64,000 nt of DNA, from positions 26,428 through 90,427 of the IMG/VR virus record IMGVR_UViG_3300032116_000089; one strand, given 5' to 3'. The notes beneath the pieces were generated by a model. That model was given only the letters and a program-made list of their open reading frames with translations, made no database searches and had not been told where the DNA came from. Made by a program: the position numbers and the translations under genes. This document shows, piece after piece, positions 1 through 64,000 of the stretch; position 1 is the stretch's first letter; each line of letters begins with the position of its first letter. This DNA is from a virus.

Positions 1-147
1 ATTTCTGTATATTGACTCTTTTGTGAGCAATTTAGATACAGAAGATATTCTATTAGGCAGTCCGTGATTGATTGCGGCAGTTGCCAACAGTCTGGAATTT
101 CCAGATAGATATTCTCTATTATTAGTGCTACAGGATATAGAACTCAT
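1..147 (-). CDS. Partial gene downstream of the tape measure (N-terminal 49 residues only)
   Basis: An open frame starts with ATG at 147 and runs off the left edge. It begins MSSISCSTNNREYL and stays open for all 49 codons available. It starts one base after the tape-measure stop codon (149-151), so it is almost certainly co-transcribed with it. By position it should be a distal tail or baseplate protein, but nothing in the visible residues identifies a family. Confidence 0.6.
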   Translation of the reverse strand, partial: MSSISCSTNNREYLSGNSRLLATAAINHGLPNRISSVSKLLTKESIYRN

Positions 148-148
148 A

Positions 149-3100
149 TTATACTATTCCGCCATCTGTTCGTTTTAGTCTTCCGCCGTCTACAACCTTA
201 AACTGATTTTCAATAAGTCCAAATAGTTCCTGTTTTACTTGACCGGTAAGAGCCTTTAACAATCCGCCGTCATTTAAATTAATACTTACGCTAGTAGAAT
301 CTAACTTAATACTTATCTTTGTATCTCTGAGTGATTGAACATTTTCTGATAATACTCTATTGAAGTTTTCTAAAGCTGCAACAAAATTTGTCATTCCTTG
401 ACTTGGTGCTTCTGGGCTTGAACTTCCTTCTTGGCGATATCTTACCATTCCTCCTCTAGCCATCATGGCGGCACCACCATCACTATTAGATACACCAGCG
501 CCGCCGTTCATAGCTTGTAAAATTTGTAAATTATTACCACGCTGAACTGCACCCCTATTCACCACAAATTCACCGGGAGTCAACATGGCTGGTACGGTAT
601 CTGTGCCGCGAGGCACAAAAATACCTCTATTTGCGTATATTAAACCACCACGGGCTTTAGCGACAGCTGGCATATTTTCAGCCCTATTAGCTTTTTCGGC
701 TGCTTTGTTGCCTCTTTCTAAGACTTCGTTAAATTTTAATTGAGCGCTATTCACATTTATGGTGGCTGTTTGAACTTGCATTTCTGCCATTTCTGCTCCA
801 AGTTCTCCAGTTTCTCCGAGCATACCGCCCAATTCACGTAGTCTAGCTTTACTAGCTTCTTCTTCAGCCGTAGTACCGGCCATAACCTGTGCTGCTCTCA
901 TATCTGTTACGCCTCTGGCTGATAATGCAGCACTAGAAGCGGCCTCAGTTAATCCGCCAGCCCCAGCCAATCGTTGACCATATAAAGTTTGAACTCCAGC
1001 ATCTTGTTGACGTTTAATGTCTAGGGCGGCAGTTCCCAATGCTTCTGCTCCGTATTGATTCATTAATCTTTGATCACCACTAGCGATAGCGGCTGTAGCG
1101 CCAACTGCGGATTGCTGTTTAAAGAATGCTTCCACATCGCCCTTGACTAACGACTCCATAGAATCTTTTTCAAGTTTATTCTTTTCTTCTGTTATCTTTA
1201 GTTGTTCTTCCTCTAATTTAATTAGCCCCCTAATAGTATCAATTTGTGTTTTATATGCTTTTTGTAAATCTTTTTGTGTTTCATCAGCAGTAACTCCAGC
1301 GGTTCCAGCCATACCACCTTGAGATGTTCTTTGAGATTCAATTTGCGAAAACCTTCCGCGAATTTCTGCATTTCTGCGTCTTAATTCACCAGCATCACCA
1401 GTTCGCATAGATGTCAAGCCAAGCCTAGAAGCTTCTACGTTAGATTTAGCTAATAAATTTCCTCTCTTTTCTTGCATACTAACAGCTTGGCCGCCATACT
1501 TAGCTTGTATTTCTCTACCTTCCGACAGTAAATCTATCGCCTCTTGTTGTGCTGCTACAAGATTTCTTTCAGCATCAATTCGTTTCTTAGTAAACTCAGT
1601 AAGAACCTGTTCAGCTTTTGCTCTTTCTTGAGCAATTTTCTGAATAGGTTCAAACATTTTCTTTTGTTCTTCTGTCAACTTATCTCCAAAAGCGCTCAAG
1701 TCTCCAGCAATTATTTTATCTATATCAGAATCCTCTAAGTTCATATTCTTAACAACTTTTGTGAGGTTTTCTCTAGCTTCGTCAGATACTCCCGGCCCCA
1801 AACCGCTAGCAAGTTCTTCCGCCATTCTTTTCTTTATCTCATCAGAACTTAGATCTTTGAAATCAGCTTCTTTCATAGAATTTTTGACATTTTCAAATGC
1901 TTGATTGTAATTGGCTTGAGCTTGAGTAAATGCGGCTACATTTCCTTCAAACTTAGCAACCATTTGTGGAGATACTCCCATGCCTCGTAAATTATTAGCA
2001 ACATTTTGTGCGGCATCTCTTATCTCGTCTGGATTCATAGCTTGTGCAGCGCTACTAATAGATTCCTGTAAAAATTCAACATCGCTGACAAAAGTAGATC
2101 CACCAACTTCTAATCCAGCGGTAAATCTAGACATACTAGCAGAGAGTGCAGAAGCCGTTGCGTCAGCTGATCTAAGCCCTAAATTCATAGCTTGAAAAGA
2201 TTCTTTCGCACGTTTTACTTCTTTTTCAATATTCTTGATTTCTTCATTGACTTGATCCAACTGTTCTGCCATTTGTGCTGCTGCCGACCTAGCGGCTTCA
2301 GCACCCTTCTTATCGCCAGCAAGATCCAAATCTGATCCCAAGACCCTCAATTCAGATATTCTACTTTGAAGATCTCCGGTAGCTTCTTTTCTAATATCTT
2401 CTGTTTTGCCGCCTCTAACAATTCGCGATCTAATAGCAGCTTGTCTAGCTGGACTTTCTATATTAAATGCTTCTGCTTGCTGTTTTGCTGAAGAATTTAT
2501 TTGTTCAACATTTTCTTTACTAAGTCTTTCATTTCTTACAGATGAGCTTTCTCCTAATAAGCCTCCCAGTGTATAAACATCTCTTAGTGCGCCTTCTCCA
2601 CCAAGTAATCCTGCTATTTGACCTATTGGTCCAGCAAAAGATCCTTTAGCGGCAGAACCTAAACTGCCAGCTACAGAACCCCCAGACAACAACCCATTAT
2701 ATTGAGATCTATTTTTTAAATTTTCACGAACAAAGTCAGTTGTTCTTTTTTCTTGCTTTGACACTTCAGCGGTTTTGGATCTTATTCTGGACAATGCTTC
2801 TGATGCAGTTATACTTCCATTGCTAAAGTCATTCATAGCGGAAGTTGCTGTTTTTTGCGCTTGTTCTAGAGCCTTTTGAGTTTTTACTGCTCCAGCCTGT
2901 GCTGCGGCTAAAGCAACAGCACTGTCATATGTAGCACCACCAAACAGAGTTCCAATACCGGCTAAAAATCTGTCTCCAGCTTCACCAAATATACCAGATA
3001 TTGCACCTGTCACTAGAGTAGCTACACCAGCACCTAGTGCGGCACCTATGGCTGCACCAATTGGTCCACCAAGTATAAAACCTATGGCGGCACCGGCAGT

Positions 3101-6100
3101 TGCGCCACCGGCTCTTACAACATTTGCGCCTTCTAGTCCAGCTTTTTTACCGGCAATTTCTTCTGCTTTTGCGACATTTCCGCTGTCAATTGCCCCCTTT
3201 AGTTGATTATCGTAATCATATAAACTAGTTATCACAGAATTAAAAGCTTGAGTGGCAATATAAGCAGATCCTGCGATGGCAATAAGTGGACCAGCAAGTG
3301 CAGTTGCATTTTGAGTAAGAGCGCCAATTGAAGAACTAGCAGATCCTAATGAACTACCTAAAGAAGTTAAACCTTTGCCAAGCGTGGGAGATAAACTAGA
3401 TACAGAAGATCCCGCTCTCATTAAACCTCTACCGCCTTGAAGTGCAGCACTTCTTCCGAATTTACTTGCTCCTTTTATACCTTTCCCACCAAGAAAATCC
3501 ATCATACTTTGTGAATTTAATTTTACACCAAATGCCTCTAAGGCAAATCCTACCGCTGTAATAGTTGTGATTAACCCCAAGATGCTATGAGCCATTTTTA
3601 ATGCGCCAGATGAAGATTCATCAAGTGCTGGTAAAAATCCTTGAACTATACTAACGCCCATAGAAGCTACCATCATTTTATTACCAGCCGCAACACCCAT
3701 TGCGCTTTTTGCGGCAGAGTTTTGCGCTTTGGTATTAGCGTTAACAGATGCGGTATTGGTATTTACACCACCAACTTTGCTACCCATAGTTGCACCCATA
3801 GTAGCAAAACCACCACTTGGAGTAGCAGACGGTGATGTAGTTTGGATCGGCCTCCTTGGAGAAGGTGCGGCTGATGGTATGGATATAGGATTGCTAGCTT
3901 TAATGTCTCTTGAATTTTTAGCAAGAGCATTAACATATTGTTCTGCGGCACTTCGTATTTTATCTTGTGACGCTCCACTTTTCTGTAGTTGTTGTAAGTT
4001 ATAGAACATACTGTCTACTACATCTATATTGACCGCAACAGAGCGTCGATTTAGTTTGGCATTCTCATCTATGATTGCAGAAAAGCCGGGTAACACACTG
4101 TTTAAATAAACTAACTGTCTTTGATATTTTTGTGTAACGCTTTCACCACCAACGGCGCTTTTTGCTAATGAATTCAAACCTAGAGCAAGTTTTGTAAAAC
4201 CTCCAGCAGTAACTCTATCCAAAACTGATGCCATCTTCAGTGCAGCTACATCTAATTTTCTAGCACCTTCAAAAGACAATTTTTGTGCTGGAAGATCAAA
4301 AGCGGGTCTAGCGGGCTTGGCTCCGCTGCCAGATGTACCGGTAGCAAATCGCTGTACAATTCCGCCCTTGGCATATTTACCAACTTTATTCATACGGTTT
4401 AGATTACCGTAACCAATCCTCTGAGCGGATGAACGATTTACAACAAACTCACCGGGAGTTAATAGGGCTGGAACAGTATCTGTACCAACACCTCCACCAG
4501 TAGCATATCTGCGGCGTCTTATAGTTGCATCAACAATTTTCTTTTCTCTGCTTCTACCTTCATAATCTCCAATAGATTTTCCGGTTTTCTTTTTCACCGC
4601 TTCATCAATTCTATCTTGTCTTTCAAACTTTGCCGCCTCAACAGCATCAAGTAAGGGAGAACTTATTCTCTTTGGTAATAAATTCATTTTTTTGATTTCA
4701 GAATCCGACATGATAAAATCTCGCCATCCTGTTGATTGGCGTTGATCAAGCATATCTTTTAGTTTTTCTACTGTTATATTTCGTTGTTTTGCTGCCGCAA
4801 TAAGAGAATCTTCATCAAATGCCATACTTCGCTTGGGCAATTCATTGCCGACCCCACCACCATCGGCAAATTTTTGAATTATACCGCCAAAGTGTTTTCG
4901 TTGACCAGTTGTTCTTAAACTAACACCGCCCTTATAGCCATTAATAATATCATTAGCTAATTTTCTTTGTATATTACCACCAACTTCACCGTAACTACGC
5001 TTGGCTTCAGCTTTAATCAACTTATTTACTTGTGCTTGACTACCAAACAAAGTCCCAAGCTTGTCTTTATTTTGAGATATTGCAGATCTTGGGAAGTCAA
5101 AATTTGCTCTACCACCAGCGGCTGTTGCTCCCGTAAAAGCTGAGATCATCGCTTCAAATAAATAACCTTCTATAGTACTTCTGACTTGATTATCCGACTG
5201 AATTTTGCCAACTATGCCGGTCATCAATTTTTCATTTGTGTTTAATCCCGGCGGTAAATCAAGTAATCCTTGAGATACAACAGAATTGATAGTAGAATTT
5301 ACTCCAGTAGAAATACCATCTAAAAATCCCTTATGAGCAGCTGCTGCATATTTAGCATTATTTTCTAAATTTCTTTTTCCTTCTTCCATTCCGGGATAGA
5401 ATACTGGATAAGTAGCGGGATTTATAACAGCGTTAACACCGCCTTTGATTTCGTCTGGCGACAAACCGGCTTGAGAGGCAGAAATCTTAGCATATTTATT
5501 GCCAGCAGGAAGTGTGAATGGGAATGGTTGAGTTGCAGAATAACCTCCTTCAGATCCCTTTGGTGGAGTTAATACAAATGCGCCTATCTGCCCATCATTT
5601 ACATCAAACTGTATGTTACCAGCACCAGCGACATCTTTATTTACGCCATATTTTCCATCTCTTTTTTTTGTACTTTTTAGTTTTTGTGTGGCACCAACGA
5701 TAGCTCTACCGCCGTTAGCATAACGATTTTGGTTCATAGCCGCCAAAGTACCAGCACCCATTTTATTAACACTGCTCTTGCGTATTACGAATTCTCCGGG
5801 TTGTAACATCGCTGGAACAGTATCTCTATTACCACTGCCGGGAACTAATCCGCCTCTAGCAAAACCAAGAACTTTACCGCCCTTGTTGTAAGTTCTTCCA
5901 GATGTTGCGCCGCTCATTATACCACCAAAAAAACCTCCTAAACCTTTAGCAATTTTGAAAGCCGCAAGAGCGGCCAATAAAGGCAGTAGAGGTTTAATAG
6001 AATCAGCAATCTTGATTAAAGCCGATGCCAATGACAACGCAGTATTTGCCATTACTTGGAAAGTAGATGTTTCTGTTATACTACGAATTAGAGCAAGGAA

Positions 6101-7234
6101 TTCTTCTTTTACCTTCATAATTCTAATAGCAAGTGCCGCTTGTGCAGATGCGGCGTCATTAGTAAGAGAATCATTTGCTTTTGTTGCAACATTCAAAGCC
6201 TGTTGAGCAGTCGTAAATTGCTGTAAAAGTGGCAACACTTTGCCAATTTGACGAAAGCCACCAAGTTCTTCAGCGATGCTAATAAATGTGAGGTCGCCTT
6301 CTCCTAATCCAGCTAAAGCCTGACTTAATCGTTTTATGGCTTCATAGGGACCAACGAACTTACCATTCAAATCTACAAGTTCTACACCAAACTGTTTTAA
6401 GAATTCAATAGTTTTTGGTCGCTGAATACGTGTGAAGATAGTACGTAAACCAGTACCAATACTTTCTGCACTTTCTCGCGTTGTTGCTCTAACGCTAGTA
6501 AATAGTGCCAGTAGTTCATTTAAACTGCCGCCAGAAGCTTTAAACACGCCGCCAGTTCTACGAATAACGTCAATTAAGTCACTTGCTTCTACAGCGAAAG
6601 CGCCAGCAACAGCATTAATGGACCCTAACTGTGCTTCTAAAGCGCCTACACCTTGTTGAAATTGTGCTAAAATAGCAATAGCACCTTCTGCTGTTTCAGT
6701 AATACTATCAAAGTTAGGAGCAAGCGCAGCTTTTGCTAGAGTTCTTAAAGCTACGGCAGTATCTTCAGCAGTTAAACCGGCCTGTGCTAATACTGTAGAA
6801 ACTTCTAATAAATCTGAGGATGCAACGCCAAAACCGGTAGACAAACTAGTAATTTGTTTAGTAAGGCCACGAAGCTGACTAATGCTTTTACCAGTTACCT
6901 GAGATACTTTAATCAATTGACGTTCAAAGTCAATAGCATCTTGTACAGCATTTCCAAGAGTGTTAGTAAATAAACTAACTGCTCTGGTTGCTACAGAAAA
7001 AGCAGCAAACCGCCGAACAGAAAGGGAAAAAGCTTTTCCCATTCTTTCAGCGGCTGTTGTTGCTTGATTGGTAGATTGAGTTACTTGCTGTAATTGACGC
7101 TGTGCTTGTGCAGACCCCTGCACTTGTACATTAACATTAACCCCACTTAACTGGGATTGTATTTGTTGTACAACTTGCCTAACGTTATTTGGAGCTTGTA
7201 ATTGTAATTGTGCGGTCAGTACGAATCTTGACAT
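149..7234 (-). CDS. Tail tape measure protein
   Basis: This 2361-residue protein sets tail length and is ejected ahead of DNA. Residues about 120-190 (FGVASSDLLEVSTVLAQAGL and following) fit the conserved core of TP901-type tape measures. Hydrophobic Gly/Ala-rich stretches lie near residues 1190-1240 and 1370-1420, and long Ala/Gln/Glu helical stretches fill the second half. A motif DTVPA(M/L)LxPGEFV followed by G...L..MN occurs three times, near residues 473, 921 and 2215. The start is supported by AAGGAG upstream. At about 0.15 nm per helical residue the length would imply a tail of roughly 350 nm, which is an inference. It is the longest gene in the window and lies downstream of the chaperone candidates, as is usual. 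Confidence 0.93.
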   Translation of the reverse strand: MSRFVLTAQLQLQAPNNVRQVVQQIQSQLSGVNVNVQVQGSAQAQRQLQQVTQSTNQATTAAERMGKAFSLSVRRFAAFSVATRAVSLFTNTLGNAVQDAIDFERQLIKVSQVTGKSISQLRGLTKQITSLSTGFGVASSDLLEVSTVLAQAGLTAEDTAVALRTLAKAALAPNFDSITETAEGAIAILAQFQQGVGALEAQLGSINAVAGAFAVEASDLIDVIRRTGGVFKASGGSLNELLALFTSVRATTRESAESIGTGLRTIFTRIQRPKTIEFLKQFGVELVDLNGKFVGPYEAIKRLSQALAGLGEGDLTFISIAEELGGFRQIGKVLPLLQQFTTAQQALNVATKANDSLTNDAASAQAALAIRIMKVKEEFLALIRSITETSTFQVMANTALSLASALIKIADSIKPLLPLLAALAAFKIAKGLGGFFGGIMSGATSGRTYNKGGKVLGFARGGLVPGSGNRDTVPAMLQPGEFVIRKSSVNKMGAGTLAAMNQNRYANGGRAIVGATQKLKSTKKRDGKYGVNKDVAGAGNIQFDVNDGQIGAFVLTPPKGSEGGYSATQPFPFTLPAGNKYAKISASQAGLSPDEIKGGVNAVINPATYPVFYPGMEEGKRNLENNAKYAAAAHKGFLDGISTGVNSTINSVVSQGLLDLPPGLNTNEKLMTGIVGKIQSDNQVRSTIEGYLFEAMISAFTGATAAGGRANFDFPRSAISQNKDKLGTLFGSQAQVNKLIKAEAKRSYGEVGGNIQRKLANDIINGYKGGVSLRTTGQRKHFGGIIQKFADGGGVGNELPKRSMAFDEDSLIAAAKQRNITVEKLKDMLDQRQSTGWRDFIMSDSEIKKMNLLPKRISSPLLDAVEAAKFERQDRIDEAVKKKTGKSIGDYEGRSREKKIVDATIRRRRYATGGGVGTDTVPALLTPGEFVVNRSSAQRIGYGNLNRMNKVGKYAKGGIVQRFATGTSGSGAKPARPAFDLPAQKLSFEGARKLDVAALKMASVLDRVTAGGFTKLALGLNSLAKSAVGGESVTQKYQRQLVYLNSVLPGFSAIIDENAKLNRRSVAVNIDVVDSMFYNLQQLQKSGASQDKIRSAAEQYVNALAKNSRDIKASNPISIPSAAPSPRRPIQTTSPSATPSGGFATMGATMGSKVGGVNTNTASVNANTKAQNSAAKSAMGVAAGNKMMVASMGVSIVQGFLPALDESSSGALKMAHSILGLITTITAVGFALEAFGVKLNSQSMMDFLGGKGIKGASKFGRSAALQGGRGLMRAGSSVSSLSPTLGKGLTSLGSSLGSASSSIGALTQNATALAGPLIAIAGSAYIATQAFNSVITSLYDYDNQLKGAIDSGNVAKAEEIAGKKAGLEGANVVRAGGATAGAAIGFILGGPIGAAIGAALGAGVATLVTGAISGIFGEAGDRFLAGIGTLFGGATYDSAVALAAAQAGAVKTQKALEQAQKTATSAMNDFSNGSITASEALSRIRSKTAEVSKQEKRTTDFVRENLKNRSQYNGLLSGGSVAGSLGSAAKGSFAGPIGQIAGLLGGEGALRDVYTLGGLLGESSSVRNERLSKENVEQINSSAKQQAEAFNIESPARQAAIRSRIVRGGKTEDIRKEATGDLQSRISELRVLGSDLDLAGDKKGAEAARSAAAQMAEQLDQVNEEIKNIEKEVKRAKESFQAMNLGLRSADATASALSASMSRFTAGLEVGGSTFVSDVEFLQESISSAAQAMNPDEIRDAAQNVANNLRGMGVSPQMVAKFEGNVAAFTQAQANYNQAFENVKNSMKEADFKDLSSDEIKKRMAEELASGLGPGVSDEARENLTKVVKNMNLEDSDIDKIIAGDLSAFGDKLTEEQKKMFEPIQKIAQERAKAEQVLTEFTKKRIDAERNLVAAQQEAIDLLSEGREIQAKYGGQAVSMQEKRGNLLAKSNVEASRLGLTSMRTGDAGELRRRNAEIRGRFSQIESQRTSQGGMAGTAGVTADETQKDLQKAYKTQIDTIRGLIKLEEEQLKITEEKNKLEKDSMESLVKGDVEAFFKQQSAVGATAAIASGDQRLMNQYGAEALGTAALDIKRQQDAGVQTLYGQRLAGAGGLTEAASSAALSARGVTDMRAAQVMAGTTAEEEASKARLRELGGMLGETGELGAEMAEMQVQTATINVNSAQLKFNEVLERGNKAAEKANRAENMPAVAKARGGLIYANRGIFVPRGTDTVPAMLTPGEFVVNRGAVQRGNNLQILQAMNGGAGVSNSDGGAAMMARGGMVRYRQEGSSSPEAPSQGMTNFVAALENFNRVLSENVQSLRDTKISIKLDSTSVSINLNDGGLLKALTGQVKQELFGLIENQFKVVDGGRLKRTDGGIV

Positions 7235-7266
7235 AATTCTCCTTTACTGATGCCACACAACCCTGT

Positions 7267-8154
7267 CTATTCACTTTCCGTTGCTATTGACTTCTTTTTT
7301 TTAGTTGGTTTTTCTGACTGCTCTGTATCGTCTGGCTTTATTTCTTTGTTGTCATCATCTAGATAAGTGACTTCTGGTATATAATTACCATTTTCGTCCA
7401 ACGGATTACCATCCTTATCTACCCTATTTCCTTGATCGTTTAGCCAGTATCCTTGCTTGTCTATTCTGCGACCATCTGTGTCTACAGTCTCACCCTTGTC
7501 GTTAACTAAGCTAAGATCCTCATTAACGAAATGGAACATTTTAAGGAATTTATTTTCTGGTAATTTGGCTTCGAAATCCTTATCAACAGAATACATCATT
7601 CCGGCTAATGTTGATGCCGCCATAAAAGCGATTTCATCATCTCCGCGCTCTTTATAGTCTTCTATATCATTATACACTTTCTGACCATTTTCGTAAAACG
7701 CAGAATTAGCAACTAGATAATCAAAACGAACATTATCTGATATGGACTCTGCGGTATTTTGCTCTAGACTCATTTTTTCAGCAATCAAGTCACGAAGTTC
7801 ATTTCGCTTAATTCTCATCTGTATAGCAATTCGTTTGCCCTCAGAAGCTTTTAGCTTTTTACCGCCGTTACCACTAACGTAAAGTTGTTTTTCTAAATCG
7901 GCAATTTCTTGAACAGTTTTCTTTTGTTCTTCGTCCTTACCTTCGTCCCAAATACCTTGCTGCTTCATGAACTTTTCAAGTTCTTTCTTAGTCATAATTC
8001 CATCCCTTACGCAATCTGTCCAAGCTTTTGCTCCAACTCTTTGGGCTTGAGAGATTAAATTACTACTGGGGCGTTTAACAGTTAGTTTAATTGTTTCTTC
8101 TTTTCCATTTCGTGTTCTTTTAACTTCTACTGATTTTTCCTTTTCCTGTGACAT
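7267..8154 (-). CDS. Probable tail assembly chaperone-like protein with acidic repeats
   Basis: A 295-residue protein starting MSQEKEK, with GGAGG just upstream of this ATG. It lies between the tail-tube candidate and the tape measure, where tail assembly chaperones sit. The central part resembles the protein at 8504-9544: both have an MT-x-x-E segment, a G/E-x-W motif, a charged helix and a later D-Y/F-D region. The last third (about residues 215-265) carries short repeats of the form D-x-x-G-x-x-x-D, including NDQGNRVDKDGNPLDENGN, which could bind metal ions. The C terminus is Lys/Thr/Ser-rich. The chaperone role is inferred from position. Confidence 0.5.
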   Translation of the reverse strand: MSQEKEKSVEVKRTRNGKEETIKLTVKRPSSNLISQAQRVGAKAWTDCVRDGIMTKKELEKFMKQQGIWDEGKDEEQKKTVQEIADLEKQLYVSGNGGKKLKASEGKRIAIQMRIKRNELRDLIAEKMSLEQNTAESISDNVRFDYLVANSAFYENGQKVYNDIEDYKERGDDEIAFMAASTLAGMMYSVDKDFEAKLPENKFLKMFHFVNEDLSLVNDKGETVDTDGRRIDKQGYWLNDQGNRVDKDGNPLDENGNYIPEVTYLDDDNKEIKPDDTEQSEKPTKKKKSIATESE

Positions 8155-8166
8155 ATTTTCCTCCAA

Positions 8167-8502
8167 TTATTTATTGTTAGGGGTAACTACGGGTATTTTG
8201 ATTTGATATCTTAACCATTCTATATCATATTGAGCTAATTCAGCATCAATATTACGAGCTTGATTATTTCCACGATCTAGTATTTCTGATCTCACTTTAT
8301 TGTATAAAGTCTTCATTAACTCTTGGTCTTTTGTAAGCTGTCCACCAGACTCGCTGTTCCATAAAAAACTAAAATTTTCTTCTATTGTACTTAATGCGCC
8401 TATCATAGTTGTCTGAATTTTCTTTTTAAGTATCTTGGACAATCTATCTTTTGATTCAGCTTTATATTTTGAATCTCTTATTTTCTTATAATCTGGTTCC
8501 AT
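8167..8502 (-). CDS. Unknown small protein of the tail module
   Basis: 111 residues, highly charged and predicted mostly helical, starting MEPDYKKIRDS behind AGGAGG. It sits between two related chaperone-like genes with short gaps, so it belongs to the same unit. No family was recognised. I looked for a programmed frameshift linking it to the next gene, as in classical G/GT chaperones, and saw none. Confidence 0.7.
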   Translation of the reverse strand: MEPDYKKIRDSKYKAESKDRLSKILKKKIQTTMIGALSTIEENFSFLWNSESGGQLTKDQELMKTLYNKVRSEILDRGNNQARNIDAELAQYDIEWLRYQIKIPVVTPNNK

Positions 8503-8503
8503 A

Positions 8504-9544
8504 TTATCCTCCTATTTTTCCTCTCATTTGATTAGTAGCCATCATCTGTATATTGCGTTTTTGATCTGGTAAATTTTGATCTTGTATTGTTCCATGTTTT
8601 TCAATAGCGGACTGTCTTTGTTTTTTAATCATTTTGCCCATTGGGTCATTCATATCATTAATTTTTGAAGCACGATCCTTATTAGAGACTATGAAAACTT
8701 CTGATGAATTTTTAATCTTTTCATTATTGGTTTCAGTGTCAAATTCTTTTTCTAATCTTTCTTTTTCACGTTTTTGATTTTGGATTATAAACCAACCGTC
8801 AAGCATATCATCGTCTTCTATAACTTCCTTTTCTGGACATTCTAATGACTCTTGTATATTATCATACATTTGTGACCAGACTAACAAATTTTTTTGATTA
8901 TATGTCAATTCAGTATTGGGGGGATTGCAAAATAGTGGGGAGTTTGAATTTTCTCTTACTACCCATAAAGATTTCCAAGGGTCATTGCGGGCTATGTCTC
9001 TAGACTTTTTTTCTGATAAAAAGTGTGACTGCCACTCATCTATGACATATTGCAATGATATATCTTCAAAATCATAGATCTTGTTTTCACGATATGTCGT
9101 ATTTTTGATTATCCACATGAGTCTTTCAGTGGATGCAATGCCCTCGCATGTATTTTGATGATACATGTATTTTTTGTTTAGATGAGAAGATAACTGTGAC
9201 TCACCTGCGCGAAGATATTTTCTTATACTATTGACCATATTTTTATCCCTACGAGCGTTGTAAATTTCTACTTTTAAACGCTCAATATCCTTTTTTAACC
9301 CTTCTTCTCTTTTATCGTCGTGAGGTGTCCATAGTTCATTTTCTAACATCCACTCATTAACATCTTCTTCGGTCATCATTTCTTCTGACAGGGCGTTATC
9401 ATAGGCTCGTTGATATATTTGACAAGATTTAAAAGATTGATCAATTGTGAGTGGGCGTACTTCTAGATCTATATCCTTATAATTTATGAATACTTTACCA
9501 GATCTTACCATAGAAACGAAAAACTCCCGCTCATGATGCTTCAT
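8504..9544 (-). CDS. Probable tail assembly chaperone-like protein
   Basis: A 346-residue charged protein. Residues about 8-60 (VRSGKVFINYKDIDLEVRPL) look like an N-terminal beta domain, followed by helices with MMTEEDVNEWMLENELW, which parallels a segment in the protein at 7267-8154. It lies directly downstream of the tail-tube candidate. The ATG at 9544 lies inside the loop of a 9-bp hairpin (9523-9567) that looks like a terminator, so translation might instead start at the internal ATG at 9511 (MVRSGK), which has GGGAG 11 bases upstream. The role is inferred from context. Confidence 0.55.
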   Translation of the reverse strand: MKHHEREFFVSMVRSGKVFINYKDIDLEVRPLTIDQSFKSCQIYQRAYDNALSEEMMTEEDVNEWMLENELWTPHDDKREEGLKKDIERLKVEIYNARRDKNMVNSIRKYLRAGESQLSSHLNKKYMYHQNTCEGIASTERLMWIIKNTTYRENKIYDFEDISLQYVIDEWQSHFLSEKKSRDIARNDPWKSLWVVRENSNSPLFCNPPNTELTYNQKNLLVWSQMYDNIQESLECPEKEVIEDDDMLDGWFIIQNQKREKERLEKEFDTETNNEKIKNSSEVFIVSNKDRASKINDMNDPMGKMIKKQRQSAIEKHGTIQDQNLPDQKRNIQMMATNQMRGKIGG

Positions 9545-9567
9545 ACAGCTTTCTCATAAGCGGGAGT
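9523..9567 (-). terminator. Terminator-like hairpin enclosing a start codon
   Basis: On the minus strand ACTCCCGCT pairs perfectly with AGCGGGAGT (9 bp, 27-base loop) and is followed by TTTTT. It lies just after the abundant tail-tube candidate gene and encloses the ATG of the next gene at 9544. It may partly terminate transcription or gate translation, lowering chaperone expression relative to tube protein. Confidence 0.55.
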
Positions 9568-9615
9568 CTCATTTTTGTATCCTTAAAAATTCCTAATTAT
9601 TTAGCTATGAGGTAA

Positions 9616-10812
9616 TCAAGGAGTACCGTTATAAATTGGCTCATAGTCTGGATTGTCTTTACTAGCAATTAAATCTTGGGGATGTGTTACAGTTAAACTA
9701 TTATAGGTAGAATAACTATATGTGATAGTAGCATTGCCACCACCAGCATCACCACCAGTATAATTTACTGATGATAATCTACTCTTAGTACCTAAATCAA
9801 AAACAGTACCATCGTGTAGTCTTATAACGATTGTTTCTTCTGCTGTATTGTTGCCGTAGTTCTTTTCGCCAACGTCGAAGCCGTCTTTACTGGTATCGCC
9901 TTCTTCGTAAGCGTTGATAAAATCGCCACTGACAGCAATAACTTCAAACTCAGAAGTTACTTCTACGGGGAAATTTGCAAATCTATAGTATGGTGATTTT
10001 CTGCCAAGTTCTTGAATACTTTCTCTGTTTAAATCGCAGTTAATAGAGCAATTCTGTACGTGTACTCTATTTGTATTGTTAGAGCTATTGTAAGCATTAC
10101 CCGCCGTGGCTGACTGAGTTACACCAAAAATTGATAATGGTAATATAGAATTTTTAATATCTACATTTTCTCTACGCTGAACGCCACCGTAGAATGATCC
10201 AGTTTGTAAATTCTTTGGAGCATCCAAACCGTCGCCAGCAGTAGTAGAATCATCAAGTTGATTTGCTACTGAGGCTGAAAACTTTGTTGGAGTAATTGAC
10301 CAAGCTTTATGATTACCAACTAGTGTTAACGACTCTGTGCAATTGCCATCTACTGGGAGAGTAAAGCCAATACTACTAACATACATGCCGCTCATTTGTA
10401 CTTCGACTAGGGCGTTGGCGTCGGTGTCGCCAATATTTTCTACAGTCTCTGGGAAAATACCTAGATAAACATTTGTTCTCTGTTTTGAACGTGCCACAAG
10501 AGATAATTTAGCAGCGCTAGTCAAAGTTTCTTCATCAACTCCGCATGTAGCAACGTGATACATCAGAGGATAACCATCAAGAACCTTTTCTAAGGTTACT
10601 TCAATATCTGGTACGCCTTCGATATTTTCATAAATATGGATCTGACCTAATTCGAAAACTTGTTCTAGATTGAATGTTGTGTTTAGGCCAACGCTCTGAA
10701 CGCCATGAAGCACCTGCACGTTGTTACTGGTAACAGTTAGTGTGCCAGCATTATCATATAGTGGCTCAAGAGCAACGGCTTGGCAAGCGTAGAAAATTCT
10801 ATTGTTGGGCAT
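9616..10812 (-). CDS. Probable major tail tube protein
   Basis: 398 residues, mostly beta-rich and without transmembrane segments. It starts MPNNRIFYACQAVALEPL behind AGGAGAG. It stands alone between a late-promoter-like site (10845-10858) and a terminator-like hairpin (9523-9567), as expected for a highly expressed structural gene. The position, upstream of chaperone candidates and the tape measure, fits a tail tube protein. The length exceeds a typical 150-250-residue tube protein, so an added surface domain in the second half is likely. A sheath protein is a less likely alternative because no separate tube gene is visible. Confidence 0.6.
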   Translation of the reverse strand: MPNNRIFYACQAVALEPLYDNAGTLTVTSNNVQVLHGVQSVGLNTTFNLEQVFELGQIHIYENIEGVPDIEVTLEKVLDGYPLMYHVATCGVDEETLTSAAKLSLVARSKQRTNVYLGIFPETVENIGDTDANALVEVQMSGMYVSSIGFTLPVDGNCTESLTLVGNHKAWSITPTKFSASVANQLDDSTTAGDGLDAPKNLQTGSFYGGVQRRENVDIKNSILPLSIFGVTQSATAGNAYNSSNNTNRVHVQNCSINCDLNRESIQELGRKSPYYRFANFPVEVTSEFEVIAVSGDFINAYEEGDTSKDGFDVGEKNYGNNTAEETIVIRLHDGTVFDLGTKSRLSSVNYTGGDAGGGNATITYSYSTYNSLTVTHPQDLIASKDNPDYEPIYNGTP

Positions 10813-10844
10813 AATTCTCTCCTATTTTAAGATGGTAAGCTCTA

Positions 10845-10858
10845 GTTACTTATACACC
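10845..10858 (-). promoter_or_regulatory. Late promoter-like motif upstream of the tail tube gene
   Basis: The minus strand reads TTTTGGTGTATAAGTAAC. The GTGTATA core recurs upstream of several other late units (see 16818, 24361, 27383, 37434 and 48577). No -35 box is obvious. Confidence 0.5.
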
Positions 10859-10867
10859 AAAACTATA

Positions 10868-11827
10868 TTAAACTTCTATTGTTTCTAGTGTCAGCCGCAC
10901 AATTCCAGCAAAAAAGTTGCTATTTATTAACTTCATGTCTTGAACAGAGGAATTTTTTAATCGTACCCTTCCACGGGCATAATTATGGATCAAATCTGGA
11001 TATCTCAATGCTCCAGAAACTGGAAATCCCATATAATCTAATGGAAAAGCTCCGCTGCTGGCTATGGAGTTACTATTAAACATATATATAGTCTTATCAT
11101 TTTGTAATGACATAATATCTACTAATTTATTTCTAGTATATTCATCTTCGGCTAAACAGTGAAATAAAACATCAGTTTCAACAAATTGACCACCGCCTAA
11201 CTGATATCCACGTATATTTCTACGAGGAACAATTTCTATAGCTATGGTTGGAAGTTGCATCCTAGCTTCTGCTGGTAATTCATATTTAGCTTTATTAAGA
11301 CTGCCGCCAACTGGCTCTAAAGAAGAATATTGAACTTCGGCTAACCAAGGTAGACTATTGGCATATACCACGTTGATGTATTTATAACTATATTCGGCCT
11401 GTACGACACTACCTGTCGGTATAGGATTGTTGAAAATTACTCTACCATTGTAATAATCAACTTTATGCGCATATGTTCCACTCGTATTACTTGGATGGAA
11501 GGTGCCGTTCACGTAAACTCCAGATATACCGGGTATTGCTCTACTAGGGCCAATAATTGGTGGAGGTGAGTAAGATACTCCACTTTGCCAAACCCAATTC
11601 TTTCTAAAGCCTTCCCAAACTTTTCCACTTGGATATGTAGGGCTAGGAGAAATATTTAACCTACTATAATCTACTGAGTCTGGAGAATTCTCGCCTATGG
11701 TAACATTCATATAGTTACCTTTTTCTAGCAATGACCAATCTAAAAACTCAATAATATTATCTTGTAATTCATTGTTTAATGTATTTTGAAATACATTATC
11801 AAATCCCTTTAGTTCAAGATATGACAT
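10868..11827 (-). CDS. Virion structural protein, probably neck or tail terminator region
   Basis: 319 residues, with no signal peptide or membrane segment. The middle reads KVDYYNGRVIFNNPI followed by VVQAEYSYKYINV, a pattern I associate with conserved structural proteins in the neck region of environmental phages. The start overlaps the stop of the upstream gene (TAATG), showing translational coupling. Its place between neck-like genes and the tail tube suggests a head-tail joining or tail completion role. Confidence 0.5.
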   Translation of the reverse strand: MSYLELKGFDNVFQNTLNNELQDNIIEFLDWSLLEKGNYMNVTIGENSPDSVDYSRLNISPSPTYPSGKVWEGFRKNWVWQSGVSYSPPPIIGPSRAIPGISGVYVNGTFHPSNTSGTYAHKVDYYNGRVIFNNPIPTGSVVQAEYSYKYINVVYANSLPWLAEVQYSSLEPVGGSLNKAKYELPAEARMQLPTIAIEIVPRRNIRGYQLGGGQFVETDVLFHCLAEDEYTRNKLVDIMSLQNDKTIYMFNSNSIASSGAFPLDYMGFPVSGALRYPDLIHNYARGRVRLKNSSVQDMKLINSNFFAGIVRLTLETIEV

Positions 11828-12456
11828 TATGCACCTAAGACTTTCTTAAATATTTTGGTGATATCTTGTTCTTGTTCGGTTCCAATAAATGCTCTTGTAA
11901 TAAAATTATTGTCTTTTGTTCCAGAGTATTGTGGCGGAACTCTAAATCCTTTGCCGGGAACCATGTTGCCTAATCCCGTTCTGCCTAGACCTGTTTTTGG
12001 ATTATATTCATAACCAACTACTATTATTTCATCTCCACGTAATAACATCCATTCTAACCAGTGTAAATCTCCACCAGAATATATAGTGTGTCCTTGTGGC
12101 AATGCTAATAAATTAGCAAAATCATTCTGTTGAATTTGAAGCTCAAAACCTCCACCGGTTAAGTTTTGGTTATATTTTTTAAAGGTGATTAATATTGAGC
12201 CAGATATGGCATTTATTATTGCATTGACTATATTGGATGGCGATGTGTTAAATCCAAATTCTCCGGTTAAGCTTCTAGATAATAAAGCTTGTATTTCTGG
12301 TTGATTGTTTATCCACTTTGGAATTAAAGATACAACACTGTTGATAATTTTAGATTGATTACTTGATAGAAGATTATTTATTTGAGTAGATATAGCTTGA
12401 TTTATCTTTTTTTCTATTTCTTGTTCGGATTCAAGAAGTTTTAACGAGATACTCAT
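11827..12456 (-). CDS. Neck or tail completion protein
   Basis: 209 residues starting MSISLKLLE. The start at 12456 is chosen because GGAG precedes it and the ATG overlaps the upstream stop as ATGA; longer forms using upstream ATG or TTG are possible. The C-terminal half has LHWLEWMLLRGDEIIV, then GRTGLGNM and a PPQYSGTKDNNFITRA stretch, conserved in neck proteins of many environmental phages. The exact assembly step is unknown. Confidence 0.55.
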   Translation of the reverse strand: MSISLKLLESEQEIEKKINQAISTQINNLLSSNQSKIINSVVSLIPKWINNQPEIQALLSRSLTGEFGFNTSPSNIVNAIINAISGSILITFKKYNQNLTGGGFELQIQQNDFANLLALPQGHTIYSGGDLHWLEWMLLRGDEIIVVGYEYNPKTGLGRTGLGNMVPGKGFRVPPQYSGTKDNNFITRAFIGTEQEQDITKIFKKVLGA

Positions 12457-12932
12457 ATTCTTCTCCATAGACAAGAAAAATATCTTATCTGTCGTAATCC
12501 CATTGGATTATGCTCACCAATTCGCTCAAACCTCATTTCTTTGATATCTTTGATATTATTATGTACTATTAGCGCCTTAGATTTTAGTATAATAGGTAAA
12601 TCAGTCATCATACCAATTGTTTGAATAACGTTGTCTGGAACTTGTACAGATGCGACATTGATAAATTCTTTAGGATTCCAATACACTTTTAATCTAATAT
12701 CTTGAAGCACTTCTACTTCTTTAATAATTTTGTTGCTTCTCTCGTAATCACCCTTACGATTAATGTGGGCATTTATAGAGTTTCTTTCTGGAATATTATT
12801 ATTTGGCACGTATACTATTTCTTCAACAGTGTCTGTCAATACTAATTGGCAATCAACTCCAAAAATGTCGAAGGTGGAATCTATAACATCAAAATATTTG
12901 TCGAAGACACTTTCTGGTACATTGACGGGCAT
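12453..12932 (-). CDS. Head completion or neck protein
   Basis: 159 residues, beginning MPVNVPESVFDKYFDVIDST. It is soluble and mixed alpha/beta, with ADP-like spacing of Asp/Val stretches (GVDCQLVL, LKVYWNPKEF). It is coupled to the next gene by an ATGA overlap. Position between fibre genes and tail-completion genes suggests a head-tail connector part. No family was recognised with certainty. Confidence 0.5.
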   Translation of the reverse strand: MPVNVPESVFDKYFDVIDSTFDIFGVDCQLVLTDTVEEIVYVPNNNIPERNSINAHINRKGDYERSNKIIKEVEVLQDIRLKVYWNPKEFINVASVQVPDNVIQTIGMMTDLPIILKSKALIVHNNIKDIKEMRFERIGEHNPMGLRQIRYFSCLWRRI

Positions 12933-12939
12933 TTTACAC

Positions 12940-13455
12940 CTATATAGTAATATCTATAGATGCTAGCTCTTCTGATGAAGTGGCTGCATTTATTGACTGT
13001 TTTATGGAAGCATAAGAATTGCTTAATATTGAGCGAGCTTGACCATATTGCAACATAAGTAAAGTAAGATCTTGTAGATTCATAGAATGTGATTGACCCT
13101 CTTTGTCTACAATTGTTGCTAGATCATTTATTCCAATATTATTAGCTTCTTTAGCTAAAGTGAATGCCCCATTAAGTAAGGTAATATCAGAAACATCTAT
13201 GCCTAAACTATAACCAGAAGGTGTCTCCCAGCCATCTTTGACTTTTTCTTTCCATACGTTATCAAGAATTTGCATTTTTTGAATTTTAAGTTTTTGCAGA
13301 GGCCATGCGTTCAAAATAGTATTTATTTCTTCAATTTGAGATAATGAAGGTTGATTGTCTTCATAATATTGAATATTCACAGATCCATCCGAAGATTCGG
13401 AAAGAGTTTTAACCATAATAATAGGTAACAAATCTCTATACAAATGATTTAACAT
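12940..13455 (-). CDS. Tail-fibre-associated protein (DUF4376-like)
   Basis: 171 residues. The C-terminal half, about 85-150, reads GIDVSDITLLNGAFTLAKEA and then an I.D..G..H.M..QDL..L..QYG pattern, as in DUF4376-type proteins found next to phage tail fibres. The start overlaps the end of the upstream fibre gene by 7 bases; an internal ATG (MVKTL) could be used instead. It may assist fibre assembly, which is an inference. Confidence 0.5.
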   Translation of the reverse strand: MLNHLYRDLLPIIMVKTLSESSDGSVNIQYYEDNQPSLSQIEEINTILNAWPLQKLKIQKMQILDNVWKEKVKDGWETPSGYSLGIDVSDITLLNGAFTLAKEANNIGINDLATIVDKEGQSHSMNLQDLTLLMLQYGQARSILSNSYASIKQSINAATSSEELASIDITI

Positions 13456-15275
13456 AAATAGGTTCCCATTATTCCATATTGTCCACTTACTGCTATATTC
13501 TCTGGTCCATATTTTTCATTGTTGACGATGGGCAGATTAGTAGTGTTATTACGAACTTTTTGTATTCCAGTATATTGTTGTATATTAGCTGGAATAGAAA
13601 TAAAAGATGATATTAAACAAGTGCTAACATAATCATTGGCATCTCCACCGATATGATTATAGTTACTAATCAAAAAGTTACTACCGTTAAACCCATTTTC
13701 TAAAATAGAATTTATACCAAGAGCATAACTATTGTTAGAACCATTTAGAGTAACAGATAACTTAATATCCACATTACATATTGAGTCAGTACCATTGATG
13801 ACTAAAATTGGATCAATAAAGGTAGACGTAATTGGCGACCAACCTGTAGATGAAGTAACCCAATATGAACCCTTAACCAAAGACTTTAGAGGTTTGGAAA
13901 TGCGATTATACTGATTAAATATAAGGCGTTGTTTGTATGTGTCCATAAATATATTAGATGAACCGGTATAAATAGTTCCTAAATATTTTTTGGTATTGTC
14001 GGATAACATGATATAAATGCCATCAAATTTTGATATTTCTTCTATTCTGAATGAAGATGTTTTAGTGTTGTAAAACGGATCTTCAGAATCTTGCCAAGAT
14101 GGTTCCCACATTTCCCACGGAACAACATCAAAGCTCAAAATATCATTATTCAAGTATCCAAATACATCATATAAAGTATTTGATGACAATGAAGAAAAAG
14201 TAGCGACGATCCTATTGTTGAAACTAGTTTTTACCCAAATATTTCCATCATATAAAGAAATTGAATTGCCGTTATATGGAGAATAGTACAGAGTTACTCC
14301 AGAGCAATTTAAACAAGATGGATCACCTGAGCTTAATGTTAATCTACCATTAGATATATTGCTATTTATATCTGTAGAAGTAACTATATTATCTATTTTA
14401 TCATCTAAGTATCCAGAAATTGCTACAATTTTATTGTTTAAAATGCCAGATATTGCAGTCATAGTGCCAGATATTGCAGTACCACCAGCCATATTAAAGT
14501 ACAATGATGACAAATCTGGAATATCTTCTTTAACAAGATATCTAAACATTGGATAATCTGGAGAACACGGCGGTACACAACCTCCAGACGGACCAGCAAA
14601 AACAGTATTGGCATTTTGCTTCTTGAGTAAAATATTTTGGTTAACAATACCGCTAAGATCAAAAACCACAGACGAGTTAATGTTGAGTTGATTTGGTTCA
14701 AAATGAACTAACTGCCTGCCACCAGAATATGAAGATATTCCATTATTACCAGATGGAAAATAAATACCAGAATTTCCTATATGAATTCCAGATACTACAA
14801 TATTAGAGTTAGGACTTAAACCTCCTATGTCTAAAGTGCCAGATGGAACGGCTCTATTAATGCCTAATCTGCCATTTGTAGAATCAAATACAATTTTATC
14901 GCTATATGACAGAGAGTTAGATGAGTTCCATATAGCCAATCCGCTGCTATTTGGAATAGGTTGAGTTCCAGATGTATTGAATACAGAATTTGTAGCTGGA
15001 TAAGTTACATATACTTCTTTAAGACCTTCTATAAAGTTTACTAATTGATTGGAATTAGTAGTTTTAAATGGGAATCTTTTTATTTGATTAGAAGAGAGAT
15101 ATAGGCCAGAACCAATTTCATAATTAGTTCCATCTGTTACCGCATAGAATAAAGCATCATCACTAGAATATGATGATGAAAAAGATGAAAATCCATTAAC
15201 TGCACCGGACAAAACAAGATTGCCCGTGCCAATAGTATATGATATTTCTTTTACTCGATCATATAGCTTAATCAT
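13449..15275 (-). CDS. Tail fibre or appendage protein
   Basis: 608 residues. Residues 1-100 (RVKEISYTIGTG, LSGAVNGFSSF, a Y-x-V-x-D-G-T-N-Y-E-I-G segment) form a module shared with the N-termini of many phage tail proteins, probably the virion-attachment end. The remainder is Ser/Asn/Gly-rich beta structure, with SGIHIGNSGIYFPSG repeats also seen in the fibre genes at 15282 and 20386. It is expected to be on the virion surface. The receptor is unknown. Confidence 0.6.
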   Translation of the reverse strand: MIKLYDRVKEISYTIGTGNLVLSGAVNGFSSFSSSYSSDDALFYAVTDGTNYEIGSGLYLSSNQIKRFPFKTTNSNQLVNFIEGLKEVYVTYPATNSVFNTSGTQPIPNSSGLAIWNSSNSLSYSDKIVFDSTNGRLGINRAVPSGTLDIGGLSPNSNIVVSGIHIGNSGIYFPSGNNGISSYSGGRQLVHFEPNQLNINSSVVFDLSGIVNQNILLKKQNANTVFAGPSGGCVPPCSPDYPMFRYLVKEDIPDLSSLYFNMAGGTAISGTMTAISGILNNKIVAISGYLDDKIDNIVTSTDINSNISNGRLTLSSGDPSCLNCSGVTLYYSPYNGNSISLYDGNIWVKTSFNNRIVATFSSLSSNTLYDVFGYLNNDILSFDVVPWEMWEPSWQDSEDPFYNTKTSSFRIEEISKFDGIYIMLSDNTKKYLGTIYTGSSNIFMDTYKQRLIFNQYNRISKPLKSLVKGSYWVTSSTGWSPITSTFIDPILVINGTDSICNVDIKLSVTLNGSNNSYALGINSILENGFNGSNFLISNYNHIGGDANDYVSTCLISSFISIPANIQQYTGIQKVRNNTTNLPIVNNEKYGPENIAVSGQYGIMGTYLC

Positions 15276-15281
15276 ATTCTA

Positions 15282-16247
15282 TCAAGCCGTATATGTTGGA
15301 TTAATAGTTACAGTAGTAAGTCCACTGCCTCCCGGTTCGGTTCCAAATACAACTAAATCATTTACTATAGCGTCTAAGTAATATCCACCAGCACCAGCTT
15401 CTTCTGGCTTGCCCATGACCACAAAGCTTACAGAACGTAATTTTTGAGCATCATCACCAACTCTGTATGATAAAGCCACTGTATTCTCGCTGAAATCTTC
15501 TCTACTAGAAGCTGTTACTCTACCGTTACTATGACCAACTGCTACATAGTTGTTATCTTTAAATATGCCAGAATTAAAAATAATTGTAAACTTGCCAGTA
15601 GCTTCTTTTTTAATGCCAGAGACATTATATGAATCAAGTACTGATGGGCTACCATTACCGCCAATGCCGCTACCTTGGAATCTTATCCAAGCCTTAGCAA
15701 CTCCTCTGGCAGAATCTAGCTTTGATGTATCTTTTAGGAATGTAAAGTTTGTACCACTTCCAACATTAATAGTCTCTGAAGTATTTGTTAGCTTGCTAAA
15801 TTGTAGACCTCTATAGCCATTGTTGCTAGTTGGATCACCTTGACCACTAGCATTGATCCAAAAAGTTGACATACCAAGGCTTCCGGCCATTGATCTTGTT
15901 CCGCTAACTGGTAAATACTGAGTATGAGGATCTCCGGTATTCAAACCATCTAATTGATTATGTAATATACTGCCGGGACCGGGATATGGAACTCTTTGCA
16001 TATCAGTTCCATTTGGAGCATTAGGGAACACTATGCCAGATTCTACATATAATATGCCACCTAATCTCACATGGTTAACAAATGGTGTTTCGGAATTAAA
16101 ATTACCACTGGCTACAATTTGATTTATAGATTCAACAGTATCTATAATACTGCTTCTGACATCGGCGGCTGAAATTTGTCCAGCGTTGTTGTCTGGTATG
16201 ACACCGCTAATATATGAAATTAAACCACTCTTTGATCTAACAGTCAT
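15282..16247 (-). CDS. Tail fibre-like structural protein
   Basis: 321 residues behind a good GGAGG site. The N terminus (SKSGLISYISGVI, GQISAADVRSSIIDTVESIN) matches the N terminus of the 1071-residue fibre at 20386-23601, so the two share an attachment module. Residues about 75-115 carry GSILHNQLDGLNTGDPHTQY, a motif common in fibre proteins. The C-terminal third (NSGIFKDNNYVAVG) looks like a compact beta domain, possibly a knob. Confidence 0.6.
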   Translation of the reverse strand: MTVRSKSGLISYISGVIPDNNAGQISAADVRSSIIDTVESINQIVASGNFNSETPFVNHVRLGGILYVESGIVFPNAPNGTDMQRVPYPGPGSILHNQLDGLNTGDPHTQYLPVSGTRSMAGSLGMSTFWINASGQGDPTSNNGYRGLQFSKLTNTSETINVGSGTNFTFLKDTSKLDSARGVAKAWIRFQGSGIGGNGSPSVLDSYNVSGIKKEATGKFTIIFNSGIFKDNNYVAVGHSNGRVTASSREDFSENTVALSYRVGDDAQKLRSVSFVVMGKPEEAGAGGYYLDAIVNDLVVFGTEPGGSGLTTVTINPTYTA

Positions 16248-16259
16248 CTGAATCCTCCA

Positions 16260-16781
16260 TTAATATCTAAAATAGCCGCCTCTGGAATCGTAATCACCGT
16301 GGGTTCTAACAACATAGTCACTGGCTGGACTATATGGGCCAAGAATAGCGTGTCCAACCATACTACCACCAGCACGATAATCTAGTAGTAGTTTAGAGTA
16401 TTTATCAGAGAGATCTTTGTACAGAACTGATAGGGTAGAGGCTACTCCCCTTAAGTCTATAGCAGATGGGCCATCTTTGATTGATATTGCATTAGAAGCT
16501 TCAGTTTTTAATTCACTGCCGACTATGATGCAGGCAGTTTTTAATGCAGTTAAGTTGATAAAAGCATTATCTCTGGTATTACTATCAGTAGGATCTGGAG
16601 AAAGTTCACCATTGGCAATATCTATATCATATGAGTTTGTGAAATCAGTTTCTATTGATAGCATTTGTGCGCTAACTAGAATAGATGTTTCTATTCTATC
16701 ATCAGAATACTTGTACTTTGCTTGGTCAAGATCATTTATTAAATGTCTAACCATTAATGGTATTTGACTGCGCCAAGACAT
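16260..16781 (-). CDS. Probable head-tail connector (adaptor) protein
   Basis: 173 residues starting MSWRSQIPLMVRHLINDL behind GGGGA. The helical N-terminal half (YSDDRIETSILVSAQML, then PDPTDSNTRDNAFINLTALK) fits the small adaptor proteins that dock beneath the portal. A late-promoter-like site lies about 40 bases upstream. The assignment is by pattern and is not secure. Confidence 0.5.
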   Translation of the reverse strand: MSWRSQIPLMVRHLINDLDQAKYKYSDDRIETSILVSAQMLSIETDFTNSYDIDIANGELSPDPTDSNTRDNAFINLTALKTACIIVGSELKTEASNAISIKDGPSAIDLRGVASTLSVLYKDLSDKYSKLLLDYRAGGSMVGHAILGPYSPASDYVVRTHGDYDSRGGYFRY

Positions 16782-16817
16782 AAAAAGTCCCCATTTTTGT
16801 TTTTAGGCTTCTCTATG

Positions 16818-16828
16818 TAATATACACT
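16818..16828 (-). promoter_or_regulatory. Late promoter-like motif
   Basis: The minus strand reads TTTTAGTGTATATTACATAG, sharing the T-run plus GTGTATA core with other late units. It is 37 bases upstream of the ATG at 16781. Confidence 0.5.
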
Positions 16829-16832
16829 AAAA

Positions 16833-17432
16833 CTACATAGTATCTAATTCTTCGTCATTTTCTGGAACTGGTTCATTTGCTAGTAATTTGCGGGATTTTT
16901 TAATAGCTCTATAAACTAACATTTTGCCAATTGCGTCCATAAATGGCAGACCTCTGCGCTTTGCTTCATCTCTAAGCCATCCAATAATTGTATCTATATT
17001 TTCTTCGCACCAATCATTTCCTTTTTCATTCATTTCTAAAGCGTGTCGCTTACAAGAGCAACTATCTGTCATTTGAATTCCGACAGACTTAATCATTTTT
17101 GATAGTATAGTACCGCAATGGTTGGGATTTTCCTCTAATGTTTTAGGATATAATGATCGTAAGTATTTGGCTGGATCATCACCAAATAACTGAGTAATTT
17201 TATTTTCTGCCTGAGATTTTGTCCAATCTCCAATTAAGTCATAGTCAGAACCATTCCAAATTGGTATATTTATTTGTAGTCCAATTATTTGTGCTGACAC
17301 AGATTTGGATTTTGGATTATCTATAAAAATAAACTCTAAGTTTTCTAAGATAACTGGATTTGGATTAACTACTTTTCCTGCGTTATCAGAATAAGGCGGT
17401 GGTTGAATTGTAATAGAATTTTTAAGTTTCAT
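16833..17432 (-). CDS. Unknown protein with a Cys-containing motif
   Basis: 199 residues behind AAAGGAAA. Residues about 115-190 contain HCGTILSKM, then SCSCKRHALEMN, WCEENIDTIIGWL and EAKRRGLPFMDA, with four or five Cys that could bind a metal. A stretch of this sort occurs in uncharacterised proteins of other phages. The N-terminal half is beta-rich. It lies within the fibre cluster, so a virion or assembly role is possible. Confidence 0.55.
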   Translation of the reverse strand: MKLKNSITIQPPPYSDNAGKVVNPNPVILENLEFIFIDNPKSKSVSAQIIGLQINIPIWNGSDYDLIGDWTKSQAENKITQLFGDDPAKYLRSLYPKTLEENPNHCGTILSKMIKSVGIQMTDSCSCKRHALEMNEKGNDWCEENIDTIIGWLRDEAKRRGLPFMDAIGKMLVYRAIKKSRKLLANEPVPENDEELDTM

Positions 17433-17491
17433 ATTTATTTCCTTTCAATAATGAGATCGTTACATACTATAATAGCTAGTGCAAGCACTTT

Positions 17492-19183
17492 TTAGCCAAA
17501 TCGCACACAAAATGTCATAGTCTCTACAGCGCCTTCGTCACCGGGATTAGGCGGTGGAGGTGTAAAGTTAGGATATGCACAATTACATCCAAAATCGCAG
17601 GAATCAACAAGCAAAAGCCATTCGTCTTGGCCATTCCATCCCCAAAGGCAATTTCCTCCTCCGCAAACACATATGCCGCCCGTACACATATCATTTTCTT
17701 TGCAGCATGTCCCATTACAGCATGTTTCATCGGGATCGCAAAGATCTACACATCCAGCCGGTGTGCATACTTTACACAGAGTTGGGTTACAGCAGATACC
17801 CTGACAGCATGGAGCAATTGGATCACATCTATCAACGCAATTATTGCCCATACAGTCTTCGCAAGCCATTTTATTACATGGTGGATCACAGCCGGGTGGA
17901 TTTGGTGATGGAGTAGGTGGCTCGCAAGCTGGACCAACGATTGCAGTTGGGCAACAAAGACCACCAACAGGAGTCCATCCCTGTGGACAGCACCCTATAG
18001 ATGTAATTTCAAAACCAATCGGACAGTTTCCCGGAGGTAACGTTGTAGATGGATTTTCAGTAGTACTTGGAGTGGAAGTTGTAGATGATGGAGTTTGTGT
18101 AGTACTACTAGTTGGCTCAGTAGTCGGAACTGTAGTTGTCCCTGTTGTTGTGCTGCTAGTGCCTGTGGTTGAAGTTGAAGTTGAAGTTGAAGTTGAAGTG
18201 GATGTTGTAGTTGTAGTACTAGTTGTCGTTGTTGGTGGATCTATACAAGCAAACTCATCAAAAATATTTTCTGGACAACATTTAATCGCGCCGGTAGATG
18301 GATCTATTAATATATAAGATCCACAAGGGCAACAACTTTCACCCTGTATATGATCAATGAGACAATAATTTGCGCCATATACTATACATGGGTTGGGGGT
18401 TGTTGTAGTTGTAGTTGTGCTTGTAGATGTAGAGGTGCTTGTAGTTGTGGGTTCTACAGTTGTAGTTGTAGTTGTGGGTTCTACAGTTGTAGTTGTAGTT
18501 GTGCTTGTGGATGTAGAGGTGCTTGTTGACGTAGAAGTACTTGTTGACGTAGAAGTGCTGGTTGATGTTGAAGTGCTGGTTGATGTTGATGTGGAAGTAG
18601 TTGTTGGGATGAGCGTCGTAGTGCTGCTAGTTGTAGTGCTACTAGTTGTTGTACTACTAGTTGTTGTTGGGCATGGAATATCAATAGTTATAGAATAAGG
18701 ATTTAAACTAATTGATGGTGGGACTTCGCAACAAGTGCTATCAAAATCACATATACTAGTTATAGATACAAGTAATTTTTTGTTGAATAGATTTTTAGTG
18801 GAACTATTACAATCAAAAATTGGAATATTTATGTTATTGTCACCTATATTATTGACACTAATAAATCCAAGTATGCTATCTGTCATATACTCGCTTACAT
18901 ACACTTGAATAGTATTGCTCAAAGTAACTGGATATAGATTTGCATTATCAATATTTTCTGCATACCAAAATAATTCAAAGCCAGTAATAGTTATACTAGA
19001 GTCTACGACGCATTTTTGCGTGGTGGTTATTAATGATTCGCCATGCTGTATAAGTACTGATTTATCATGGACAAGCTTGAGATCAATACTACCACTTGTA
19101 TGCAATACTCTTAGCCCAAGTCCACCATTTGTGTACTTGGTTCCTAATGGAAAATAGATCGATCCACAGTTACACGATGACAT
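17492..19183 (-). CDS. Surface protein with Thr/Ser-repeat linkers and Cys-rich domains
   Basis: 563 residues. Order of parts: an N-terminal beta domain (about 1-170); a Thr/Ser repeat linker (about 175-265); a Cys-rich stretch with SCCPCGSY (about 270-320); a second Thr/Ser linker (about 320-380); and a Cys-rich C-terminal region (about 390-540) with many CC pairs such as ETCCNGTCCKENDMC. The linkers resemble mucin-like stalks; the Cys-rich parts resemble small disulfide or metal-bound knots, which is odd for a protein made in the cytoplasm. The neighbour at 19194 has the same build. A virion surface role is inferred. Confidence 0.6.
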   Translation of the reverse strand: MSSCNCGSIYFPLGTKYTNGGLGLRVLHTSGSIDLKLVHDKSVLIQHGESLITTTQKCVVDSSITITGFELFWYAENIDNANLYPVTLSNTIQVYVSEYMTDSILGFISVNNIGDNNINIPIFDCNSSTKNLFNKKLLVSITSICDFDSTCCEVPPSISLNPYSITIDIPCPTTTSSTTTSSTTTSSTTTLIPTTTSTSTSTSTSTSTSTSTSTSTSTSTSTSTSTSTTTTTTVEPTTTTTTVEPTTTSTSTSTSTTTTTTTPNPCIVYGANYCLIDHIQGESCCPCGSYILIDPSTGAIKCCPENIFDEFACIDPPTTTTSTTTTTSTSTSTSTSTSTTGTSSTTTGTTTVPTTEPTSSTTQTPSSTTSTPSTTENPSTTLPPGNCPIGFEITSIGCCPQGWTPVGGLCCPTAIVGPACEPPTPSPNPPGCDPPCNKMACEDCMGNNCVDRCDPIAPCCQGICCNPTLCKVCTPAGCVDLCDPDETCCNGTCCKENDMCTGGICVCGGGNCLWGWNGQDEWLLLVDSCDFGCNCAYPNFTPPPPNPGDEGAVETMTFCVRFG

Positions 19184-19193
19184 TTATTGACTC

Positions 19194-20375
19194 TTAAGGA
19201 TTTGGGGGTGGACAATCTAGAATATGCGCCGCTAAACAATCTGAATGACACTTATACTTATAAAGTCCGTCTTCCCAACAAGAATGACCATAATCTTCTA
19301 TACATTGAGCATCTATTATTGGTTCTATAGAAGATGGTCTACAGGCATCACACTGGTATGCTGGAGAAGGACATTGACAACATCCACATTCAGACGCATC
19401 TCCAGTAAACGTCCAGTATGGTGGCTGATCGCATCCACAGCTTTCATCTGGAGCATTCAGAATAAAATTTTCTATGCATGATATGTTAAGACTTGCGTTC
19501 CACTTATTACCGCACGGAGAATTTGGAGCAGAAGGGTTACATGAAATAGAGCCAATAATTATATCTCCACATCCTAATGTTCCATTTATAGACCAAGTAT
19601 TGTCTCCGCTCTTAGTAAAGCTAGCTGTGGCGTTCCTATCAGCACACTCTGAACCAAATCTAACTATACCATTACCGTCCCAGTTGCAACAATTAGGATC
19701 TTGAGTAGTGCTTGTAGAAGTACTTGTCGAAGTCGAAGTACTTGTCGAAGTCGAAGTACTTGTCGAAGTCGAAGTACTTGTCGAAGTCGAAGTACTTGTC
19801 GAAGTCGAAGTACTTGTCGAAGTCGAAGTACTTGTCGAAGTCGAAGTACTTGTGCTAGTAGTAGTTATGCAACTTGATTCTACAATTACTGTAAATTCAT
19901 CAGTATCAATAGTATTTCCAGATAAGTTTTTAGTGAGTACATCTATAGTATACCAAATTATATTACTACTATTAAGCCAAGTCCAAGGATAAGCTGGTAC
20001 ATTAGTGTATGATGGGGCTTGTCCGTCGAACGGATTAGGTATTCCATACATGTTAAAATATAATCCACTACCGCTAATTTCAAACAATGGTCTAGACTTC
20101 AGTGCGAATTTTGAATCATCCAGTTCAATATAAAACGGTTCACATCCAGCTGATGACATTAGTATGTCAGCAACTTTTATGAATAATGGATCTAGTGTTT
20201 TTACTGGTAGATTTAGTACATAAACAGACTTATTGTAAGGTGGGCATGGTGCATTTTCATCTGGCAATACAAAGTAATCGATATCATATGGATCAGCAGG
20301 AACCGCTGGTCCACGTTGATCATATTTGGAATATGGAGATGGTAGTTGTATGCACGGATAATTAGGCCGTCCCAT
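19194..20375 (-). CDS. Surface protein with a (TS)n repeat linker and Cys-rich C terminus
   Basis: 393 residues behind GAGGA. Residues 1-170 form a beta-rich head with Pro/Tyr-rich start (GRPNYPCIQLPSPYSKYD). Residues about 171-225 are a near-pure Thr-Ser repeat encoded by 18-bp tandem repeats at 19720-19845. The C-terminal 165 residues are Cys-rich (ECGCCQCPSPAYQCDAC). It is adjacent to and built like the gene at 17492, so both may decorate the tail or capsid and could vary in linker length by slippage. Confidence 0.6.
   Translation of the reverse strand: MGRPNYPCIQLPSPYSKYDQRGPAVPADPYDIDYFVLPDENAPCPPYNKSVYVLNLPVKTLDPLFIKVADILMSSAGCEPFYIELDDSKFALKSRPLFEISGSGLYFNMYGIPNPFDGQAPSYTNVPAYPWTWLNSSNIIWYTIDVLTKNLSGNTIDTDEFTVIVESSCITTTSTSTSTSTSTSTSTSTSTSTSTSTSTSTSTSTSTSTSTSTSTSTSTSTSTTQDPNCCNWDGNGIVRFGSECADRNATASFTKSGDNTWSINGTLGCGDIIIGSISCNPSAPNSPCGNKWNASLNISCIENFILNAPDESCGCDQPPYWTFTGDASECGCCQCPSPAYQCDACRPSSIEPIIDAQCIEDYGHSCWEDGLYKYKCHSDCLAAHILDCPPPNP
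19720..19845. repeat. Seven perfect tandem copies of an 18-bp repeat
   Basis: The unit GTACTTGTCGAAGTCGAA occurs seven times head to tail without a mismatch, followed by a partial diverged copy. On the coding (minus) strand each unit encodes six residues of alternating Thr and Ser. Identity at synonymous positions points to recent expansion by slippage or recombination. Confidence 0.9.
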
Positions 20376-20385
20376 AATCTATCCT

Positions 20386-23300
20386 CTATGGATCACAACA
20401 GCATGATGTGTCTACTGCGCTTATCCAAATTGGTCTATATTCTCTGTTTACTAAACCAGCAATGACATATGCGCCAGAATGTATGACAGATGTTATATCT
20501 CTATTGAATATAAATATTGTGCCAGAGTTTGCCCAATCATTGTCTTTAATAAGCATTACACCGCTGGTTTTGTTTCCATTTGTTGGAGCTTGCAATCCGC
20601 TTGGCATATATCCTTCTATAAACATAGTGCGGATTAAATTAATTCCGCTATTTCCTATAGATATACCACTATTTCCTAGATTGACTCCACTCTGAGCTAG
20701 ATTTGTGGCGTGAGTTATTCCACTAGAAGTATCAAGGGATGTGCCATCGCTAAACCTAATAGCTCCTCTTAGACGTAAATCGCCGTTAAGTTCAGCAAAC
20801 GGTCTTCCAGATGGATCTGGTGGAGTATAGTATGTTGTAGCATTCAACATCGGATTCTTAACGTGATCTAAAACTAATAAATCAGCAGATCCGCTAGCAC
20901 TAAATCTAAAACGTAAATTATTAGATGGATATAGTAAATTTGTTCCACTATTAATAACTTCAATTATATTAGTTTTTAGATGTAAGCTTTCTGTATCATT
21001 AGCATTATTGATATATAATCTTCCGCCACTTGGCATTATAAGTTTTTTATCAATGTTATTGGGACCAATAGTGCCACTAAATAATAACTTATCATTTAAA
21101 CCTAATAGGAATTGATAAGATCCACTCTCTGAACTTCCAATGTTATGACCAATAATGATGTTGCCACTAGTATTAGATAACGAAGGAGTCTTATTAAAAG
21201 AATAGTTTCCAAAGACTAAGTTATCATATGTAATATTAAGGCCACTAGCTGAGTTTTGACCAATAACTATATTATTGTTTCCAGAAGTTAGATTATATAG
21301 TGACTCATAACCAATTGAAGTGTTGCCAGACCCAGAGTGAATATTAAATAATGACTTATATCCATAGCTAGTATTGTACATTGTTTTTCTAGATATGTCT
21401 CTTCTTCCAGACGGAGACATGTATCCAGCATATGTATTCCCGCTTGGGTCAGTATAAACTGCTCTAGCATCTAAATTGTCTAGCTTATTAACAACTAAGT
21501 CAAAGTTATTGCCAGATGAATCTAAGTAAAACAATGAGTTATGTTGTCTAGCAAATTCTTTGTATGTATGAAGATTATATATCTTACCGTATCCGCTCGT
21601 TGGGGTTACGGAAGAAGTGCTAACAAATCTGTTATCTTTAAGACTAATGGCTGGAAGTGCTGGGCCACCACTGTATCCAACTGTAATCATTGCGTTGGTA
21701 TTGCCGCTAGATAGTATCCCTATTTGTTGAGAATTTTTTAATCTGGCAAAAATAATTTGTCCAGAATCTTTAAACATATTTATGTCAAGAACACCGCTTC
21801 GGCTTAAATAGGCAATCTCTGCGCCACTCAATTCGCAATTTAATGGGGCTAATAGTTGTATGGCAGATTTCTTGAATCCGTTGTTTTGAGATGTAAATCT
21901 TCCAATGCAATCAATTTGAGATCTAACATTTAAAATTGTATTCGGTAAGATACTTTCGGTAATTGATGGAATATTAGTTATTGAAAGAACAGAACCATTG
22001 TTATCATCCTTCATAAGAACTAGGCCATTGACGAACCTAGAAGTATCATTATATGATCCAATTACAAATCTATCTGTCAAATCACCTTGAACATCTAAAT
22101 CGGTATCATCTATATACTTTAATTCAAAACCACGAAGTTTATCTTTATTTTGATTAGCTATATCTTTGGTTCTTATCTTTGATCTACTCAAAAATCTCTG
22201 ACTGACATTTACTCCAGACTCTAAAGCAGAGACTGAGAAAACATAATCAGAAGTGTCGCCAGAATTAGATATAAAGTTGATGTTTCCAACACCAGCTAAA
22301 TGTCCGCTTGATGATCCGGGATTAACATTTAATACATTCTTACGAGAGATATATGTTATTCCACTATTAAAAAATAATCCAAAACAATCATTTTCACCAA
22401 ATGCTGATGGATTATAAGATACGATACTATTGGTTTTAATGTATCTATCGCTTGGTACTTGAAAATTTATGTTACTATACCATGTAGCATTATACTGATC
22501 GCTAAAGCAAGACATGCCTTCGGATGGTTGTCTGAATATTAGACTATATTGTTTGTTACTTGTAAGTGACTTAAGAAATAATCCACCACCATCTAGGCCA
22601 GAATCTGTAAATAGCGGTTCATTAGATGAGTTAACGCCAAGGTAAAGGTTTTTATTATTATATGTTTCAGTATCTACATTTATTAACCTACCTATGCTTG
22701 CTACATTATTTACAATTATGTTATCAAAATATCCAACTACCCATCTTCTAGATTGACTACCTAAAGAAAAATTACTACCTATTGATGGTAGAAAAGATCC
22801 GCTTAGAGATATGGCCAAAGAAGATTCTCTTAATAAGGTAACATTATTGTTAAATCTAATGCCACTGGATACATGAACATTTTGCCAAGGATAAAGTGCG
22901 TGTCCTAAATCAAAAGATCCGCTTCTAGATGGAGAAATATTGCCACTAACTTGCAGTGTTCCAAAATTATGAAGAGTTCTAGTTCCGACACCAAGTTGAA
23001 TTCCAGATAAGTCTCCATGCAATAAAGGAATCCAACCAGAGCCTAATGGATTGCTGCATATATGAGTATCATTTACTGGATGATAAGCTAAGAAAAACTT
23101 ATAGTTATCATCCTTAGCTACATAATAACCAGCACCATGACCGATAGCAATATTTCCAGTTCCTGACTTATTTTTGTTTAAAGCAAAGTTGCCCAAACCA
23201 ATGTTCAAATTACCAACGGTATTGCCAGCAAGGGCATGATAACCAAGACCAATATTGCCTTGACCGTATACGTTACAAGATAAAGAATTGGACCCTAAAG

Positions 23301-23601
23301 CTGTATTTTGAACCCCTTGATAATTAGCCTTTAACGCAAAATATCCTACAGCAGTATTATCTTGACTGTTAGCTCCCGGTACATATAAATACTCTATAGT
23401 AGATTGACCAACTCTAGTATTGCCAGAAGGAGATGTGGCTAGATTGAGCGCTCTTAATTCTGCATCAGCTGTTAAATTATGTACAGAATCGATAATATCA
23501 AGGAGATTGTGTCTAATATCATATGGAGATATTTCGCCACGCGCTTGATCGGATATCTCATTTGTAATATTACTAACAAGCTGGGACTTGCTTAATATCA
23601 T
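20386..23601 (-). CDS. Large tail fibre with YadA-head-like repeats
   Basis: 1071 residues. The N-terminal 60 residues match those of the protein at 15282. Residues about 60-170 and 700-800 contain repeats of the type G-N-T-x-(V/I)-G-x-x-(A/S)-L, as in GNTSIGYESLYNLTSGNNN, which form left-handed beta-rolls in trimeric adhesin heads and occur in phage fibres. The middle is Asn/Ser-rich beta structure, and the C terminus ends with Cys-Cys-Cys-Asp-Pro. It is likely a trimeric receptor-binding fibre. Confidence 0.7.
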   Translation of the reverse strand: MILSKSQLVSNITNEISDQARGEISPYDIRHNLLDIIDSVHNLTADAELRALNLATSPSGNTRVGQSTIEYLYVPGANSQDNTAVGYFALKANYQGVQNTALGSNSLSCNVYGQGNIGLGYHALAGNTVGNLNIGLGNFALNKNKSGTGNIAIGHGAGYYVAKDDNYKFFLAYHPVNDTHICSNPLGSGWIPLLHGDLSGIQLGVGTRTLHNFGTLQVSGNISPSRSGSFDLGHALYPWQNVHVSSGIRFNNNVTLLRESSLAISLSGSFLPSIGSNFSLGSQSRRWVVGYFDNIIVNNVASIGRLINVDTETYNNKNLYLGVNSSNEPLFTDSGLDGGGLFLKSLTSNKQYSLIFRQPSEGMSCFSDQYNATWYSNINFQVPSDRYIKTNSIVSYNPSAFGENDCFGLFFNSGITYISRKNVLNVNPGSSSGHLAGVGNINFISNSGDTSDYVFSVSALESGVNVSQRFLSRSKIRTKDIANQNKDKLRGFELKYIDDTDLDVQGDLTDRFVIGSYNDTSRFVNGLVLMKDDNNGSVLSITNIPSITESILPNTILNVRSQIDCIGRFTSQNNGFKKSAIQLLAPLNCELSGAEIAYLSRSGVLDINMFKDSGQIIFARLKNSQQIGILSSGNTNAMITVGYSGGPALPAISLKDNRFVSTSSVTPTSGYGKIYNLHTYKEFARQHNSLFYLDSSGNNFDLVVNKLDNLDARAVYTDPSGNTYAGYMSPSGRRDISRKTMYNTSYGYKSLFNIHSGSGNTSIGYESLYNLTSGNNNIVIGQNSASGLNITYDNLVFGNYSFNKTPSLSNTSGNIIIGHNIGSSESGSYQFLLGLNDKLLFSGTIGPNNIDKKLIMPSGGRLYINNANDTESLHLKTNIIEVINSGTNLLYPSNNLRFRFSASGSADLLVLDHVKNPMLNATTYYTPPDPSGRPFAELNGDLRLRGAIRFSDGTSLDTSSGITHATNLAQSGVNLGNSGISIGNSGINLIRTMFIEGYMPSGLQAPTNGNKTSGVMLIKDNDWANSGTIFIFNRDITSVIHSGAYVIAGLVNREYRPIWISAVDTSCCCDP

Positions 23602-23616
23602 GTTAAGTTCCAGTAA

Positions 23617-24321
23617 CTATTTTAGGCTGATTTCTAGCGAATTAGCATCAAATCTTATATTGTCTCCAAGATAAACATAGCGTGGATTAGTTAGTTTAGC
23701 ATACATCAATAAATTACCAGAGCCAACGGTTGGATGATCTACCACAGCTATTCCAGAAACCCAACCCCATTCAGTTAAGGCTGTATTGAAGACAATTTGA
23801 TTTTTGTTTCTAATAAAACCATTACCCTCATAATCTGGATAATTAGATTTGACATATACTCCAGAATTAAACATCCCAACATTTCCACTTGGCGCAAAAA
23901 ATGAAACAGATGGAAATTCTTTAAAAGTATATGTAATATTTTCTCCGGGTCCACCATTGGCTGTAGAGTAACTATTTGCAGCCGTGGTAGATAGAAATAT
24001 AGGATAAAAATATGCTAGTGTTCCGCTGGTAGTTGAGCCATATACACTATAAGCAGTTGTGGAATCTACCCCAACAGAATTCCAAGAATTGTCACCATTT
24101 GTGGCTGGAGAACCCAAGCTTATTCTTTGATAATTAGTTGTAACAAAGTTAAGGCCATTTTGTACACCAGATGGTAATTCTGGAATAGAGCTTCCAGTAT
24201 CAGAATCTAACGGTACTCCACTTGTTAAAGCAATACAAATTGTAGATGGTCTTGAGAAAGCGGAGTTTCGGAAGAGATGACTCAATAGACCAGACTCAAG
24301 ATAATCCGATAATGCGGCCAT
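23617..24321 (-). CDS. Conserved tail-associated structural protein
   Basis: 234 residues behind AGGAG. The N terminus (ALSDYLESGLLSHLFRNSAF, then TICIALTSG) is typical of a family found in many environmental phages beside capsid and fibre genes. The rest is beta-rich with aromatic loops. It is the first gene of a unit preceded by a terminator (24373-24407) and a late-promoter-like site (24361-24372). The precise location in the virion is unknown. Confidence 0.6.
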   Translation of the reverse strand: MAALSDYLESGLLSHLFRNSAFSRPSTICIALTSGVPLDSDTGSSIPELPSGVQNGLNFVTTNYQRISLGSPATNGDNSWNSVGVDSTTAYSVYGSTTSGTLAYFYPIFLSTTAANSYSTANGGPGENITYTFKEFPSVSFFAPSGNVGMFNSGVYVKSNYPDYEGNGFIRNKNQIVFNTALTEWGWVSGIAVVDHPTVGSGNLLMYAKLTNPRYVYLGDNIRFDANSLEISLK

Positions 24322-24360
24322 ATTATTCTCCTATTATGTCCTTTGAATAACGTTATCTAA

Positions 24361-24372
24361 TGTATTATACAC
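24361..24372 (-). promoter_or_regulatory. Late promoter-like motif after the capsid terminator
   Basis: The minus strand reads TTTTTTGTGTATAATACATT, the best match to the shared late motif. It directly follows the terminator hairpin of the capsid gene and lies about 40 bases upstream of the ATG at 24321. Confidence 0.6.
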
Positions 24373-24407
24373 AAAAAAGCCACCCCCAATCGCTTGAGGA
24401 TGGCTTT
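24373..24407 (-). terminator. Intrinsic terminator of the capsid gene
   Basis: On the minus strand AAAGCCATCC and GGGGGTGGCTTT form a stem followed by TTTTTT. It lies 27 bases after the capsid stop codon. Confidence 0.85.
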
Positions 24408-24433
24408 AATGTGATGGATATTTCTAAATTATA

Positions 24434-25441
24434 TCAGAAAGAACCGAGAACGATTCTGCGATTATCTAGAACACCAAAGCCAAGTTCAGCCCATCCGTAG
24501 TAGCCAGCGCGTTGCTGACGATGTAGGGTGGGATCTTCGAATACCTGTAGCTGTTGCTTGACGGGCATTACGAAACTATCATTCATGGACTGATCAAGAC
24601 CAACAACAAGTTCAACGTCGCTTGCCTGTACAGCACCGCCAAGATCGCTAGTGAAGAAGTTCTGGTACTGTTGACCTTCGCCTAGTTCGTCTAGGTCATG
24701 GAGGTTAACACCAAAGATTCTTGTCACAACGGATGCGTCTGGAGCGGCATTGTAGATTTCACGACGGGTAACGTCATCAATCTGGTCTAGACCCCAGTTA
24801 CGAATATCTTCTAAAGCTTCTGGCGATAGATAGATATCTGTTAAGCGGCCACGACCAACTGACGCGGAGTTACCGCCAGAATTTCTACGCATGACTGTCT
24901 GCATGAGTGATACTAATCTCTTTGAGAATAGACCAGCTGTTGCATCAGCATCATAGACGAGGATGTTACGATCAACGCCAGCGGCTAGAATGGTGTGCCA
25001 GCCGTCATCGTTCATCTTCTTAGTGAAACCAGCTTCCATAACCTGCATGGCACGACCAACGATATCCCATCTGGCTTCGCGGGCAAAGCGAAGTAGATAG
25101 TCAACCGATGATGCGATTGTGTAGGTTGGAATCATTACGTAGTCGCCTTCGACTGAACGCTCTGGGATTCTACCGTGACCGGGATTGGTGTAAGCGACAT
25201 GCTCACCTTCAAGGCCGGGGGAGATAAGATCTAGAGGAAATTCAGTTGTTGAACCGGCTTCCACGTTAACGGTTTCGAAAATATTACCGAGGATATTACC
25301 AACTAAAACGCCCTTACGTAAGGGAAGTTCTAGAGCTTTGGCAAACTCACGTTGAGCAGCCATTGCTACATTGATATCGGCATCCCCTGACTTGCGTAGG
25401 AGGGCGATAAAGTCATCGCTAGGTCTTTCAGTTATTGGCAT
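24434..25441 (-). CDS. Major capsid protein
   Basis: 335 residues, starting MPITERPSDDFIALLRKSGD behind AAGGAG. The length, the coil-rich N-terminal part, the conserved middle (FSKRLVSLMQTVMRRNSGGN, RLTDIYLSPEALEDIRNWG) and the C-terminal VFEDPTLHRQQRAGYYGWAE fit HK97-fold capsid proteins of environmental phages. It follows a scaffold-like gene and a small decoration-like gene, the usual order, and is closed by its own strong terminator. Its codons look more GC-rich than those of the adjacent fibre genes, consistent with high expression. Confidence 0.85.
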   Translation of the reverse strand: MPITERPSDDFIALLRKSGDADINVAMAAQREFAKALELPLRKGVLVGNILGNIFETVNVEAGSTTEFPLDLISPGLEGEHVAYTNPGHGRIPERSVEGDYVMIPTYTIASSVDYLLRFAREARWDIVGRAMQVMEAGFTKKMNDDGWHTILAAGVDRNILVYDADATAGLFSKRLVSLMQTVMRRNSGGNSASVGRGRLTDIYLSPEALEDIRNWGLDQIDDVTRREIYNAAPDASVVTRIFGVNLHDLDELGEGQQYQNFFTSDLGGAVQASDVELVVGLDQSMNDSFVMPVKQQLQVFEDPTLHRQQRAGYYGWAELGFGVLDNRRIVLGSF

Positions 25442-25469
25442 GTTTAATTCTCCTTTTATTTTATTATAC

Positions 25470-25937
25470 TCAGGGGAGGTTGACTTCTACTTTGGCATAG
25501 CCATCGGCATCCTTACTGGTAAGGAAACGACCGACAACTAAACCACCAGAACTGCCGGGACTGTCGCCACGAACATTGCCAGCATTTACGTGGCAAGCAT
25601 AGGCTAATGAGCCAGCACTTGGTGAACCGGTGACGTTGTTTGTTACGACATAACCCTTGCGGAGTACTGTCACTTTGCCACCCTTCTGCACTTCATCCTT
25701 ATACTGGTTGAGGTGAGTACGGGTTAGATCCTTATTTACTACGTCGTTTAATAGAATACCAACTGGAACATTGGTGCCACTTACGGCGGCATACTTCACA
25801 AGGTTAACACCTTGATCCATAGCTGCACCAGAACCAGCGGTATCATGAACAACTACACCACCGCGAGTTGCAGTACCGGCGTTGTAGAAGAAACTGATAT
25901 CAGTCTGAAGCTCGTATCTATCTGCTTTTAGGGCCAT
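25470..25937 (-). CDS. Probable head decoration or stabilisation protein
   Basis: 155 residues of beta-rich sequence with Gly/Val repeats (RGGVVVHDTAGSGA, GGKVTVLRKGYVV). It lies between scaffold and capsid genes, where decoration proteins are normally encoded, and has a strong SD (AAGGAG). The stop is 28 bases from the capsid ATG. The fold resembles small capsid-cementing proteins, but this is inferred from composition and place. Confidence 0.6.
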   Translation of the reverse strand: MALKADRYELQTDISFFYNAGTATRGGVVVHDTAGSGAAMDQGVNLVKYAAVSGTNVPVGILLNDVVNKDLTRTHLNQYKDEVQKGGKVTVLRKGYVVTNNVTGSPSAGSLAYACHVNAGNVRGDSPGSSGGLVVGRFLTSKDADGYAKVEVNLP

Positions 25938-25954
25938 AGTTTTTCTCCTTTATA

Positions 25955-27358
25955 TCACTTACGTAAAACGTTATTTGTTAGCCACTCTGCCACACTAGCT
26001 CTTGTGGCTTCTATTTCATCGCTAGCATCAGAAGCATCTACGAGAGTGGCTTCTGTTGTTTTTACTTCTTCAAAAATAGCAGCAGTTGATTCTTCAGCTA
26101 CTTCTGTTTTCTCTTCTGCGACAACTTCAGTTTCTGAAGCCATTTCCTTCTTTTCTTCTTTCATCATCTTATCCTTCATGGCTCCCCACTTTTTCTTCAT
26201 GGCAGCAACAACTGCTTCGAAGGCTTCGTCGCTAAGAGCATCATATAAAGAAAGTGATTCATCGGCTTCCGAATCTTCAAAGCCAGCCATGACTAGCTTT
26301 TCTTTTCGGCTACGATCTTTTTCTTTCTTCTTCATGTCTTTCATTTCTTTATCCATTGCTGCTAAATCCTTTTGTAGATTAGCAATTGTTTCTTCTAAAG
26401 TTGTTACCTTAGAAGCATAAGCTTGAATTTCTGTTTCTTTAGCGACTAATGAAGCCTCTAATTCTGAAACATTGTTTTCTACTTGTACTTCTGTAGCTTC
26501 AACCTTTGCAGCTTCTTCTACAACTGGTGCAGTTTCTAGCTGCTTCTCTTCATTATTATCTGACATATTCACTTCTCCTTCTGAAACGTTGGAAATAGTT
26601 TGTTGTTCATCAACAGAGAAAGCCTTGCTAGAATCAAGAATGATACTTCTGGGATTTGCTGGTCTAGATACTAAACCTTTACCAGAAAAAGAAATATCTC
26701 TTAATAATCTACCAATTTGATAGCCTTCATATTCTCCGGTTCCGCCATAAGCCCTTAAATGCTTGGTTAAAAATGCCGAGTCTTCATTTCTGGCAACTAC
26801 TTTACTTTTACCAGCATTATCTTTTACGGCATAGTCAAAACCAGCAAATAAACATTCCATTGAAACGAACCACTTACCTTGTTCTATCTCTGATATGATT
26901 TTTTGCATCCTCTCTCTGTTCTCTGGATTTGTCCAACTGTTATAAATAACGGCTTCGGTTACAATGTCGAATTCATATGGTGTTTCAGAGTCTTCTGCGC
27001 TGACTTTGTTACCATCTCTATCAACAACATAACATCCAGTGATGTGTCCTATTATATCGTTTTCATTATGCATTAAATTAAATTGTTTGTCTTCTGGAGT
27101 ACTACGAGCCGCCCAAGTTTGGTTCGGATCGAAAACGTCATCGTTTTTATTCCATCCAGTAGAAACTAATATCGATTTAAGATAGTATAAATCTATTTGA
27201 TTTGGATTGCTAGATGCTTTTACTTTATCTAACAAAAGTTGAACAGCATCTGATTCTGTTTTGTTGCTAAGAACGGCAGCTGAACAATAAGCTATAGTCG
27301 TGTCATTTTTAACACGTTCTGATACTCCGTCAGCGATTTCTTGTGCATATATTTTCAT
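25955..27358 (-). CDS. Prohead core/scaffold protein with a protease-like N-terminal half
   Basis: 467 residues when started at MKIYAQEIADG (GAGGA upstream); a longer form from 27394 would begin inside the late promoter motif and is rejected. Residues 1-235 form a globular domain with VSMECLFAGFDYA and later ISFSGKGLVSRPANPRS, a pattern seen in phage proteins annotated as prohead core or protease-like. Residues about 255-450 are a long Glu/Lys-rich coiled coil (CELEASLVAKETEIQ-like heptads, MKDMKKKEKDRSRKEK), typical of scaffolds. It is located directly upstream of decoration and capsid genes. The active protease may be the ClpP-type gene at 42947. Confidence 0.65.
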   Translation of the reverse strand: MKIYAQEIADGVSERVKNDTTIAYCSAAVLSNKTESDAVQLLLDKVKASSNPNQIDLYYLKSILVSTGWNKNDDVFDPNQTWAARSTPEDKQFNLMHNENDIIGHITGCYVVDRDGNKVSAEDSETPYEFDIVTEAVIYNSWTNPENRERMQKIISEIEQGKWFVSMECLFAGFDYAVKDNAGKSKVVARNEDSAFLTKHLRAYGGTGEYEGYQIGRLLRDISFSGKGLVSRPANPRSIILDSSKAFSVDEQQTISNVSEGEVNMSDNNEEKQLETAPVVEEAAKVEATEVQVENNVSELEASLVAKETEIQAYASKVTTLEETIANLQKDLAAMDKEMKDMKKKEKDRSRKEKLVMAGFEDSEADESLSLYDALSDEAFEAVVAAMKKKWGAMKDKMMKEEKKEMASETEVVAEEKTEVAEESTAAIFEEVKTTEATLVDASDASDEIEATRASVAEWLTNNVLRK

Positions 27359-27382
27359 ATTTTCCTCATGGTGTCTCTCACA

Positions 27383-27394
27383 GATAATATACAC
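27383..27394 (-). promoter_or_regulatory. Late promoter-like motif upstream of the scaffold gene
   Basis: The minus strand reads TTTTTGTGTATATTATCTG, matching the shared late motif. It ends about 25 bases before the chosen start codon at 27358. Confidence 0.55.
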
Positions 27395-27454
27395 AAAAAC
27401 ATAGTAAGTTTAGCGAATTGGTATATGTATGATAGACAAAATAAAAGTAATTTA

Positions 27455-27823
27455 TTATTCAATTGGCGATGAGGTTGTGGTTATAGGTTCTTGAGTCGTA
27501 GTTGTGGGGGTAGATATGGTAACGGTTCCATCGTCGTTCATAGTAAATTGACCAATTAAGCTTAATCCATTAGATATTGCTTCTGGTTTAACTGAAGCTA
27601 TAAGTTGACCCAAAGCGTAATGTAACTCAAAAACCTCTTTAGCATCTGATCCTAATGCTGATGCGATTTGAGTCGGAGTTGCTCTGGGATTATTCCAAAA
27701 ATTGCTAGATCCAGCATTGAAAGCGTTCTTCATCATAAAAAACGTTTGCTTTGTGGACAGTTTGAGATTATTTGCGACAGATTGTGCGGGATCTGGCGCT
27801 GGTGTGGAATCTAGTATGCTCAT
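27455..27823 (-). CDS. Small protein with a Thr-rich C-terminal tail
   Basis: 122 residues. The first 90 are helical (NLKLSTKQTFFMMKNAFNAG, ALGSDAKEVFELHYALGQL). The last 25 are Thr/Ser/Pro-rich (TISTPTTTTQEPITTTSS), the same low-complexity style as the linkers at 17492 and 19194. The start overlaps the upstream stop by ATGA-type coupling. The function is unknown. Confidence 0.65.
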   Translation of the reverse strand: MSILDSTPAPDPAQSVANNLKLSTKQTFFMMKNAFNAGSSNFWNNPRATPTQIASALGSDAKEVFELHYALGQLIASVKPEAISNGLSLIGQFTMNDDGTVTISTPTTTTQEPITTTSSPIE

Positions 27824-28002
27824 ATAGTTTCTCCATTATTTAAATTAAGCGATTGTAAATAGTTATCAGCAACAACATTTACTTCTTCTTGTGTTGGATA
27901 GTGGTCAAATTTGAAAAACTGAGTCGAGTTTTCATCGATAACTACTCGCACCCTGTATTTATTTGCAGGATCAAGAAAAACTTCAGTAATAGTATAATTC
28001 AT
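27820..28002 (-). CDS. Unknown 60-residue protein
   Basis: Starts MNYTITEVFLDPANKYRV and overlaps the next gene by four bases. A beta-hairpin-like N-terminal half precedes a helix (YPTQEEVNVVADNYLQSL). It sits between a tail spike and the scaffold gene and is presumably co-transcribed with them. No family was recognised. Confidence 0.6.
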   Translation of the reverse strand: MNYTITEVFLDPANKYRVRVVIDENSTQFFKFDHYPTQEEVNVVADNYLQSLNLNNGETI

Positions 28003-28010
28003 TTTTCACC

Positions 28011-31000
28011 TTATGCTTGTATTATTGTAAGATCATCAACATACCCGGTAAATGTAGTTCCGCCCCAGCACTCTACTAGTATTTCAACAACGCCCGATTC
28101 TGTTGGAGTAAAGTTCAGAGTCACTTGTTCCCATGTGTCAGCAGCAGCAGTCATATAGCTAATTACATCGTTAGTTACACCAGCTATTTGTCCACCCTTA
28201 ACTCTTAATCTAAAAGTTAATCCTGTACTTGTGCGTCTCATCCATGCCTTAATTGTAACTATACTATTAGCACTAACGGCAACTTTAGCAATAGAGAAAT
28301 CCAATGGATAGGTTTCTCTTCTATAGTCACTGGTTGAAGATATGCTCCAAGCAAACCCAGTATTGCTGTATCTAACACTAGTTTGTGGTCTTACAACACC
28401 ACCATCTGTATAGATATAGTGATTATTAGCAACTCCATCTAAATTCATACTATATATTCTAGCATTAGAGGCTGTATATATTCCAAACTCCGCAGACTCT
28501 AATACTGTGCAATTATTAAGAAACATGTCGCCAGCAAAACTATAGAATGCATTGCCTATATTTCCAGAAGTTAAACAATTAGTAAATGTTTCATTAAATC
28601 CACCGTGACCGGCCCTATATCCATCATTTTGATTATTCATAAAATTACAATTATTCCAAACATTATTTGCTCCACCACCAGCATTTGTAGTAATTCCAAA
28701 AGAGCCATTGTTATTCCAGTAGCAATTGTTAAAAGTTACATGATTTCCATTTCCAAAATCCATTCCTCTTAAAGTATTGCTCAAAAAATAACAATTAGTG
28801 AATTTATGAAAATTAAATCCAAAGTCTGTTGCCATTCCAATCTGATTACAATTCATAAAAACATTTTCAAATTTACAATTTTGAGATGCGGTTGGAACTT
28901 GAAAATGATTGGTACATGATATAACATAAAAGTTACGAACATTACAGAAGAATGAATTTTGCATCCATACTCTATCATACCTAATAAATCCCATCCTATT
29001 AAAACCATTACCAGATTTACTGCTTATATTTAATCCATAACCAAGGCTGTTTTGACCATCAAAAAAAGTAACTCCACTTTGAGTAGTCATATTAGTTCTA
29101 TCAAAGCCACCCTCAAAAACAATATTGGGAGTAAAATGACTTGCTCCGTCATTGATCAAATGAACATTATTACTAGCCGCTGATTGAACTGGTGTTTTTA
29201 TAGTTTCTCTTTTAAATGTATTTATGGTTTCTGTTGTTCCATAGTATCCTTTTGAAAAGTTTCCCTGAGTACTAACAGCTGGACTTGTGGATAGTCTTCC
29301 GTCTATAATTACTCTGGTTCCAACAATACTTTGTATTGGATACCACGTTTCATTAGTAGTATTTTTTCCAATTAGTGATGTTAAGTTTAATGAATCTGCA
29401 CTTGAATTAGCTTTACAGGCTATAATATTGCTTAATAAAACAGTTTGCGCCCCAAAATTATTACTACGATATAAAGCTACACTTTGAATGCTGTTTCCTA
29501 AATTAGTACCAAGATCAACAGTAAAAACATGCCATGTATTTAACGCTCCCAAGGCAGGAATATTGAAAGTATTAACCGCTGTAACACCAGCGTTATCGCT
29601 ACATAATCTAAGTTGTAATCCGAAATTAGCAGTCGATCCAGCCGTTTGGTATATAAAAAAGCTTAGTTGTTGATAGCCACTCAAGTCTTTGGTCGAGAAT
29701 GATTTATATGCCATTAAGCCAGTTGTAAAAGAAGCATTCGCTGCTATCTGATCGCTAACATTTCCTTGTTTTGTAGTAGTCGATGTTGTTGCTGTTATGT
29801 TTGTGCTTGCTGTCCAAGCTGTGCGACCTTCTCCAACATTGCCATGACTAGCAATATTCTCTGTTAAAGCAGATGCTAGTCTAACAACACAATTGGTTGC
29901 TTTTCTCGATGTGCCAGATGCCCCACCAACACCATTGCCAGTCGATCCAGTAAGAGTAAATGTAGTAGATCCAGTAACTGTTATTTCCCATGTTCCATTA
30001 GCATTAGTATTTGTAGCATGGTCACAAATAAATACAGTATCTCCTGTTGAGTACGCATGAGCAGATGAGGTTGTTATGGCTATCGGAGTTGCATTAGTAG
30101 ATGATGCTATAGCAATTGTTGGGAAAGATCCTGTACCACTCCAAGTAGCATTTCCTATGCTTGTTGGATCTGGACTAGCTTCAACTCTTATAATATCACA
30201 AGAATGAGTTCTAAGTGCTGTTAGTCCGTTTGTGAATGTTTGTATTCTTCCGCCTATAAAATATTGACGCGCACTAGTATTTGCCAACGCTGTACCAGAA
30301 ACAATAGCATATAGTGTTAAATTTGTACTATTTACTCTTGCTATTATATGGTAGTAAGCATATATGCTTCCATTAAAAATACTTAAGATTTGTCCGGGGG
30401 GGTTTTCGTATGTCGTAACAGAAGCTGAAGCCTCTATTTGAATCCCAGTAAAATATATTCCCTTTGTTGCGTTTCCAAAATAGCTCATATTGACTAAATC
30501 TAATCCGGTATAGCTATCTTCGGCCATACAAAAAGAAAATATATCGCTAGAAGCATTAGCGGAAGACGTTACTGTTATGCTTAGTCTATACCAGCCTCCC
30601 CCGATATTGCTTATTGCAGAAGTGGCACCGGCCCCTGTTTGTTCCACAGTGCCGTTAGAAAGATTAAATCTTGCTGTTTTTGTAGTATCATTTGTCCATT
30701 GTAAAATAACTTTATTTCTTCCTGCGCTTCTAACATATACTGAGGCCGTATATTGAGTACTGTTAGCAATAGTAATAACACCGGCCTGTGTTCTAGCAAA
30801 ATGGCTGGTGAGATTTGGATATTCTTGCAAATAATAAATATAAGAATTAATACCAGTTGGTCCGGTTATAGTTTCATCAACATAATAGTCCAAACTTAAT
30901 AATCTGCATCCATTATAAGTTCCGTAACCTTGCCAGAAATTAGTGTGCCAACAAATATTTTTAAGAGGAGCTATGGTGTTATCGTTGGGAAAATTTGCTG

Positions 31001-31118
31001 TGGCTGAACTAAAAGTTGAAGATGTTATTGCTCCATCGCTGCCAGAAGCCAAAAGAGCGAAACTAGTTCCACTATGGTTGTCGTTTCCATTTTCATAATC
31101 TAAATAAAATGTTGTCAT
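28011..31118 (-). CDS. Tail spike with parallel beta-helix and carbohydrate-binding-like modules
   Basis: 1035 residues. The N terminus (TTFYLDYENGNDNHSGTSFA) is an attachment motif seen in many tail spikes. Residues about 95-215 look like a jelly-roll carbohydrate-binding module (YTASVYVRSAGRNKVILQW). Residues about 690-890 have Asn-rich repeats (FTNCYFLSNTLRGMDFGNGN, FNNCYWNNNGSFGI) that fit a right-handed beta-helix, as in polysaccharide-degrading spikes. The last 130 residues form a second jelly-roll-like module. Catalytic residues cannot be named from sequence alone. It probably binds or cleaves host surface polysaccharide. Confidence 0.7.
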   Translation of the reverse strand: MTTFYLDYENGNDNHSGTSFALLASGSDGAITSSTFSSATANFPNDNTIAPLKNICWHTNFWQGYGTYNGCRLLSLDYYVDETITGPTGINSYIYYLQEYPNLTSHFARTQAGVITIANSTQYTASVYVRSAGRNKVILQWTNDTTKTARFNLSNGTVEQTGAGATSAISNIGGGWYRLSITVTSSANASSDIFSFCMAEDSYTGLDLVNMSYFGNATKGIYFTGIQIEASASVTTYENPPGQILSIFNGSIYAYYHIIARVNSTNLTLYAIVSGTALANTSARQYFIGGRIQTFTNGLTALRTHSCDIIRVEASPDPTSIGNATWSGTGSFPTIAIASSTNATPIAITTSSAHAYSTGDTVFICDHATNTNANGTWEITVTGSTTFTLTGSTGNGVGGASGTSRKATNCVVRLASALTENIASHGNVGEGRTAWTASTNITATTSTTTKQGNVSDQIAANASFTTGLMAYKSFSTKDLSGYQQLSFFIYQTAGSTANFGLQLRLCSDNAGVTAVNTFNIPALGALNTWHVFTVDLGTNLGNSIQSVALYRSNNFGAQTVLLSNIIACKANSSADSLNLTSLIGKNTTNETWYPIQSIVGTRVIIDGRLSTSPAVSTQGNFSKGYYGTTETINTFKRETIKTPVQSAASNNVHLINDGASHFTPNIVFEGGFDRTNMTTQSGVTFFDGQNSLGYGLNISSKSGNGFNRMGFIRYDRVWMQNSFFCNVRNFYVISCTNHFQVPTASQNCKFENVFMNCNQIGMATDFGFNFHKFTNCYFLSNTLRGMDFGNGNHVTFNNCYWNNNGSFGITTNAGGGANNVWNNCNFMNNQNDGYRAGHGGFNETFTNCLTSGNIGNAFYSFAGDMFLNNCTVLESAEFGIYTASNARIYSMNLDGVANNHYIYTDGGVVRPQTSVRYSNTGFAWSISSTSDYRRETYPLDFSIAKVAVSANSIVTIKAWMRRTSTGLTFRLRVKGGQIAGVTNDVISYMTAAADTWEQVTLNFTPTESGVVEILVECWGGTTFTGYVDDLTIIQA

Positions 31119-31297
31119 CCTTTAGCTCCTAAGAATGGTTGTGCTTTATATACAACATCCATATTTCTAGTTTCTTGATTTTTAGTTACAACTTGTACAA
31201 ATGGTTGAGCCTTATACACAGTATCCATAGACTCAAGTTGAGTTTTAGTTAATAGCCTATTTGGACCTTTTAACAAATTTACTCGTTTATTAAACAT
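31115..31297 (-). CDS. Small protein with an internal repeat
   Basis: 60 residues when started at MFNKRVNLLKGPN; an upstream start would overlap the preceding fibre gene. It holds two copies of MD(T/V)VYKAQPF about 25 residues apart. It overlaps the tail-spike start by four bases. It may be a short linker or chaperone of the spike; the function is unknown. Confidence 0.5.
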   Translation of the reverse strand: MFNKRVNLLKGPNRLLTKTQLESMDTVYKAQPFVQVVTKNQETRNMDVVYKAQPFLGAKG

Positions 31298-31302
31298 AAT
31301 TA

Positions 31303-34300
31303 TTAACCATAATTCTGAGAGAAAGAACCATACCAATAAGTTCCATCACTAATAAAACTTAATAAATCAACTTTGCTTGCTGTGCTTGTTATTGTTGGGG
31401 GTGTGCTGTCACTCCATCTGACCCCTGTGAATGTTGCTGTAAACGATCCGGCCCCAGTATTTAAAAATAATGAGAAACTCTTACCAGCAGTTGCTGTGGG
31501 CATAGTAAATGTGCAGTTACCCGTTAGTGTGCAAGTGTGTACTGTGCCACTGGCTAGACTTAAAGTTTTGCTAGTTCCACTGCTACCATTAGCTACAACA
31601 CTTTCTGTGAAACTATCAAATGTGAGATTGCCATCAATATTAACATCTCCAAGAACATCTAGTGTTGTTGATGGTGTAGATGTTCCTATGCCAATACGAC
31701 TATTACTTCTATCTGTACTAAATATAGTTCCACCACCAGCACCAATATCAGCATATAAACTTAGACCATTTGCGTTCAAATAAGCAACTGCCGAGGGGCC
31801 ATTATCAATAATCACCAAGGTGCCGTCACTATTAATATAAACGCCCTGCTCACCATTTTTAGCAGAAAAGCCTCCTCCTGCTGGAGAACAAACAAAATCT
31901 CCATAAACTTGTAATTTTGTATCCGGATCAATACCACCTATACCAACATTACCGCTGCTGGTTACTACCAAATTAGCAGCACCCGGCGAACCTCCTCCGT
32001 ATTGAAACGATCCATCAGCATATCTCAGCGCCAAGGTGTTACCATTATTATCATAAAAACCTAATTCTCCTCCAAATGTATCTTCACCAAATTCAATACG
32101 ACCCAGTAAATTAGATCCAAAAAAAGCAGTTCCATTAACGTCTAATTTAGCCGCTGGGGATGCTGTTCCTATGCCAACCCTGCCATCTGTATTTAAATAA
32201 ACCTGCGCACCATTTTGAGTTGTAAAGCATATTGGATTATAGGACGTAATAGCATCATTAAAGCCTTGAAAACAAGCAAATTCAGTATTACTACCAAAAG
32301 TTCCAGATGGATTAGTATTTGCCGCTATTCCCACAGTACCAGCACTATTACCAAACCAACTAATACTACCATAAGATTTAAATCCAAGACTTTTAAAAAC
32401 ACCATTGACATCCAATTTGGCAGCGGGCGAGTTAGTCCCTATTCCTATTCTAGCATTGGCTCTATCAGTATAAAAGAATGGAGATGCTGCCGAATCGAAC
32501 AATGTAAGTCCATTATCATCTATAGTAAGAGCGATATTTGGTCCAATATTATCATTAAATGCTAAACTTGGAACTGAAGGATCAACAAATAGTCCTGCTG
32601 CACCGGCGCTTGGATCGCCAACAACAGTGCCGCAAGAAAAAGAACCTCTTACATCTAATTTGGCAGTAGGAGCGGTGATACCAATTCCTATGTTACCAAG
32701 ATTATTTATTCTTAGTCTTTCCACCCCACTAGTACTAACGCCAAAAGTATTCGCTGCTGGACTAAACAAGCCAGTATCAGTATCATTAATAAATTCAAAA
32801 GATGGCAATGAAGCAGTGCCTGATCCTCCAATAAACGATCCTGTTGCTAACACATCTCCAGCAACATGAAGTTTAGAGGTTGGGGTTTGCGTACCAATTC
32901 CTACTCCGGTATTATTTACAACCATCCAAGAGGTATGATTACCAGTAACATCATATCCCAAAGAGTGTTTATATCCAGAACTACTAACACTATAGTTTAA
33001 TGTAGAACCATCTGCTTTATATATTCTAGTATTATTATCACCATATATACTAAAAGTACCACCTCTTATAATATTATTTTGTGTAATAATATTTCCATTA
33101 ACGGTAAGTGCTGCACTACCGGCGATAGCAGAATTGTTAATGTCAATGCTAGTAAATAAACCAGTTCCAACAACGTGAAGTGTGGCTGTTGGACTTGCAG
33201 TTCCTATACCAACATTTCCACCCATAAAAACCGCAGCATAGTTTCCTAAGATTGTTCCAGTAACTAATGTGCTTGCATTAACATAAAGACCATAGCTATT
33301 AGTAGTAGTATATTGACCACTACTAGATGGAGATATTAACAAACCGTATGTACTATTAAGATTACTACTACTAGTAAGAAAAGTTGGATTCACATATAAT
33401 GATGTGTGATTTTGACCATTTGCGCTTTGAGAAGCATGAGAATTTGATACTATTATTCCGGTAGTACCAACGCTGTTTCCTTGTAAAAGGCCAGCAACTT
33501 GGAGTGGGGCGGTTGGAGAAGTGGTTCCAATACCAACATATCCACTATTAGTAATCCTCATTCTTTCAGTACCATAGTCGGTATCAGAAGAACCAGCACC
33601 TATTCTGGTGCTAAAAGCGATATGTCCATTGCTATCGTTAGAAGTAGAAAATATTTGCATTATTCGTGAAGAGGCATTGTAGTTGATACCCATTCTATAA
33701 TTATTGTCAAAAAACATACCAAGCCTAGAGCTACTCCATGTTTGCTGTATAGCCCCATTTACTTCAAGTCTAGCTGAAGAACTAGGAGTATTTGTATTTA
33801 TTCCAACGCTAGTTCCATTATCAAAAACTAAACTATTACTTAACCCACTACCGCCAGTTCCAAACTTGCTTAAGTAATTAGATGTCCCTACCGGTAACAG
33901 TCCACTTACACTACTATTAAAATTAGTTATATCAGATGACGAATGGGTGTGTCCATTCAAACTAACAATCGTATCATTAACACTTAGGGTTGAGAAATTT
34001 CCAGATCCATTTTGATCTATGGTCCAATAAGGATGGTTAAGAGATGTAAGTTCTCCTATATATATTGTTCCCGGTGATCCTCCATCAAAATCATTTACAG
34101 ATAAGAGGGCATTAGAAATCAGATATCCGGTTGACAATATATTATTACCATATATATCTCCAATAACTTCTAGCTGAACAGTGGGAGTGGATGTTCCTAT
34201 CCCAACGTTACCACTAGATAACAATCCGTTTGTAAAAGTATGAATTGCATCTATAGTTCTAGCATTATTTATATGCACATACTGAGAATGATCATCATCA

Positions 34301-35574
34301 GCCAAGCCAAATAAAATCCCGTGATCATTTTGAACAACGCCGATAGATGTTGATTGTATAGCTACTCTAATATCTAATATACTTTGTAAGCTACTTTTAG
34401 GAGTATTGGTAAAAGTATTGTCGGTTATAAAAATTAAACGATATAGTGGTCTTATTTCTGATGTTGGTATATTAGTTAAATCAATATCGCTCCAATTATT
34501 ATTGCTTGTGGCACTATTTAAATTATCATCTTCTCTTTGACCAAGTATAGCAAGAATCGGCTCATTAATATCGTTTGTTGCCACAATCCACATAGCAAAA
34601 TATTTTTTATCACCAACATTAGGAGTTGTCCATGTTCCACCAGAGTATAAATTATATTGCGCTCTAGTAGCATTGTATTTTAGTGGAAAACTTGTGGCAG
34701 TATCTCGTACCCACTGTCCCGTAGTTCCGCTGTGATAGTAAACAGGAATATATGCAATGGGACTTAATTGTTGAATGAAACTTCCAGCGCCAACTCCATT
34801 TGTTATATTTATTATAATATCTTCTTGATATAAAGTACCATCAGATATATCAAATTGAGCATGACTATTGGACGATCCATTTCCTAGAAGCGTATATCCT
34901 CCGATACTCAAGCCATTAATATACTGCATACCAAAAGTATTATGAATCCACTTGTGGGTCATGCTATCCATTTTGATTCCATGACGCTCTTCACCAAAAA
35001 ATGTGCTTTGATTAATACCACCATTCCAATGGATAAATGCTACTGGCACATCAGTATCAAAATCAAATGCAGAAGTTTTAGTTTGTAAAATATAAGGAGG
35101 CGTGGTATCAAAATGAATATAATTCAATGCTGTTCCTGAGCCAAGAACAACAGTCTCAACCGTGTTCTTAACAACTTTAATTCCTTCAATATATAAAGTA
35201 TAAGAACTTCCAGAAGTGGCTGGTTGTATTGTGAATGTGCGAGTACTATCATTGAAACTAATAGTGCTATCATCTCTGTTCACAAAACCTTGAGGTTCTT
35301 GACTTAATGTATTGACCTCTATCGAAGAATGGTTATGCCCACTAACACTAACAGGAACACCACTAACAGCAAGATAATTAAAGTTACCACTTGCTGGAGT
35401 TATGTAGGTTCCACTTATACTAGTAACACCAAGATTAATTACAGAGTTGGCATTATTCTTAGTATAGAATTTACCATCAGCAATATTTATAGCAAGTTCG
35501 CCCTGAGATAAACCGCTAGCAGCGGGAGCAGCGCCGGATGTGCTACTCCTTTTGTGTTGTATAGTATTAGCCAT
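31303..35574 (-). CDS. Very large tail fibre with GIGTxxP repeats
   Basis: 1423 residues. The N terminus (MANTIQHKRSSTSGAAPAAS, then LSQGELAINIADGKFY) is an attachment domain related to those at 35597 and 37449. From about residue 440 onward there are ten or more copies of N-V-G-I-G-T-x-(T/S)-P-T-x-x-L-x-V-x-G, each ending a beta segment, as in long phage side fibres. The C terminus (CTLTGNCTFTMPTATAGKSF) is a common fibre-tip domain. It is probably a trimeric side fibre. Its receptor is unknown. Confidence 0.75.
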   Translation of the reverse strand: MANTIQHKRSSTSGAAPAASGLSQGELAINIADGKFYTKNNANSVINLGVTSISGTYITPASGNFNYLAVSGVPVSVSGHNHSSIEVNTLSQEPQGFVNRDDSTISFNDSTRTFTIQPATSGSSYTLYIEGIKVVKNTVETVVLGSGTALNYIHFDTTPPYILQTKTSAFDFDTDVPVAFIHWNGGINQSTFFGEERHGIKMDSMTHKWIHNTFGMQYINGLSIGGYTLLGNGSSNSHAQFDISDGTLYQEDIIINITNGVGAGSFIQQLSPIAYIPVYYHSGTTGQWVRDTATSFPLKYNATRAQYNLYSGGTWTTPNVGDKKYFAMWIVATNDINEPILAILGQREDDNLNSATSNNNWSDIDLTNIPTSEIRPLYRLIFITDNTFTNTPKSSLQSILDIRVAIQSTSIGVVQNDHGILFGLADDDHSQYVHINNARTIDAIHTFTNGLLSSGNVGIGTSTPTVQLEVIGDIYGNNILSTGYLISNALLSVNDFDGGSPGTIYIGELTSLNHPYWTIDQNGSGNFSTLSVNDTIVSLNGHTHSSSDITNFNSSVSGLLPVGTSNYLSKFGTGGSGLSNSLVFDNGTSVGINTNTPSSSARLEVNGAIQQTWSSSRLGMFFDNNYRMGINYNASSRIMQIFSTSNDSNGHIAFSTRIGAGSSDTDYGTERMRITNSGYVGIGTTSPTAPLQVAGLLQGNSVGTTGIIVSNSHASQSANGQNHTSLYVNPTFLTSSSNLNSTYGLLISPSSSGQYTTTNSYGLYVNASTLVTGTILGNYAAVFMGGNVGIGTASPTATLHVVGTGLFTSIDINNSAIAGSAALTVNGNIITQNNIIRGGTFSIYGDNNTRIYKADGSTLNYSVSSSGYKHSLGYDVTGNHTSWMVVNNTGVGIGTQTPTSKLHVAGDVLATGSFIGGSGTASLPSFEFINDTDTGLFSPAANTFGVSTSGVERLRINNLGNIGIGITAPTAKLDVRGSFSCGTVVGDPSAGAAGLFVDPSVPSLAFNDNIGPNIALTIDDNGLTLFDSAASPFFYTDRANARIGIGTNSPAAKLDVNGVFKSLGFKSYGSISWFGNSAGTVGIAANTNPSGTFGSNTEFACFQGFNDAITSYNPICFTTQNGAQVYLNTDGRVGIGTASPAAKLDVNGTAFFGSNLLGRIEFGEDTFGGELGFYDNNGNTLALRYADGSFQYGGGSPGAANLVVTSSGNVGIGGIDPDTKLQVYGDFVCSPAGGGFSAKNGEQGVYINSDGTLVIIDNGPSAVAYLNANGLSLYADIGAGGGTIFSTDRSNSRIGIGTSTPSTTLDVLGDVNIDGNLTFDSFTESVVANGSSGTSKTLSLASGTVHTCTLTGNCTFTMPTATAGKSFSLFLNTGAGSFTATFTGVRWSDSTPPTITSTASKVDLLSFISDGTYWYGSFSQNYG

Positions 35575-35596
35575 TTCAGTCCTTTATAACGTTAAG

Positions 35597-37405
35597 TTAA
35601 AATGATCCACCATCAAGTGAACAATCAACAATTGCAGCACAAACGGTTCCTGCTGTCAAGTATGTTGCTGTAGTAACAGCGGTAACGTGTCCTAACCCAT
35701 CTACAGTGATGCTAGCGATACCATTACTACCCTGTGCGCCAGTTAAAGTAGATGTATCAGCATGACCTATAGTAATACTGCCGTTGCCATTAGTAATATC
35801 AACGCTTGTTCCAGCAGTCAACGTTGCTTTAGTCAATGTATTACCAGTACTATTACCAATCAATAATTGGCCATCTGTATAACTAGTTTGATTAGTTCCT
35901 CCATTAGCCACCGGTAGTGTTCCACTAACATGTGCTGTAAGACCAACTTTACCCCAAGATGGTGCAGTATTAACACCGCCAGCCAATAATACATTGCCGG
36001 TAGCCACATCAGCAAGTTTTGCTAAAGATGTTGTTGTATTAGCATAAAGCAAATCACCAATAGCATATGAGCTTTGACCAGTTCCGCCCTTATCGGCAGC
36101 AATTGTTGTAGCATTCCAAGTTCCGGATGTTACAGATCCGCCAGACATGACTCTAAAAGTGATATCATTATTGTCATCATAAATAATAAATGCTGCATCC
36201 GTAGTAGGTTGATAACCAGCATTAATTACTGCAAAAGAATTAGTGCCAGTAAATGTTTGACTTGCACTCAGTCTGGCAATATCGCTAGCTAAAAATCCAC
36301 CATCTTTAATGATTTTACCGGTAGAACCATCAAACATGGCAATATTACCACTAGTAGCACTAGTTGGACCAGTTACAAGAATACTAGCATCAGCTATATT
36401 TGTTTGTAAAATAACCCAATTGCTACCAACAACAGCATGAGTACCAGCGGATGTACCATCGGTTGTGCAAATAAGAGTATCATTTACTTCTACTGCTGGA
36501 CCAGAAGCTCCGCCAATTTTACCAGCAACGCTTACTTTATAGGTCCAACCCCTATCACCAGATGGATAATTAGGATTTGTTGAACAATCAATTGCACCTT
36601 TAAATATCATTGCATCATTAGTAGCAATACCAGAAACAATCATATTATCAACATAGGTCTTAACAGCATCTGCTCTTGGAATAAAAGTGGAACTATTATT
36701 TGTATCTAAATTTGTTGATACTTGATATCCAGTATTTAAGGTTTTACTACTATTAGCTGCCCATGTTGGGATATATCCACTAACATTTATAGATGTTGAT
36801 CTTACTACTGTACTATCAACAGCAATACTATCTGCTGATACAGAAATACCATCTCCTTGACCAATATCGAAAGTCCTATTAGCTGATAATGTACCACCAC
36901 CAACAAGACCGCTACCAGCAATAATATCCAAACCACTAGTAGCCGCACCAATATCATCAAGAATTTGATCTTTACTAACTGATTTTAGCGTTTGGGTGGA
37001 TGAATTAGGATTATTATCAAAAACTGCAAAATATCCAACACTGTTAGATGAGGTATTAATAGCTACTGCACTAATGCCACTATTAAAAGTTGTAGTATTA
37101 CCAAATGTTTTTAAACCATTGACGGTTTGATCGCCAGTTGTATAGACACCATTAGTGACAGTCTCGGCGTTACCAGTTACACTAATAGGCCAAGTGCCGC
37201 TAGCATTAGTGCCGCCGCGATGTGCAAAATATCCAGTTCCACCAATTTGTTCAATACTAGAAGCTGCGCCACCTACTCCGCTGCCATAACCATAATAAAG
37301 AATATTGTCATTCTCATTGAATGCTAATTCACCGTTAGATAGTGATGATGGTTTTCCAGCAGCACCGCTAGCTGGTCTTCTCTTGATTTTGATTGTATTA
37401 GCCAT
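35597..37405 (-). CDS. Tail fibre protein
   Basis: 602 residues. The N terminus (MANTIKIKRRPASGAAGK, LSNGELAFNENDN) matches the attachment domain of the neighbouring fibre. The C-terminal half carries KGGTGQSSYAIGDLLYA and VANGGTNQTSYTDGQLLIGN, the GGTG...Y..GDLLY repeats of many fibres. A GGGGA SD and a late-promoter-like site (37434-37448) lie upstream. Confidence 0.75.
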   Translation of the reverse strand: MANTIKIKRRPASGAAGKPSSLSNGELAFNENDNILYYGYGSGVGGAASSIEQIGGTGYFAHRGGTNASGTWPISVTGNAETVTNGVYTTGDQTVNGLKTFGNTTTFNSGISAVAINTSSNSVGYFAVFDNNPNSSTQTLKSVSKDQILDDIGAATSGLDIIAGSGLVGGGTLSANRTFDIGQGDGISVSADSIAVDSTVVRSTSINVSGYIPTWAANSSKTLNTGYQVSTNLDTNNSSTFIPRADAVKTYVDNMIVSGIATNDAMIFKGAIDCSTNPNYPSGDRGWTYKVSVAGKIGGASGPAVEVNDTLICTTDGTSAGTHAVVGSNWVILQTNIADASILVTGPTSATSGNIAMFDGSTGKIIKDGGFLASDIARLSASQTFTGTNSFAVINAGYQPTTDAAFIIYDDNNDITFRVMSGGSVTSGTWNATTIAADKGGTGQSSYAIGDLLYANTTTSLAKLADVATGNVLLAGGVNTAPSWGKVGLTAHVSGTLPVANGGTNQTSYTDGQLLIGNSTGNTLTKATLTAGTSVDITNGNGSITIGHADTSTLTGAQGSNGIASITVDGLGHVTAVTTATYLTAGTVCAAIVDCSLDGGSF

Positions 37406-37433
37406 GATGTCCCCTTTGGTGTGTGTGAATATT

Positions 37434-37448
37434 CAGTATTTTATACAC
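37434..37448 (-). promoter_or_regulatory. Late promoter-like motif upstream of the fibre genes
   Basis: The minus strand reads AAGTGTATAAAATACTG. It lies about 30 bases upstream of the ATG at 37405 and shares the GTGTATA core with other late sites. Confidence 0.5.
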
Positions 37449-38150
37449 TTATACAATTCCGCCATCTAATTCATTTTGATTGATCCAACGGGAATTGTTA
37501 GAGTCATATTTTATTAGGTCAGAATTAGAAATATCATTAAAGTATATTTCATTCAACTGGCTAAGTTTTGGATTAATAAAGGATCTTACTAAAATTGTGC
37601 CATCTGTTGCGTGAGAGTATGTTATTATACCCACTAGAATTATATTTTTAGGTGGTTTAACTTTAGTCAATTTTCCATAATCTGTAGGATTTACATATAA
37701 AATATCACCAGTAGACCAAGATTCACTACCATCAGATATATTAGAAATTGCGCCAGTTGTATTTAAATTGGAAATAGATCCAAAATTTAAAATAAATCCA
37801 TAGTCTCCATTAGAAACGTAATCAGATATCAACCCTACGAACAGTTGTTCTGATATAGTTCCATTAGCGATATATGGACTAACAGTAGGAACGCTGTAGT
37901 ATGAACTGAATCCGTTAATATAAACAGCTTGACCTTTTTGTATGGCATATCCGCTATTGTTTTGTACTCTGATTAGATTTTCTTTAGTTCCAACATAGTC
38001 TAGTTCATCCCAAGAGCTTGATCCATCTCCAAATTTTAATCTACCAGTATCAGTTTCAAGTCCAAGTTCACCGCTCTCTAAAACTGGATTGGTAGATATC
38101 CACTGAGATTTAGTTCCTCGTCTGATTTGTATTAGATTTTGGCGAGGCAT
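37449..38150 (-). CDS. Fibre or receptor-binding protein with MTD-like N terminus
   Basis: 233 residues. Residues 1-50 (LIQIRRGTKSQW, ESGELGLETDTGRLKFGDG) fit the N-terminal domain of the major tropism determinant family and of related fibre proteins. The remainder (QKGQAVYINGFS, STGDILYVNPTDYGKLT) is a compact beta domain found in other phage tail proteins. It overlaps the upstream gene by one base. No variable repeat or reverse transcriptase that would indicate a retroelement is present. Confidence 0.65.
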   Translation of the reverse strand: MPRQNLIQIRRGTKSQWISTNPVLESGELGLETDTGRLKFGDGSSSWDELDYVGTKENLIRVQNNSGYAIQKGQAVYINGFSSYYSVPTVSPYIANGTISEQLFVGLISDYVSNGDYGFILNFGSISNLNTTGAISNISDGSESWSTGDILYVNPTDYGKLTKVKPPKNIILVGIITYSHATDGTILVRSFINPKLSQLNEIYFNDISNSDLIKYDSNNSRWINQNELDGGIV

Positions 38151-38434
38151 TATGGAGAACCTCCATCTATTGCTATTGCAGATTGCTGTGGAATAAATGA
38201 TTGTATATATGTAGCTAGATCACTAACCCTAGTGTATGGAAGATCTCCAGATGTAGCTTCTATTGGATAGCCACTTGGCATCTCAAAGGTGATAAATGTA
38301 TTAGATGTTGATACATCTACATTAACATCATTGTCTCTAGTAATTGTTAAGTTTACTATATCTTGTAAATTACTATTATCAACTTCAACATAGTATGGTT
38401 GATTACCACTAATCTCTATAATGTAGTCGCTCAT
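38150..38434 (-). CDS. Unknown 94-residue structural-module protein
   Basis: A beta-rich, Asp/Asn-rich protein (SDYIIEISGNQPYYVEVDNS) abutting the genes on both sides, so translation is coupled. The C-terminal part (YTRVSDLATYIQSF) resembles a short oligomerisation segment. Probably an adaptor in fibre attachment; the family was not recognised. Confidence 0.6.
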   Translation of the reverse strand: MSDYIIEISGNQPYYVEVDNSNLQDIVNLTITRDNDVNVDVSTSNTFITFEMPSGYPIEATSGDLPYTRVSDLATYIQSFIPQQSAIAIDGGSP

Positions 38435-38830
38435 TTAGCAGTCCAGTATAGTAGAATTATGACTACTGCGTTTAACTATTGTTATCACGCCATATACGAT
38501 TCTATTGGTATAATTTCCTCCACCAGAATAAAGAATATCATCTGATTCAAGCTCAAGATCATATTTAGCAGTTTTGAACGTAAAATTATTTGTTGTAATT
38601 GCAGGAAGAAGTAATGTAATTTTACCATTGGGTCCATCTAAGCTCATCTTATAATCAGAATTTGTAGTACCAGAACTGTATGTGATTGTCTGATTATCAC
38701 TTGTTGTCATTATAATTCTGGCACACCAGTTAGATATGTTTACTACGGTATTTGTACTATCTTTATAAGTAAAAGAAATAGTAAATGAAGAACCTTGTTC
38801 TATAGGAAAGTTATATTCTGCTGCGGGCAT
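38435..38830 (-). CDS. Beta-sandwich structural protein, BppU-like N-terminal domain
   Basis: 131 residues. The sequence EYNFPIEQGSSFTISFTYKD followed by VVNISNWCARIIM and KYDLELESDD fits the fold used by baseplate upper proteins and other fibre-anchoring domains. It lies directly after portal, before the fibre genes. The role in anchoring fibres is inferred. Confidence 0.55.
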   Translation of the reverse strand: MPAAEYNFPIEQGSSFTISFTYKDSTNTVVNISNWCARIIMTTSDNQTITYSSGTTNSDYKMSLDGPNGKITLLLPAITTNNFTFKTAKYDLELESDDILYSGGGNYTNRIVYGVITIVKRSSHNSTILDC

Positions 38831-38831
38831 T

Positions 38832-40922
38832 TTATTCTGCTTCCTCTAATGTGGTTTGGATATATAAACTAATTATCCTCATACGATACTTGTCTATATT
38901 CATTGATTCTGGATGGATATCATTAGATTCTAGAATCGAAGCAAAAGTTTTCGGAGTGGTCTTTTTAGAAACTAAAATATCTCTTACAGAATTTGCATTT
39001 ACATCTGACATTAACTCAACATTAGTAAGAACGTCTATCTTTAATTTTTCAAGTTCTAACACTTCTGATTTAGTTAACTGGCGTAAGTTTTTCTTAGACT
39101 TTGAATTTAAATAAGCGTCTGTTAAAACATCAGATATTTCTTTCCAAGTCGATTCGGCCCAGTATATAAATTCTGCTACTCCGGGTTTGCTTTTTGGATT
39201 TGCAATTCTTTGTTTCCTAGGTCCAGCATCTTTTGTATTTGCTGGGCGACCATTAGGATTGCTCGGTTTGGGGGCATTTGGCAGTCCAAGTCCAGTGGGT
39301 GCTTTTGGTTGAGGTAAAAGCATATCTTTTGGAACACTAGTTTTGAGACCGACATCTTGTGGCGTTACCTTGCTTCCTTGTAGAGCAATCTTTTCAAGAT
39401 CTTGCTTATGATTAGCATTATGAAATGGTCCAGCTTTATCTGGAGTATCCTCACCCTGTCTATCTTCAAACTCTCTTTGTAGTCTAATTTTTTCAATTTG
39501 TGGAATTTCTTTAAATCTTTCAAGAACAGTTTCTTGACTAATAATATCTCTATCAACAAGCTGTAAGAGAAGAGCTTTTTCTGCGGCTTCATCAGATAAA
39601 GTCATTTGATCGAATTGAATGTAAGCTTTGTATCTAAAGCCCATAGCCTGCCTAACTAATTCAATTTCTTTTTCCCAAAATCTAGTTAATTGATCTCGAC
39701 CATACTGTAGTCTTTCTACAAGAGTCTTCAATGAAATAAAGTTATTAGTAAAGCCACCACCGTTTGTAGCCATACCAGTTAACGTTGGCGGTACACCTAA
39801 TCCAGCATATATACTATTGAGTACGGCGGTATACTTTTCTGAACCTAGAAACTTGTATACCTCACTGCTTGATTCTTTGAAGCTTAGTTCTGGCCCCCAA
39901 ACTAATTCCATTGTGCCACCACCAACATTACTGGCTAGAATATCACGTAATTTATTAATAGCTGTTTTATTTGGTAAAATCTTATGTTCAAGATTTCCAA
40001 GAGTCCAAAGTCTGATGTTAGATATAGCACCGTCCAGAGCAGACATGTCTGCCAATCTCATTTTTTCTAACATAATGATATCATCAAGAATGGCATATAT
40101 CATTGGATTAGCCCACATCTGCCAATCATCTTTCTTATAATGAAATACGCATAGTCTTTCTGAGTCAAGAGGTATTCTTTTTTCTTTATTCATTAGCGCG
40201 CGTTTAATATCAACCGGAAGGCTGTCAAGAACATCATTTGGTATGGTGCCGCCAGCAAATGTATCTAAAAATGTTCCAGCACTTAAGGTATAATTTGATA
40301 TTCCCATAAAAAGTGCAAGTTTGCCCTCTTTCATCTCTACAGTTAGAGGACTAAAGAAGTTATATCTCCAAGGAATTTGATTTTGTTTTACATTAGGAAC
40401 TTCTACCTTGATATCTTTAGCTAAAGATTTCATATATTTTTCAAGTTCTGGAGTAACATTGGCAAAACTTCTGTACATAATTACATTGCCGGTCTTATAG
40501 AGATTGTTTAAAAATCTTTCAGATCTTTCTTTGCCATTTACACTCTTAAACCATTGTTGATAAAATTTTTCAACACTTTTATTGGGATGAACTATACTTA
40601 TGCCTTGACTTCCAAAGTCACCCATTAAATCAATAATATTTCTTATAATTCCAACTTTATCATAAGCATCCATGCACATCTTGATGATTCGACGTTGCTG
40701 ATTTGGAACAGATTCTGTTTGTCGGAATGCGTAATAATCTAGCTTATTAAAACCGGGCCTTACTGACCTATTTGGTTCAATGTCAATAAATGTTCTATAG
40801 GCACTACTTGCAGAAGATTTATTTAAACCAGAATATGCATCAATATTGTCAGACAATTTTTCCATAGCGTTAGATTTGCTAGAAAAGTCATCATCAGACC
40901 AAGTTATCATGTCATCGCTCAT
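38832..40922 (-). CDS. Portal protein
   Basis: 696 residues, usual for large-phage portals. It forms the dodecameric ring at the capsid vertex through which DNA passes. Visible features are YYAFRQTESVPNQQRRIIKM, a central NSIYAGLGVPPTLTG motif followed by FTNNFISLKTLVERLQYGRDQ, and a long C-terminal helical tail rich in Pro/Lys (about residues 500-580). It follows the large terminase with a 39-base gap, the classical order. Confidence 0.85.
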   Translation of the reverse strand: MSDDMITWSDDDFSSKSNAMEKLSDNIDAYSGLNKSSASSAYRTFIDIEPNRSVRPGFNKLDYYAFRQTESVPNQQRRIIKMCMDAYDKVGIIRNIIDLMGDFGSQGISIVHPNKSVEKFYQQWFKSVNGKERSERFLNNLYKTGNVIMYRSFANVTPELEKYMKSLAKDIKVEVPNVKQNQIPWRYNFFSPLTVEMKEGKLALFMGISNYTLSAGTFLDTFAGGTIPNDVLDSLPVDIKRALMNKEKRIPLDSERLCVFHYKKDDWQMWANPMIYAILDDIIMLEKMRLADMSALDGAISNIRLWTLGNLEHKILPNKTAINKLRDILASNVGGGTMELVWGPELSFKESSSEVYKFLGSEKYTAVLNSIYAGLGVPPTLTGMATNGGGFTNNFISLKTLVERLQYGRDQLTRFWEKEIELVRQAMGFRYKAYIQFDQMTLSDEAAEKALLLQLVDRDIISQETVLERFKEIPQIEKIRLQREFEDRQGEDTPDKAGPFHNANHKQDLEKIALQGSKVTPQDVGLKTSVPKDMLLPQPKAPTGLGLPNAPKPSNPNGRPANTKDAGPRKQRIANPKSKPGVAEFIYWAESTWKEISDVLTDAYLNSKSKKNLRQLTKSEVLELEKLKIDVLTNVELMSDVNANSVRDILVSKKTTPKTFASILESNDIHPESMNIDKYRMRIISLYIQTTLEEAE

Positions 40923-40961
40923 GGTTTTCCCTTAATTGGAATGTAATTGGAATGCTACTTT

Positions 40962-42965
40962 TTAATACACATCTTTCATGTGATCAGAGAACCAGCTTGG
41001 GCCACTATATAGCCTCTCATCATTTTTTTCTGGAGTGTGGCCACCAGTTGCAAAACCTCCATAAAACTGATATTCTTCTGGGGTTGGAGTGCGTTGTATA
41101 GTTCTGCCAGCCATGTTAGACATCAAAAGAGCAGAATATCTATCTTTTCTCATTTTACTCTTTTTGCCAGTTCCAACGATAACTTCTGGAGTATCCCATC
41201 TATCTCTTCCGCTATTTGTCTGTGTCATCTGTATCATAGATAATTCATCTTTAAGTTCTTCAATGTCCATTACACATTCTTCAAGCGTGTCATACATCCT
41301 ATTTTTAAGACCGTCTTCAGAGTTGGACAAACCTAAAGTTACAGAGTCAAAAAATGGAAATAACAATACTTTATCTTCAAAATCTTTTCTCATACCATGA
41401 TTTGCTTCTGATAGCCACTCATATTTAGCAAATTGGCACATTTCAAGGATATGCAAGCCACGTTCTCCATCAGTATCTTTTGGTTTATTATCATCTATTA
41501 TAGGCCATATTGGCAACTCGCCATCTTTTATTTTATCATGGTCATGTAAAGATTCCATTATCGCAATACCGCCGCCCTGCGCATCCATAGAAATATGAAC
41601 GCATGGAAAAAGTTTCATCAAATCTCTGATTTTTCTGGCACAATATGCATAGAAATCACTTTCATTAGCATATCCCTTTTTAACTTTTTCTTTGTGTTCC
41701 TGCCTAGTAGTAGTCCAGCAATGTACTATTCTTCTATGATCTCCATTAATTTCTAGAACAACAATGCTAAAATTATCTACTTCGGATGCTGGGTCAACAC
41801 CAAAAATATATCGTTTATTTTTATCTCCGATTAGCGTAGCTTCGAACTTAATTGTATTTCCAGCTGAGTCTTTAATTGGATATTCATCACTGCCAACTAC
41901 GCAAGATTCTATTAGTGATCTTTTAAAGAATCCTTGACTGTCTCTAGTGAAGCAAGCGCCATATTCCATCTGATAAATACCAGCATGTACGGTAGCTTTT
42001 GATCTTGCTACTTGGTCAGCATCCATAAAGCCTGCTGGTAAAAGTTCATACGGCATTCTTATTATAGAGTATTGACGCCAATCAAATGTCTCTGGGGGCT
42101 TATCGCCGCCAAATACATCTGTCAATTTAGCAATATTTCCGCGACTCTTGATAATGGCTTTCCACTTTTTCCAGTATGTTGCAAAGTGATTGAAGTCATA
42201 ATATGCTGTGCCAGATAGTATAATTTGATTATCTTTGATTTCTGGGTTGTCTTCTTCAGTTTCTAACTCTATGCCTAGTTCAGCAGCTTTTTTCTTAGCT
42301 GACATTCTTTTAACATTCTGAACTGGATCTGCACTTACGGCAGCGAAACCGGCGACAACATTTTCAAAGATATCTCTAGGAATAGAGGCAAATTCGTCAG
42401 CAATAATATCATTTGCTCTTTGGCCTCTAATCTTCTGTCCGTCGCCAAGAGGCAAGCAAGTTATGACGCTCTCATTGATTCTCATAGTGCAGCGATCAAC
42501 ATCTCTGGTTGGACCACTATTACTATCACACATATCTCTTAACATTGGGGCGTTACGCCATATAGTTTCCATATATTCAAATAACACTTTTGACTGTCTA
42601 AATGCGGCACCAACAATAACAATTTTCCTTTTTGGTAATAGCATCCCGCGAATGATAGAATATAGTGCTAATTGAAATGATTTTCCAAGACCTCGACTGC
42701 CCACAAGCATAGGGAACTTTCTAACCCATAATTCATTGATAATTAAGGATTGTGATGGTAACAGTTGAATGTTGAGTATTTGATGACATAAAAATGATAA
42801 ATACTCTGGTCTACTCATCAGCCAAGAAAGCTTCAAATGAAAGTCATCATCAGAAGAATTAAGTATAGACATTGGATTAAAGATGTCAGTATCAATAACA
42901 TCTAATCCAAGCCAAGCCTCATCGATTACTTTAAGCTTGTCTTTACTCATTCTGTAAAGTGCCAA
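40962..42965 (-). CDS. terL: Terminase large subunit
   Basis: 667 residues: an ATPase plus nuclease that packages DNA into the prohead. Walker A is GSRGLGKS (89-96), Walker B is DIIADE (186-191), and an SGTA coupling motif lies near 250. The RNase H-like nuclease domain begins with FGVDPASEVDNFS (Asp at 391), with a second acidic site in HISMDAQGGGIAI (Asp at 461). It overlaps the protease gene upstream by 19 bases and is followed by portal. The length is somewhat greater than T4 gp17. Confidence 0.93.
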   Translation of the reverse strand: MALYRMSKDKLKVIDEAWLGLDVIDTDIFNPMSILNSSDDDFHLKLSWLMSRPEYLSFLCHQILNIQLLPSQSLIINELWVRKFPMLVGSRGLGKSFQLALYSIIRGMLLPKRKIVIVGAAFRQSKVLFEYMETIWRNAPMLRDMCDSNSGPTRDVDRCTMRINESVITCLPLGDGQKIRGQRANDIIADEFASIPRDIFENVVAGFAAVSADPVQNVKRMSAKKKAAELGIELETEEDNPEIKDNQIILSGTAYYDFNHFATYWKKWKAIIKSRGNIAKLTDVFGGDKPPETFDWRQYSIIRMPYELLPAGFMDADQVARSKATVHAGIYQMEYGACFTRDSQGFFKRSLIESCVVGSDEYPIKDSAGNTIKFEATLIGDKNKRYIFGVDPASEVDNFSIVVLEINGDHRRIVHCWTTTRQEHKEKVKKGYANESDFYAYCARKIRDLMKLFPCVHISMDAQGGGIAIMESLHDHDKIKDGELPIWPIIDDNKPKDTDGERGLHILEMCQFAKYEWLSEANHGMRKDFEDKVLLFPFFDSVTLGLSNSEDGLKNRMYDTLEECVMDIEELKDELSMIQMTQTNSGRDRWDTPEVIVGTGKKSKMRKDRYSALLMSNMAGRTIQRTPTPEEYQFYGGFATGGHTPEKNDERLYSGPSWFSDHMKDVY

Positions 42966-43585
42966 TTACGCAATATAGAGTCAGCAAAACCATAGTAAAC
43001 TGCTTCTTCTGCATTTAAATACCAATCTCCAGACTTTAGCTTGCGAATTAAATATTGTTTTACTTGTTTAACACTAGGTTTTTTACCAAATTTCTCATAA
43101 AAGAACTTTCCTTCTACACATCTAGTAGCATATACATTAAACATAGTGTCGGCAGTTTTTCGTTCATAATCAGCTTGATTCATTGCACTTAGATAATCAG
43201 TATTTATATCTGATGACCCATAATGACTCATAAAATGGGCGTTTGGAGTCATATAACGATAATCAGCAGCCTGCATAAAAATACTACTCATGGACTCAGC
43301 TTGCCCATATATAATAATAGTTACATATGATCTACACATCTGTATAGCATCATATATTGCCATACCATCAGTCCATTCGCCGCCAATACTATGACAATGA
43401 ATAGTGATATTGGCATTGCTTCTCATGTCTAATGCTCTTAAGTTCTTAATAAAAGTATTGGACATTTTATATTCTACACCGGGATTTTGATTATCTTCAG
43501 CATGGTAATGATTGTGAAGAAATATTTCCCTAGTGGCAATATTAGCTCCATAGTCATGAAAATCTTTCAATAGTTCTGGTTCCAT
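42947..43585 (-). CDS. ClpP-like prohead protease
   Basis: 212 residues with the ClpP/crotonase fold. A GQAESMSS motif holds the nucleophile Ser98, and PNAHFMSHYG holds His121. An SGDWYLNAEEAVYYGFAD segment corresponds to the Asp region near the C terminus of ClpP. Phages often use such proteases to mature the prohead. Here it lies one gene upstream of the large terminase rather than next to the capsid gene. Confidence 0.85.
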   Translation of the reverse strand: MEPELLKDFHDYGANIATREIFLHNHYHAEDNQNPGVEYKMSNTFIKNLRALDMRSNANITIHCHSIGGEWTDGMAIYDAIQMCRSYVTIIIYGQAESMSSIFMQAADYRYMTPNAHFMSHYGSSDINTDYLSAMNQADYERKTADTMFNVYATRCVEGKFFYEKFGKKPSVKQVKQYLIRKLKSGDWYLNAEEAVYYGFADSILRNWHFTE

Positions 43586-44085
43586 TATTTTTTCCTCCCT
43601 ATTGTGTACATTTCATTTACTCTTTTTAGGATACTACTAACTGCGAGAAAAGCATTATATTTATTGCCACAAAAAAGAATATGAACATTATTGTATAATT
43701 GAAACTCAAAAAGACATTTTAGCATGTACTTGCCAGTTATTTTTAATGATGCTTTATTTTTAACTGGTATTCTAGTTTCTTCTGGAAATTTTATCAAATC
43801 TTCTAGCGAAAACTCTAGTACTATAAATTTGTGTGGAAACGATTCCATTCTTTCTATTTCTGCTAAGAATGCATGTTTCTTTTGACCCAAGTTTATTGCC
43901 AGTTCTTCTACGCAACCTTTGCGTTCTATACAGATTTTATCTTCCATCCCTTTTATGGAATAGTCCCCAGTATCTAATTTTTCTTCTATCATGCCAGCAC
44001 AAGTATTGAACGCACTAAAGAAATAGCCGTCTTGCTCTCTTGTATCTTTGATTACAGTGAATGGGGGAGCTACTTTATAAGTCAT
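43585..44085 (-). CDS. ERCC4-type nuclease
   Basis: 166 residues. The sequence has the XPF/Mus81 nuclease signature: IKDTREQ near residue 12, LDTGDYSI near 37, and ICIERKG near 49, giving the D...ERK triad. It lacks the helicase and HhH domains of cellular XPF. It cuts branched or flap DNA in related families, so it may act in recombination or in trimming packaging intermediates. It overlaps both neighbours. Confidence 0.8.
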   Translation of the reverse strand: MTYKVAPPFTVIKDTREQDGYFFSAFNTCAGMIEEKLDTGDYSIKGMEDKICIERKGCVEELAINLGQKKHAFLAEIERMESFPHKFIVLEFSLEDLIKFPEETRIPVKNKASLKITGKYMLKCLFEFQLYNNVHILFCGNKYNAFLAVSSILKRVNEMYTIGRKK

Positions 44086-44335
44086 TAATTATTATCCTAA
44101 ACATATTTTCGTATTGATGTTCATATCCCTTAATAGAGTCGTGGCACTTTCTGCATAAAGTAATTCCATTAGAAGTTTCATATCTCAATGCGCTGGCTCT
44201 AGACCACTTTTTAATATGGTGTACTTGAAGTTGCGTTTTCTTTCCGCATCCCGGCATCATGCACTTTCTTTTATCTCTTTTAAGAACAGATTTTCTAAAT
44301 TGCTCATATGCTGGATCGTCATAATTTCTTTTCAT
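44075..44335 (-). CDS. HNH endonuclease
   Basis: 86 residues. Two Cys pairs (CMMPGCGKK and CRKCHD) flank LQVHHIKKW, the HNH core with a zinc site. Small free-standing HNH proteins near terminase genes can assist DNA packaging or be mobile. It overlaps both neighbours by a few bases, which favours a stable member of the operon. Confidence 0.85.
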   Translation of the reverse strand: MKRNYDDPAYEQFRKSVLKRDKRKCMMPGCGKKTQLQVHHIKKWSRASALRYETSNGITLCRKCHDSIKGYEHQYENMFRIIINDL

Positions 44336-44580
44336 AGTTGATATATTTTATCTATTCTAGATCTTCTGCGTATGTCTCTACATACTATTCGCATTTCTAT
44401 AGAAGTATTTTGTTTCATGATTATATTAATTAAATCATTTAGTGCTTCAAAACACGCTTCGTCTGGATCCTTGGCTGTAATAAAAATAGTTGGAAATGGG
44501 CTATTATAAGATTTAAGAAATAGGTGTTTTATTTTAATGAAGACATTCGATATGTCTAGCATTATTCTGTAGTTTCTCAT
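44332..44580 (-). CDS. Unknown 82-residue protein overlapping gmd
   Basis: It starts within the 3' end of the GDP-mannose dehydratase gene (47-base overlap) and ends by ATGA coupling with HNH. Composition is basic (CRDIRRRSRIDKIYQL at the end), mixed beta/alpha. An internal ATG (MLDIS) would reduce the overlap. No family was recognised. Confidence 0.5.
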   Translation of the reverse strand: MRNYRIMLDISNVFIKIKHLFLKSYNSPFPTIFITAKDPDEACFEALNDLINIIMKQNTSIEMRIVCRDIRRRSRIDKIYQL

Positions 44581-45622
44581 TTAACTTTTCATCTATCATG
44601 AGTTTAATAAGACCATTTAGATCATATTTTGGATTCCATCCCAGTTTATTTCTTGCTTTAGTAGATCTGCCACGTAGGTAATCTACTTCCGCAGGTCTAT
44701 AGAATTTTTGATCTATGCCAACTAAATTATCCCATTCTATATTAAAATACCCAAAAGACACATCAAGTAAATCTTTTATGGAATATGTATTCTCTGTACA
44801 GATTACATAATCATCTGGTTCATCTTGCTGCAACATCATCCACATTGCTTCGACATAATCGCCAGCATAACCCCAATCTCTATAGGCATCTAAATTACCT
44901 AACATTAATTTAGGAAACTTTTTATCATATAATCCAAAGATTTCTATGTCGGAGTAGCATAGGTGTTTTATGTCAAAACTGTTATACTCTAGCCAATTAA
45001 TAAAACTAACTACCCAATTCACTACTTTTTTGGTGACAAAATTGTCGCCTCTGCGTGGCCCCTCATGATTAAACAATATTCCACAATTTCCATGAATGCC
45101 ATATGCTTCACGGTATAGTCTAACGGCGTAGTGAGATGCCGCTTTAGCTATGGCGTATGGAGACTGAGGCAAAAATCTAGTATTTTCGTCTTGGTATTTA
45201 ATACCATTGGCGTCAATGTCATATGATTTTCCAAACATTTCGCTAGAAGAAGCTTGATAAAATCTTGAACCAAGCATTTCAAGATCAACCATACTTTGTA
45301 ATATATTAAGACAGCCTTTACCGGTTATATCCCAAGTTAGGGATGGCTGCGTGAATGATGTGCCTACGTGCGATTGAGCCGCTAGATTATAGATTTCATC
45401 TACATCTTCGTTATTTCTAAATATATTGATGACACTGCTTGTATCTGTTATATCACCCTCTTCCAATTTGAATCTAGGATGATTTAATATATGTTTTATT
45501 CTTTGTGTATTATCTGTGCTTGCTCTTCTGCTAACCCCAATTACTTCGTAGTCTTTCTCTAATAATAGATCAGCTAAGTGGCTACCGTCTTGTCCTGTTA
45601 TTCCAAATATTATTGATTTCAT
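44534..45622 (-). CDS. gmd: GDP-mannose 4,6-dehydratase
   Basis: 362 residues, the normal length for this SDR-family enzyme. It converts GDP-mannose to GDP-4-keto-6-deoxymannose, precursor of fucose, rhamnose-type and perosamine sugars. Visible are the NADP site GITGQDGSHLADLL (7-20), NLAAQSHV, the active-site SSSEMFG and SPYAIAKAASH (Tyr/Lys pair), and RPAEVDYLRG near the C terminus. No partner epimerase or reductase is visible in this window. It is adjacent to a glycosyltransferase, so it probably feeds sugar decoration of virion or host surface. Confidence 0.92.
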   Translation of the reverse strand: MKSIIFGITGQDGSHLADLLLEKDYEVIGVSRRASTDNTQRIKHILNHPRFKLEEGDITDTSSVINIFRNNEDVDEIYNLAAQSHVGTSFTQPSLTWDITGKGCLNILQSMVDLEMLGSRFYQASSSEMFGKSYDIDANGIKYQDENTRFLPQSPYAIAKAASHYAVRLYREAYGIHGNCGILFNHEGPRRGDNFVTKKVVNWVVSFINWLEYNSFDIKHLCYSDIEIFGLYDKKFPKLMLGNLDAYRDWGYAGDYVEAMWMMLQQDEPDDYVICTENTYSIKDLLDVSFGYFNIEWDNLVGIDQKFYRPAEVDYLRGRSTKARNKLGWNPKYDLNGLIKLMIDEKLNEKLQNNARHIECLH

Positions 45623-45631
45623 ATTAGTCCT

Positions 45632-46498
45632 TTAAAAAAATAAGTTGGAGTATTGGCTATAATGACCCCAGTATGGATCTTCGCTAAATGTATCTTTGCT
45701 ATATATTACATAATGAGAAGTAAAATGTCTTCCATGATTTACATGAATGCTTGGATTTTTACATTTCCAAAAATTTATTTTAACATGTGGTTCAACAAGT
45801 CCAGAATTTAACAATATAGCATTTGGAAGAATAGATTCGAAATGATTGATGGCAAAATCCATTTTCATAGTTATTTGACTTAATGGTTGGTGATTAGCAT
45901 TTTGTGGTTGAAATCCGCTTTTGCACAAACCAATATAGTTTGAATTAGATATACATTCATTGTCGAAATCGTCATAATCAAAATAGCCCTCTGGATATAG
46001 AACATCATGCTCTAAAAAGCTAACATATTTGTAATCACCAGTAGCTCTTCCCATATACAAACATTGTAATATTTGTAAAGTTTGATTAAGGTGAGAAGAA
46101 GTTTTAGTCCAAGATATAGTCTCTAAGAAAGGGTTTTTATTTCCAAAACTATTCCATACATTTGTTATTATATCTGCTTTACCATCTGCGGCCTTCTTAA
46201 TACATTCTAATGATTTGAGTATACAAGGATTTATTTTATCTTCATTGTTATTAGAATAGAATATACCTAATCTAGACTGTTTAGTTTTTGGCAAAGTAAT
46301 AAAAGAATTCTCTTGTACAGAATACTGTTCAGATATCCCGTTAATTTCTGCATCTATAATGAGATGTTTAATTTTTCCAACACAAGGATCTCCAAAAATT
46401 GAATTGGAAGCTTGTATAACAAGGCTATTATTTTTAACTCTTGATGTTACGATATCTGTTACATCTTTGTCGCCATATATGGCCTTAATAATTTTCAT
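45632..46498 (-). CDS. Glycosyltransferase-like protein with an N-terminal DUF3395-like domain
   Basis: 288 residues. Residues 1-70 (IIKAIYGDKDVTDIVTSRVK, then SIFGDPCVGKIKHLIID) match the pattern of DUF3395-type beta domains. Residues about 75-288 look like a GT-A fold: KYVSFLEHDVLYPEGYFDYD provides an acidic metal-binding motif, and LYMGRATGDYKYVSF is typical of phage transferases. It overlaps the next gene by ATGA and is followed by gmd, suggesting a two-gene sugar-modification unit. Donor and acceptor are unknown. Confidence 0.65.
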   Translation of the reverse strand: MKIIKAIYGDKDVTDIVTSRVKNNSLVIQASNSIFGDPCVGKIKHLIIDAEINGISEQYSVQENSFITLPKTKQSRLGIFYSNNNEDKINPCILKSLECIKKAADGKADIITNVWNSFGNKNPFLETISWTKTSSHLNQTLQILQCLYMGRATGDYKYVSFLEHDVLYPEGYFDYDDFDNECISNSNYIGLCKSGFQPQNANHQPLSQITMKMDFAINHFESILPNAILLNSGLVEPHVKINFWKCKNPSIHVNHGRHFTSHYVIYSKDTFSEDPYWGHYSQYSNLFF

Positions 46499-47280
46499 TC
46501 TATCACCGTATCTGGAGTTAAGAATGGTTGGTCAATTTGCCCGTCTTCATATTTATGGAACGCGCTCAAGCGTTCCCTCTCTTTCATCATAGCCAATCTC
46601 ATCTTTTCCATTTCAATCCCGTATCGTTTCAGCGTTTCGGGGTCTTGCATTAGGTGAGCTACCCAAGAAGTAAAGCTCTGCTTACTATCTTCAAGTCTCT
46701 TGATGCGCTGCTCGCGTGTGCCTTTCATTTCTCGTAGTATAGCGGCCTTCTTGGTCTGAAGTTCGCGGTAGTCGCGGTTAAGAGCCTCTTGAGAGGCCCG
46801 TAAGGATGCTAATTGACGCTCTAGATTTAGAACATAGTCATGGTCGCGTTGATCTTTATCTACGGCGCGCTCGTCTGCTAACATTTTTTCTAAGGTAGTC
46901 ATCTCATTAAGGTTATCTTTATTACTTTTTAAGCAGCGGTTCATAAGTATTTCAAGCTTTATAACATCAACTACCTGTAGCTCTTCTGTTGGAAATACAT
47001 CATCCTTGAACTGTGAAATTATGCGCGACCAGTGGTATTTAAAAAGCTCTAACTCAGAAGGAGTAAATTGACTCTCTAATTCTACCCAGTATGGGCGACT
47101 TTCTAGTGAATACGCGGCGGCCTCTTCATTAGACAGGCCCACTTGGAATTTTCTTTTGACGAAGCTGTCTATGCTCTCAACGTCGCGGTCAAGTTGCTTT
47201 GCAATGTCCTCGACGGTAACGTGGTCTATTAGGCGACCGATTATTCGCTCCTCATCTTTAGAGATTCTACCCTTCTTCAT
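46495..47280 (-). CDS. Probable terminase small subunit-like protein
   Basis: 261 residues. The N-terminal 45 residues form a helix-turn-helix (VEDIAKQLDRDVESIDSFVK), followed by helical regions and a long coiled coil at about 140-200 (RQLASLRASQEALNRDYREL). The C-terminal segment is short. This build fits small terminase subunits that recognise pac DNA and form rings. It is not adjacent to the large subunit: six genes intervene. A transcription regulator is an alternative. Confidence 0.5.
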   Translation of the reverse strand: MKKGRISKDEERIIGRLIDHVTVEDIAKQLDRDVESIDSFVKRKFQVGLSNEEAAAYSLESRPYWVELESQFTPSELELFKYHWSRIISQFKDDVFPTEELQVVDVIKLEILMNRCLKSNKDNLNEMTTLEKMLADERAVDKDQRDHDYVLNLERQLASLRASQEALNRDYRELQTKKAAILREMKGTREQRIKRLEDSKQSFTSWVAHLMQDPETLKRYGIEMEKMRLAMMKERERLSAFHKYEDGQIDQPFLTPDTVIE

Positions 47281-47773
47281 CTAGCAACTCCTTAATTAAC
47301 GCAATGATTTCTTCTCTTCTCTTTTTAGGAACGTAAACGTCATTTATTATTTTGAGATAGTCAGAACGGTATTCTGATGGTAACTTGCTATCAATAGACT
47401 CTTGTAAGGACTTGGCATCTATTTTATTGTCGTTTTCGTGGTGTTCTGCGGGAATAAAATCTTCATAAGATAAACTACTAGGTTTAAGTATCTTCTTCTT
47501 ATCTTCTTCGCCCTTAATATAGAAATTATCACGAACAAAATTCTTCAGTCTATTTGAAAGATGAACGGCCAAGAAATTTTCAAGGGGGCGTTTTTGATCG
47601 TAGCGATCCAGCGCATCCATGCAAATAATAAAAGCTTCTTGTTTTATATCTTCAAGCTCATATCCATGAAAAGTATAGCGGGCCGATATCCTATTAACGA
47701 CAATGTTAATCTGATCTATAACCTGTTGTTCTGTCATGTTTTTAGGAACTTTCATTCCTCGTTTTCTGACCAT
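47267..47773 (-). CDS. Sigma factor-like protein (region 2), candidate late sigma
   Basis: 168 residues when started at MVRKRGMKVPK (GGAG nine bases upstream); an ATG at 47788 is also possible. The segment LEDIKQEAFIICMDALDRYD followed by FLAVHLSNRLKNFVRDNF (about residues 37-82) matches sigma region 2, the part that grips the -10 element. Region 4 seems reduced to a short helical tail. It resembles T4 gp55-type late sigma factors in layout. It could direct host polymerase to the GTGTATA motifs upstream of late units, which is inference. Confidence 0.7.
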   Translation of the reverse strand: MVRKRGMKVPKNMTEQQVIDQINIVVNRISARYTFHGYELEDIKQEAFIICMDALDRYDQKRPLENFLAVHLSNRLKNFVRDNFYIKGEEDKKKILKPSSLSYEDFIPAEHHENDNKIDAKSLQESIDSKLPSEYRSDYLKIINDVYVPKKRREEIIALIKELLDEEG

Positions 47774-48420
47774 TGTAGCGATCTCCATCTTGTTCCATCA
47801 AAAAATTTTAAAGAGTCTGTTTTTTCATCATAAGAAAAATGTTTAATAGACTTGGACACAATATCTGAAAATTCATCACTAACAAACGATACGCTACGAA
47901 GATCACTGTCATTTACGCGAGCTAAGAAAGAGTGGGGCTTTATTTGAATAGAATGAGGGCGGGCAAATCCTTTAGACGATAAAACGCAGTTGTCATCATG
48001 AAGGGCGAATGCGTATTCTTCTGGATAAGATGCTATTAATAGATTAATGCGAGAGGGGTCACAAACAAACTTGACGCTAATGCTCTTAACTAGTTGCCTG
48101 TGATCTAATCGCTTGCCCTCAAATATGGGTATGGAGCGTTTTAGTATTCTATTGGGGCCGTCTTGATATATATAACCAAAACCGCTTTCGTGACGAACGA
48201 CTTCGTTATCGACTAGCGATAGTACAGTATAGTAAAACTTATTGTCTTCACCAAACTCAAAATGCTTGTGAATCAAGCAATCTTCATTAATGATACCATA
48301 GTATTGGGCGAATGATAGTTTATAATTAGCCCTATCTATACCATCAATACCACAAAGAACTAAATCATTGCTATTATCTAAATTAGATACTAATTCAATC
48401 GCTGGAGTTTGCTTGGTCAT
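47752..48420 (-). CDS. Unknown beta-rich protein at the head of the late operon
   Basis: 222 residues starting MTKQTPAIELV; GAGG eight bases upstream favours this ATG over one at 48432. Contains FGEDNKFYYTVLSLVDNE and a C-terminal SLKFFDGTRWRSLQW motif, as found at tips of some phage structural proteins. It overlaps the next gene. No family was recognised. Confidence 0.6.
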   Translation of the reverse strand: MTKQTPAIELVSNLDNSNDLVLCGIDGIDRANYKLSFAQYYGIINEDCLIHKHFEFGEDNKFYYTVLSLVDNEVVRHESGFGYIYQDGPNRILKRSIPIFEGKRLDHRQLVKSISVKFVCDPSRINLLIASYPEEYAFALHDDNCVLSSKGFARPHSIQIKPHSFLARVNDSDLRSVSFVSDEFSDIVSKSIKHFSYDEKTDSLKFFDGTRWRSLQWSENEE

Positions 48421-48556
48421 CGTTATCCTCATTACTGTTGTCTTTTTGGAGCAACGAAGCTAATGATCCATCCTGCTTGTTCATATCTTCTAGTATTTCG
48501 TCTTGAAATGAGGCTGTTGCCTTGCAATCCAATTGCGTTTCGATTGTTTGTTTCAT
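48395..48556 (-). CDS. Small acidic protein, first gene of the late operon
   Basis: 53 residues (MKQTIETQLDCKATASFQDE and onward; C terminus SNEDNDDQANSSD). An AGGAG site lies eight bases before the ATG, and the gene overlaps the next one in another frame, as expected for coupled phage genes. Its function is unknown. Confidence 0.6.
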   Translation of the reverse strand: MKQTIETQLDCKATASFQDEILEDMNKQDGSLASLLQKDNSNEDNDDQANSSD

Positions 48557-48576
48557 ATATTGTCTCCTATACATTG

Positions 48577-48586
48577 TTATACACTC
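48577..48586 (-). promoter_or_regulatory. Late promoter-like motif at the head of the leftward operon
   Basis: The minus strand reads TGAGTGTATAACAATG, about 20 bases upstream of the ATG at 48556. It shares the GTGTATA core with other late sites. Confidence 0.5.
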
Positions 48587-48770
48587 AGTAACGATATTTT
48601 GGCAGATTCATGCGTTGCTAGTAGGGGCAATCGGGGAGGATAGGGTAGTACATTAATATATATTTTGTGAATTTTGTTAGAACCACCCCTCGTTTTTCCC
48701 ACAAATCTCACCCAAGCATTCTATAAGATAAAACCCCCCGGTATCCCACCTTAACATTCTCATGGTGGGT

Positions 48771-48819
48771 GGGCCGCGTGTGACGTAAACCCTTGGTACG
48801 TATAGACTTACGACGAGTA
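48771..48819. repeat. Intergenic repeat element R1 (GC core plus hairpin)
   Basis: GGGCCGCG is followed by an imperfect hairpin with arms CGTAA (48784-48788) and TTACG (48808-48812), and ends CGACGAGT. The same layout occurs at seven other places on the right half. Confidence 0.75.
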
Positions 48820-48882
48820 TGTGTGATGGGAATAGAGTATGCAGTGCATAGTATGTGTGCATGGTAAGATGGGTAAGGTGTT

Positions 48883-48958
48883 GCATAATGATACAATACC
48901 TCAATATCTCGGCCTAAAACACTAACGCAAAATGCTACACGCTGTAGCAAAATGCTAC
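48883..48958. repeat. Iteron-like array, copy 1
   Basis: Three sites of consensus GCAAAATGCTAC lie at 48883, 48927 and 48947, spaced 44 and 20 bases. The third sits in the palindrome GTAGCAAAATGCTAC. The same array with the same spacing recurs at 50370-50445. This suggests binding sites for a replication initiator or regulator. Confidence 0.75.
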
Positions 48959-49029
48959 GCTCAATACCTAGGCACAAAAAATGTCATAGCGTTTTCCCCG
49001 AGAAATACGCACAAAAAAATAATCTATGC

Positions 49030-49056
49030 TTGGCACGGCGATTGCTCTTATATATG
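49030..49056 (+). promoter_or_regulatory. Early promoter of the first rightward gene
   Basis: TTGGCACGGCGATTGCTC followed by TTATATATGG. The duplicate at 50518-50543 has nearly the same sequence, including GATTGCTC. The spacing to the AT-rich box is shorter than the usual 17, so the exact boxes are uncertain. Confidence 0.5.
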
Positions 49057-49079
49057 GCATAAGAAAGAGAGAAAGAAAG

Positions 49080-49211
49080 ATGATTACGATGATTAAGATT
49101 ACCCAAAACACTACTGCTATGGTAAAGAATGGTAAGGTAATATACCTTATTCAGAATGGAAAGATTACCCAAGATCCTTTGAAGGTTCGATACTTTCAGA
49201 GGATGATCTGA
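49080..49211 (+). CDS. Small unknown protein, first early gene
   Basis: 43 residues (MITMIKITQNTTAMVKNGKV onward). It starts right after a purine-rich leader (AAAGAGAGAAAGAAAG) that recurs before most neighbouring genes and probably serves as ribosome binding site. A beta-hairpin-like MVKNGKVIYLIQNGKI segment is the main feature. Function unknown. Confidence 0.6.
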   Translation: MITMIKITQNTTAMVKNGKVIYLIQNGKITQDPLKVRYFQRMI

Positions 49212-49239
49212 ACCTTACGAAAGATTCAGAATCAAGCCC

Positions 49240-49267
49240 TTGACAACCAAAAGCCGATAAGTATAAT
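49240..49267 (+). promoter_or_regulatory. Early promoter with CCGATA in the spacer
   Basis: TTGACA at 49240, 16-base spacer containing CCGATA (49254-49259), TATAAT at 49262. It is a near-consensus sigma70 promoter and drives the gene at 49291. Confidence 0.85.
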
Positions 49268-49290
49268 AGAGAAAGAAAGAGAAAAAGAAA

Positions 49291-49500
49291 ATGGAAAAGT
49301 CCACTACAGTTAACAGTTTCATCCGTTCCCTTCCGCCAGTTTACACGCACGATAATGTAGTGCATATGAAAAATGGCAAATCCTACAGGGTATACCGCTG
49401 CGGTTCCCTTGGTGCGGTTTACCGCTACATGCGTTCCCAAGGTTTCGATACTAACGACATTGTTAGGGTCGATCTGGTTCCCGCAAAAAATCGGGCTTGA
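49291..49500 (+). CDS. Small unknown protein
   Basis: 69 residues (MEKSTTVNSFIRSLPPVYTH onward) behind a purine-rich leader. The stop TGA (49498-49500) lies inside the TTGACA box of the next promoter. Tyr/Arg-rich middle (SYRVYRCGSLGAVYRYMRSQ). No family recognised. Confidence 0.7.
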   Translation: MEKSTTVNSFIRSLPPVYTHDNVVHMKNGKSYRVYRCGSLGAVYRYMRSQGFDTNDIVRVDLVPAKNRA

Positions 49501-49524
49501 CACCCTAGAAAAATCTGCTAGAAT
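49497..49524 (+). promoter_or_regulatory. Early promoter overlapping a stop codon
   Basis: TTGACA at 49497, 16-base spacer, TAGAAT at 49519. The TGA of the upstream gene is part of the -35 box. Confidence 0.8.
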
Positions 49525-49548
49525 AAGAGAAAGAAAAGGAAAAAGAAA

Positions 49549-49710
49549 ATGAAGACTTGGACACAAGATCACCGATACATCGTTTGGACAGTGACTGAGG
49601 GTACGCGAAACCATTACGATCTATACGTTGGCGGTGTACTCAAGTACACTAATCTTCCATTCGAAGAGTTCTATCCTATCTACAAAAAAGAATGCGAAAA
49701 GGGGGCTTGA
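49549..49710 (+). CDS. Small unknown protein
   Basis: 53 residues (MKTWTQDHRYIVWTVTEGTR onward, ending KKECEKGA), behind GGAAAAAGAAA. The stop TGA (49708-49710) is inside the next -35 box. Aromatic-rich, probably a small beta sheet with a helix. Function unknown. Confidence 0.65.
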   Translation: MKTWTQDHRYIVWTVTEGTRNHYDLYVGGVLKYTNLPFEEFYPIYKKECEKGA

Positions 49711-49734
49711 CACCTAAAAGCAATACGCTACAAT
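49707..49734 (+). promoter_or_regulatory. Early promoter overlapping a stop codon
   Basis: TTGACA at 49707, 16-base spacer, TACAAT at 49729. It overlaps the preceding TGA. Confidence 0.75.
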
Positions 49735-49759
49735 AGAATCAACACAAGGGAAAAAAGAA

Positions 49760-49909
49760 ATGACCATCCAAGTCCAAAACACTGTTCGCTGCCTAGTCGC
49801 CCGTCATGGATATTCGGCCACGTTCGTGCAGCACATGGGCGAAGGTATCGTGTTGTATAGCATCGGCGGTATCATGTACCGTATTCGTGGTGATGGTACG
49901 ATTCTCTAA
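49760..49909 (+). CDS. Small unknown protein
   Basis: 49 residues (MTIQVQNTVRCLVARHGYSA onward, ending RGDGTIL). It follows an own promoter and a purine-rich leader. Gly-rich beta segments (GEGIVLYSIGGIMYRIRGDG). Function unknown. Confidence 0.6.
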   Translation: MTIQVQNTVRCLVARHGYSATFVQHMGEGIVLYSIGGIMYRIRGDGTIL

Positions 49910-49914
49910 GGTAT

Positions 49915-49943
49915 TTGACAGGCCAGAATCCGATAAGTAAGAA
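49915..49943 (+). promoter_or_regulatory. Early promoter with CCGATA and a weak -10 box
   Basis: TTGACA at 49915, CCGATA at 49930-49935, -10 about TAAGAA (49938). Same layout as the site at 49240 with a degenerate -10. Confidence 0.5.
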
Positions 49944-49959
49944 AGAAAGAGAGAACCAA

Positions 49960-50190
49960 ATGAGAATCCCCAAAGAGTCAACCATTCGTCAAAATTTTCG
50001 TGCCTATGCCTACAAGGCTGGCTTCACGATCCTTCCGCAAACGAATGGCCTTTACAACGTGTTCGATAATCGCGTAGGCTATACCGTGAACCGGAATCGA
50101 ACCATGTGCGAAGTGGTGCGAATCATCATCGACGAAATGCACATGATCGAATACAACCGAAAGAATCGTTCCCCCGTTGTGGGGGCTTGA
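49960..50190 (+). CDS. Small unknown protein, paralogue of the gene at 50560
   Basis: 76 residues from MRIPKESTIRQNFR; the ATG at 49960 follows the usual purine-rich leader, so an upstream TTG is rejected. The pattern K-x-G-F...G-x-Y...D...G-Y...VV..I.DE..MIEYN(R/K)KNRS is shared with the protein at 50560-50757, on the other side of the duplicated regulatory block. The stop TGA (50188-50190) is inside a TTGACA sequence. Confidence 0.7.
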   Translation: MRIPKESTIRQNFRAYAYKAGFTILPQTNGLYNVFDNRVGYTVNRNRTMCEVVRIIIDEMHMIEYNRKNRSPVVGA

Positions 50191-50240
50191 CAACTGGAGT
50201 AGGGGGTGAAAGGGTGTACACCACTACTTAGGGGGGTTGC

Positions 50241-50290
50241 CGGGGGGCCGCATTCGACGTAAACCCTTACGCCACAAAGACTTACGACGA
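50241..50290. repeat. Intergenic repeat element R2
   Basis: GGGGGGCCGC followed by CGACGTAAACCC and a hairpin with arms CGTAA (50258) and TTACG (50282). It corresponds in place to R1 in the duplicated block. Confidence 0.75.
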
Positions 50291-50369
50291 GTAACGACGC
50301 AACTACAATGCCAAGGAATAAAAAAATCCTATGCTCACAGAATGGGCATGGTAAGATGGGTAACCCGTC

Positions 50370-50445
50370 GCAAAATGCTACACTACCATAGTTTCGCGGC
50401 TGAAATCGCTAACGCAAAATGATACAGTGTGTTGCAAAATGCTAC
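50370..50445. repeat. Iteron-like array, copy 2
   Basis: GCAAAATGCTAC at 50370, GCAAAATGATAC at 50414 and GCAAAATGCTAC at 50434. The spacing (44 and 20) equals copy 1 exactly. Confidence 0.75.
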
Positions 50446-50517
50446 GCTCAAAATCTAGGCACAAAAAATAGCATAGCGTTTTTCCCGAGGAAAACAGCAC
50501 TTCAGAATATTTCTGTA

Positions 50518-50543
50518 TTGGCACACCGATTGCTCTATATAAG
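50518..50543 (+). promoter_or_regulatory. Early promoter, copy 2
   Basis: TTGGCACACCGATTGCTC then TATATAAG, a close copy of 49030-49056, followed by the same AAAGAAAGAGAGA leader. Confidence 0.5.
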
Positions 50544-50559
50544 GGTAAAGAAAGAGAGA

Positions 50560-50757
50560 ATGAAAATGAAAAATCTGAAGATGGAAGCCGTGAAGGTTGG
50601 ATTCGTGCTGAGTAAGGATGCCAGTGGATTCTACCACCTGCACGATATCAAGATGGGTTACGATGTGCTGGTTACGGCTTTCCGTGCTAGCGTCGTTCGT
50701 GCCATTCAAGACGAAAAGGCGATGATCGAATACAACAAAAAGAATCGCTCCCTCTGA
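50560..50757 (+). CDS. Small unknown protein, paralogue of the gene at 49960
   Basis: 65 residues from MKMKNLKMEAVKVGF; a second ATG at 50566 is an alternative start. Shared pattern with the protein at 49960 includes MIEYNKKNRS at the C terminus. The pair flanks the duplicated regulatory block, so gene and control region were probably duplicated together. Confidence 0.7.
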   Translation: MKMKNLKMEAVKVGFVLSKDASGFYHLHDIKMGYDVLVTAFRASVVRAIQDEKAMIEYNKKNRSL

Positions 50758-50820
50758 ATGGGGGTTGCGACGGCGGAAAAAGTTTCATACACTTCACCAA
50801 TCACCAAGAGGAAAAAGAAA

Positions 50821-51153
50821 ATGGCTACCAAGTTCAAGATCATCGAAGATGCAAAGCGTCAGGCTCGCATGTGCTTTTTGGGAATCGCAATCCCTCACCA
50901 ACCGCGACTCGCAAACGGCGAGTACGGTCCGATTCGTTCGGAAAAGATTCTCAAGTTCAATCGCAAGGCTCTGCGTCGTGGCCGATCTACCAAGATTGAA
51001 AGCGTGGACGGTCGTTTGATTGGCGGTGACGATACCATGATCGTAAAGGTTGGAAAGCCCGGTTCGTGTGAGCGTGTTGAGGCTTTGCGGTCACAGTACG
51101 AGTTGATCGCCGCCAGCGGTCACGAAGTGTCGCCGTTCAGTTTTGAGGGTTGA
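50821..51153 (+). CDS. Small basic unknown protein
   Basis: 110 residues from MATKFKIIEDAKRQARMC; GAGGAAAAAGAAA before this ATG matches neighbouring leaders, so the ATG at 50758 is not preferred. Lys/Arg-rich middle (KFNRKALRRGRSTKI) could contact nucleic acid. The stop (51151-51153) is inside the next TTGACA box. Confidence 0.65.
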   Translation: MATKFKIIEDAKRQARMCFLGIAIPHQPRLANGEYGPIRSEKILKFNRKALRRGRSTKIESVDGRLIGGDDTMIVKVGKPGSCERVEALRSQYELIAASGHEVSPFSFEG

Positions 51154-51185
51154 CACCTAAAGTTTCATCCTGTAGAATACCGATA
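51150..51185 (+). promoter_or_regulatory. Early promoter with CCGATA after the -10 box
   Basis: TTGACA at 51150, 17-base spacer, TAGAAT at 51173, then CCGATA at 51180. It overlaps the preceding TGA. Confidence 0.8.
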
Positions 51186-51212
51186 TAAGAGAAGTAACCA
51201 AAAGGAAAGAAA

Positions 51213-51512
51213 ATGACTCACGCCGAAGCGACAAAGATGGTTTTGGGCAAGCGTAATCGTAGCCAGCGTAAGGTTGGAAATAATACCTACGCTTATATTG
51301 AATATGATGGAAGTGTGGCTATTGAGTTGCATGGCACTAAGGTAGTGGTTTTTTCTCCTAATGGTATGGTGAAGTTGAACAGTGGTGGATATCGCACCCA
51401 TACTACGAAAAAGAGAATCAACCAGTATAGCCCCGTGCGGGTTTATCAGAAAAACTTTGAGTGGTTTTTGAGTGATGGTACTCCGTTTGAAGATAACATT
51501 TTGGTTTCATAA
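51213..51512 (+). CDS. Conserved phage protein of unknown function
   Basis: 99 residues. The pattern AIELHGTKVVVFSPNGMVKL then NSGGYRTHTTKKRINQY is conserved in small proteins of many phages (LH.T.VV, L.SGG.RT.TTK.R.N). It is beta-rich and soluble. A purine-rich leader (AAGGAAAGAAA) precedes the ATG. The biochemical role of the family is not known to me. Confidence 0.75.
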   Translation: MTHAEATKMVLGKRNRSQRKVGNNTYAYIEYDGSVAIELHGTKVVVFSPNGMVKLNSGGYRTHTTKKRINQYSPVRVYQKNFEWFLSDGTPFEDNILVS

Positions 51513-51527
51513 AGAAAGGGGCCACGG

Positions 51528-51629
51528 ATGGTCGATATAAACTGGGTGTGTGTAGGTGTGGGATTTGTTGCTGGCGTTGCTGGTTGTTGGCTTGTTTGTG
51601 ATCTTGTTTTTCCAGTGAAAAAGGACTGA
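51528..51629 (+). CDS. Tiny membrane protein
   Basis: 33 residues (MVDINWVCVGVGFVAGVAGC onward, ending FPVKKD). One hydrophobic segment (residues 5-28) with a Lys-containing C terminus suggests a single-pass inner-membrane protein. An AAAGAAAGGGG stretch upstream can serve as SD. Two bases separate it from the next tiny gene. Confidence 0.5.
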   Translation: MVDINWVCVGVGFVAGVAGCWLVCDLVFPVKKD

Positions 51630-51631
51630 CT

Positions 51632-51709
51632 ATGCGTACACTAGACAAAGTTACACTAGCGGTATCATTCGTGATCGGATGTATAGCGGCTTGGATCGTG
51701 AACAGTTGA
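51632..51709 (+). CDS. Tiny membrane protein
   Basis: 25 residues (MRTLDKVTLAVSFVIGCIAA onward). A single hydrophobic segment follows a basic start. It is adjacent to another tiny membrane gene. Such peptides can inhibit host functions or lysis, but nothing here shows which. Confidence 0.45.
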   Translation: MRTLDKVTLAVSFVIGCIAAWIVNS

Positions 51710-51768
51710 CGTAACTCTATATCTAACAAGGGTTTACGACGAGCGGGGCGGGCCGCCGCCGATTTTTG
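51706..51768. repeat. Intergenic repeat element R3
   Basis: An imperfect hairpin with arms CGTAAC and GGTTTACG is followed by GCGGGGCGGGCCGCCGCC. The right-hand hairpin of the element is missing. The left arm begins inside the stop of the preceding gene. Confidence 0.65.
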
Positions 51769-51855
51769 GCATGGTATTTGCTAGTAGCAAGTCGTGTGCC
51801 AAAAGTAGTCCGAATCCTGTCATCTTTTTAAGGAAAAATATTTGTAGGTTGGGGC

Positions 51856-51883
51856 TTGACATAGCCGATAATAGGTGTAGAAT
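51856..51883 (+). promoter_or_regulatory. Early promoter with CCGATA in the spacer
   Basis: TTGACA at 51856, CCGATA at 51865, TAGAAT at 51878 (16-base spacer). The predicted +1 falls on or next to an ATG at 51890, so a leaderless start is conceivable. Confidence 0.85.
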
Positions 51884-51922
51884 CAGAGCATGATGATTGA
51901 CAGCACCAACGGAGCGAATGCC

Positions 51923-52132
51923 ATGTACGAGTTTGATGATGTTGACCGTATCCTCGCTGAACTAGCCGAGCAGGGTACGCTTGAGCCGATGGCCGAGCCG
52001 ATTGATGAGCCTACGTGCCACCCGATGGATTGGGCCGAAGTCACGGGGCTGGCCGATGAGTTGGCCGATGAGATTTACCCCGAGCCGATTACGATGCTTG
52101 ACGAGGATGGTTTTGTATGGTATGTTTCTTGA
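51923..52132 (+). CDS. Small acidic unknown protein
   Basis: 69 residues from MYEFDDVDRILAELAEQG; GGAG nine bases upstream supports this start, while the in-frame ATG at 51890 would give a leaderless product 11 residues longer. The sequence is rich in Glu, Asp and Pro (GTLEPMAEPIDEPTCHPMD). Function unknown. Confidence 0.65.
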   Translation: MYEFDDVDRILAELAEQGTLEPMAEPIDEPTCHPMDWAEVTGLADELADEIYPEPITMLDEDGFVWYVS

Positions 52133-52145
52133 ATAGGAGAAAATC

Positions 52146-52415
52146 ATGAGTCACCCAGATCCCTGCTACGATCCCGATAACTCTTATGAGGATGATGAAA
52201 TGGCTACCCATTTTGATGATTACGAGTACGATTACCACGACGATTTCTATGGTGAGGATAGTTCGTCCTATCATCACGATGCTGATCATGAGGTTGAAAG
52301 CCAGTTTGATGATGATGTCTATGATGACAGTATGGACGGCGACCATGATTCCGCGATGGAATCCGCCGGTTGGGGAACGGATGAGGATTACGGTTACTAC
52401 GGGGAAGATTTCTAA
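52146..52415 (+). CDS. Extremely acidic Asp/Tyr-rich protein without Lys or Arg
   Basis: 89 residues behind AGGAG. Roughly 40% of residues are Asp or Glu, and no Lys or Arg occurs; Tyr and His are frequent (FDDYEYDYHDDFYGED). Such composition is typical of DNA mimics and anti-restriction or nucleoid-antagonist phage proteins, but also of disordered acidic proteins in general. The function is inferred only from composition. Confidence 0.65.
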   Translation: MSHPDPCYDPDNSYEDDEMATHFDDYEYDYHDDFYGEDSSSYHHDADHEVESQFDDDVYDDSMDGDHDSAMESAGWGTDEDYGYYGEDF

Positions 52416-52424
52416 AGTTGAGGC

Positions 52425-52453
52425 TTGACATTGGCCGATAACTAGTGTACAAT
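52425..52453 (+). promoter_or_regulatory. Early promoter with CCGATA in the spacer
   Basis: TTGACA at 52425, CCGATA at 52435, TACAAT at 52448 (17-base spacer). It drives the membrane protein gene at 52491. Confidence 0.85.
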
Positions 52454-52490
52454 GGTTGAAAAGGTTTACCCACTAAGGAGTTGATTAGGC

Positions 52491-52895
52491 ATGAATGATG
52501 CGTTTACGGTTGGTGTGATTGTTGCTTGTGCCGCTGCGGCGGTTGTTGTTTTCTTTCTCTATAACGTCTATAGGGGTGTGCATGATAGCCTTGCTAATGC
52601 TGTTATTGGTACTGTATATAACTTTCGATACTTCCAACCAGTGACCGGAACTTATGAAAGGTATCTTGCGAAGGTAGTTAGTATTCGTCACCTTGACCAT
52701 TGGGAACTTGGTAGGCTTGACTTTACTAGCGATTACCGTCGTAGTGACAAGAACTTCAAGCGTACACCTACGCTAGTTACGTGTCAGATGAGCGATGGTG
52801 AACACCGACAGTTCTACGCTGAACGTAGTGATATGTGCAAGCGTACACCGGTTGGTAACTTGCTTTATAACATGGGTGTAGCATACCTGTTCTGA
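52491..52895 (+). CDS. Membrane-anchored unknown protein
   Basis: 134 residues. Residues 5-25 (FTVGVIVACAAAAVVVFFLY) form one transmembrane segment; the remaining 105 residues form a soluble basic domain with YERYLAKVVSIRHLDHWELG and a C-terminal hydrophobic tip. AAGGAG lies upstream. It probably sits in the inner membrane with the domain in the cytoplasm. Family unknown. Confidence 0.65.
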   Translation: MNDAFTVGVIVACAAAAVVVFFLYNVYRGVHDSLANAVIGTVYNFRYFQPVTGTYERYLAKVVSIRHLDHWELGRLDFTSDYRRSDKNFKRTPTLVTCQMSDGEHRQFYAERSDMCKRTPVGNLLYNMGVAYLF

Positions 52896-52929
52896 TGTTC
52901 ACTAACTAACCCGATAACCTAGACCCTTC

Positions 52930-53013
52930 TCCTAAGTCCTTGCGGGCAAAGGAGTTAGGGCTAGGCGGGCGGGCCGCGTTCGCCGTAAGTCCTTACGCCA
53001 CAACACTTTACGA
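52930..53013. repeat. Intergenic repeat element R4
   Basis: Left hairpin CTAAGTCCTT/AAGGAGTTAG (52932-52957), core GGCGGGCGGGCCGCG (52964-52978), right hairpin CGTAAGT/ACTTTACG (52984-53012). It is a full-length element, 28 bases before a promoter. Confidence 0.8.
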
Positions 53014-53040
53014 CAAATCAAAAAATCTTTTATTTTCTGC

Positions 53041-53076
53041 TTGACAGGCTAAAGTTCCAATGGTAGAATGTCGATA
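53041..53076 (+). promoter_or_regulatory. Early promoter with GTCGATA after the -10 box
   Basis: TTGACA at 53041, 17-base spacer, TAGAAT at 53064, GTCGATA at 53070. Confidence 0.85.
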
Positions 53077-53104
53077 ATAGAAGTAGAAGAAAGAGAGTGA
53101 AAAG

Positions 53105-53326
53105 ATGAGTTGGAATGGTTATCGGATGAGTAGGGATATGTGGGGTAATGTGAGACACGAACATATCCATACTGGCTGGACTGTGACGTTCTCTATGGAT
53201 GGTAAGACTTGGACTTGGAAACTTGGGGCAAGGTATGCTACCAAGAGTGATGTTGAGCGTAAGGTTTTTAGCAAGTATCCGTCTGCTAGTAATATCCGTT
53301 GTAACAAGCATATTTGTGAGGTCTGA
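53105..53326 (+). CDS. Small unknown protein
   Basis: 73 residues, Trp-rich (MSWNGYRMSRDMWGNVRHEH, GWTVTFSMDGKTWTWKLG). Preceded by a purine-rich leader GAAAGAGAGTGAAAAG. Likely a small beta-sheet protein; followed two bases later by the next gene. Confidence 0.7.
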   Translation: MSWNGYRMSRDMWGNVRHEHIHTGWTVTFSMDGKTWTWKLGARYATKSDVERKVFSKYPSASNIRCNKHICEV

Positions 53327-53328
53327 AT

Positions 53329-53622
53329 ATGAACTGTAATAATCCCTATTATCCCTACTGGGTTAGCAATACCCTAAACTTTACCTACAATGGTAAGAAT
53401 GTTTGGGCGACTATTTTGGAGTTTGGCAAGGATTGGATAACTTGCATAACTAAGGATGGTTATAGGCGTTACAAGTGGAATAAAATGACTCCTCCTACGC
53501 TATACCAGTGCAGGGTGAGTGATTTGATTTTGCAATATGAAAGATATGGAAATAATGATTTTGAATATCTGTATCGATACTATGGGCCGTCAACGCCAAC
53601 GATTCAATGGAAAGAGGATTGA
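53329..53622 (+). CDS. Small aromatic-rich unknown protein
   Basis: 97 residues with many Tyr and Trp (MNCNNPYYPYWVSNTLNFTY). GAGG seven bases upstream. The stop TGA (53620-53622) is inside a TTGACA box at 53619. No family recognised. Confidence 0.65.
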   Translation: MNCNNPYYPYWVSNTLNFTYNGKNVWATILEFGKDWITCITKDGYRRYKWNKMTPPTLYQCRVSDLILQYERYGNNDFEYLYRYYGPSTPTIQWKED

Positions 53623-53646
53623 CATAATGATATAGGGAGTTATACT
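53619..53646 (+). promoter_or_regulatory. Early promoter overlapping a stop codon
   Basis: TTGACA at 53619, 16-base spacer, TATACT at 53641. No CGATA motif. It would drive a tiny frame at 53660. Confidence 0.55.
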
Positions 53647-53659
53647 ATGTCAATATGGT

Positions 53660-53737
53660 ATGAGTGAATACACTGCGAGGGGGATGTATCTCCCAAAGAA
53701 TGAAGATCGATGTTTTGCAGATAGTCAGCGTCAGTAG
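53660..53737 (+). CDS. Possible 25-residue peptide
   Basis: MSEYTARGMYLPKNEDRCFA and five more residues. It follows the promoter at 53619 by only a few bases and has no clear SD, so it is weakly supported. A six-residue frame from the ATG at 53647 overlaps its start. Confidence 0.3.
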   Translation: MSEYTARGMYLPKNEDRCFADSQRQ

Positions 53738-53740
53738 GGC

Positions 53741-53776
53741 TTGACAAACTAAACTTTTGAAGGTAGAATGTCGATA
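53741..53776 (+). promoter_or_regulatory. Early promoter with GTCGATA after the -10 box
   Basis: TTGACA at 53741, 17-base spacer, TAGAAT at 53764, GTCGATA at 53770. Confidence 0.85.
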
Positions 53777-53795
53777 CATACGCTAGGGGAACAGA

Positions 53796-54026
53796 ATGAA
53801 TATCTTTGGGACGTATACCAGTAAAGAGATAAAGAGCGTTATCAAGAAGCCATTTCATGAGTGGCCCGAAGATATCACTCTATATTTGCAGGACATTATG
53901 GCTGGCGAACTAATGGATCAGTGGCTAGAGACTCACTCTGACGAAGAATACGTAGAATACATTGAGAATATCGTAGAAGATCTGACCTCCCATATTGAGG
54001 ATAACGACGAAGATTTAGATAGTTGA
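53796..54026 (+). CDS. Small acidic helical unknown protein
   Basis: 76 residues. N-terminal basic segment (TSKEIKSVIKKPFHEWPEDI) and an acidic helical C terminus (ENIVEDLTSHIEDNDEDLDS). The stop TGA is inside the promoter of the tRNA-Lys unit. Confidence 0.65.
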   Translation: MNIFGTYTSKEIKSVIKKPFHEWPEDITLYLQDIMAGELMDQWLETHSDEEYVEYIENIVEDLTSHIEDNDEDLDS

Positions 54027-54050
54027 CAACATACGGGTCTATGGTAGAAT
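54023..54050 (+). promoter_or_regulatory. Promoter of the tRNA-Lys unit
   Basis: TTGACA at 54023, 16-base spacer, TAGAAT at 54045. ACGGGT (54033-54038) in the spacer is mirrored by ACCCGT (54096-54101) in the leader, an arrangement also seen at the tRNA-Ile promoter. Confidence 0.75.
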
Positions 54051-54106
54051 GATATCAAAGAAGCCATAGATAAAAGACAGTCGAGTATGGCAGACACCCG
54101 TATTTT

Positions 54107-54179
54107 GGGTCATTAGCTCAATCGGCAGAGCATCGGACTTTTAATCCGTTGGTTGTAGGTTCAAGTCCTACATGACCCA
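54107..54179 (+). tRNA. tRNA-Lys (anticodon TTT)
   Basis: A full cloverleaf: acceptor GGGTCAT/ATGACCC, D-stem GCTC/GAGC, anticodon loop CTTTTAA, T-arm GTAGG-TTCAAGT-CCTAC. CCA is not encoded. One mismatch lies at the outer anticodon-stem pair. Confidence 0.93.
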
Positions 54180-54208
54180 TTGACTTTTTCGTGTGTATAA
54201 AGTATAAT
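54180..54208 (+). promoter_or_regulatory. Promoter directly after tRNA-Lys
   Basis: TTGACT at 54180, 17-base spacer, TATAAT at 54203. It drives the small gene at 54242 and possibly the next tRNAs. Confidence 0.75.
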
Positions 54209-54241
54209 AGATAAAACCATCCTCTAACCTCCCGGAATACT

Positions 54242-54388
54242 ATGTATAACGAAAACGTCATGAAGTGGTGCGGCCCTTACGATCAAGAAGAATACGAAGA
54301 ACTCATTGGCGATGATGAGCGAGATATCATCGTATATGATGACAGCAATGAGTGGTACAATATTTATGCTTCGGAGGCTGATGTTTGA
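54242..54388 (+). CDS. Small acidic unknown protein between tRNA genes
   Basis: 48 residues (MYNENVMKWCGPYDQEEYEE onward). It follows a good promoter; the SD is weak. Highly acidic with Trp and Tyr. Function unknown. Confidence 0.5.
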   Translation: MYNENVMKWCGPYDQEEYEELIGDDERDIIVYDDSNEWYNIYASEADV

Positions 54389-54475
54389 GTTACGGGATGT
54401 GGTCTGACCCTAGCCCATGCTAGACGTAGGACTGCCCTAGTGGTTTTGTGGGATTCCATTTTAAAAATCCCACTT

Positions 54476-54547
54476 GCCCGCATAGTATAAAGGCTATTAC
54501 AGTTGATTTGTAATCATCGGATGAGGGTTCGATTCCTTCTGTGGGCT
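54476..54547 (+). tRNA. tRNA-Thr (anticodon TGT)
   Basis: Acceptor GCCCGCA/TGTGGGC, anticodon loop TTTGTAA, T-arm GAGGG-TTCGATT-CCTTC. Weak D-stem and one anticodon-stem mismatch. An 8-bp hairpin GTGGGATT/AATCCCAC lies just upstream and may guide processing. Confidence 0.88.
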
Positions 54548-54556
54548 TTGATTGAT

Positions 54557-54629
54557 TGCCCGGTAGCTTAACTGGCAGAGCAAGGGATTTTGGTTCCCTC
54601 GGTTGTAGGTTCGAATCCTACTCGGGCAT
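54557..54629 (+). tRNA. tRNA-Gln (anticodon TTG)
   Basis: Acceptor TGCCCGG/TCGGGCA (first pair T-A), anticodon stem AGGGA/TCCCT with loop TTTTGGT, T-arm GTAGG-TTCGAAT-CCTAC. Nine bases after tRNA-Thr. Confidence 0.92.
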
Positions 54630-54689
54630 TTACGGTTCGAATCTTTAGGCTCAGTTGGTGTATAATACTATACCAAAGGAGATTTAAAG

Positions 54690-55124
54690 ATGAAAATGAA
54701 AGAACAAATATTAGAACTAAAAGCACAAGGTTATTCTTACAGAGATATACAAGCAAAACTTGGATGTTCCAAAGGAACAATAGCGTATCATGTAGGTATA
54801 GGTCAAAAAGATAAAACTCAAAATAGAACCAAAGAATATAGAACAAAGGTTAAAAGATACATACAAGAGTATAAGTCTGGTAAAAGATGTGCTGATTGTG
54901 GAGAGGATTATCCATACTGGCTATTAGAGTTTGATCATACTAGAGATGATAAAAGTTTTAATATATCAGAGTTCTCTCAACACACTATAGCATTAGAAAA
55001 AATTAAAGAAGAAATAAGTAAGTGTGACGTTGTATGTTGCAACTGCCATAGAAATAGAACATTTATGAGACAAACTAACGACGCTAGATATGTAGGTATA
55101 GAATTTTGTAAGTATCCAGAATAA
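54690..55124 (+). CDS. HNH endonuclease with N-terminal helix-turn-helix, probably mobile
   Basis: 144 residues. The first 35 residues (ILELKAQGYSYRDIQAKLGC) are a DNA-binding helix-turn-helix. The nuclease part has CADCGEDYPYWLLEFDH and CDVVCCNCHRNRTF, an HNH/zinc core. It separates the Thr/Gln tRNAs from the Asn/Glu/Asp tRNAs and is more AT-rich than nearby genes, as expected for a homing endonuclease inserted in a tRNA array. A TATAAT at 54661 and AAAGGAG give it its own expression signals. Confidence 0.85.
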   Translation: MKMKEQILELKAQGYSYRDIQAKLGCSKGTIAYHVGIGQKDKTQNRTKEYRTKVKRYIQEYKSGKRCADCGEDYPYWLLEFDHTRDDKSFNISEFSQHTIALEKIKEEISKCDVVCCNCHRNRTFMRQTNDARYVGIEFCKYPE

Positions 55125-55129
55125 CGTGA

Positions 55130-55201
55130 ACACAGGTAGCATAATGGTAATGCCCCAAACTGTTAATTTGTCAGATGTAGGTTCGAATCCTACCCTGTGT
55201 G
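55130..55201 (+). tRNA. tRNA-Asn (anticodon GTT)
   Basis: Acceptor ACACAGG/CCTGTGT, anticodon loop CTGTTAA, T-arm GTAGG-TTCGAAT-CCTAC. CCA is not encoded. One mismatch at the outer anticodon-stem pair. Confidence 0.9.
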
Positions 55202-55205
55202 CTTT

Positions 55206-55277
55206 GGCCCCATCTTCTAACGGTTAGGAAATCGGATTTTCGCTCCGAGAATCAGGGTTCGATTCCCTGTGGGGTCA
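55206..55277 (+). tRNA. tRNA-Glu (anticodon TTC)
   Basis: Acceptor GGCCCCA/TGGGGTC, anticodon stem TCGGA/TCCGA with loop TTTTCGC, T-arm CAGGG-TTCGATT-CCCTG. Four bases after tRNA-Asn. Confidence 0.93.
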
Positions 55278-55280
55278 TTT

Positions 55281-55354
55281 GGGAATGTAGATCAACTGGT
55301 TAGATCGCTAGCCTGTCACGCTAGAGGTTGCGGGTTCAAGTCCCGTCATTCTCG
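55281..55354 (+). tRNA. tRNA-Asp (anticodon GTC)
   Basis: Acceptor GGGAATG/CATTCTC, D-stem GATC/GATC, anticodon stem CTAGC/GCTAG with loop CTGTCAC, T-arm GCGGG-TTCAAGT-CCCGT. Three bases after tRNA-Glu. Confidence 0.93.
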
Positions 55355-55362
55355 TTATCTTG

Positions 55363-55412
55363 TCGTAAGTCCTTATCTATCAAGTATTTAGGAATAGCGG
55401 GGCGGGCCGCGA
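55363..55412. repeat. Intergenic repeat element R5
   Basis: Left hairpin CGTAAGTCCTT/AAGTATTTAGG, then core GCGGGGCGGGCCGCG. The right hairpin is missing. It separates the tRNA array from the next promoter. Confidence 0.75.
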
Positions 55413-55445
55413 ATCCTATGCCAAAGATTTTCTCAAGATTTCCCC

Positions 55446-55473
55446 TTGACTGTGCCGATGTATAGTGTAGAAT
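55446..55473 (+). promoter_or_regulatory. Early promoter with CCGATG in the spacer
   Basis: TTGACT at 55446, CCGATG at 55455, TAGAAT at 55468 (16-base spacer). Confidence 0.8.
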
Positions 55474-55496
55474 CGGTGAACACAAGGGAGAGAATC

Positions 55497-56201
55497 ATGA
55501 AAGTTGCAAACGGTAATGACAAGTTGGGCAAGGGTTGTTTGGTCGTTTCTAGGCCAGTTGGTGATACTTGTCCGTCAACGTGTGCATTTTTGGGTAACGG
55601 TTGCTATGCAGAGCAAACCGAGAAAATGTATCCTAACGTGCGTCCTGCTGGTATGCAGAATGTTATCACTGAGCGTGGGCGTATTCGCTCCATGATTCTG
55701 GACGCTATTCGTCAAGGAAAATCTATTCGTTGGCATGAGCGTGGCGATTGGTTTCTTGACGGTAAACTGGATATGGATTATGTGAACAATGTTATTTGGG
55801 CTTGTGATAGCATTGTGAGCGAAGGTAAGATTCTGCCCGATATGTGGTTTTATACCCATATCTACGACGCTAGACTTGTGGCTATGGAAAAGTATATGGC
55901 GGTCTATGCTAGTGTGCATAACGCTAATGACAAGGCTACGGCATCACTCGCCGGATTCAAACTGTTCGCATGGTGCGATAGCGATGAGAAGATTGCGAAG
56001 AAACGCCCCAAGCGTAAAAACCTTGCCGATGCTTGGCGTAAGAGTCTGCCCAAACTTGTGATTCTCGACGGCGAGAAGTTTATCACTTGCCCCGAAATCC
56101 GTCGTGGTCGCGGCGTTGTGACTTGCACTCCGACGAAGGGTAGTGTAGACTGTAATCTGTGCGTCAAGGGTTTGGCTAACGTGTTGTTTCCATCACACTG
56201 A
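55497..56201 (+). CDS. GP88-like phage protein
   Basis: 234 residues from MKVANGNDKLGKGCLVVS; AGGGAGAG precedes this ATG, so an upstream TTG is rejected. The N-terminal pattern N.KLG.GC.V.S.P.G.TCPSTC...CYA and a Cys-rich C-terminal segment (FITCPEIRRG, then VTCTPTKGSVDCNLC) fit the GP88 family named from mycobacteriophages. The paired Cys could bind a metal or cluster. Biochemical function is not established for the family to my knowledge. It heads a four-gene unit ending at 57156. Confidence 0.75.
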   Translation: MKVANGNDKLGKGCLVVSRPVGDTCPSTCAFLGNGCYAEQTEKMYPNVRPAGMQNVITERGRIRSMILDAIRQGKSIRWHERGDWFLDGKLDMDYVNNVIWACDSIVSEGKILPDMWFYTHIYDARLVAMEKYMAVYASVHNANDKATASLAGFKLFAWCDSDEKIAKKRPKRKNLADAWRKSLPKLVILDGEKFITCPEIRRGRGVVTCTPTKGSVDCNLCVKGLANVLFPSH

Positions 56202-56208
56202 GGATAAG

Positions 56209-56427
56209 ATGAAAGTTTTTACATACGATTGTGTTACGCTTGCCGATGTTTGTGAGCAGAACACTCTAGATTATGGTCATGTTATAGAGGAAATATCCCA
56301 TAGTGATATTTCATTTGGCACTAACGAGGATACCTTGATTAGCAAGAGTATGCTTGAACAAGTATTAGATATTACTATTGACTTTGGTGGTCTGGACGAT
56401 ACCGTACTTATTAGCCTTGGGAGTTGA
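56209..56427 (+). CDS. Small acidic unknown protein
   Basis: 72 residues starting MKVFTYDCVTLADVCEQNTL, with AGGA upstream. Acidic and mixed alpha/beta. It lies between the GP88-like gene and the kinase-like gene with gaps of a few bases, so it is in the same unit. Confidence 0.65.
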   Translation: MKVFTYDCVTLADVCEQNTLDYGHVIEEISHSDISFGTNEDTLISKSMLEQVLDITIDFGGLDDTVLISLGS

Positions 56428-56429
56428 CG

Positions 56430-56936
56430 ATGTATACTATTGTAAAGAAGCGTAGCGGTGCTGGTTGTGCATCATCGTTTTATAAACTCAAGGGTAAGAA
56501 AAATCGTGGGTTTAAAATCTTCCAATCCAAAGAAGATGCAGAGATTGCCCATACTAATCAAGTAGAACTGTCAATGTATAATCTAGCCCCGTATGTTTAT
56601 AGTCAAGTCGGTCGTGTTCGTAAGAGTGATAAGAGTCTAACTGGCTGGGGATATGTTACAGAAATCGCGGAACTAATCTGCTGCCCCGGTAATGGTTGCT
56701 ACTGTTGTGATCGTGAAGAACTAGAAGATGAATATTGTGATGAGATGAGCAATCTAGTTTGCAATATGGAAGAATATGGATTTAGTTTTGGAGATAATCA
56801 CGCTGGCAATGTTGGATTTGTAAATCGTGATGGTCATAAGGTGATGGTATGTATTGACACTGGAGATGAAAGCGTAGTAAACGAAAATAGGTGTTTTTGC
56901 ATCACTTGCAGAAAAGGCGGTTGCTGCCATGAGTAA
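56430..56936 (+). CDS. Small protein kinase-like or phosphotransferase-like protein
   Basis: 168 residues from the ATG at 56430. RSGAGCASSFYKLKG resembles a glycine-rich loop, FKIFQSKEDAE a strand with a candidate Lys, WGYVTEIAE a hinge, and GFSFGDNHAGNVGF followed by VCIDTGDES matches the D-x-H-x-x-N and DxG signatures of phosphotransferases. Order and spacing fit a minimal kinase fold, although the catalytic motif is D-N-H rather than H-x-D. Many Cys (about 12) suggest a metal site in the insert. Substrate unknown. Confidence 0.55.
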   Translation: MYTIVKKRSGAGCASSFYKLKGKKNRGFKIFQSKEDAEIAHTNQVELSMYNLAPYVYSQVGRVRKSDKSLTGWGYVTEIAELICCPGNGCYCCDREELEDEYCDEMSNLVCNMEEYGFSFGDNHAGNVGFVNRDGHKVMVCIDTGDESVVNENRCFCITCRKGGCCHE

Positions 56937-57156
56937 GTATTACATTAAGTCTAACACGCTAGAACTTATCTACTCTACAGATAAAACTCCCCTTGAGGCT
57001 GCGATTGTAGCACTAGGTGAGACTAACAAGTTTGACGTATTAGATGAACATTTTTACATTGACGAGCGTGGTATGAAAGACTACGTTACAGCACTTCCCG
57101 ATACTATTGTAATCCCCACTAAACTAGTGGCAGCAGAAGCCGGTTGGACGATGTGA
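56929..57156 (+). CDS. Small unknown protein
   Basis: 75 residues starting MSKYYIKSNTLELIYSTDKT and overlapping the kinase-like gene by eight bases. Repeat element R6 follows its stop directly. No family recognised. Confidence 0.65.
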   Translation: MSKYYIKSNTLELIYSTDKTPLEAAIVALGETNKFDVLDEHFYIDERGMKDYVTALPDTIVIPTKLVAAEAGWTM

Positions 57157-57240
57157 CGTAAACCCTTGTAGCCATTAGGGTTACGGCGAACGGGGCCGGG
57201 GAGATTTGACGTAAACCCTTATCAAATATAGACTTACAAC
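57155..57240. repeat. Intergenic repeat element R6
   Basis: Left hairpin CGTAAACCCT/AGGGTTACG (57157-57187), core CGGGGCCGGGG, right hairpin CGTAAACCC...GACTTAC (about 57209-57237). The first hairpin begins at the stop codon of the preceding gene; a T-run and promoter follow. Confidence 0.75.
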
Positions 57241-57253
57241 CTAAAGTTTTTTC

Positions 57254-57281
57254 TTGACTGTGCCGATAGGTATGGTATGAT
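57254..57281 (+). promoter_or_regulatory. Early promoter with CCGATA in the spacer
   Basis: TTGACT at 57254, CCGATA at 57263, TATGAT at 57276 (16-base spacer). Confidence 0.8.
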
Positions 57282-57300
57282 AGTTGCATAGGAGACACGT

Positions 57301-57492
57301 ATGTATATTTGGAGAGTTTGGAAAGATAATCGGTTTGCGGGGTATGTATCGTCCCCTAGTCAGTTTGATGCATACGTGAAGGCCCGAGATGAGTTTGGGC
57401 AAAATGTGTGGGTTGAGCGGACTGTGCAATATGCAGTGGTGTACCACCCAAATAATCAAGATCATTTTGTGAGAGATAGTCAGCCAGCCTAA
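57301..57492 (+). CDS. Small unknown protein
   Basis: 63 residues (MYIWRVWKDNRFAGYVSSPS onward) behind GGAGACAC. Aromatic N terminus, mixed alpha/beta. Its 3' end overlaps the degenerate promoter of the next gene. Confidence 0.65.
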   Translation: MYIWRVWKDNRFAGYVSSPSQFDAYVKARDEFGQNVWVERTVQYAVVYHPNNQDHFVRDSQPA

Positions 57493-57503
57493 AGTTTCTG
57501 AGC

Positions 57504-57516
57504 AGGAATGTCGATA
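57504..57516 (+). promoter_or_regulatory. Degenerate early promoter with GTCGATA
   Basis: AGGAAT at 57504 followed by GTCGATA at 57510, and GCCTAAAGTTTC upstream as in the promoter at 53041. A TTGACA box is lacking. Confidence 0.45.
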
Positions 57517-57545
57517 ATCCTTATATGAAAAAGGAGACAGGCATC

Positions 57546-57872
57546 ATGATTCAATGGATTGGCGTGATCATTACGATTTGCGGTCTGGTGTATACGGGAA
57601 TAAAAGATGTTCAAACTGGCGTGATAAAAATACCTACGTTATCGCAAAACGAGGTATTGACAAAAACAAACTATCCAATACAATACTGTCTGATGGCTTA
57701 CGATCCTAACACTGACAAAGTTTACTATCAACACGAAAACGGTATATGGTATGATTACCCTCCACAACAACGACGATATGCGGCCACGCCGCAACGTAAT
57801 CAAAATCAAGAAAGTTATGCCGTGGGAAATGCGGCAGGGACACCAAGAACACAAGTTTACGGTGTTCGATAA
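57546..57872 (+). CDS. Membrane-anchored unknown protein
   Basis: 108 residues from MIQWIGVIITICGLVYTG; AAGGAG ten bases upstream supports this ATG rather than one at 57525. One transmembrane segment (3-20) is followed by a soluble part ending in a Gln/Asn/Arg-rich tail. The last 95 bases overlap another reading frame (57778-57939). Confidence 0.6.
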   Translation: MIQWIGVIITICGLVYTGIKDVQTGVIKIPTLSQNEVLTKTNYPIQYCLMAYDPNTDKVYYQHENGIWYDYPPQQRRYAATPQRNQNQESYAVGNAAGTPRTQVYGVR

Positions 57873-57939
57873 TCGCCCCAAGCGACAGCGTACCCGTAGG
57901 GATATTGAACGTCAATGGCGGAATGAATATGACTCCTAA
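57778..57939 (+). CDS. Small basic protein overlapping the previous gene
   Basis: 53 residues (MRPRRNVIKIKKVMPWEMRQ onward), strongly basic, with an Arg-rich C-terminal helix (RPKRQRTRRDIERQWRNEYD). The frame overlaps 57546-57872 by 95 bases and the next gene by about 17. The C-terminal half resembles short basic proteins of other phages. An earlier ATG at 57751 is possible. Confidence 0.5.
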   Translation: MRPRRNVIKIKKVMPWEMRQGHQEHKFTVFDNRPKRQRTRRDIERQWRNEYDS

Positions 57940-58354
57940 ACCATTACATGGCGAAGTTCGTTTCCACCTGAGTAGGGGCGAACATTATATGCACTGGCAA
58001 GTAAAAGTCATGCAGGGTAGAAAGAAAGTTGATGTATATTATTACGATCCTAATGAGTATCAGTTAGAGATGCGGGGTTGTAAGTTGATAAACAAGCCAA
58101 ACAAGGCTAAACAAGTATTTGAGGCTGGAGTTCATGATGTGAGCGGTTGGGTAAAGTGTGACGAAGTGATGCTTCGCAAAACATTTTATCCAAAGTTGCC
58201 TATTGACAATCTTGAAAAGGTGTTCTATAATCCTATTCGTGATCCACACTGGCGACGAGAGAGTGACTCTAACGAGTTTGTGTGGGACGATAGCGAGTAT
58301 GCTACTTTACTAACTGACGGCAAACAAGTCTACATTTTGGAAGAAAGAGTCTAA
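57923..58354 (+). CDS. Unknown protein of the early region
   Basis: 143 residues from MNMTPKPLHGEVRFHL (ATG at 57929 is an alternative). Basic, with EHYMHWQVKVMQGRKKVDVY and a C-terminal acidic EFVWDDSEYATLLTDGK. Overlaps the preceding gene and is followed by the Api92-like gene one base later. No family recognised. Confidence 0.6.
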   Translation: MNMTPKPLHGEVRFHLSRGEHYMHWQVKVMQGRKKVDVYYYDPNEYQLEMRGCKLINKPNKAKQVFEAGVHDVSGWVKCDEVMLRKTFYPKLPIDNLEKVFYNPIRDPHWRRESDSNEFVWDDSEYATLLTDGKQVYILEERV

Positions 58355-58355
58355 T

Positions 58356-58838
58356 ATGCCTAACTGGTGCATGAACAATATAACGGTTTCTCACGCTGAT
58401 CCTGCTAAAGTGCAGGAGTTTGCTGATGCCTATAACTCAGGGAATACATGTGACCACTATCTTCCGTGTCCTAAAGACAAGGATGGTAAGATTATTATGG
58501 ACGAGAGTAGTCCAGACTATTGGTACAAGTGGTGCATAAATAACTGGGGTGTCAAGTGGGACTTTGGTAAGGATGAGTATGGTGACTCTGCTGTTGTTGT
58601 AGATAATGAAGTATCTGTATCATTCAATACCGCTTGGGCACCGCCTAATGGTTTGTATGATGAGTTGCACCGTCAAGGATACATTCTAAATGGTTCGTAT
58701 TGGGAACCCGGAATGGGATTCTGCGGCACCATTGAAAATGGCATGGATTTGTATGTGGAATATAGAGACAAGGAAGAAATCCCCGATCATTTGTGGGATG
58801 AGTATGGCATGGCAGATTTTTTTGAGGAAATGGCTTGA
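58356..58838 (+). CDS. Api92/YubB-like protein (ferredoxin-like fold)
   Basis: 160 residues. The N terminus MPNWCMNNITVSHADP and later WCINNWGVKWDFG and FNTAWAPPNGLYDELHRQG are the family's signature motifs. Members occur on phages and plasmids; their function is not settled. The stop TGA (58836-58838) is inside the TTGACA box of the promoter for the non-coding region that follows. Confidence 0.8.
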   Translation: MPNWCMNNITVSHADPAKVQEFADAYNSGNTCDHYLPCPKDKDGKIIMDESSPDYWYKWCINNWGVKWDFGKDEYGDSAVVVDNEVSVSFNTAWAPPNGLYDELHRQGYILNGSYWEPGMGFCGTIENGMDLYVEYRDKEEIPDHLWDEYGMADFFEEMA

Positions 58839-58862
58839 CAAGCCGAAAATAGAGTGTAGAAT
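58835..58862 (+). promoter_or_regulatory. Promoter reading into a long non-coding region
   Basis: TTGACA at 58835, CCGAAA at 58843, TAGAAT at 58857 (16-base spacer). It has the same layout as the protein-gene promoters but no gene follows for about 490 bases. Confidence 0.8.
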
Positions 58863-58868
58863 ACAAGA

Positions 58869-59316
58869 GTCGCAAGCAAGTGGTAATCGGGAATGAATGA
58901 AATCCAGCCGGTTGGTCATTCCTGACACTCGCTGCCGTTGCTCATATGTTTGTCCGAGTATGAGTACCGATAAAACGCTAAGACTTAGCAAGTCTATCGG
59001 CTACAATACAAACTTACGTGTGGTAGTTGCTACTACTAGAGAGATAGCCCAGCAAACAGCGTCTGCATCTAATGGGTGTATGGGGTTGCCGACCTAGGCT
59101 ATGGGAAGGCTCATGCTGCTCTCTATTGGGTTGGATTCCCGACACACGATTTAATACAACCAGTAATCGTTTCCAAGAGCCAGATGAATCATATAGCATA
59201 GCGCAGTGTGAAAGATTCTAGAGAGGTTTCCGTGGGCGGTTTCCATCCGATCCCGACAAGGGGCAATCGTATGGGTTATAGGAATCGGGGCGTAAAAGAT
59301 TCCGCTGGTTTTTCTT
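58869..59316 (+). ncRNA. Candidate large structured non-coding RNA
   Basis: About 448 bases with no supported gene, starting about seven bases after a -10 box and ending in an intrinsic terminator. Perfect or near-perfect helices: 58890-58896 with 58916-58922; 58941-58946 with 58959-58964 (extendable by wobble); 58967-58972 with 58995-59000, or alternatively 58981-58986 with 58990-58995; 59037-59043 with 59119-59125 enclosing 59044-59049 with 59097-59102; 59103-59107 with 59136-59140, which would form a pseudoknot; 59146-59151 with 59165-59170; 59186-59190 with 59214-59218. Several open frames cross it but lack SD sites and break the pattern of neighbouring genes. Size, ornate folding and location near phage tRNA genes recall GOLLD and ROOL RNAs, though no match to them is claimed. 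Confidence 0.6.
59281..59316 (+). terminator. Intrinsic terminator of the non-coding RNA
   Basis: GGAATC (59281-59286) pairs with GATTCC (59298-59303), followed by GCTGGTTTTTCTT. Confidence 0.7.
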
Positions 59317-59317
59317 A

Positions 59318-59345
59318 TTGACAGACTGATAACTAATGGTATAAT
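59318..59345 (+). promoter_or_regulatory. Early promoter
   Basis: TTGACA at 59318, CTGATA at 59327 in place of CCGATA, TATAAT at 59340 (16-base spacer). It drives the five-gene unit 59352-60489. Confidence 0.85.
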
Positions 59346-59351
59346 GAGAAT

Positions 59352-59528
59352 ATGAAAACTGAAACCCTTGAACTTACTAAGACTGAACTTGAATATCTAT
59401 ACAATGTTGTAGATGACCATATTCGTTCTGGTATTTACTGGGGCAAAAAAGAAAACTTTGAAAGTCTGCAAAAGAAAGTATTTGATAAGGTAGAAGAAGC
59501 ATACGACATACTCTGTGAGCAATCATAA
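59352..59528 (+). CDS. Small helical unknown protein
   Basis: 58 residues (MKTETLELTKTELEYLYNVV onward), charged and helical. It starts about seven bases after the -10 box, so the message may be almost leaderless. The stop overlaps the next ATG (TAATG). Confidence 0.6.
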   Translation: MKTETLELTKTELEYLYNVVDDHIRSGIYWGKKENFESLQKKVFDKVEEAYDILCEQS

Positions 59529-59782
59529 TGGAATGGATTAGTTTCTTCGGTCCTCGTCGCCCTATTAACGGGCAGAAAGTTTACTACTTTGGTGAATACA
59601 TTGGCGTGTGGCAAGGGCGGTATGAGATTCATCGTGATGATCCAGTAAGTGAACATATCTTGATTTGTGAAGAAAGTCCCGGTATAGTAGATCGTATGGA
59701 TGCTCCGTGGTGGATGCCATATGAGGGACAACCAAAACCGCAACGACCAGAAAGTGATTACCCAAAGGATTATCCAAAATGA
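59528..59782 (+). CDS. Small unknown protein
   Basis: 84 residues. Beta-rich (RRPINGQKVYYFGEYIGVWQ) with a Pro-rich C terminus (PQRPESDYPKDYPK). Coupled to both neighbours by TAATG and ATGA overlaps. Family not recognised. Confidence 0.65.
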   Translation: MEWISFFGPRRPINGQKVYYFGEYIGVWQGRYEIHRDDPVSEHILICEESPGIVDRMDAPWWMPYEGQPKPQRPESDYPKDYPK

Positions 59783-59937
59783 AACTGGTACTATATGCTG
59801 TTTGCTGGAAAGAAGATGGAGATACGGTTGATCCTCAATGGGTTTTTCGCACACGCGAAGAAGCACAAGAAGTTATTGATGATTGTTATGGTAGAGGAGT
59901 AATCGTAGAACTATTCAAGAAAGAAAATAATGACTGA
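59779..59937 (+). CDS. Small unknown protein
   Basis: 52 residues (MKLVLYAVCWKEDGDTVDPQ onward). A beta-alpha-beta-like pattern with WVFRTREEAQEVIDDCYGRG. It overlaps the preceding gene by four bases and the next by eight. Confidence 0.6.
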   Translation: MKLVLYAVCWKEDGDTVDPQWVFRTREEAQEVIDDCYGRGVIVELFKKENND

Positions 59938-60103
59938 AGAGCGTGAAAAGGCTATGATTTATCTTCTTAGTTTTTTCAAGAATAGAATGGCCGCTGTAAA
60001 TAAGCATAACGTAGATAAGGCTAAAGAGTTGATTGGATTACATGAAATATCAGTAAGTGAACTGATTAATAAGTACGTGGAACTGGTCTACAAAAACTCT
60101 TAA
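59930..60103 (+). CDS. Small helical unknown protein
   Basis: 57 residues (MTEEREKAMIYLLSFFKNRM onward), predicted all-helical with Lys/Glu-rich amphipathic segments. It overlaps the preceding gene by eight bases. Function unknown. Confidence 0.55.
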   Translation: MTEEREKAMIYLLSFFKNRMAAVNKHNVDKAKELIGLHEISVSELINKYVELVYKNS

Positions 60104-60114
60104 TAGGAAATAAA

Positions 60115-60489
60115 ATGATTAATGTCAAACTGACCGTTCGTGAGGCTACGTGGATTCTCTCCAAGATTGAGTCCTACGACACGATCTATGACAAGATTGT
60201 GGCAGGGATTGAGGACGCTATTGGTGTGAATCGTCACAAGACCGTTACCATCACTGGCGGTATGACCTTTGACAACCGTATTCCTTGTATCAAGGCTATT
60301 CGTCTCAACACTGGTTGGGGCTTGAAGGAAGCCAAGGATTGGAGCGACGTTCTGGTGGGAACGTGGGATGATGCTGGTCGAAGGCTCAAGGGTGCCAGCC
60401 GTCACAGCATGACCCTCAAGACTCCAGAAGCGGCTGAGAACCTCTTGCGTGATCTGGTGGGTTTGGGGTGCGAAGGTTTTCTCTCTTGA
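60115..60489 (+). CDS. Protein with a ribosomal L7/L12 C-terminal-like domain
   Basis: 124 residues. Residues about 60-124 (CIKAIRLNTGWGLKEAKDW, then LKTPEAAENLLRDLVGLGCE) follow the helix-helix-strand pattern of the L7/L12 C-terminal domain (IK..R..TGLGLKEAKD...EA...L...GA). The N-terminal half is a different alpha/beta segment. In ribosomes this domain recruits translation factors; a phage copy might compete for them, which is speculative. It closes a five-gene unit and is followed by repeat R7. Confidence 0.7.
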   Translation: MINVKLTVREATWILSKIESYDTIYDKIVAGIEDAIGVNRHKTVTITGGMTFDNRIPCIKAIRLNTGWGLKEAKDWSDVLVGTWDDAGRRLKGASRHSMTLKTPEAAENLLRDLVGLGCEGFLS

Positions 60490-60490
60490 T

Positions 60491-60573
60491 CTAAGTCCTT
60501 GCCCACTAAGGATTTAGAACCAAGGGGGCGGGCCGCGTTCGCCGTAAGTCCTTATCCCACAACGACTTATGAG
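60491..60573. repeat. Intergenic repeat element R7
   Basis: Left hairpin CTAAGTCCTT/AAGGATTTAG pairs over 10 bp with one wobble (60491-60517), core GGGGGCGGGCCGCG (60524-60537), right hairpin CGTAAGTC/GACTTATG (60543-60571). This is the most regular copy. Confidence 0.85.
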
Positions 60574-60601
60574 GAATAAATATTTTTTCAAGGAACAGGG
60601 G

Positions 60602-60629
60602 TTGACAGGACGATATACTATGGTAGAAT
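60602..60629 (+). promoter_or_regulatory. Early promoter with CGATA in the spacer
   Basis: TTGACA at 60602, CGATA at 60611, TAGAAT at 60624 (16-base spacer). Confidence 0.8.
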
Positions 60630-60677
60630 GATTGAAGTAACGGGTTGATAACACTAACACTTGTAAGGAGTTTGATT

Positions 60678-60932
60678 ATGCAGAAGTATACGTTTGTGGT
60701 TGATGTGGTTTCGGATTCGGCTATCGACGCGAACACGGTTCGTGCTTCGCTGCTGGAGACTGTGGATGGTATCGGTACGATTGCTGCCGTGCATCCGGCG
60801 AAGGTTGATTCGCTCAAGGAGCAGGGCTTCAAGGTTTGGCGGGCAAGGGTTGCTGGTATCAAGGAACCGGCCAAGGTCAAGGCTCCCAAGGCCAAGAAGG
60901 TCGAGGCCGAGGTTGCTACGGCGACCGCTTGA
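60678..60932 (+). CDS. Small protein with Lys/Ala-rich tail
   Basis: 84 residues from MQKYTFVVDVVSDSAIDANT; AAGGAG precedes the ATG. Residues 1-60 are a small alpha/beta domain; the last 25 are Lys/Ala/Pro-rich (EPAKVKAPKAKKVEAEVATA), as in histone-like tails, so DNA or RNA contact is possible. The stop TGA (60930-60932) is inside the next -35 box. Confidence 0.65.
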   Translation: MQKYTFVVDVVSDSAIDANTVRASLLETVDGIGTIAAVHPAKVDSLKEQGFKVWRARVAGIKEPAKVKAPKAKKVEAEVATATA

Positions 60933-60963
60933 TTTTCTAAAGATTGTCTGCTAGAATGTCGAT
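60929..60963 (+). promoter_or_regulatory. Early promoter with GTCGATA after the -10 box
   Basis: TTGATT at 60929, 17-base spacer, TAGAAT at 60952, GTCGATA at 60958. It overlaps the preceding TGA. Confidence 0.65.
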
Positions 60964-61019
60964 ACTGGTGAAGTAGTAGTAGCCAGTATCCATTCTAGCC
61001 CACTAACTAGGAGATTACA

Positions 61020-61376
61020 ATGGGTTTGGATCAGTTTGCATTTGCTATCGACAACAATGGAGAAAAGGAAGAACTCGCCTGCTGGCGTAAGCATCCTAAT
61101 CTTCAAGGTTGGATGGAACGGTTGTGGGAAAACAAGGGTTACCCTAACGCCCACGATAATGATAACTCTTTCAACTGTGTTGAACTTGAACTGACTAAGA
61201 GAGATTTGGACGATCTGGAACGGGCTGTTACTAATGGTACGTTACCGGCTACGGTTGGATTTTTCTTTGGTAGTAATAGCGATGCTGTTTACGGACAGCA
61301 GGACTTGGAGTTTATCAAGAAAGCCAGAGAGGCACTTGACAGCGGACTGACCGTAGTGTATGATAGTTGGTGGTGA
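61020..61376 (+). CDS. Conserved phage protein (MGLDQ family)
   Basis: 118 residues. MGLDQFAFAI followed by ELACWRKHPNLQGWMERLW and, later, VGFFFGSNSDAVYG is a pattern conserved in many environmental phages, sometimes annotated as phosphoglycerate kinase without basis. It is soluble. TAGGAG lies upstream. Function unknown. Confidence 0.8.
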   Translation: MGLDQFAFAIDNNGEKEELACWRKHPNLQGWMERLWENKGYPNAHDNDNSFNCVELELTKRDLDDLERAVTNGTLPATVGFFFGSNSDAVYGQQDLEFIKKAREALDSGLTVVYDSWW

Positions 61377-61401
61377 CATTTCGACAACCATGAGGAACGA
61401 T

Positions 61402-61542
61402 ATGAAGATTCTTGGATTGGGCGATGAGACTGATGCTGGCAAGGTTGTTCGCATTGGTCGTGATGGTGTGACATTTGAGAAGAATGGTGCGAAGGTTGTG
61501 TTGACCCTCGCTGATGTTGAGTCGATGGTTTTTTCTAACTAA
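61402..61542 (+). CDS. Small unknown protein
   Basis: 46 residues from MKILGLGDETDAGKVVRIGR; GAGG lies upstream of this ATG, an earlier ATG at 61390 is possible. Beta-rich, Sm-like in size and pattern (VRIGRDGVTFEKNGAKVVLT), but the assignment would be speculative. Confidence 0.6.
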   Translation: MKILGLGDETDAGKVVRIGRDGVTFEKNGAKVVLTLADVESMVFSN

Positions 61543-61553
61543 GGGAGATGATA

Positions 61554-61766
61554 ATGTCTAATAACTTTGCTAGCCTTCGTAAGAACCGCCATATCAAGTG
61601 CAAGTATCCACTGCATGGCAGCAAGAACGTGCTGAAGTATCACGTTGGTCGCATTGAACGTGTTGGTACTGGCCCTAATGGTCGATATGCCGTGGTTCGT
61701 GCCGTTGATCAGACGGTGCGTACCCTTCTGTGCGATAAGATGATCGAAACGAAGTGCTATCGTTGA
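61554..61766 (+). CDS. Small basic unknown protein
   Basis: 70 residues from MSNNFASLRKNRHIKCKYPL; GGGAG precedes this ATG. Beta-rich with KYHVGRIERVGTGPNGRYAV, possibly an SH3-like or OB-like small domain binding nucleic acid. Function unknown. Confidence 0.65.
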   Translation: MSNNFASLRKNRHIKCKYPLHGSKNVLKYHVGRIERVGTGPNGRYAVVRAVDQTVRTLLCDKMIETKCYR

Positions 61767-61773
61767 TTCTCCC

Positions 61774-61802
61774 TTGAGTGTACGGGTGGCGTATGGTACA
61801 AT
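61774..61802 (+). promoter_or_regulatory. Promoter of tRNA-Ile with an inverted repeat
   Basis: TTGAGT at 61774, 17-base spacer, TACAAT at 61797. ACGGGTG (61782-61788) in the spacer and CACCCGT (61812-61818) downstream form an inverted repeat around the -10 box, similar to the tRNA-Lys promoter. Confidence 0.7.
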
Positions 61803-61823
61803 GCTATGCGTCACCCGTATCAT

Positions 61824-61899
61824 GGGGCGTAAGGTAAGCCGGTTGCATCCGACACTCTTATAAGGTGTTCATAGGTACGTTCGACTCGTACACGCCCTA
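61824..61899 (+). tRNA. tRNA-Ile (anticodon TAT)
   Basis: Acceptor GGGGCGT/ACGCCCT, anticodon stem ACACT/GGTGT with loop CTTATAA, T-arm GTACG-TTCGACT-CGTAC. The D-arm is irregular. The anticodon would read AUA codons, frequent in the AT-rich late genes. Confidence 0.8.
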
Positions 61900-62050
61900 C
61901 TGTTCTTTTTCTGTAACAGCCTAGGGAGATCACTTGATAGAACTTATGATTATGATTATTGTGTGGAGTATGTTGAACCAAGACTAATAAATCGGAATAG
62001 TTTGACTTATAAAGTAACCAATATTCCCCCAAACATTTAGAGGTAAACAT

Positions 62051-62263
62051 ATGAACGAACTGATAGCCACCTATGTTATGGATGATGTACGCTATGATAT
62101 TTATGCGTGTTATGATTCTGCTGATGATATGGATACTCGTAATGTATCTTTCTATGACGTTTACAACCAAAAGACGGGAGCGTGTGTGAACGAGGGCGAT
62201 CCTTGGGAAACCATGCCAACGTGGAATGAGATTTTTCATACCTATTACTCACCGGTGAAATAA
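62051..62263 (+). CDS. Small acidic unknown protein
   Basis: 70 residues (MNELIATYVMDDVRYDIYAC onward), beta-rich N-terminal half and aromatic C terminus. AGAGG upstream. The stop overlaps the next ATG as TAATG. Confidence 0.65.
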   Translation: MNELIATYVMDDVRYDIYACYDSADDMDTRNVSFYDVYNQKTGACVNEGDPWETMPTWNEIFHTYYSPVK

Positions 62264-62421
62264 TGAATACTAAAATGCAAAATAAGATAAACGAGTTTCT
62301 TGATGGTTGGTATAAGACGGAAGATGATTGTATGTTTGATATTAACGACTATAATGATTGGATGAATGAAGCAGTTGAGTTGCTAGAAGAAATAGTTGGT
62401 CGCGTTAGAGAGGAAAGTTGA
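62263..62421 (+). CDS. Small acidic helical unknown protein
   Basis: 52 residues (MNTKMQNKINEFLDGWYKTE onward), ending in a Glu-rich helix. Coupled to the upstream gene by TAATG; the next gene begins two bases after its stop. Confidence 0.6.
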   Translation: MNTKMQNKINEFLDGWYKTEDDCMFDINDYNDWMNEAVELLEEIVGRVREES

Positions 62422-62423
62422 GC

Positions 62424-62606
62424 ATGTACCACTACGTTACTATTGAAGTTGTTATGCGTAACTGTAAATCAGCAGAGGATGCTAAACAAAAATGCGAAAG
62501 ACTGTTACCATATAAGCCAGACGAGAACTGTACATATATGGAATCGTGGGAAATAACTAGGTCCGCATCACCATTTGCCGTAAGTCCTTTGCCACCAAAG
62601 GTTTAG
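62424..62606 (+). CDS. Small unknown protein whose 3' end lies in repeat R8
   Basis: 60 residues from MYHYVTIEVVMRNCKSAEDA. The first 48 residues look like a small alpha/beta domain (KCERLLPYKPDENCTYMESW). The last ten or so codons (from 62578) are the left hairpin of repeat R8, giving an odd tail FAVSPLPPKV. This suggests that the repeat arrived after, and replaced, the original end. Confidence 0.6.
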   Translation: MYHYVTIEVVMRNCKSAEDAKQKCERLLPYKPDENCTYMESWEITRSASPFAVSPLPPKV

Positions 62607-62662
62607 GACCGACGCGGCCCGCCCCGCTCGTCGTAAGTCCTTATCTACCAACAACTTACGTC
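62578..62662. repeat. Intergenic repeat element R8 with inverted GC core
   Basis: Left hairpin TAAGTCCTTT/AAAGGTTTA, core GCGGCCCGCCCCGC (the reverse complement of the core in other copies), right hairpin CGTAAGTCC...ACTTACG. It lies 27 bases before a promoter. Confidence 0.8.
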
Positions 62663-62688
62663 TAGAGAAAAAAACTAATGCTGACCCC

Positions 62689-62716
62689 TTGACTCTGCCG
62701 ATATACATGGTATGAT
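62689..62716 (+). promoter_or_regulatory. Early promoter with CCGATA in the spacer
   Basis: TTGACT at 62689, CCGATA at 62698, TATGAT at 62711 (16-base spacer). Confidence 0.8.
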
Positions 62717-62735
62717 GGTTGAAAAGGAGACAGTT

Positions 62736-62966
62736 ATGGTTTGTGCTGTTCGTGATACTATTTGCGATGCTTTTTGCAAACACTGCGGGCGTCAGTTTGT
62801 ATTGACGTTTGATAAGAGTGATATGTATGATTGGTTGAGCGGTTCGCTGCCCATCCAGAATGCTTTGCCTTATCTTTCTGCTAACGAGCGTGAACTGCTC
62901 TTGAGCGGAACGTGCGGCGACTGTTTCGACAAAATGTTTCCGCCCGACCTTGACAACGGCGAATGA
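62736..62966 (+). CDS. Small zinc-ribbon-like protein
   Basis: 76 residues from MVCAVRDTICDAFCKHCGRQ; AAGGAG precedes the ATG. CKHCG near residue 14 and CGDC near residue 63 form two Cys pairs that could hold zinc. The remainder is helical and acidic. The promoter of the next gene is inside its 3' end. Confidence 0.7.
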   Translation: MVCAVRDTICDAFCKHCGRQFVLTFDKSDMYDWLSGSLPIQNALPYLSANERELLLSGTCGDCFDKMFPPDLDNGE

Positions 62967-62978
62967 TCGTTGTATAAT
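62950..62978 (+). promoter_or_regulatory. Promoter inside the 3' end of a gene
   Basis: TTGACA at 62950 (within GAC CTT GAC AAC codons), 17-base spacer, TATAAT at 62973: a consensus sigma70 promoter for the DUF932 gene. Confidence 0.85.
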
Positions 62979-63015
62979 ACGAGAAGTTGATAACCCACTA
63001 ACTAGGAGATTGATG

Positions 63016-64000
63016 ATGACTGCCTATAACAAGTTGACGATTGATAGCGACAAGTCGGAAGGTTCGTTTGTTCGCACCCTTGAGGGTAGGACCGGTACGG
63101 GTTTTGAGAATGGTACGCATGTCCACAAGGATTGGTGGAGCAAGACCAAGACCTACGAAGAAGTCATGCAGACTGCCCATGTCGCAGTCGAGAACCGCGA
63201 GGATATTCTGACTGAGCGTAAGAATATTACCTGTGTTGGTAATGATAAGGGATTCTTTTTGAAGTTGAACGATGGTCGAGAGTTTCGTCCTACGGATCAC
63301 TCCATTGAACAGTTTAGCGTTCGTTCGGGCGTTACCTCGTCCTCGTTCCTTCGTGAGATGCGTAATATCGAAGGTTTCGACCTTGCCGATGCTGAAGTCA
63401 TGGCATACGTTGGTAACAATGCTCTGCGTCGAATCGACGCTGACAAAAAGTTTCGCTTGCGTACCTATACGGATGGAACGTGCCGTGCGTTCGTGACTGA
63501 GCAGTATGCTCCGGTTGACAATCGCTGGTATCTGGAAACCCTCGCAGAGTTTATTCCCGGTGGTCGTTTCAGTCACTGGCGTGGCGATGAGGATACCATC
63601 TATGGTAACGTCCTTATCCCCGATACCATCATGGACTACGGTGCTGATGATAGTGATTACGGTGGAATGATTAGCGTTGGTAACTGCGAGATCGGCACTC
63701 GCCGCATTAGCCAGACTCCTAGCCTGTTTCGTGCTATTTGCATGAACGGTTGCATCTGGGGTCAGACTGCCGGTGAGAAGATTCGCCGTGTTCACCGTGG
63801 CAATATCGACCTTATTAAACTTAAGGATGAAATCGCCCATAATATCCAAGATCAGATTCCGCTTCTTGCTCCCGGTATCAAGCAGTTTCTGGCTACCCGT
63901 GCTTTGGAAACTGGCAAGGCTAGCGTCAAGGGTATCGTGGCTACGGTATCGTCGGATTACAAACTTAGCAAGCGTGAGGCTACTGAGTTTCTTGAGCAGT
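63016..64000 (+). CDS. DUF932-family protein (partial at the right edge)
   Basis: At least 328 residues from MTAYNKLTIDSDKSEGSF (an ATG at 63013 is three bases closer to GGAG). CRAFVTEQYAPVDNRWYLET, then YGGMISVGNCEIGTRRISQT and LFRAICMNGCIWG followed by RRVHRGN are the DUF932 signatures. Members are phage- and plasmid-encoded proteins of unknown function, often named after TIGR03299. Codons are more GC-rich than in the late genes. The frame is open at the window end. Confidence 0.85.
   Translation, partial: MTAYNKLTIDSDKSEGSFVRTLEGRTGTGFENGTHVHKDWWSKTKTYEEVMQTAHVAVENREDILTERKNITCVGNDKGFFLKLNDGREFRPTDHSIEQFSVRSGVTSSSFLREMRNIEGFDLADAEVMAYVGNNALRRIDADKKFRLRTYTDGTCRAFVTEQYAPVDNRWYLETLAEFIPGGRFSHWRGDEDTIYGNVLIPDTIMDYGADDSDYGGMISVGNCEIGTRRISQTPSLFRAICMNGCIWGQTAGEKIRRVHRGNIDLIKLKDEIAHNIQDQIPLLAPGIKQFLATRALETGKASVKGIVATVSSDYKLSKREATEFLEQ

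What the first reader, a model, noticed from the sequence alone, without database searches (positions are those of the whole stretch)
58835..59316. A promoter-to-terminator non-coding unit of about 450 bases with ornate predicted folding
A phage-type promoter (TTGACA, 16-base spacer, TAGAAT) leads into a stretch without a supported gene that ends with a hairpin and T-run. In between lie at least seven perfect helices, some nested coaxially (59037-59049 with 59097-59125), and one likely pseudoknot (59103-59107 with 59136-59140). TAGAGAG occurs twice (59037 and 59219), and both copies can pair with CTCTCTA at 59119, which could be a switch. In a genome that otherwise leaves almost no free space this looks like a structured RNA comparable in size to GOLLD or ROOL, which also travel with phage tRNA genes.
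Basis: partly seen in the sequence, partly recalled or inferred. Interest (0 to 1): 0.82.

Follow-up and report, generated by a model that had tools for sequence, protein, structure and literature searches.

The report
Modular structured-RNA array in phages
Between a phage promoter and the next gene lies a string of separately folded RNA modules, related to pieces found mixed and matched in about a hundred other uncultured phage contigs, matching no family in the Rfam library and of unknown function.

Summary
Single-sequence folding is unremarkable (z -0.78) and Rfam has no match even at E<=10. Homologues decide the case. Pattern scans find related units on about 98 viral contigs. Each is a chain of self-closed RNA modules strung on an AAUACAA-type linker behind a conserved sigma70-like promoter, usually including module C. 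The window carries three modules: A (58867-59003, few relatives), B (59013-59152) and C (59158-59310).

Module B is a cloverleaf-like shell (acceptor-like stem, D-like hairpin, T-like hairpin with a 7-nt loop) holding a pseudoknotted core where a tRNA has its anticodon arm. The sister form B' (52 distinct sequences) has 42 pairs, 96.5% paired, with two-sided changes at 19 pairs, four of them in the pseudoknot; no shuffle of 500 reaches these values. A model made only from B' finds window B as its one clear hit.

Shells and cores are exchanged between phages. Some arrays contain real tRNAs or tRNA-Glu-like molecules with the anticodon arm replaced. I infer trans-acting, tRNA-scaffolded small RNAs, perhaps for counter-defence; function is untested. 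The proposed pseudoknot, switch and GOLLD/ROOL likeness are not supported.

The parts
58835..58862 (+). Sigma70-like promoter TTGACA-16-TAGAAT
   Evidence: 11 of 12; same promoter type upstream of most arrays
58867..59003 (+). Module A (about 137 nt); fold not established
   Evidence: one related copy (L011) besides the near-identical contig of L002/L094; replaced by other modules in other arrays
59004..59012 (+). Linker CAATACAAA
   Evidence: recurs between modules in other arrays
59013..59152 (+). Module B: cloverleaf-like shell with pseudoknotted core
59017..59022 (+). P1 acceptor-like stem, 5' side (CGUGUG), pairs with 59143-59148
   Evidence: three pairs with changes on both sides
59023..59036 (+). 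D-like hairpin, stem GUAG/CUAC (59023-59026 with 59033-59036)
   Evidence: two pairs with changes on both sides
59037..59043 (+). P2 5' side (UAGAGAG), pairs with 59119-59125
59044..59049 (+). Pseudoknot strand AUAGCC, pairs with GGCUAU 59097-59102
   Evidence: C-G to U-A change on both sides in L012 and L105; same helix strongly covarying in B'
59050..59054 (+). P3 5' side (CAGCA), pairs with 59114-59118
   Evidence: invariant in B; four of five pairs covary in B'
59064..59080 (+). P4 hairpin (59064-59069 with 59075-59080)
   Evidence: one one-sided change
59088..59110 (+). P5 hairpin (GCC 59088-59090 with GGC 59108-59110) whose loop holds the 3' pseudoknot strand
   Evidence: invariant in B; three of four pairs covary in B'
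59126..59142 (+). T-like hairpin UUGGG-UUGGAUU-CCCGA
   Evidence: MFE of the module
59153..59159 (+). Linker AATACAA (its last two bases also begin the closing stem of C)
   Evidence: recurs in relatives
59158..59310 (+). Module C: closing stem 59158-59163 with 59305-59310, inner stem 59165-59170 with 59236-59241, hairpin 59282-59286 with 59298-59302, plus two variable hairpins
59318..59345 (+). Promoter of the next gene (12 of 12), marks the end of the unit

Best explanation
Shown by sequence comparison: 58835-59316 is a phage gene for an RNA of about 450 nt made of three modules joined by unpaired AAUACAA-type linkers; B and C are conserved self-closed folds. It belongs to a family of mosaic RNA arrays in which modules, and the cores inside their shells, are exchanged between phages. 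Inferred: the transcript is cut in the linkers by a host endonuclease and, for the more tRNA-like modules, at the acceptor-like stem by tRNA-processing enzymes, giving stable small RNAs. The conserved cloverleaf-like shell acts as a natural tRNA scaffold that protects the RNA or is read by tRNA-binding factors. The variable core does the specific work, most plausibly binding or occupying host factors during infection (takeover or counter-defence), which would explain the swapping. My separate estimates: family and fold real 0.95; processing into separate RNAs 0.55; host-factor decoy or counter-defence role 0.3. The confidence given is for trans-acting modular small RNAs on tRNA-like shells.
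For: Covariation of B' over 52 sequences: 96.5% of cells paired, 19 pairs and 137 cells with changes on both sides, 0/500 shuffles on all five measures, slid controls 31-40% paired. Window-type B: 99% paired, seven pairs changed on both sides. C. Window B is found by the model made from B' alone. The module's MFE gives all helices except the pseudoknot. No open frame. Own promoter, and the next gene has its own. Arrays include real tRNAs: tRNA-Glu in L068, tRNA-Gln just after C in L100. They also include tRNA-Glu-like molecules whose anticodon arm is replaced: L090, 30.3 bits with a 38-nt insert; L066, 28.0 bits with a 42-nt insert. Exchange: L090 and L097 share the shell (98%) but not the core (58%); L090 and L141 share the core (98%) but not the shell (68%). 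One B'-type module per record in all 12 of 14 records that have a hit.
Against: No transcript data. CCA is not conserved at the 3' end (NCCA after the stem in 30 of 70 modules). The tRNA covariance model does not detect the window's B or the B' modules, so 'tRNA-like' rests there on layout and the T-like hairpin. Some arrays run directly into a Shine-Dalgarno and ORF (L003, L006, L101), which would also fit a leader role. Nothing here links the cores to any host target.
Confidence: 0.5

Rival explanations
1. Cis-acting leader: the array is a 5' untranslated region that controls the gene behind it (riboswitch, attenuator or stabiliser).
For: In L003, L006, L010, L012, L067, L073, L092 and L101 module C is followed closely by a Shine-Dalgarno and start codon without a new promoter.
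Against: In the window and many others the next gene has its own promoter. The genes downstream differ between phages. Arrays hold several unrelated modules, and some end at a tRNA (L084, L100).
Confidence: 0.15
2. Small self-cleaving ribozymes: the pseudoknotted core is a ribozyme that cuts the transcript.
For: The layout (a loop pairing with the strand just inside the outer helix) resembles, from memory, the topology of twister. A pistol ribozyme occurs in another part of one such phage (L068).
Against: No twister or pistol match in the window at E<=10 or in relatives at E<=1.
Confidence: 0.12
3. A GOLLD/ROOL-like RNA that assembles into a cage.
For: Phage-encoded, near tRNA genes, extensively structured, function unknown, as described for those RNAs (PMC12286853).
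Against: No Rfam match. Total length about 450 nt, built of exchangeable modules and not of one conserved fold.
Confidence: 0.08
4. Remnants of tRNA genes without function (decay or recombination debris).
For: Some modules are tRNA-Glu-like with altered anticodon arms; shells and cores recombine.
Against: Compensatory changes at 19 of 42 pairs including a pseudoknot need selection on structure; promoter and layout are kept.
Confidence: 0.05

Closest known systems
GOLLD and ROOL RNAs (Rfam families; PMC12286853)
   Same: Non-coding structured RNAs of phages and prophages, often near tRNA islands, function unknown.
   Different: No model match. Here many small independent modules sit on linkers, not one fold of more than 600 nt; modules and cores are exchanged between phages.
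Phage tRNA arrays
   Same: Promoter-driven strings of small folded RNAs; some units include real tRNAs; tRNA-Glu-like chimeras keep D arm, T arm and acceptor stem.
   Different: The anticodon arm is replaced by other folds; B and B' are not detected by the tRNA model; CCA is not conserved.
Laboratory tRNA scaffold for recombinant RNA (compare PMC3753655)
   Same: A foreign RNA sits in place of the anticodon arm inside a tRNA shell.
   Different: This would be a natural counterpart; stabilisation and processing by the shell are not shown.
RNA anti-CRISPRs, Racrs (PMC10651486)
   Same: Phage small RNAs that mimic a host RNA to block defence; closest idea of function.
   Different: Likeness to CRISPR repeats was not tested; the likeness here is to tRNA; counter-defence is only inferred.
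Twister and pistol ribozymes
   Same: Small pseudoknotted folds in which a hairpin loop pairs back inside the fold (topology recalled from memory).
   Different: No model match; cleavage untested.

Membership tests
GOLLD (Rfam) | match to the family covariance model | tested here: not met
   window, E<=10; relatives
ROOL (Rfam) | match to the family covariance model | tested here: not met
GOLLD / ROOL | homo-oligomeric RNA cage | not testable with these tools
   needs cryo-EM or native gels
tRNA | match to tRNA model RF00005 | tested here: not met
   no hit for window module B; met or borderline only for other modules: L090 30.3 bits, L066 28.0 bits, cut-off 29
tRNA | acceptor-like stem, D-like arm and T-like arm with 7-nt loop in cloverleaf order | tested here: met
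   window module B: covarying shell, MFE; spacing between the stems differs from tRNA
tRNA | anticodon arm with 7-nt loop | tested here: not met
   replaced by a pseudoknotted core of about 90 nt
tRNA | 3' CCA | tested here: not met
   absent in the window (CACACG-AUUUAAUAC); NCCA in 30 of 70 modules
Twister or pistol ribozyme | match to Rfam model | tested here: not met
   E<=10; E<=1
Twister or pistol ribozyme | self-cleavage | not testable with these tools
   needs in vitro assay
Riboswitch / cis leader | constant position upstream of one gene class in one transcript | tested here: not met
   downstream features differ; the next gene in the window has its own promoter; no systematic count was made
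This array family (B/B' fold) | homology of window B to B' modules | tested here: met
   R1 hit 59014-59151, full model length, 21.1 bits, E 8e-5 in 14 kb with filters off; weaker, E 0.19, in 550 kb with filters on

The most novel reading that the evidence does not exclude
A previously undescribed class of phage RNA islands: mosaic arrays of tRNA-derived shells carrying exchangeable pseudoknotted cores that work as a set of RNA effectors against host factors, an RNA counterpart of anti-defence protein islands.
Probability: 0.3. Interest if true: 0.95.

Novelty: categorically new. Interest (0 to 1): 0.82.

Why it matters
Phage structured RNAs near tRNA islands (GOLLD, ROOL) still have no known function. 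This family is compact, modular and numerous, with natural swap experiments already present (same shell with another core, and the reverse), so function can be assigned module by module. If the shells are natural tRNA scaffolds, it shows how tRNA genes can evolve into carriers of new RNA functions. No Rfam family matches the modules except the few tRNA-like ones, and no isolated phage in the collection searched matches the three arrays that were queried, so the family is missing from the annotation resources used here.

Tried and rejected
Single-sequence folding energy as evidence: not significant. Rfam, whole library, down to E 10: two chance matches in the window, none meaningful. Similarity in isolated phages: none. 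Bacterial genomes: the ten genome contigs pattern hits look like chance, judged from the sequence after the match; they were not examined further. Coding alternative: stops in all frames and free length changes. CCA as conserved 3' end: rejected. Homologues of module A: only one besides the window's own near-identical contig, so its fold stays unsupported.

Full report
Observation. The window is 26428-90427 of a 90,427-base viral record, a tailed phage by its terminase. The unit lies between ORF 58356-58838 and ORF 59352-59528. Its promoter, 58835-58862, scores 11 of 12, and the next gene has its own 12 of 12 promoter at 59318-59345. The unit has stops in all six frames. Its folding energy is ordinary (z -0.78). 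Rfam gives nothing meaningful even at E<=10, and the collection of isolated phages gives nothing.

Homologues. Relatives of the upstream gene in viral contigs brought in loci whose intergenic regions match parts of the unit. The parts are not the same in every locus, which showed the modular build. Four pattern scans give, after removing repeats and one chance hit (L074), 98 contigs with at least one module, up to 244 kb long. A scan of bacterial genomes with the module C pattern gave ten hits that look like chance.

Anatomy. Arrays lie behind a promoter of one type (TTGACARGCCGATAATAGAGTGTAGAAT). A promoter-like match within 450 nt upstream occurs in 93 of 98 loci tested, against 48% of random positions in these promoter-rich contigs, so the regular expression alone is weak evidence and the shared sequence is the stronger one. 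Then come one to several modules separated by (AC)AAUACAA(A), usually including module C. Roughly a dozen further module families, many with a visible closing stem, occur among them (sorted by eye). After C there is a promoter of the next gene, an ORF without promoter, a tRNA (L084, L100) or another module. So C is not simply a terminator.

Module B and its sister B'. Window B has six other sequence relatives (alignment A1). B' has 52 distinct aligned sequences (A2). Both have the same plan: P1 (acceptor-like), D-like hairpin, P2, a strand that pairs with the loop of P5 (pseudoknot), P3, P4, P5, T-like hairpin. On A2, 96.5% of 2164 cells pair; 19 of 42 pairs and 137 cells change on both sides; no shuffle of 500 reaches any of the five values; sliding the partners by 1-3 columns drops pairing to 31-40%. 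The pseudoknot helix has four of seven pairs with changes on both sides, for example C-G in 29 and G-C in 23 sequences. On A1, 99% pair and seven pairs change on both sides. The shuffle control does not allow for relatedness, and the structure was drawn on these sequences; the size of the effect and the slid controls make an artefact unlikely. A covariance model from B' alone (R1; pseudoknot not modelled) has its best match in 14 kb of the window exactly at 59014-59151, over its full length (21.1 bits, E 8e-5; next best 6.2 bits). In a larger search with filters the same place scored 14.7 bits, E 0.19, so the link between B and B' is good but rests on shared plan more than on sequence. The MFE of the module alone gives all helices except the pseudoknot.

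Module C. Among 38 aligned relatives three shared helices are 100% paired, with four pairs changed on both sides. The two inner hairpins vary in sequence and length and occur in different combinations. The closing stem occurs as AACCAG/CUGGUU and as AAUCAG/CUGAUU.

tRNA link. Some arrays contain real tRNAs. Where L068 has a tRNA-Glu, L066 and L090 have molecules with similar D arm, T arm and acceptor stem but with the anticodon arm replaced. The tRNA model accepts L090 (30.3 bits, 38-nt insert) and nearly L066 (28.0 bits, 42-nt insert). Window B carries a T-like hairpin with a 7-nt loop next to P1. Window B and the B' modules are not tRNAs by the model and lack a constant CCA. I therefore call the shell cloverleaf-like and regard descent from tRNA as likely for some modules only.

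Exchange. L090 and L097 have nearly the same shell (98%) and different cores (58%); L090 and L141 have the same core (98%) and different shells (68%). Over all 2211 pairs there are 4 of the first sort and 12 of the second at the cut-offs used. In 14 whole records, 12 have one B' module each and none has more; the other two, the window's own and that of L010, carry the B form.

Mechanism. Shown: conserved non-coding RNA modules with their own promoter and frequent exchange. Inferred: transcription as one RNA, processing at linkers, shell as scaffold, core as the acting part, a target in the host. I put the trans-acting reading at 0.5 and a counter-defence or takeover role at about 0.3.

Comparison. 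GOLLD and ROOL share the setting (phage, tRNA neighbourhood; PMC12286853) but not model, size or build. The nearest functional idea is small-RNA mimicry as in RNA anti-CRISPRs (PMC10651486), an analogy only. I rate the class categorically new because neither a family model nor a described system of exchangeable structured RNA modules was found; but literature was searched only in open-licence papers, so a description in a closed journal or preprint could have been missed, and phage RNAs near tRNA genes are a known setting.

True pseudoknot: 59044-59049 with 59097-59102. The proposed one (59103-59107 with 59136-59140) breaks in three of seven relatives with no compensation. The second TAGAGAG (59219) is unique to the window's C module. 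The final hairpin is part of module C.

Noticed in passing
L068 5102-5164: Pistol ribozyme (RF02679, 51 bits, cut-off 34.5) in a 223-kb phage contig about 3.5 kb from the array.
   Followed up: no
L066 5646-5742 (-), L090 995-1092 (-), L086 array: tRNA-Glu-like molecules with the anticodon arm replaced by another insert, at the place where L068 has a tRNA-Glu.
   Followed up: partly
L087 and L093 arrays (GGGGTTATAAGG...CCCGATAACCTCTCCA): Module with a 7-bp acceptor-like stem, T-arm-like hairpin and CCA but a large foreign insert; not detected by the tRNA model in L087.
   Followed up: partly
L003, L004, L009, L011, L012 upstream of the array promoter: Conserved GC-rich element (GGCCCGCCCCGCTAGCTCTAAACCCTTA and variants) and CTTA...AAAAATATTTTTT just before the promoter.
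   Followed up: no
window 60115-60489: Small phage protein with a stretch resembling the ribosomal L7/L12 C-terminal domain (Pfam, below cut-off).
   Followed up: no
L104, L109, L114, L131 directly after module C: A further recurrent module CAGGGGTCGGATAGAAACC..., with weak tRNA-model hits nearby in L131 and L104.
   Followed up: no
window 44534-45622: GDP-mannose 4,6-dehydratase-like gene (PF16363, 351 bits) near the terminase gene.
   Followed up: no
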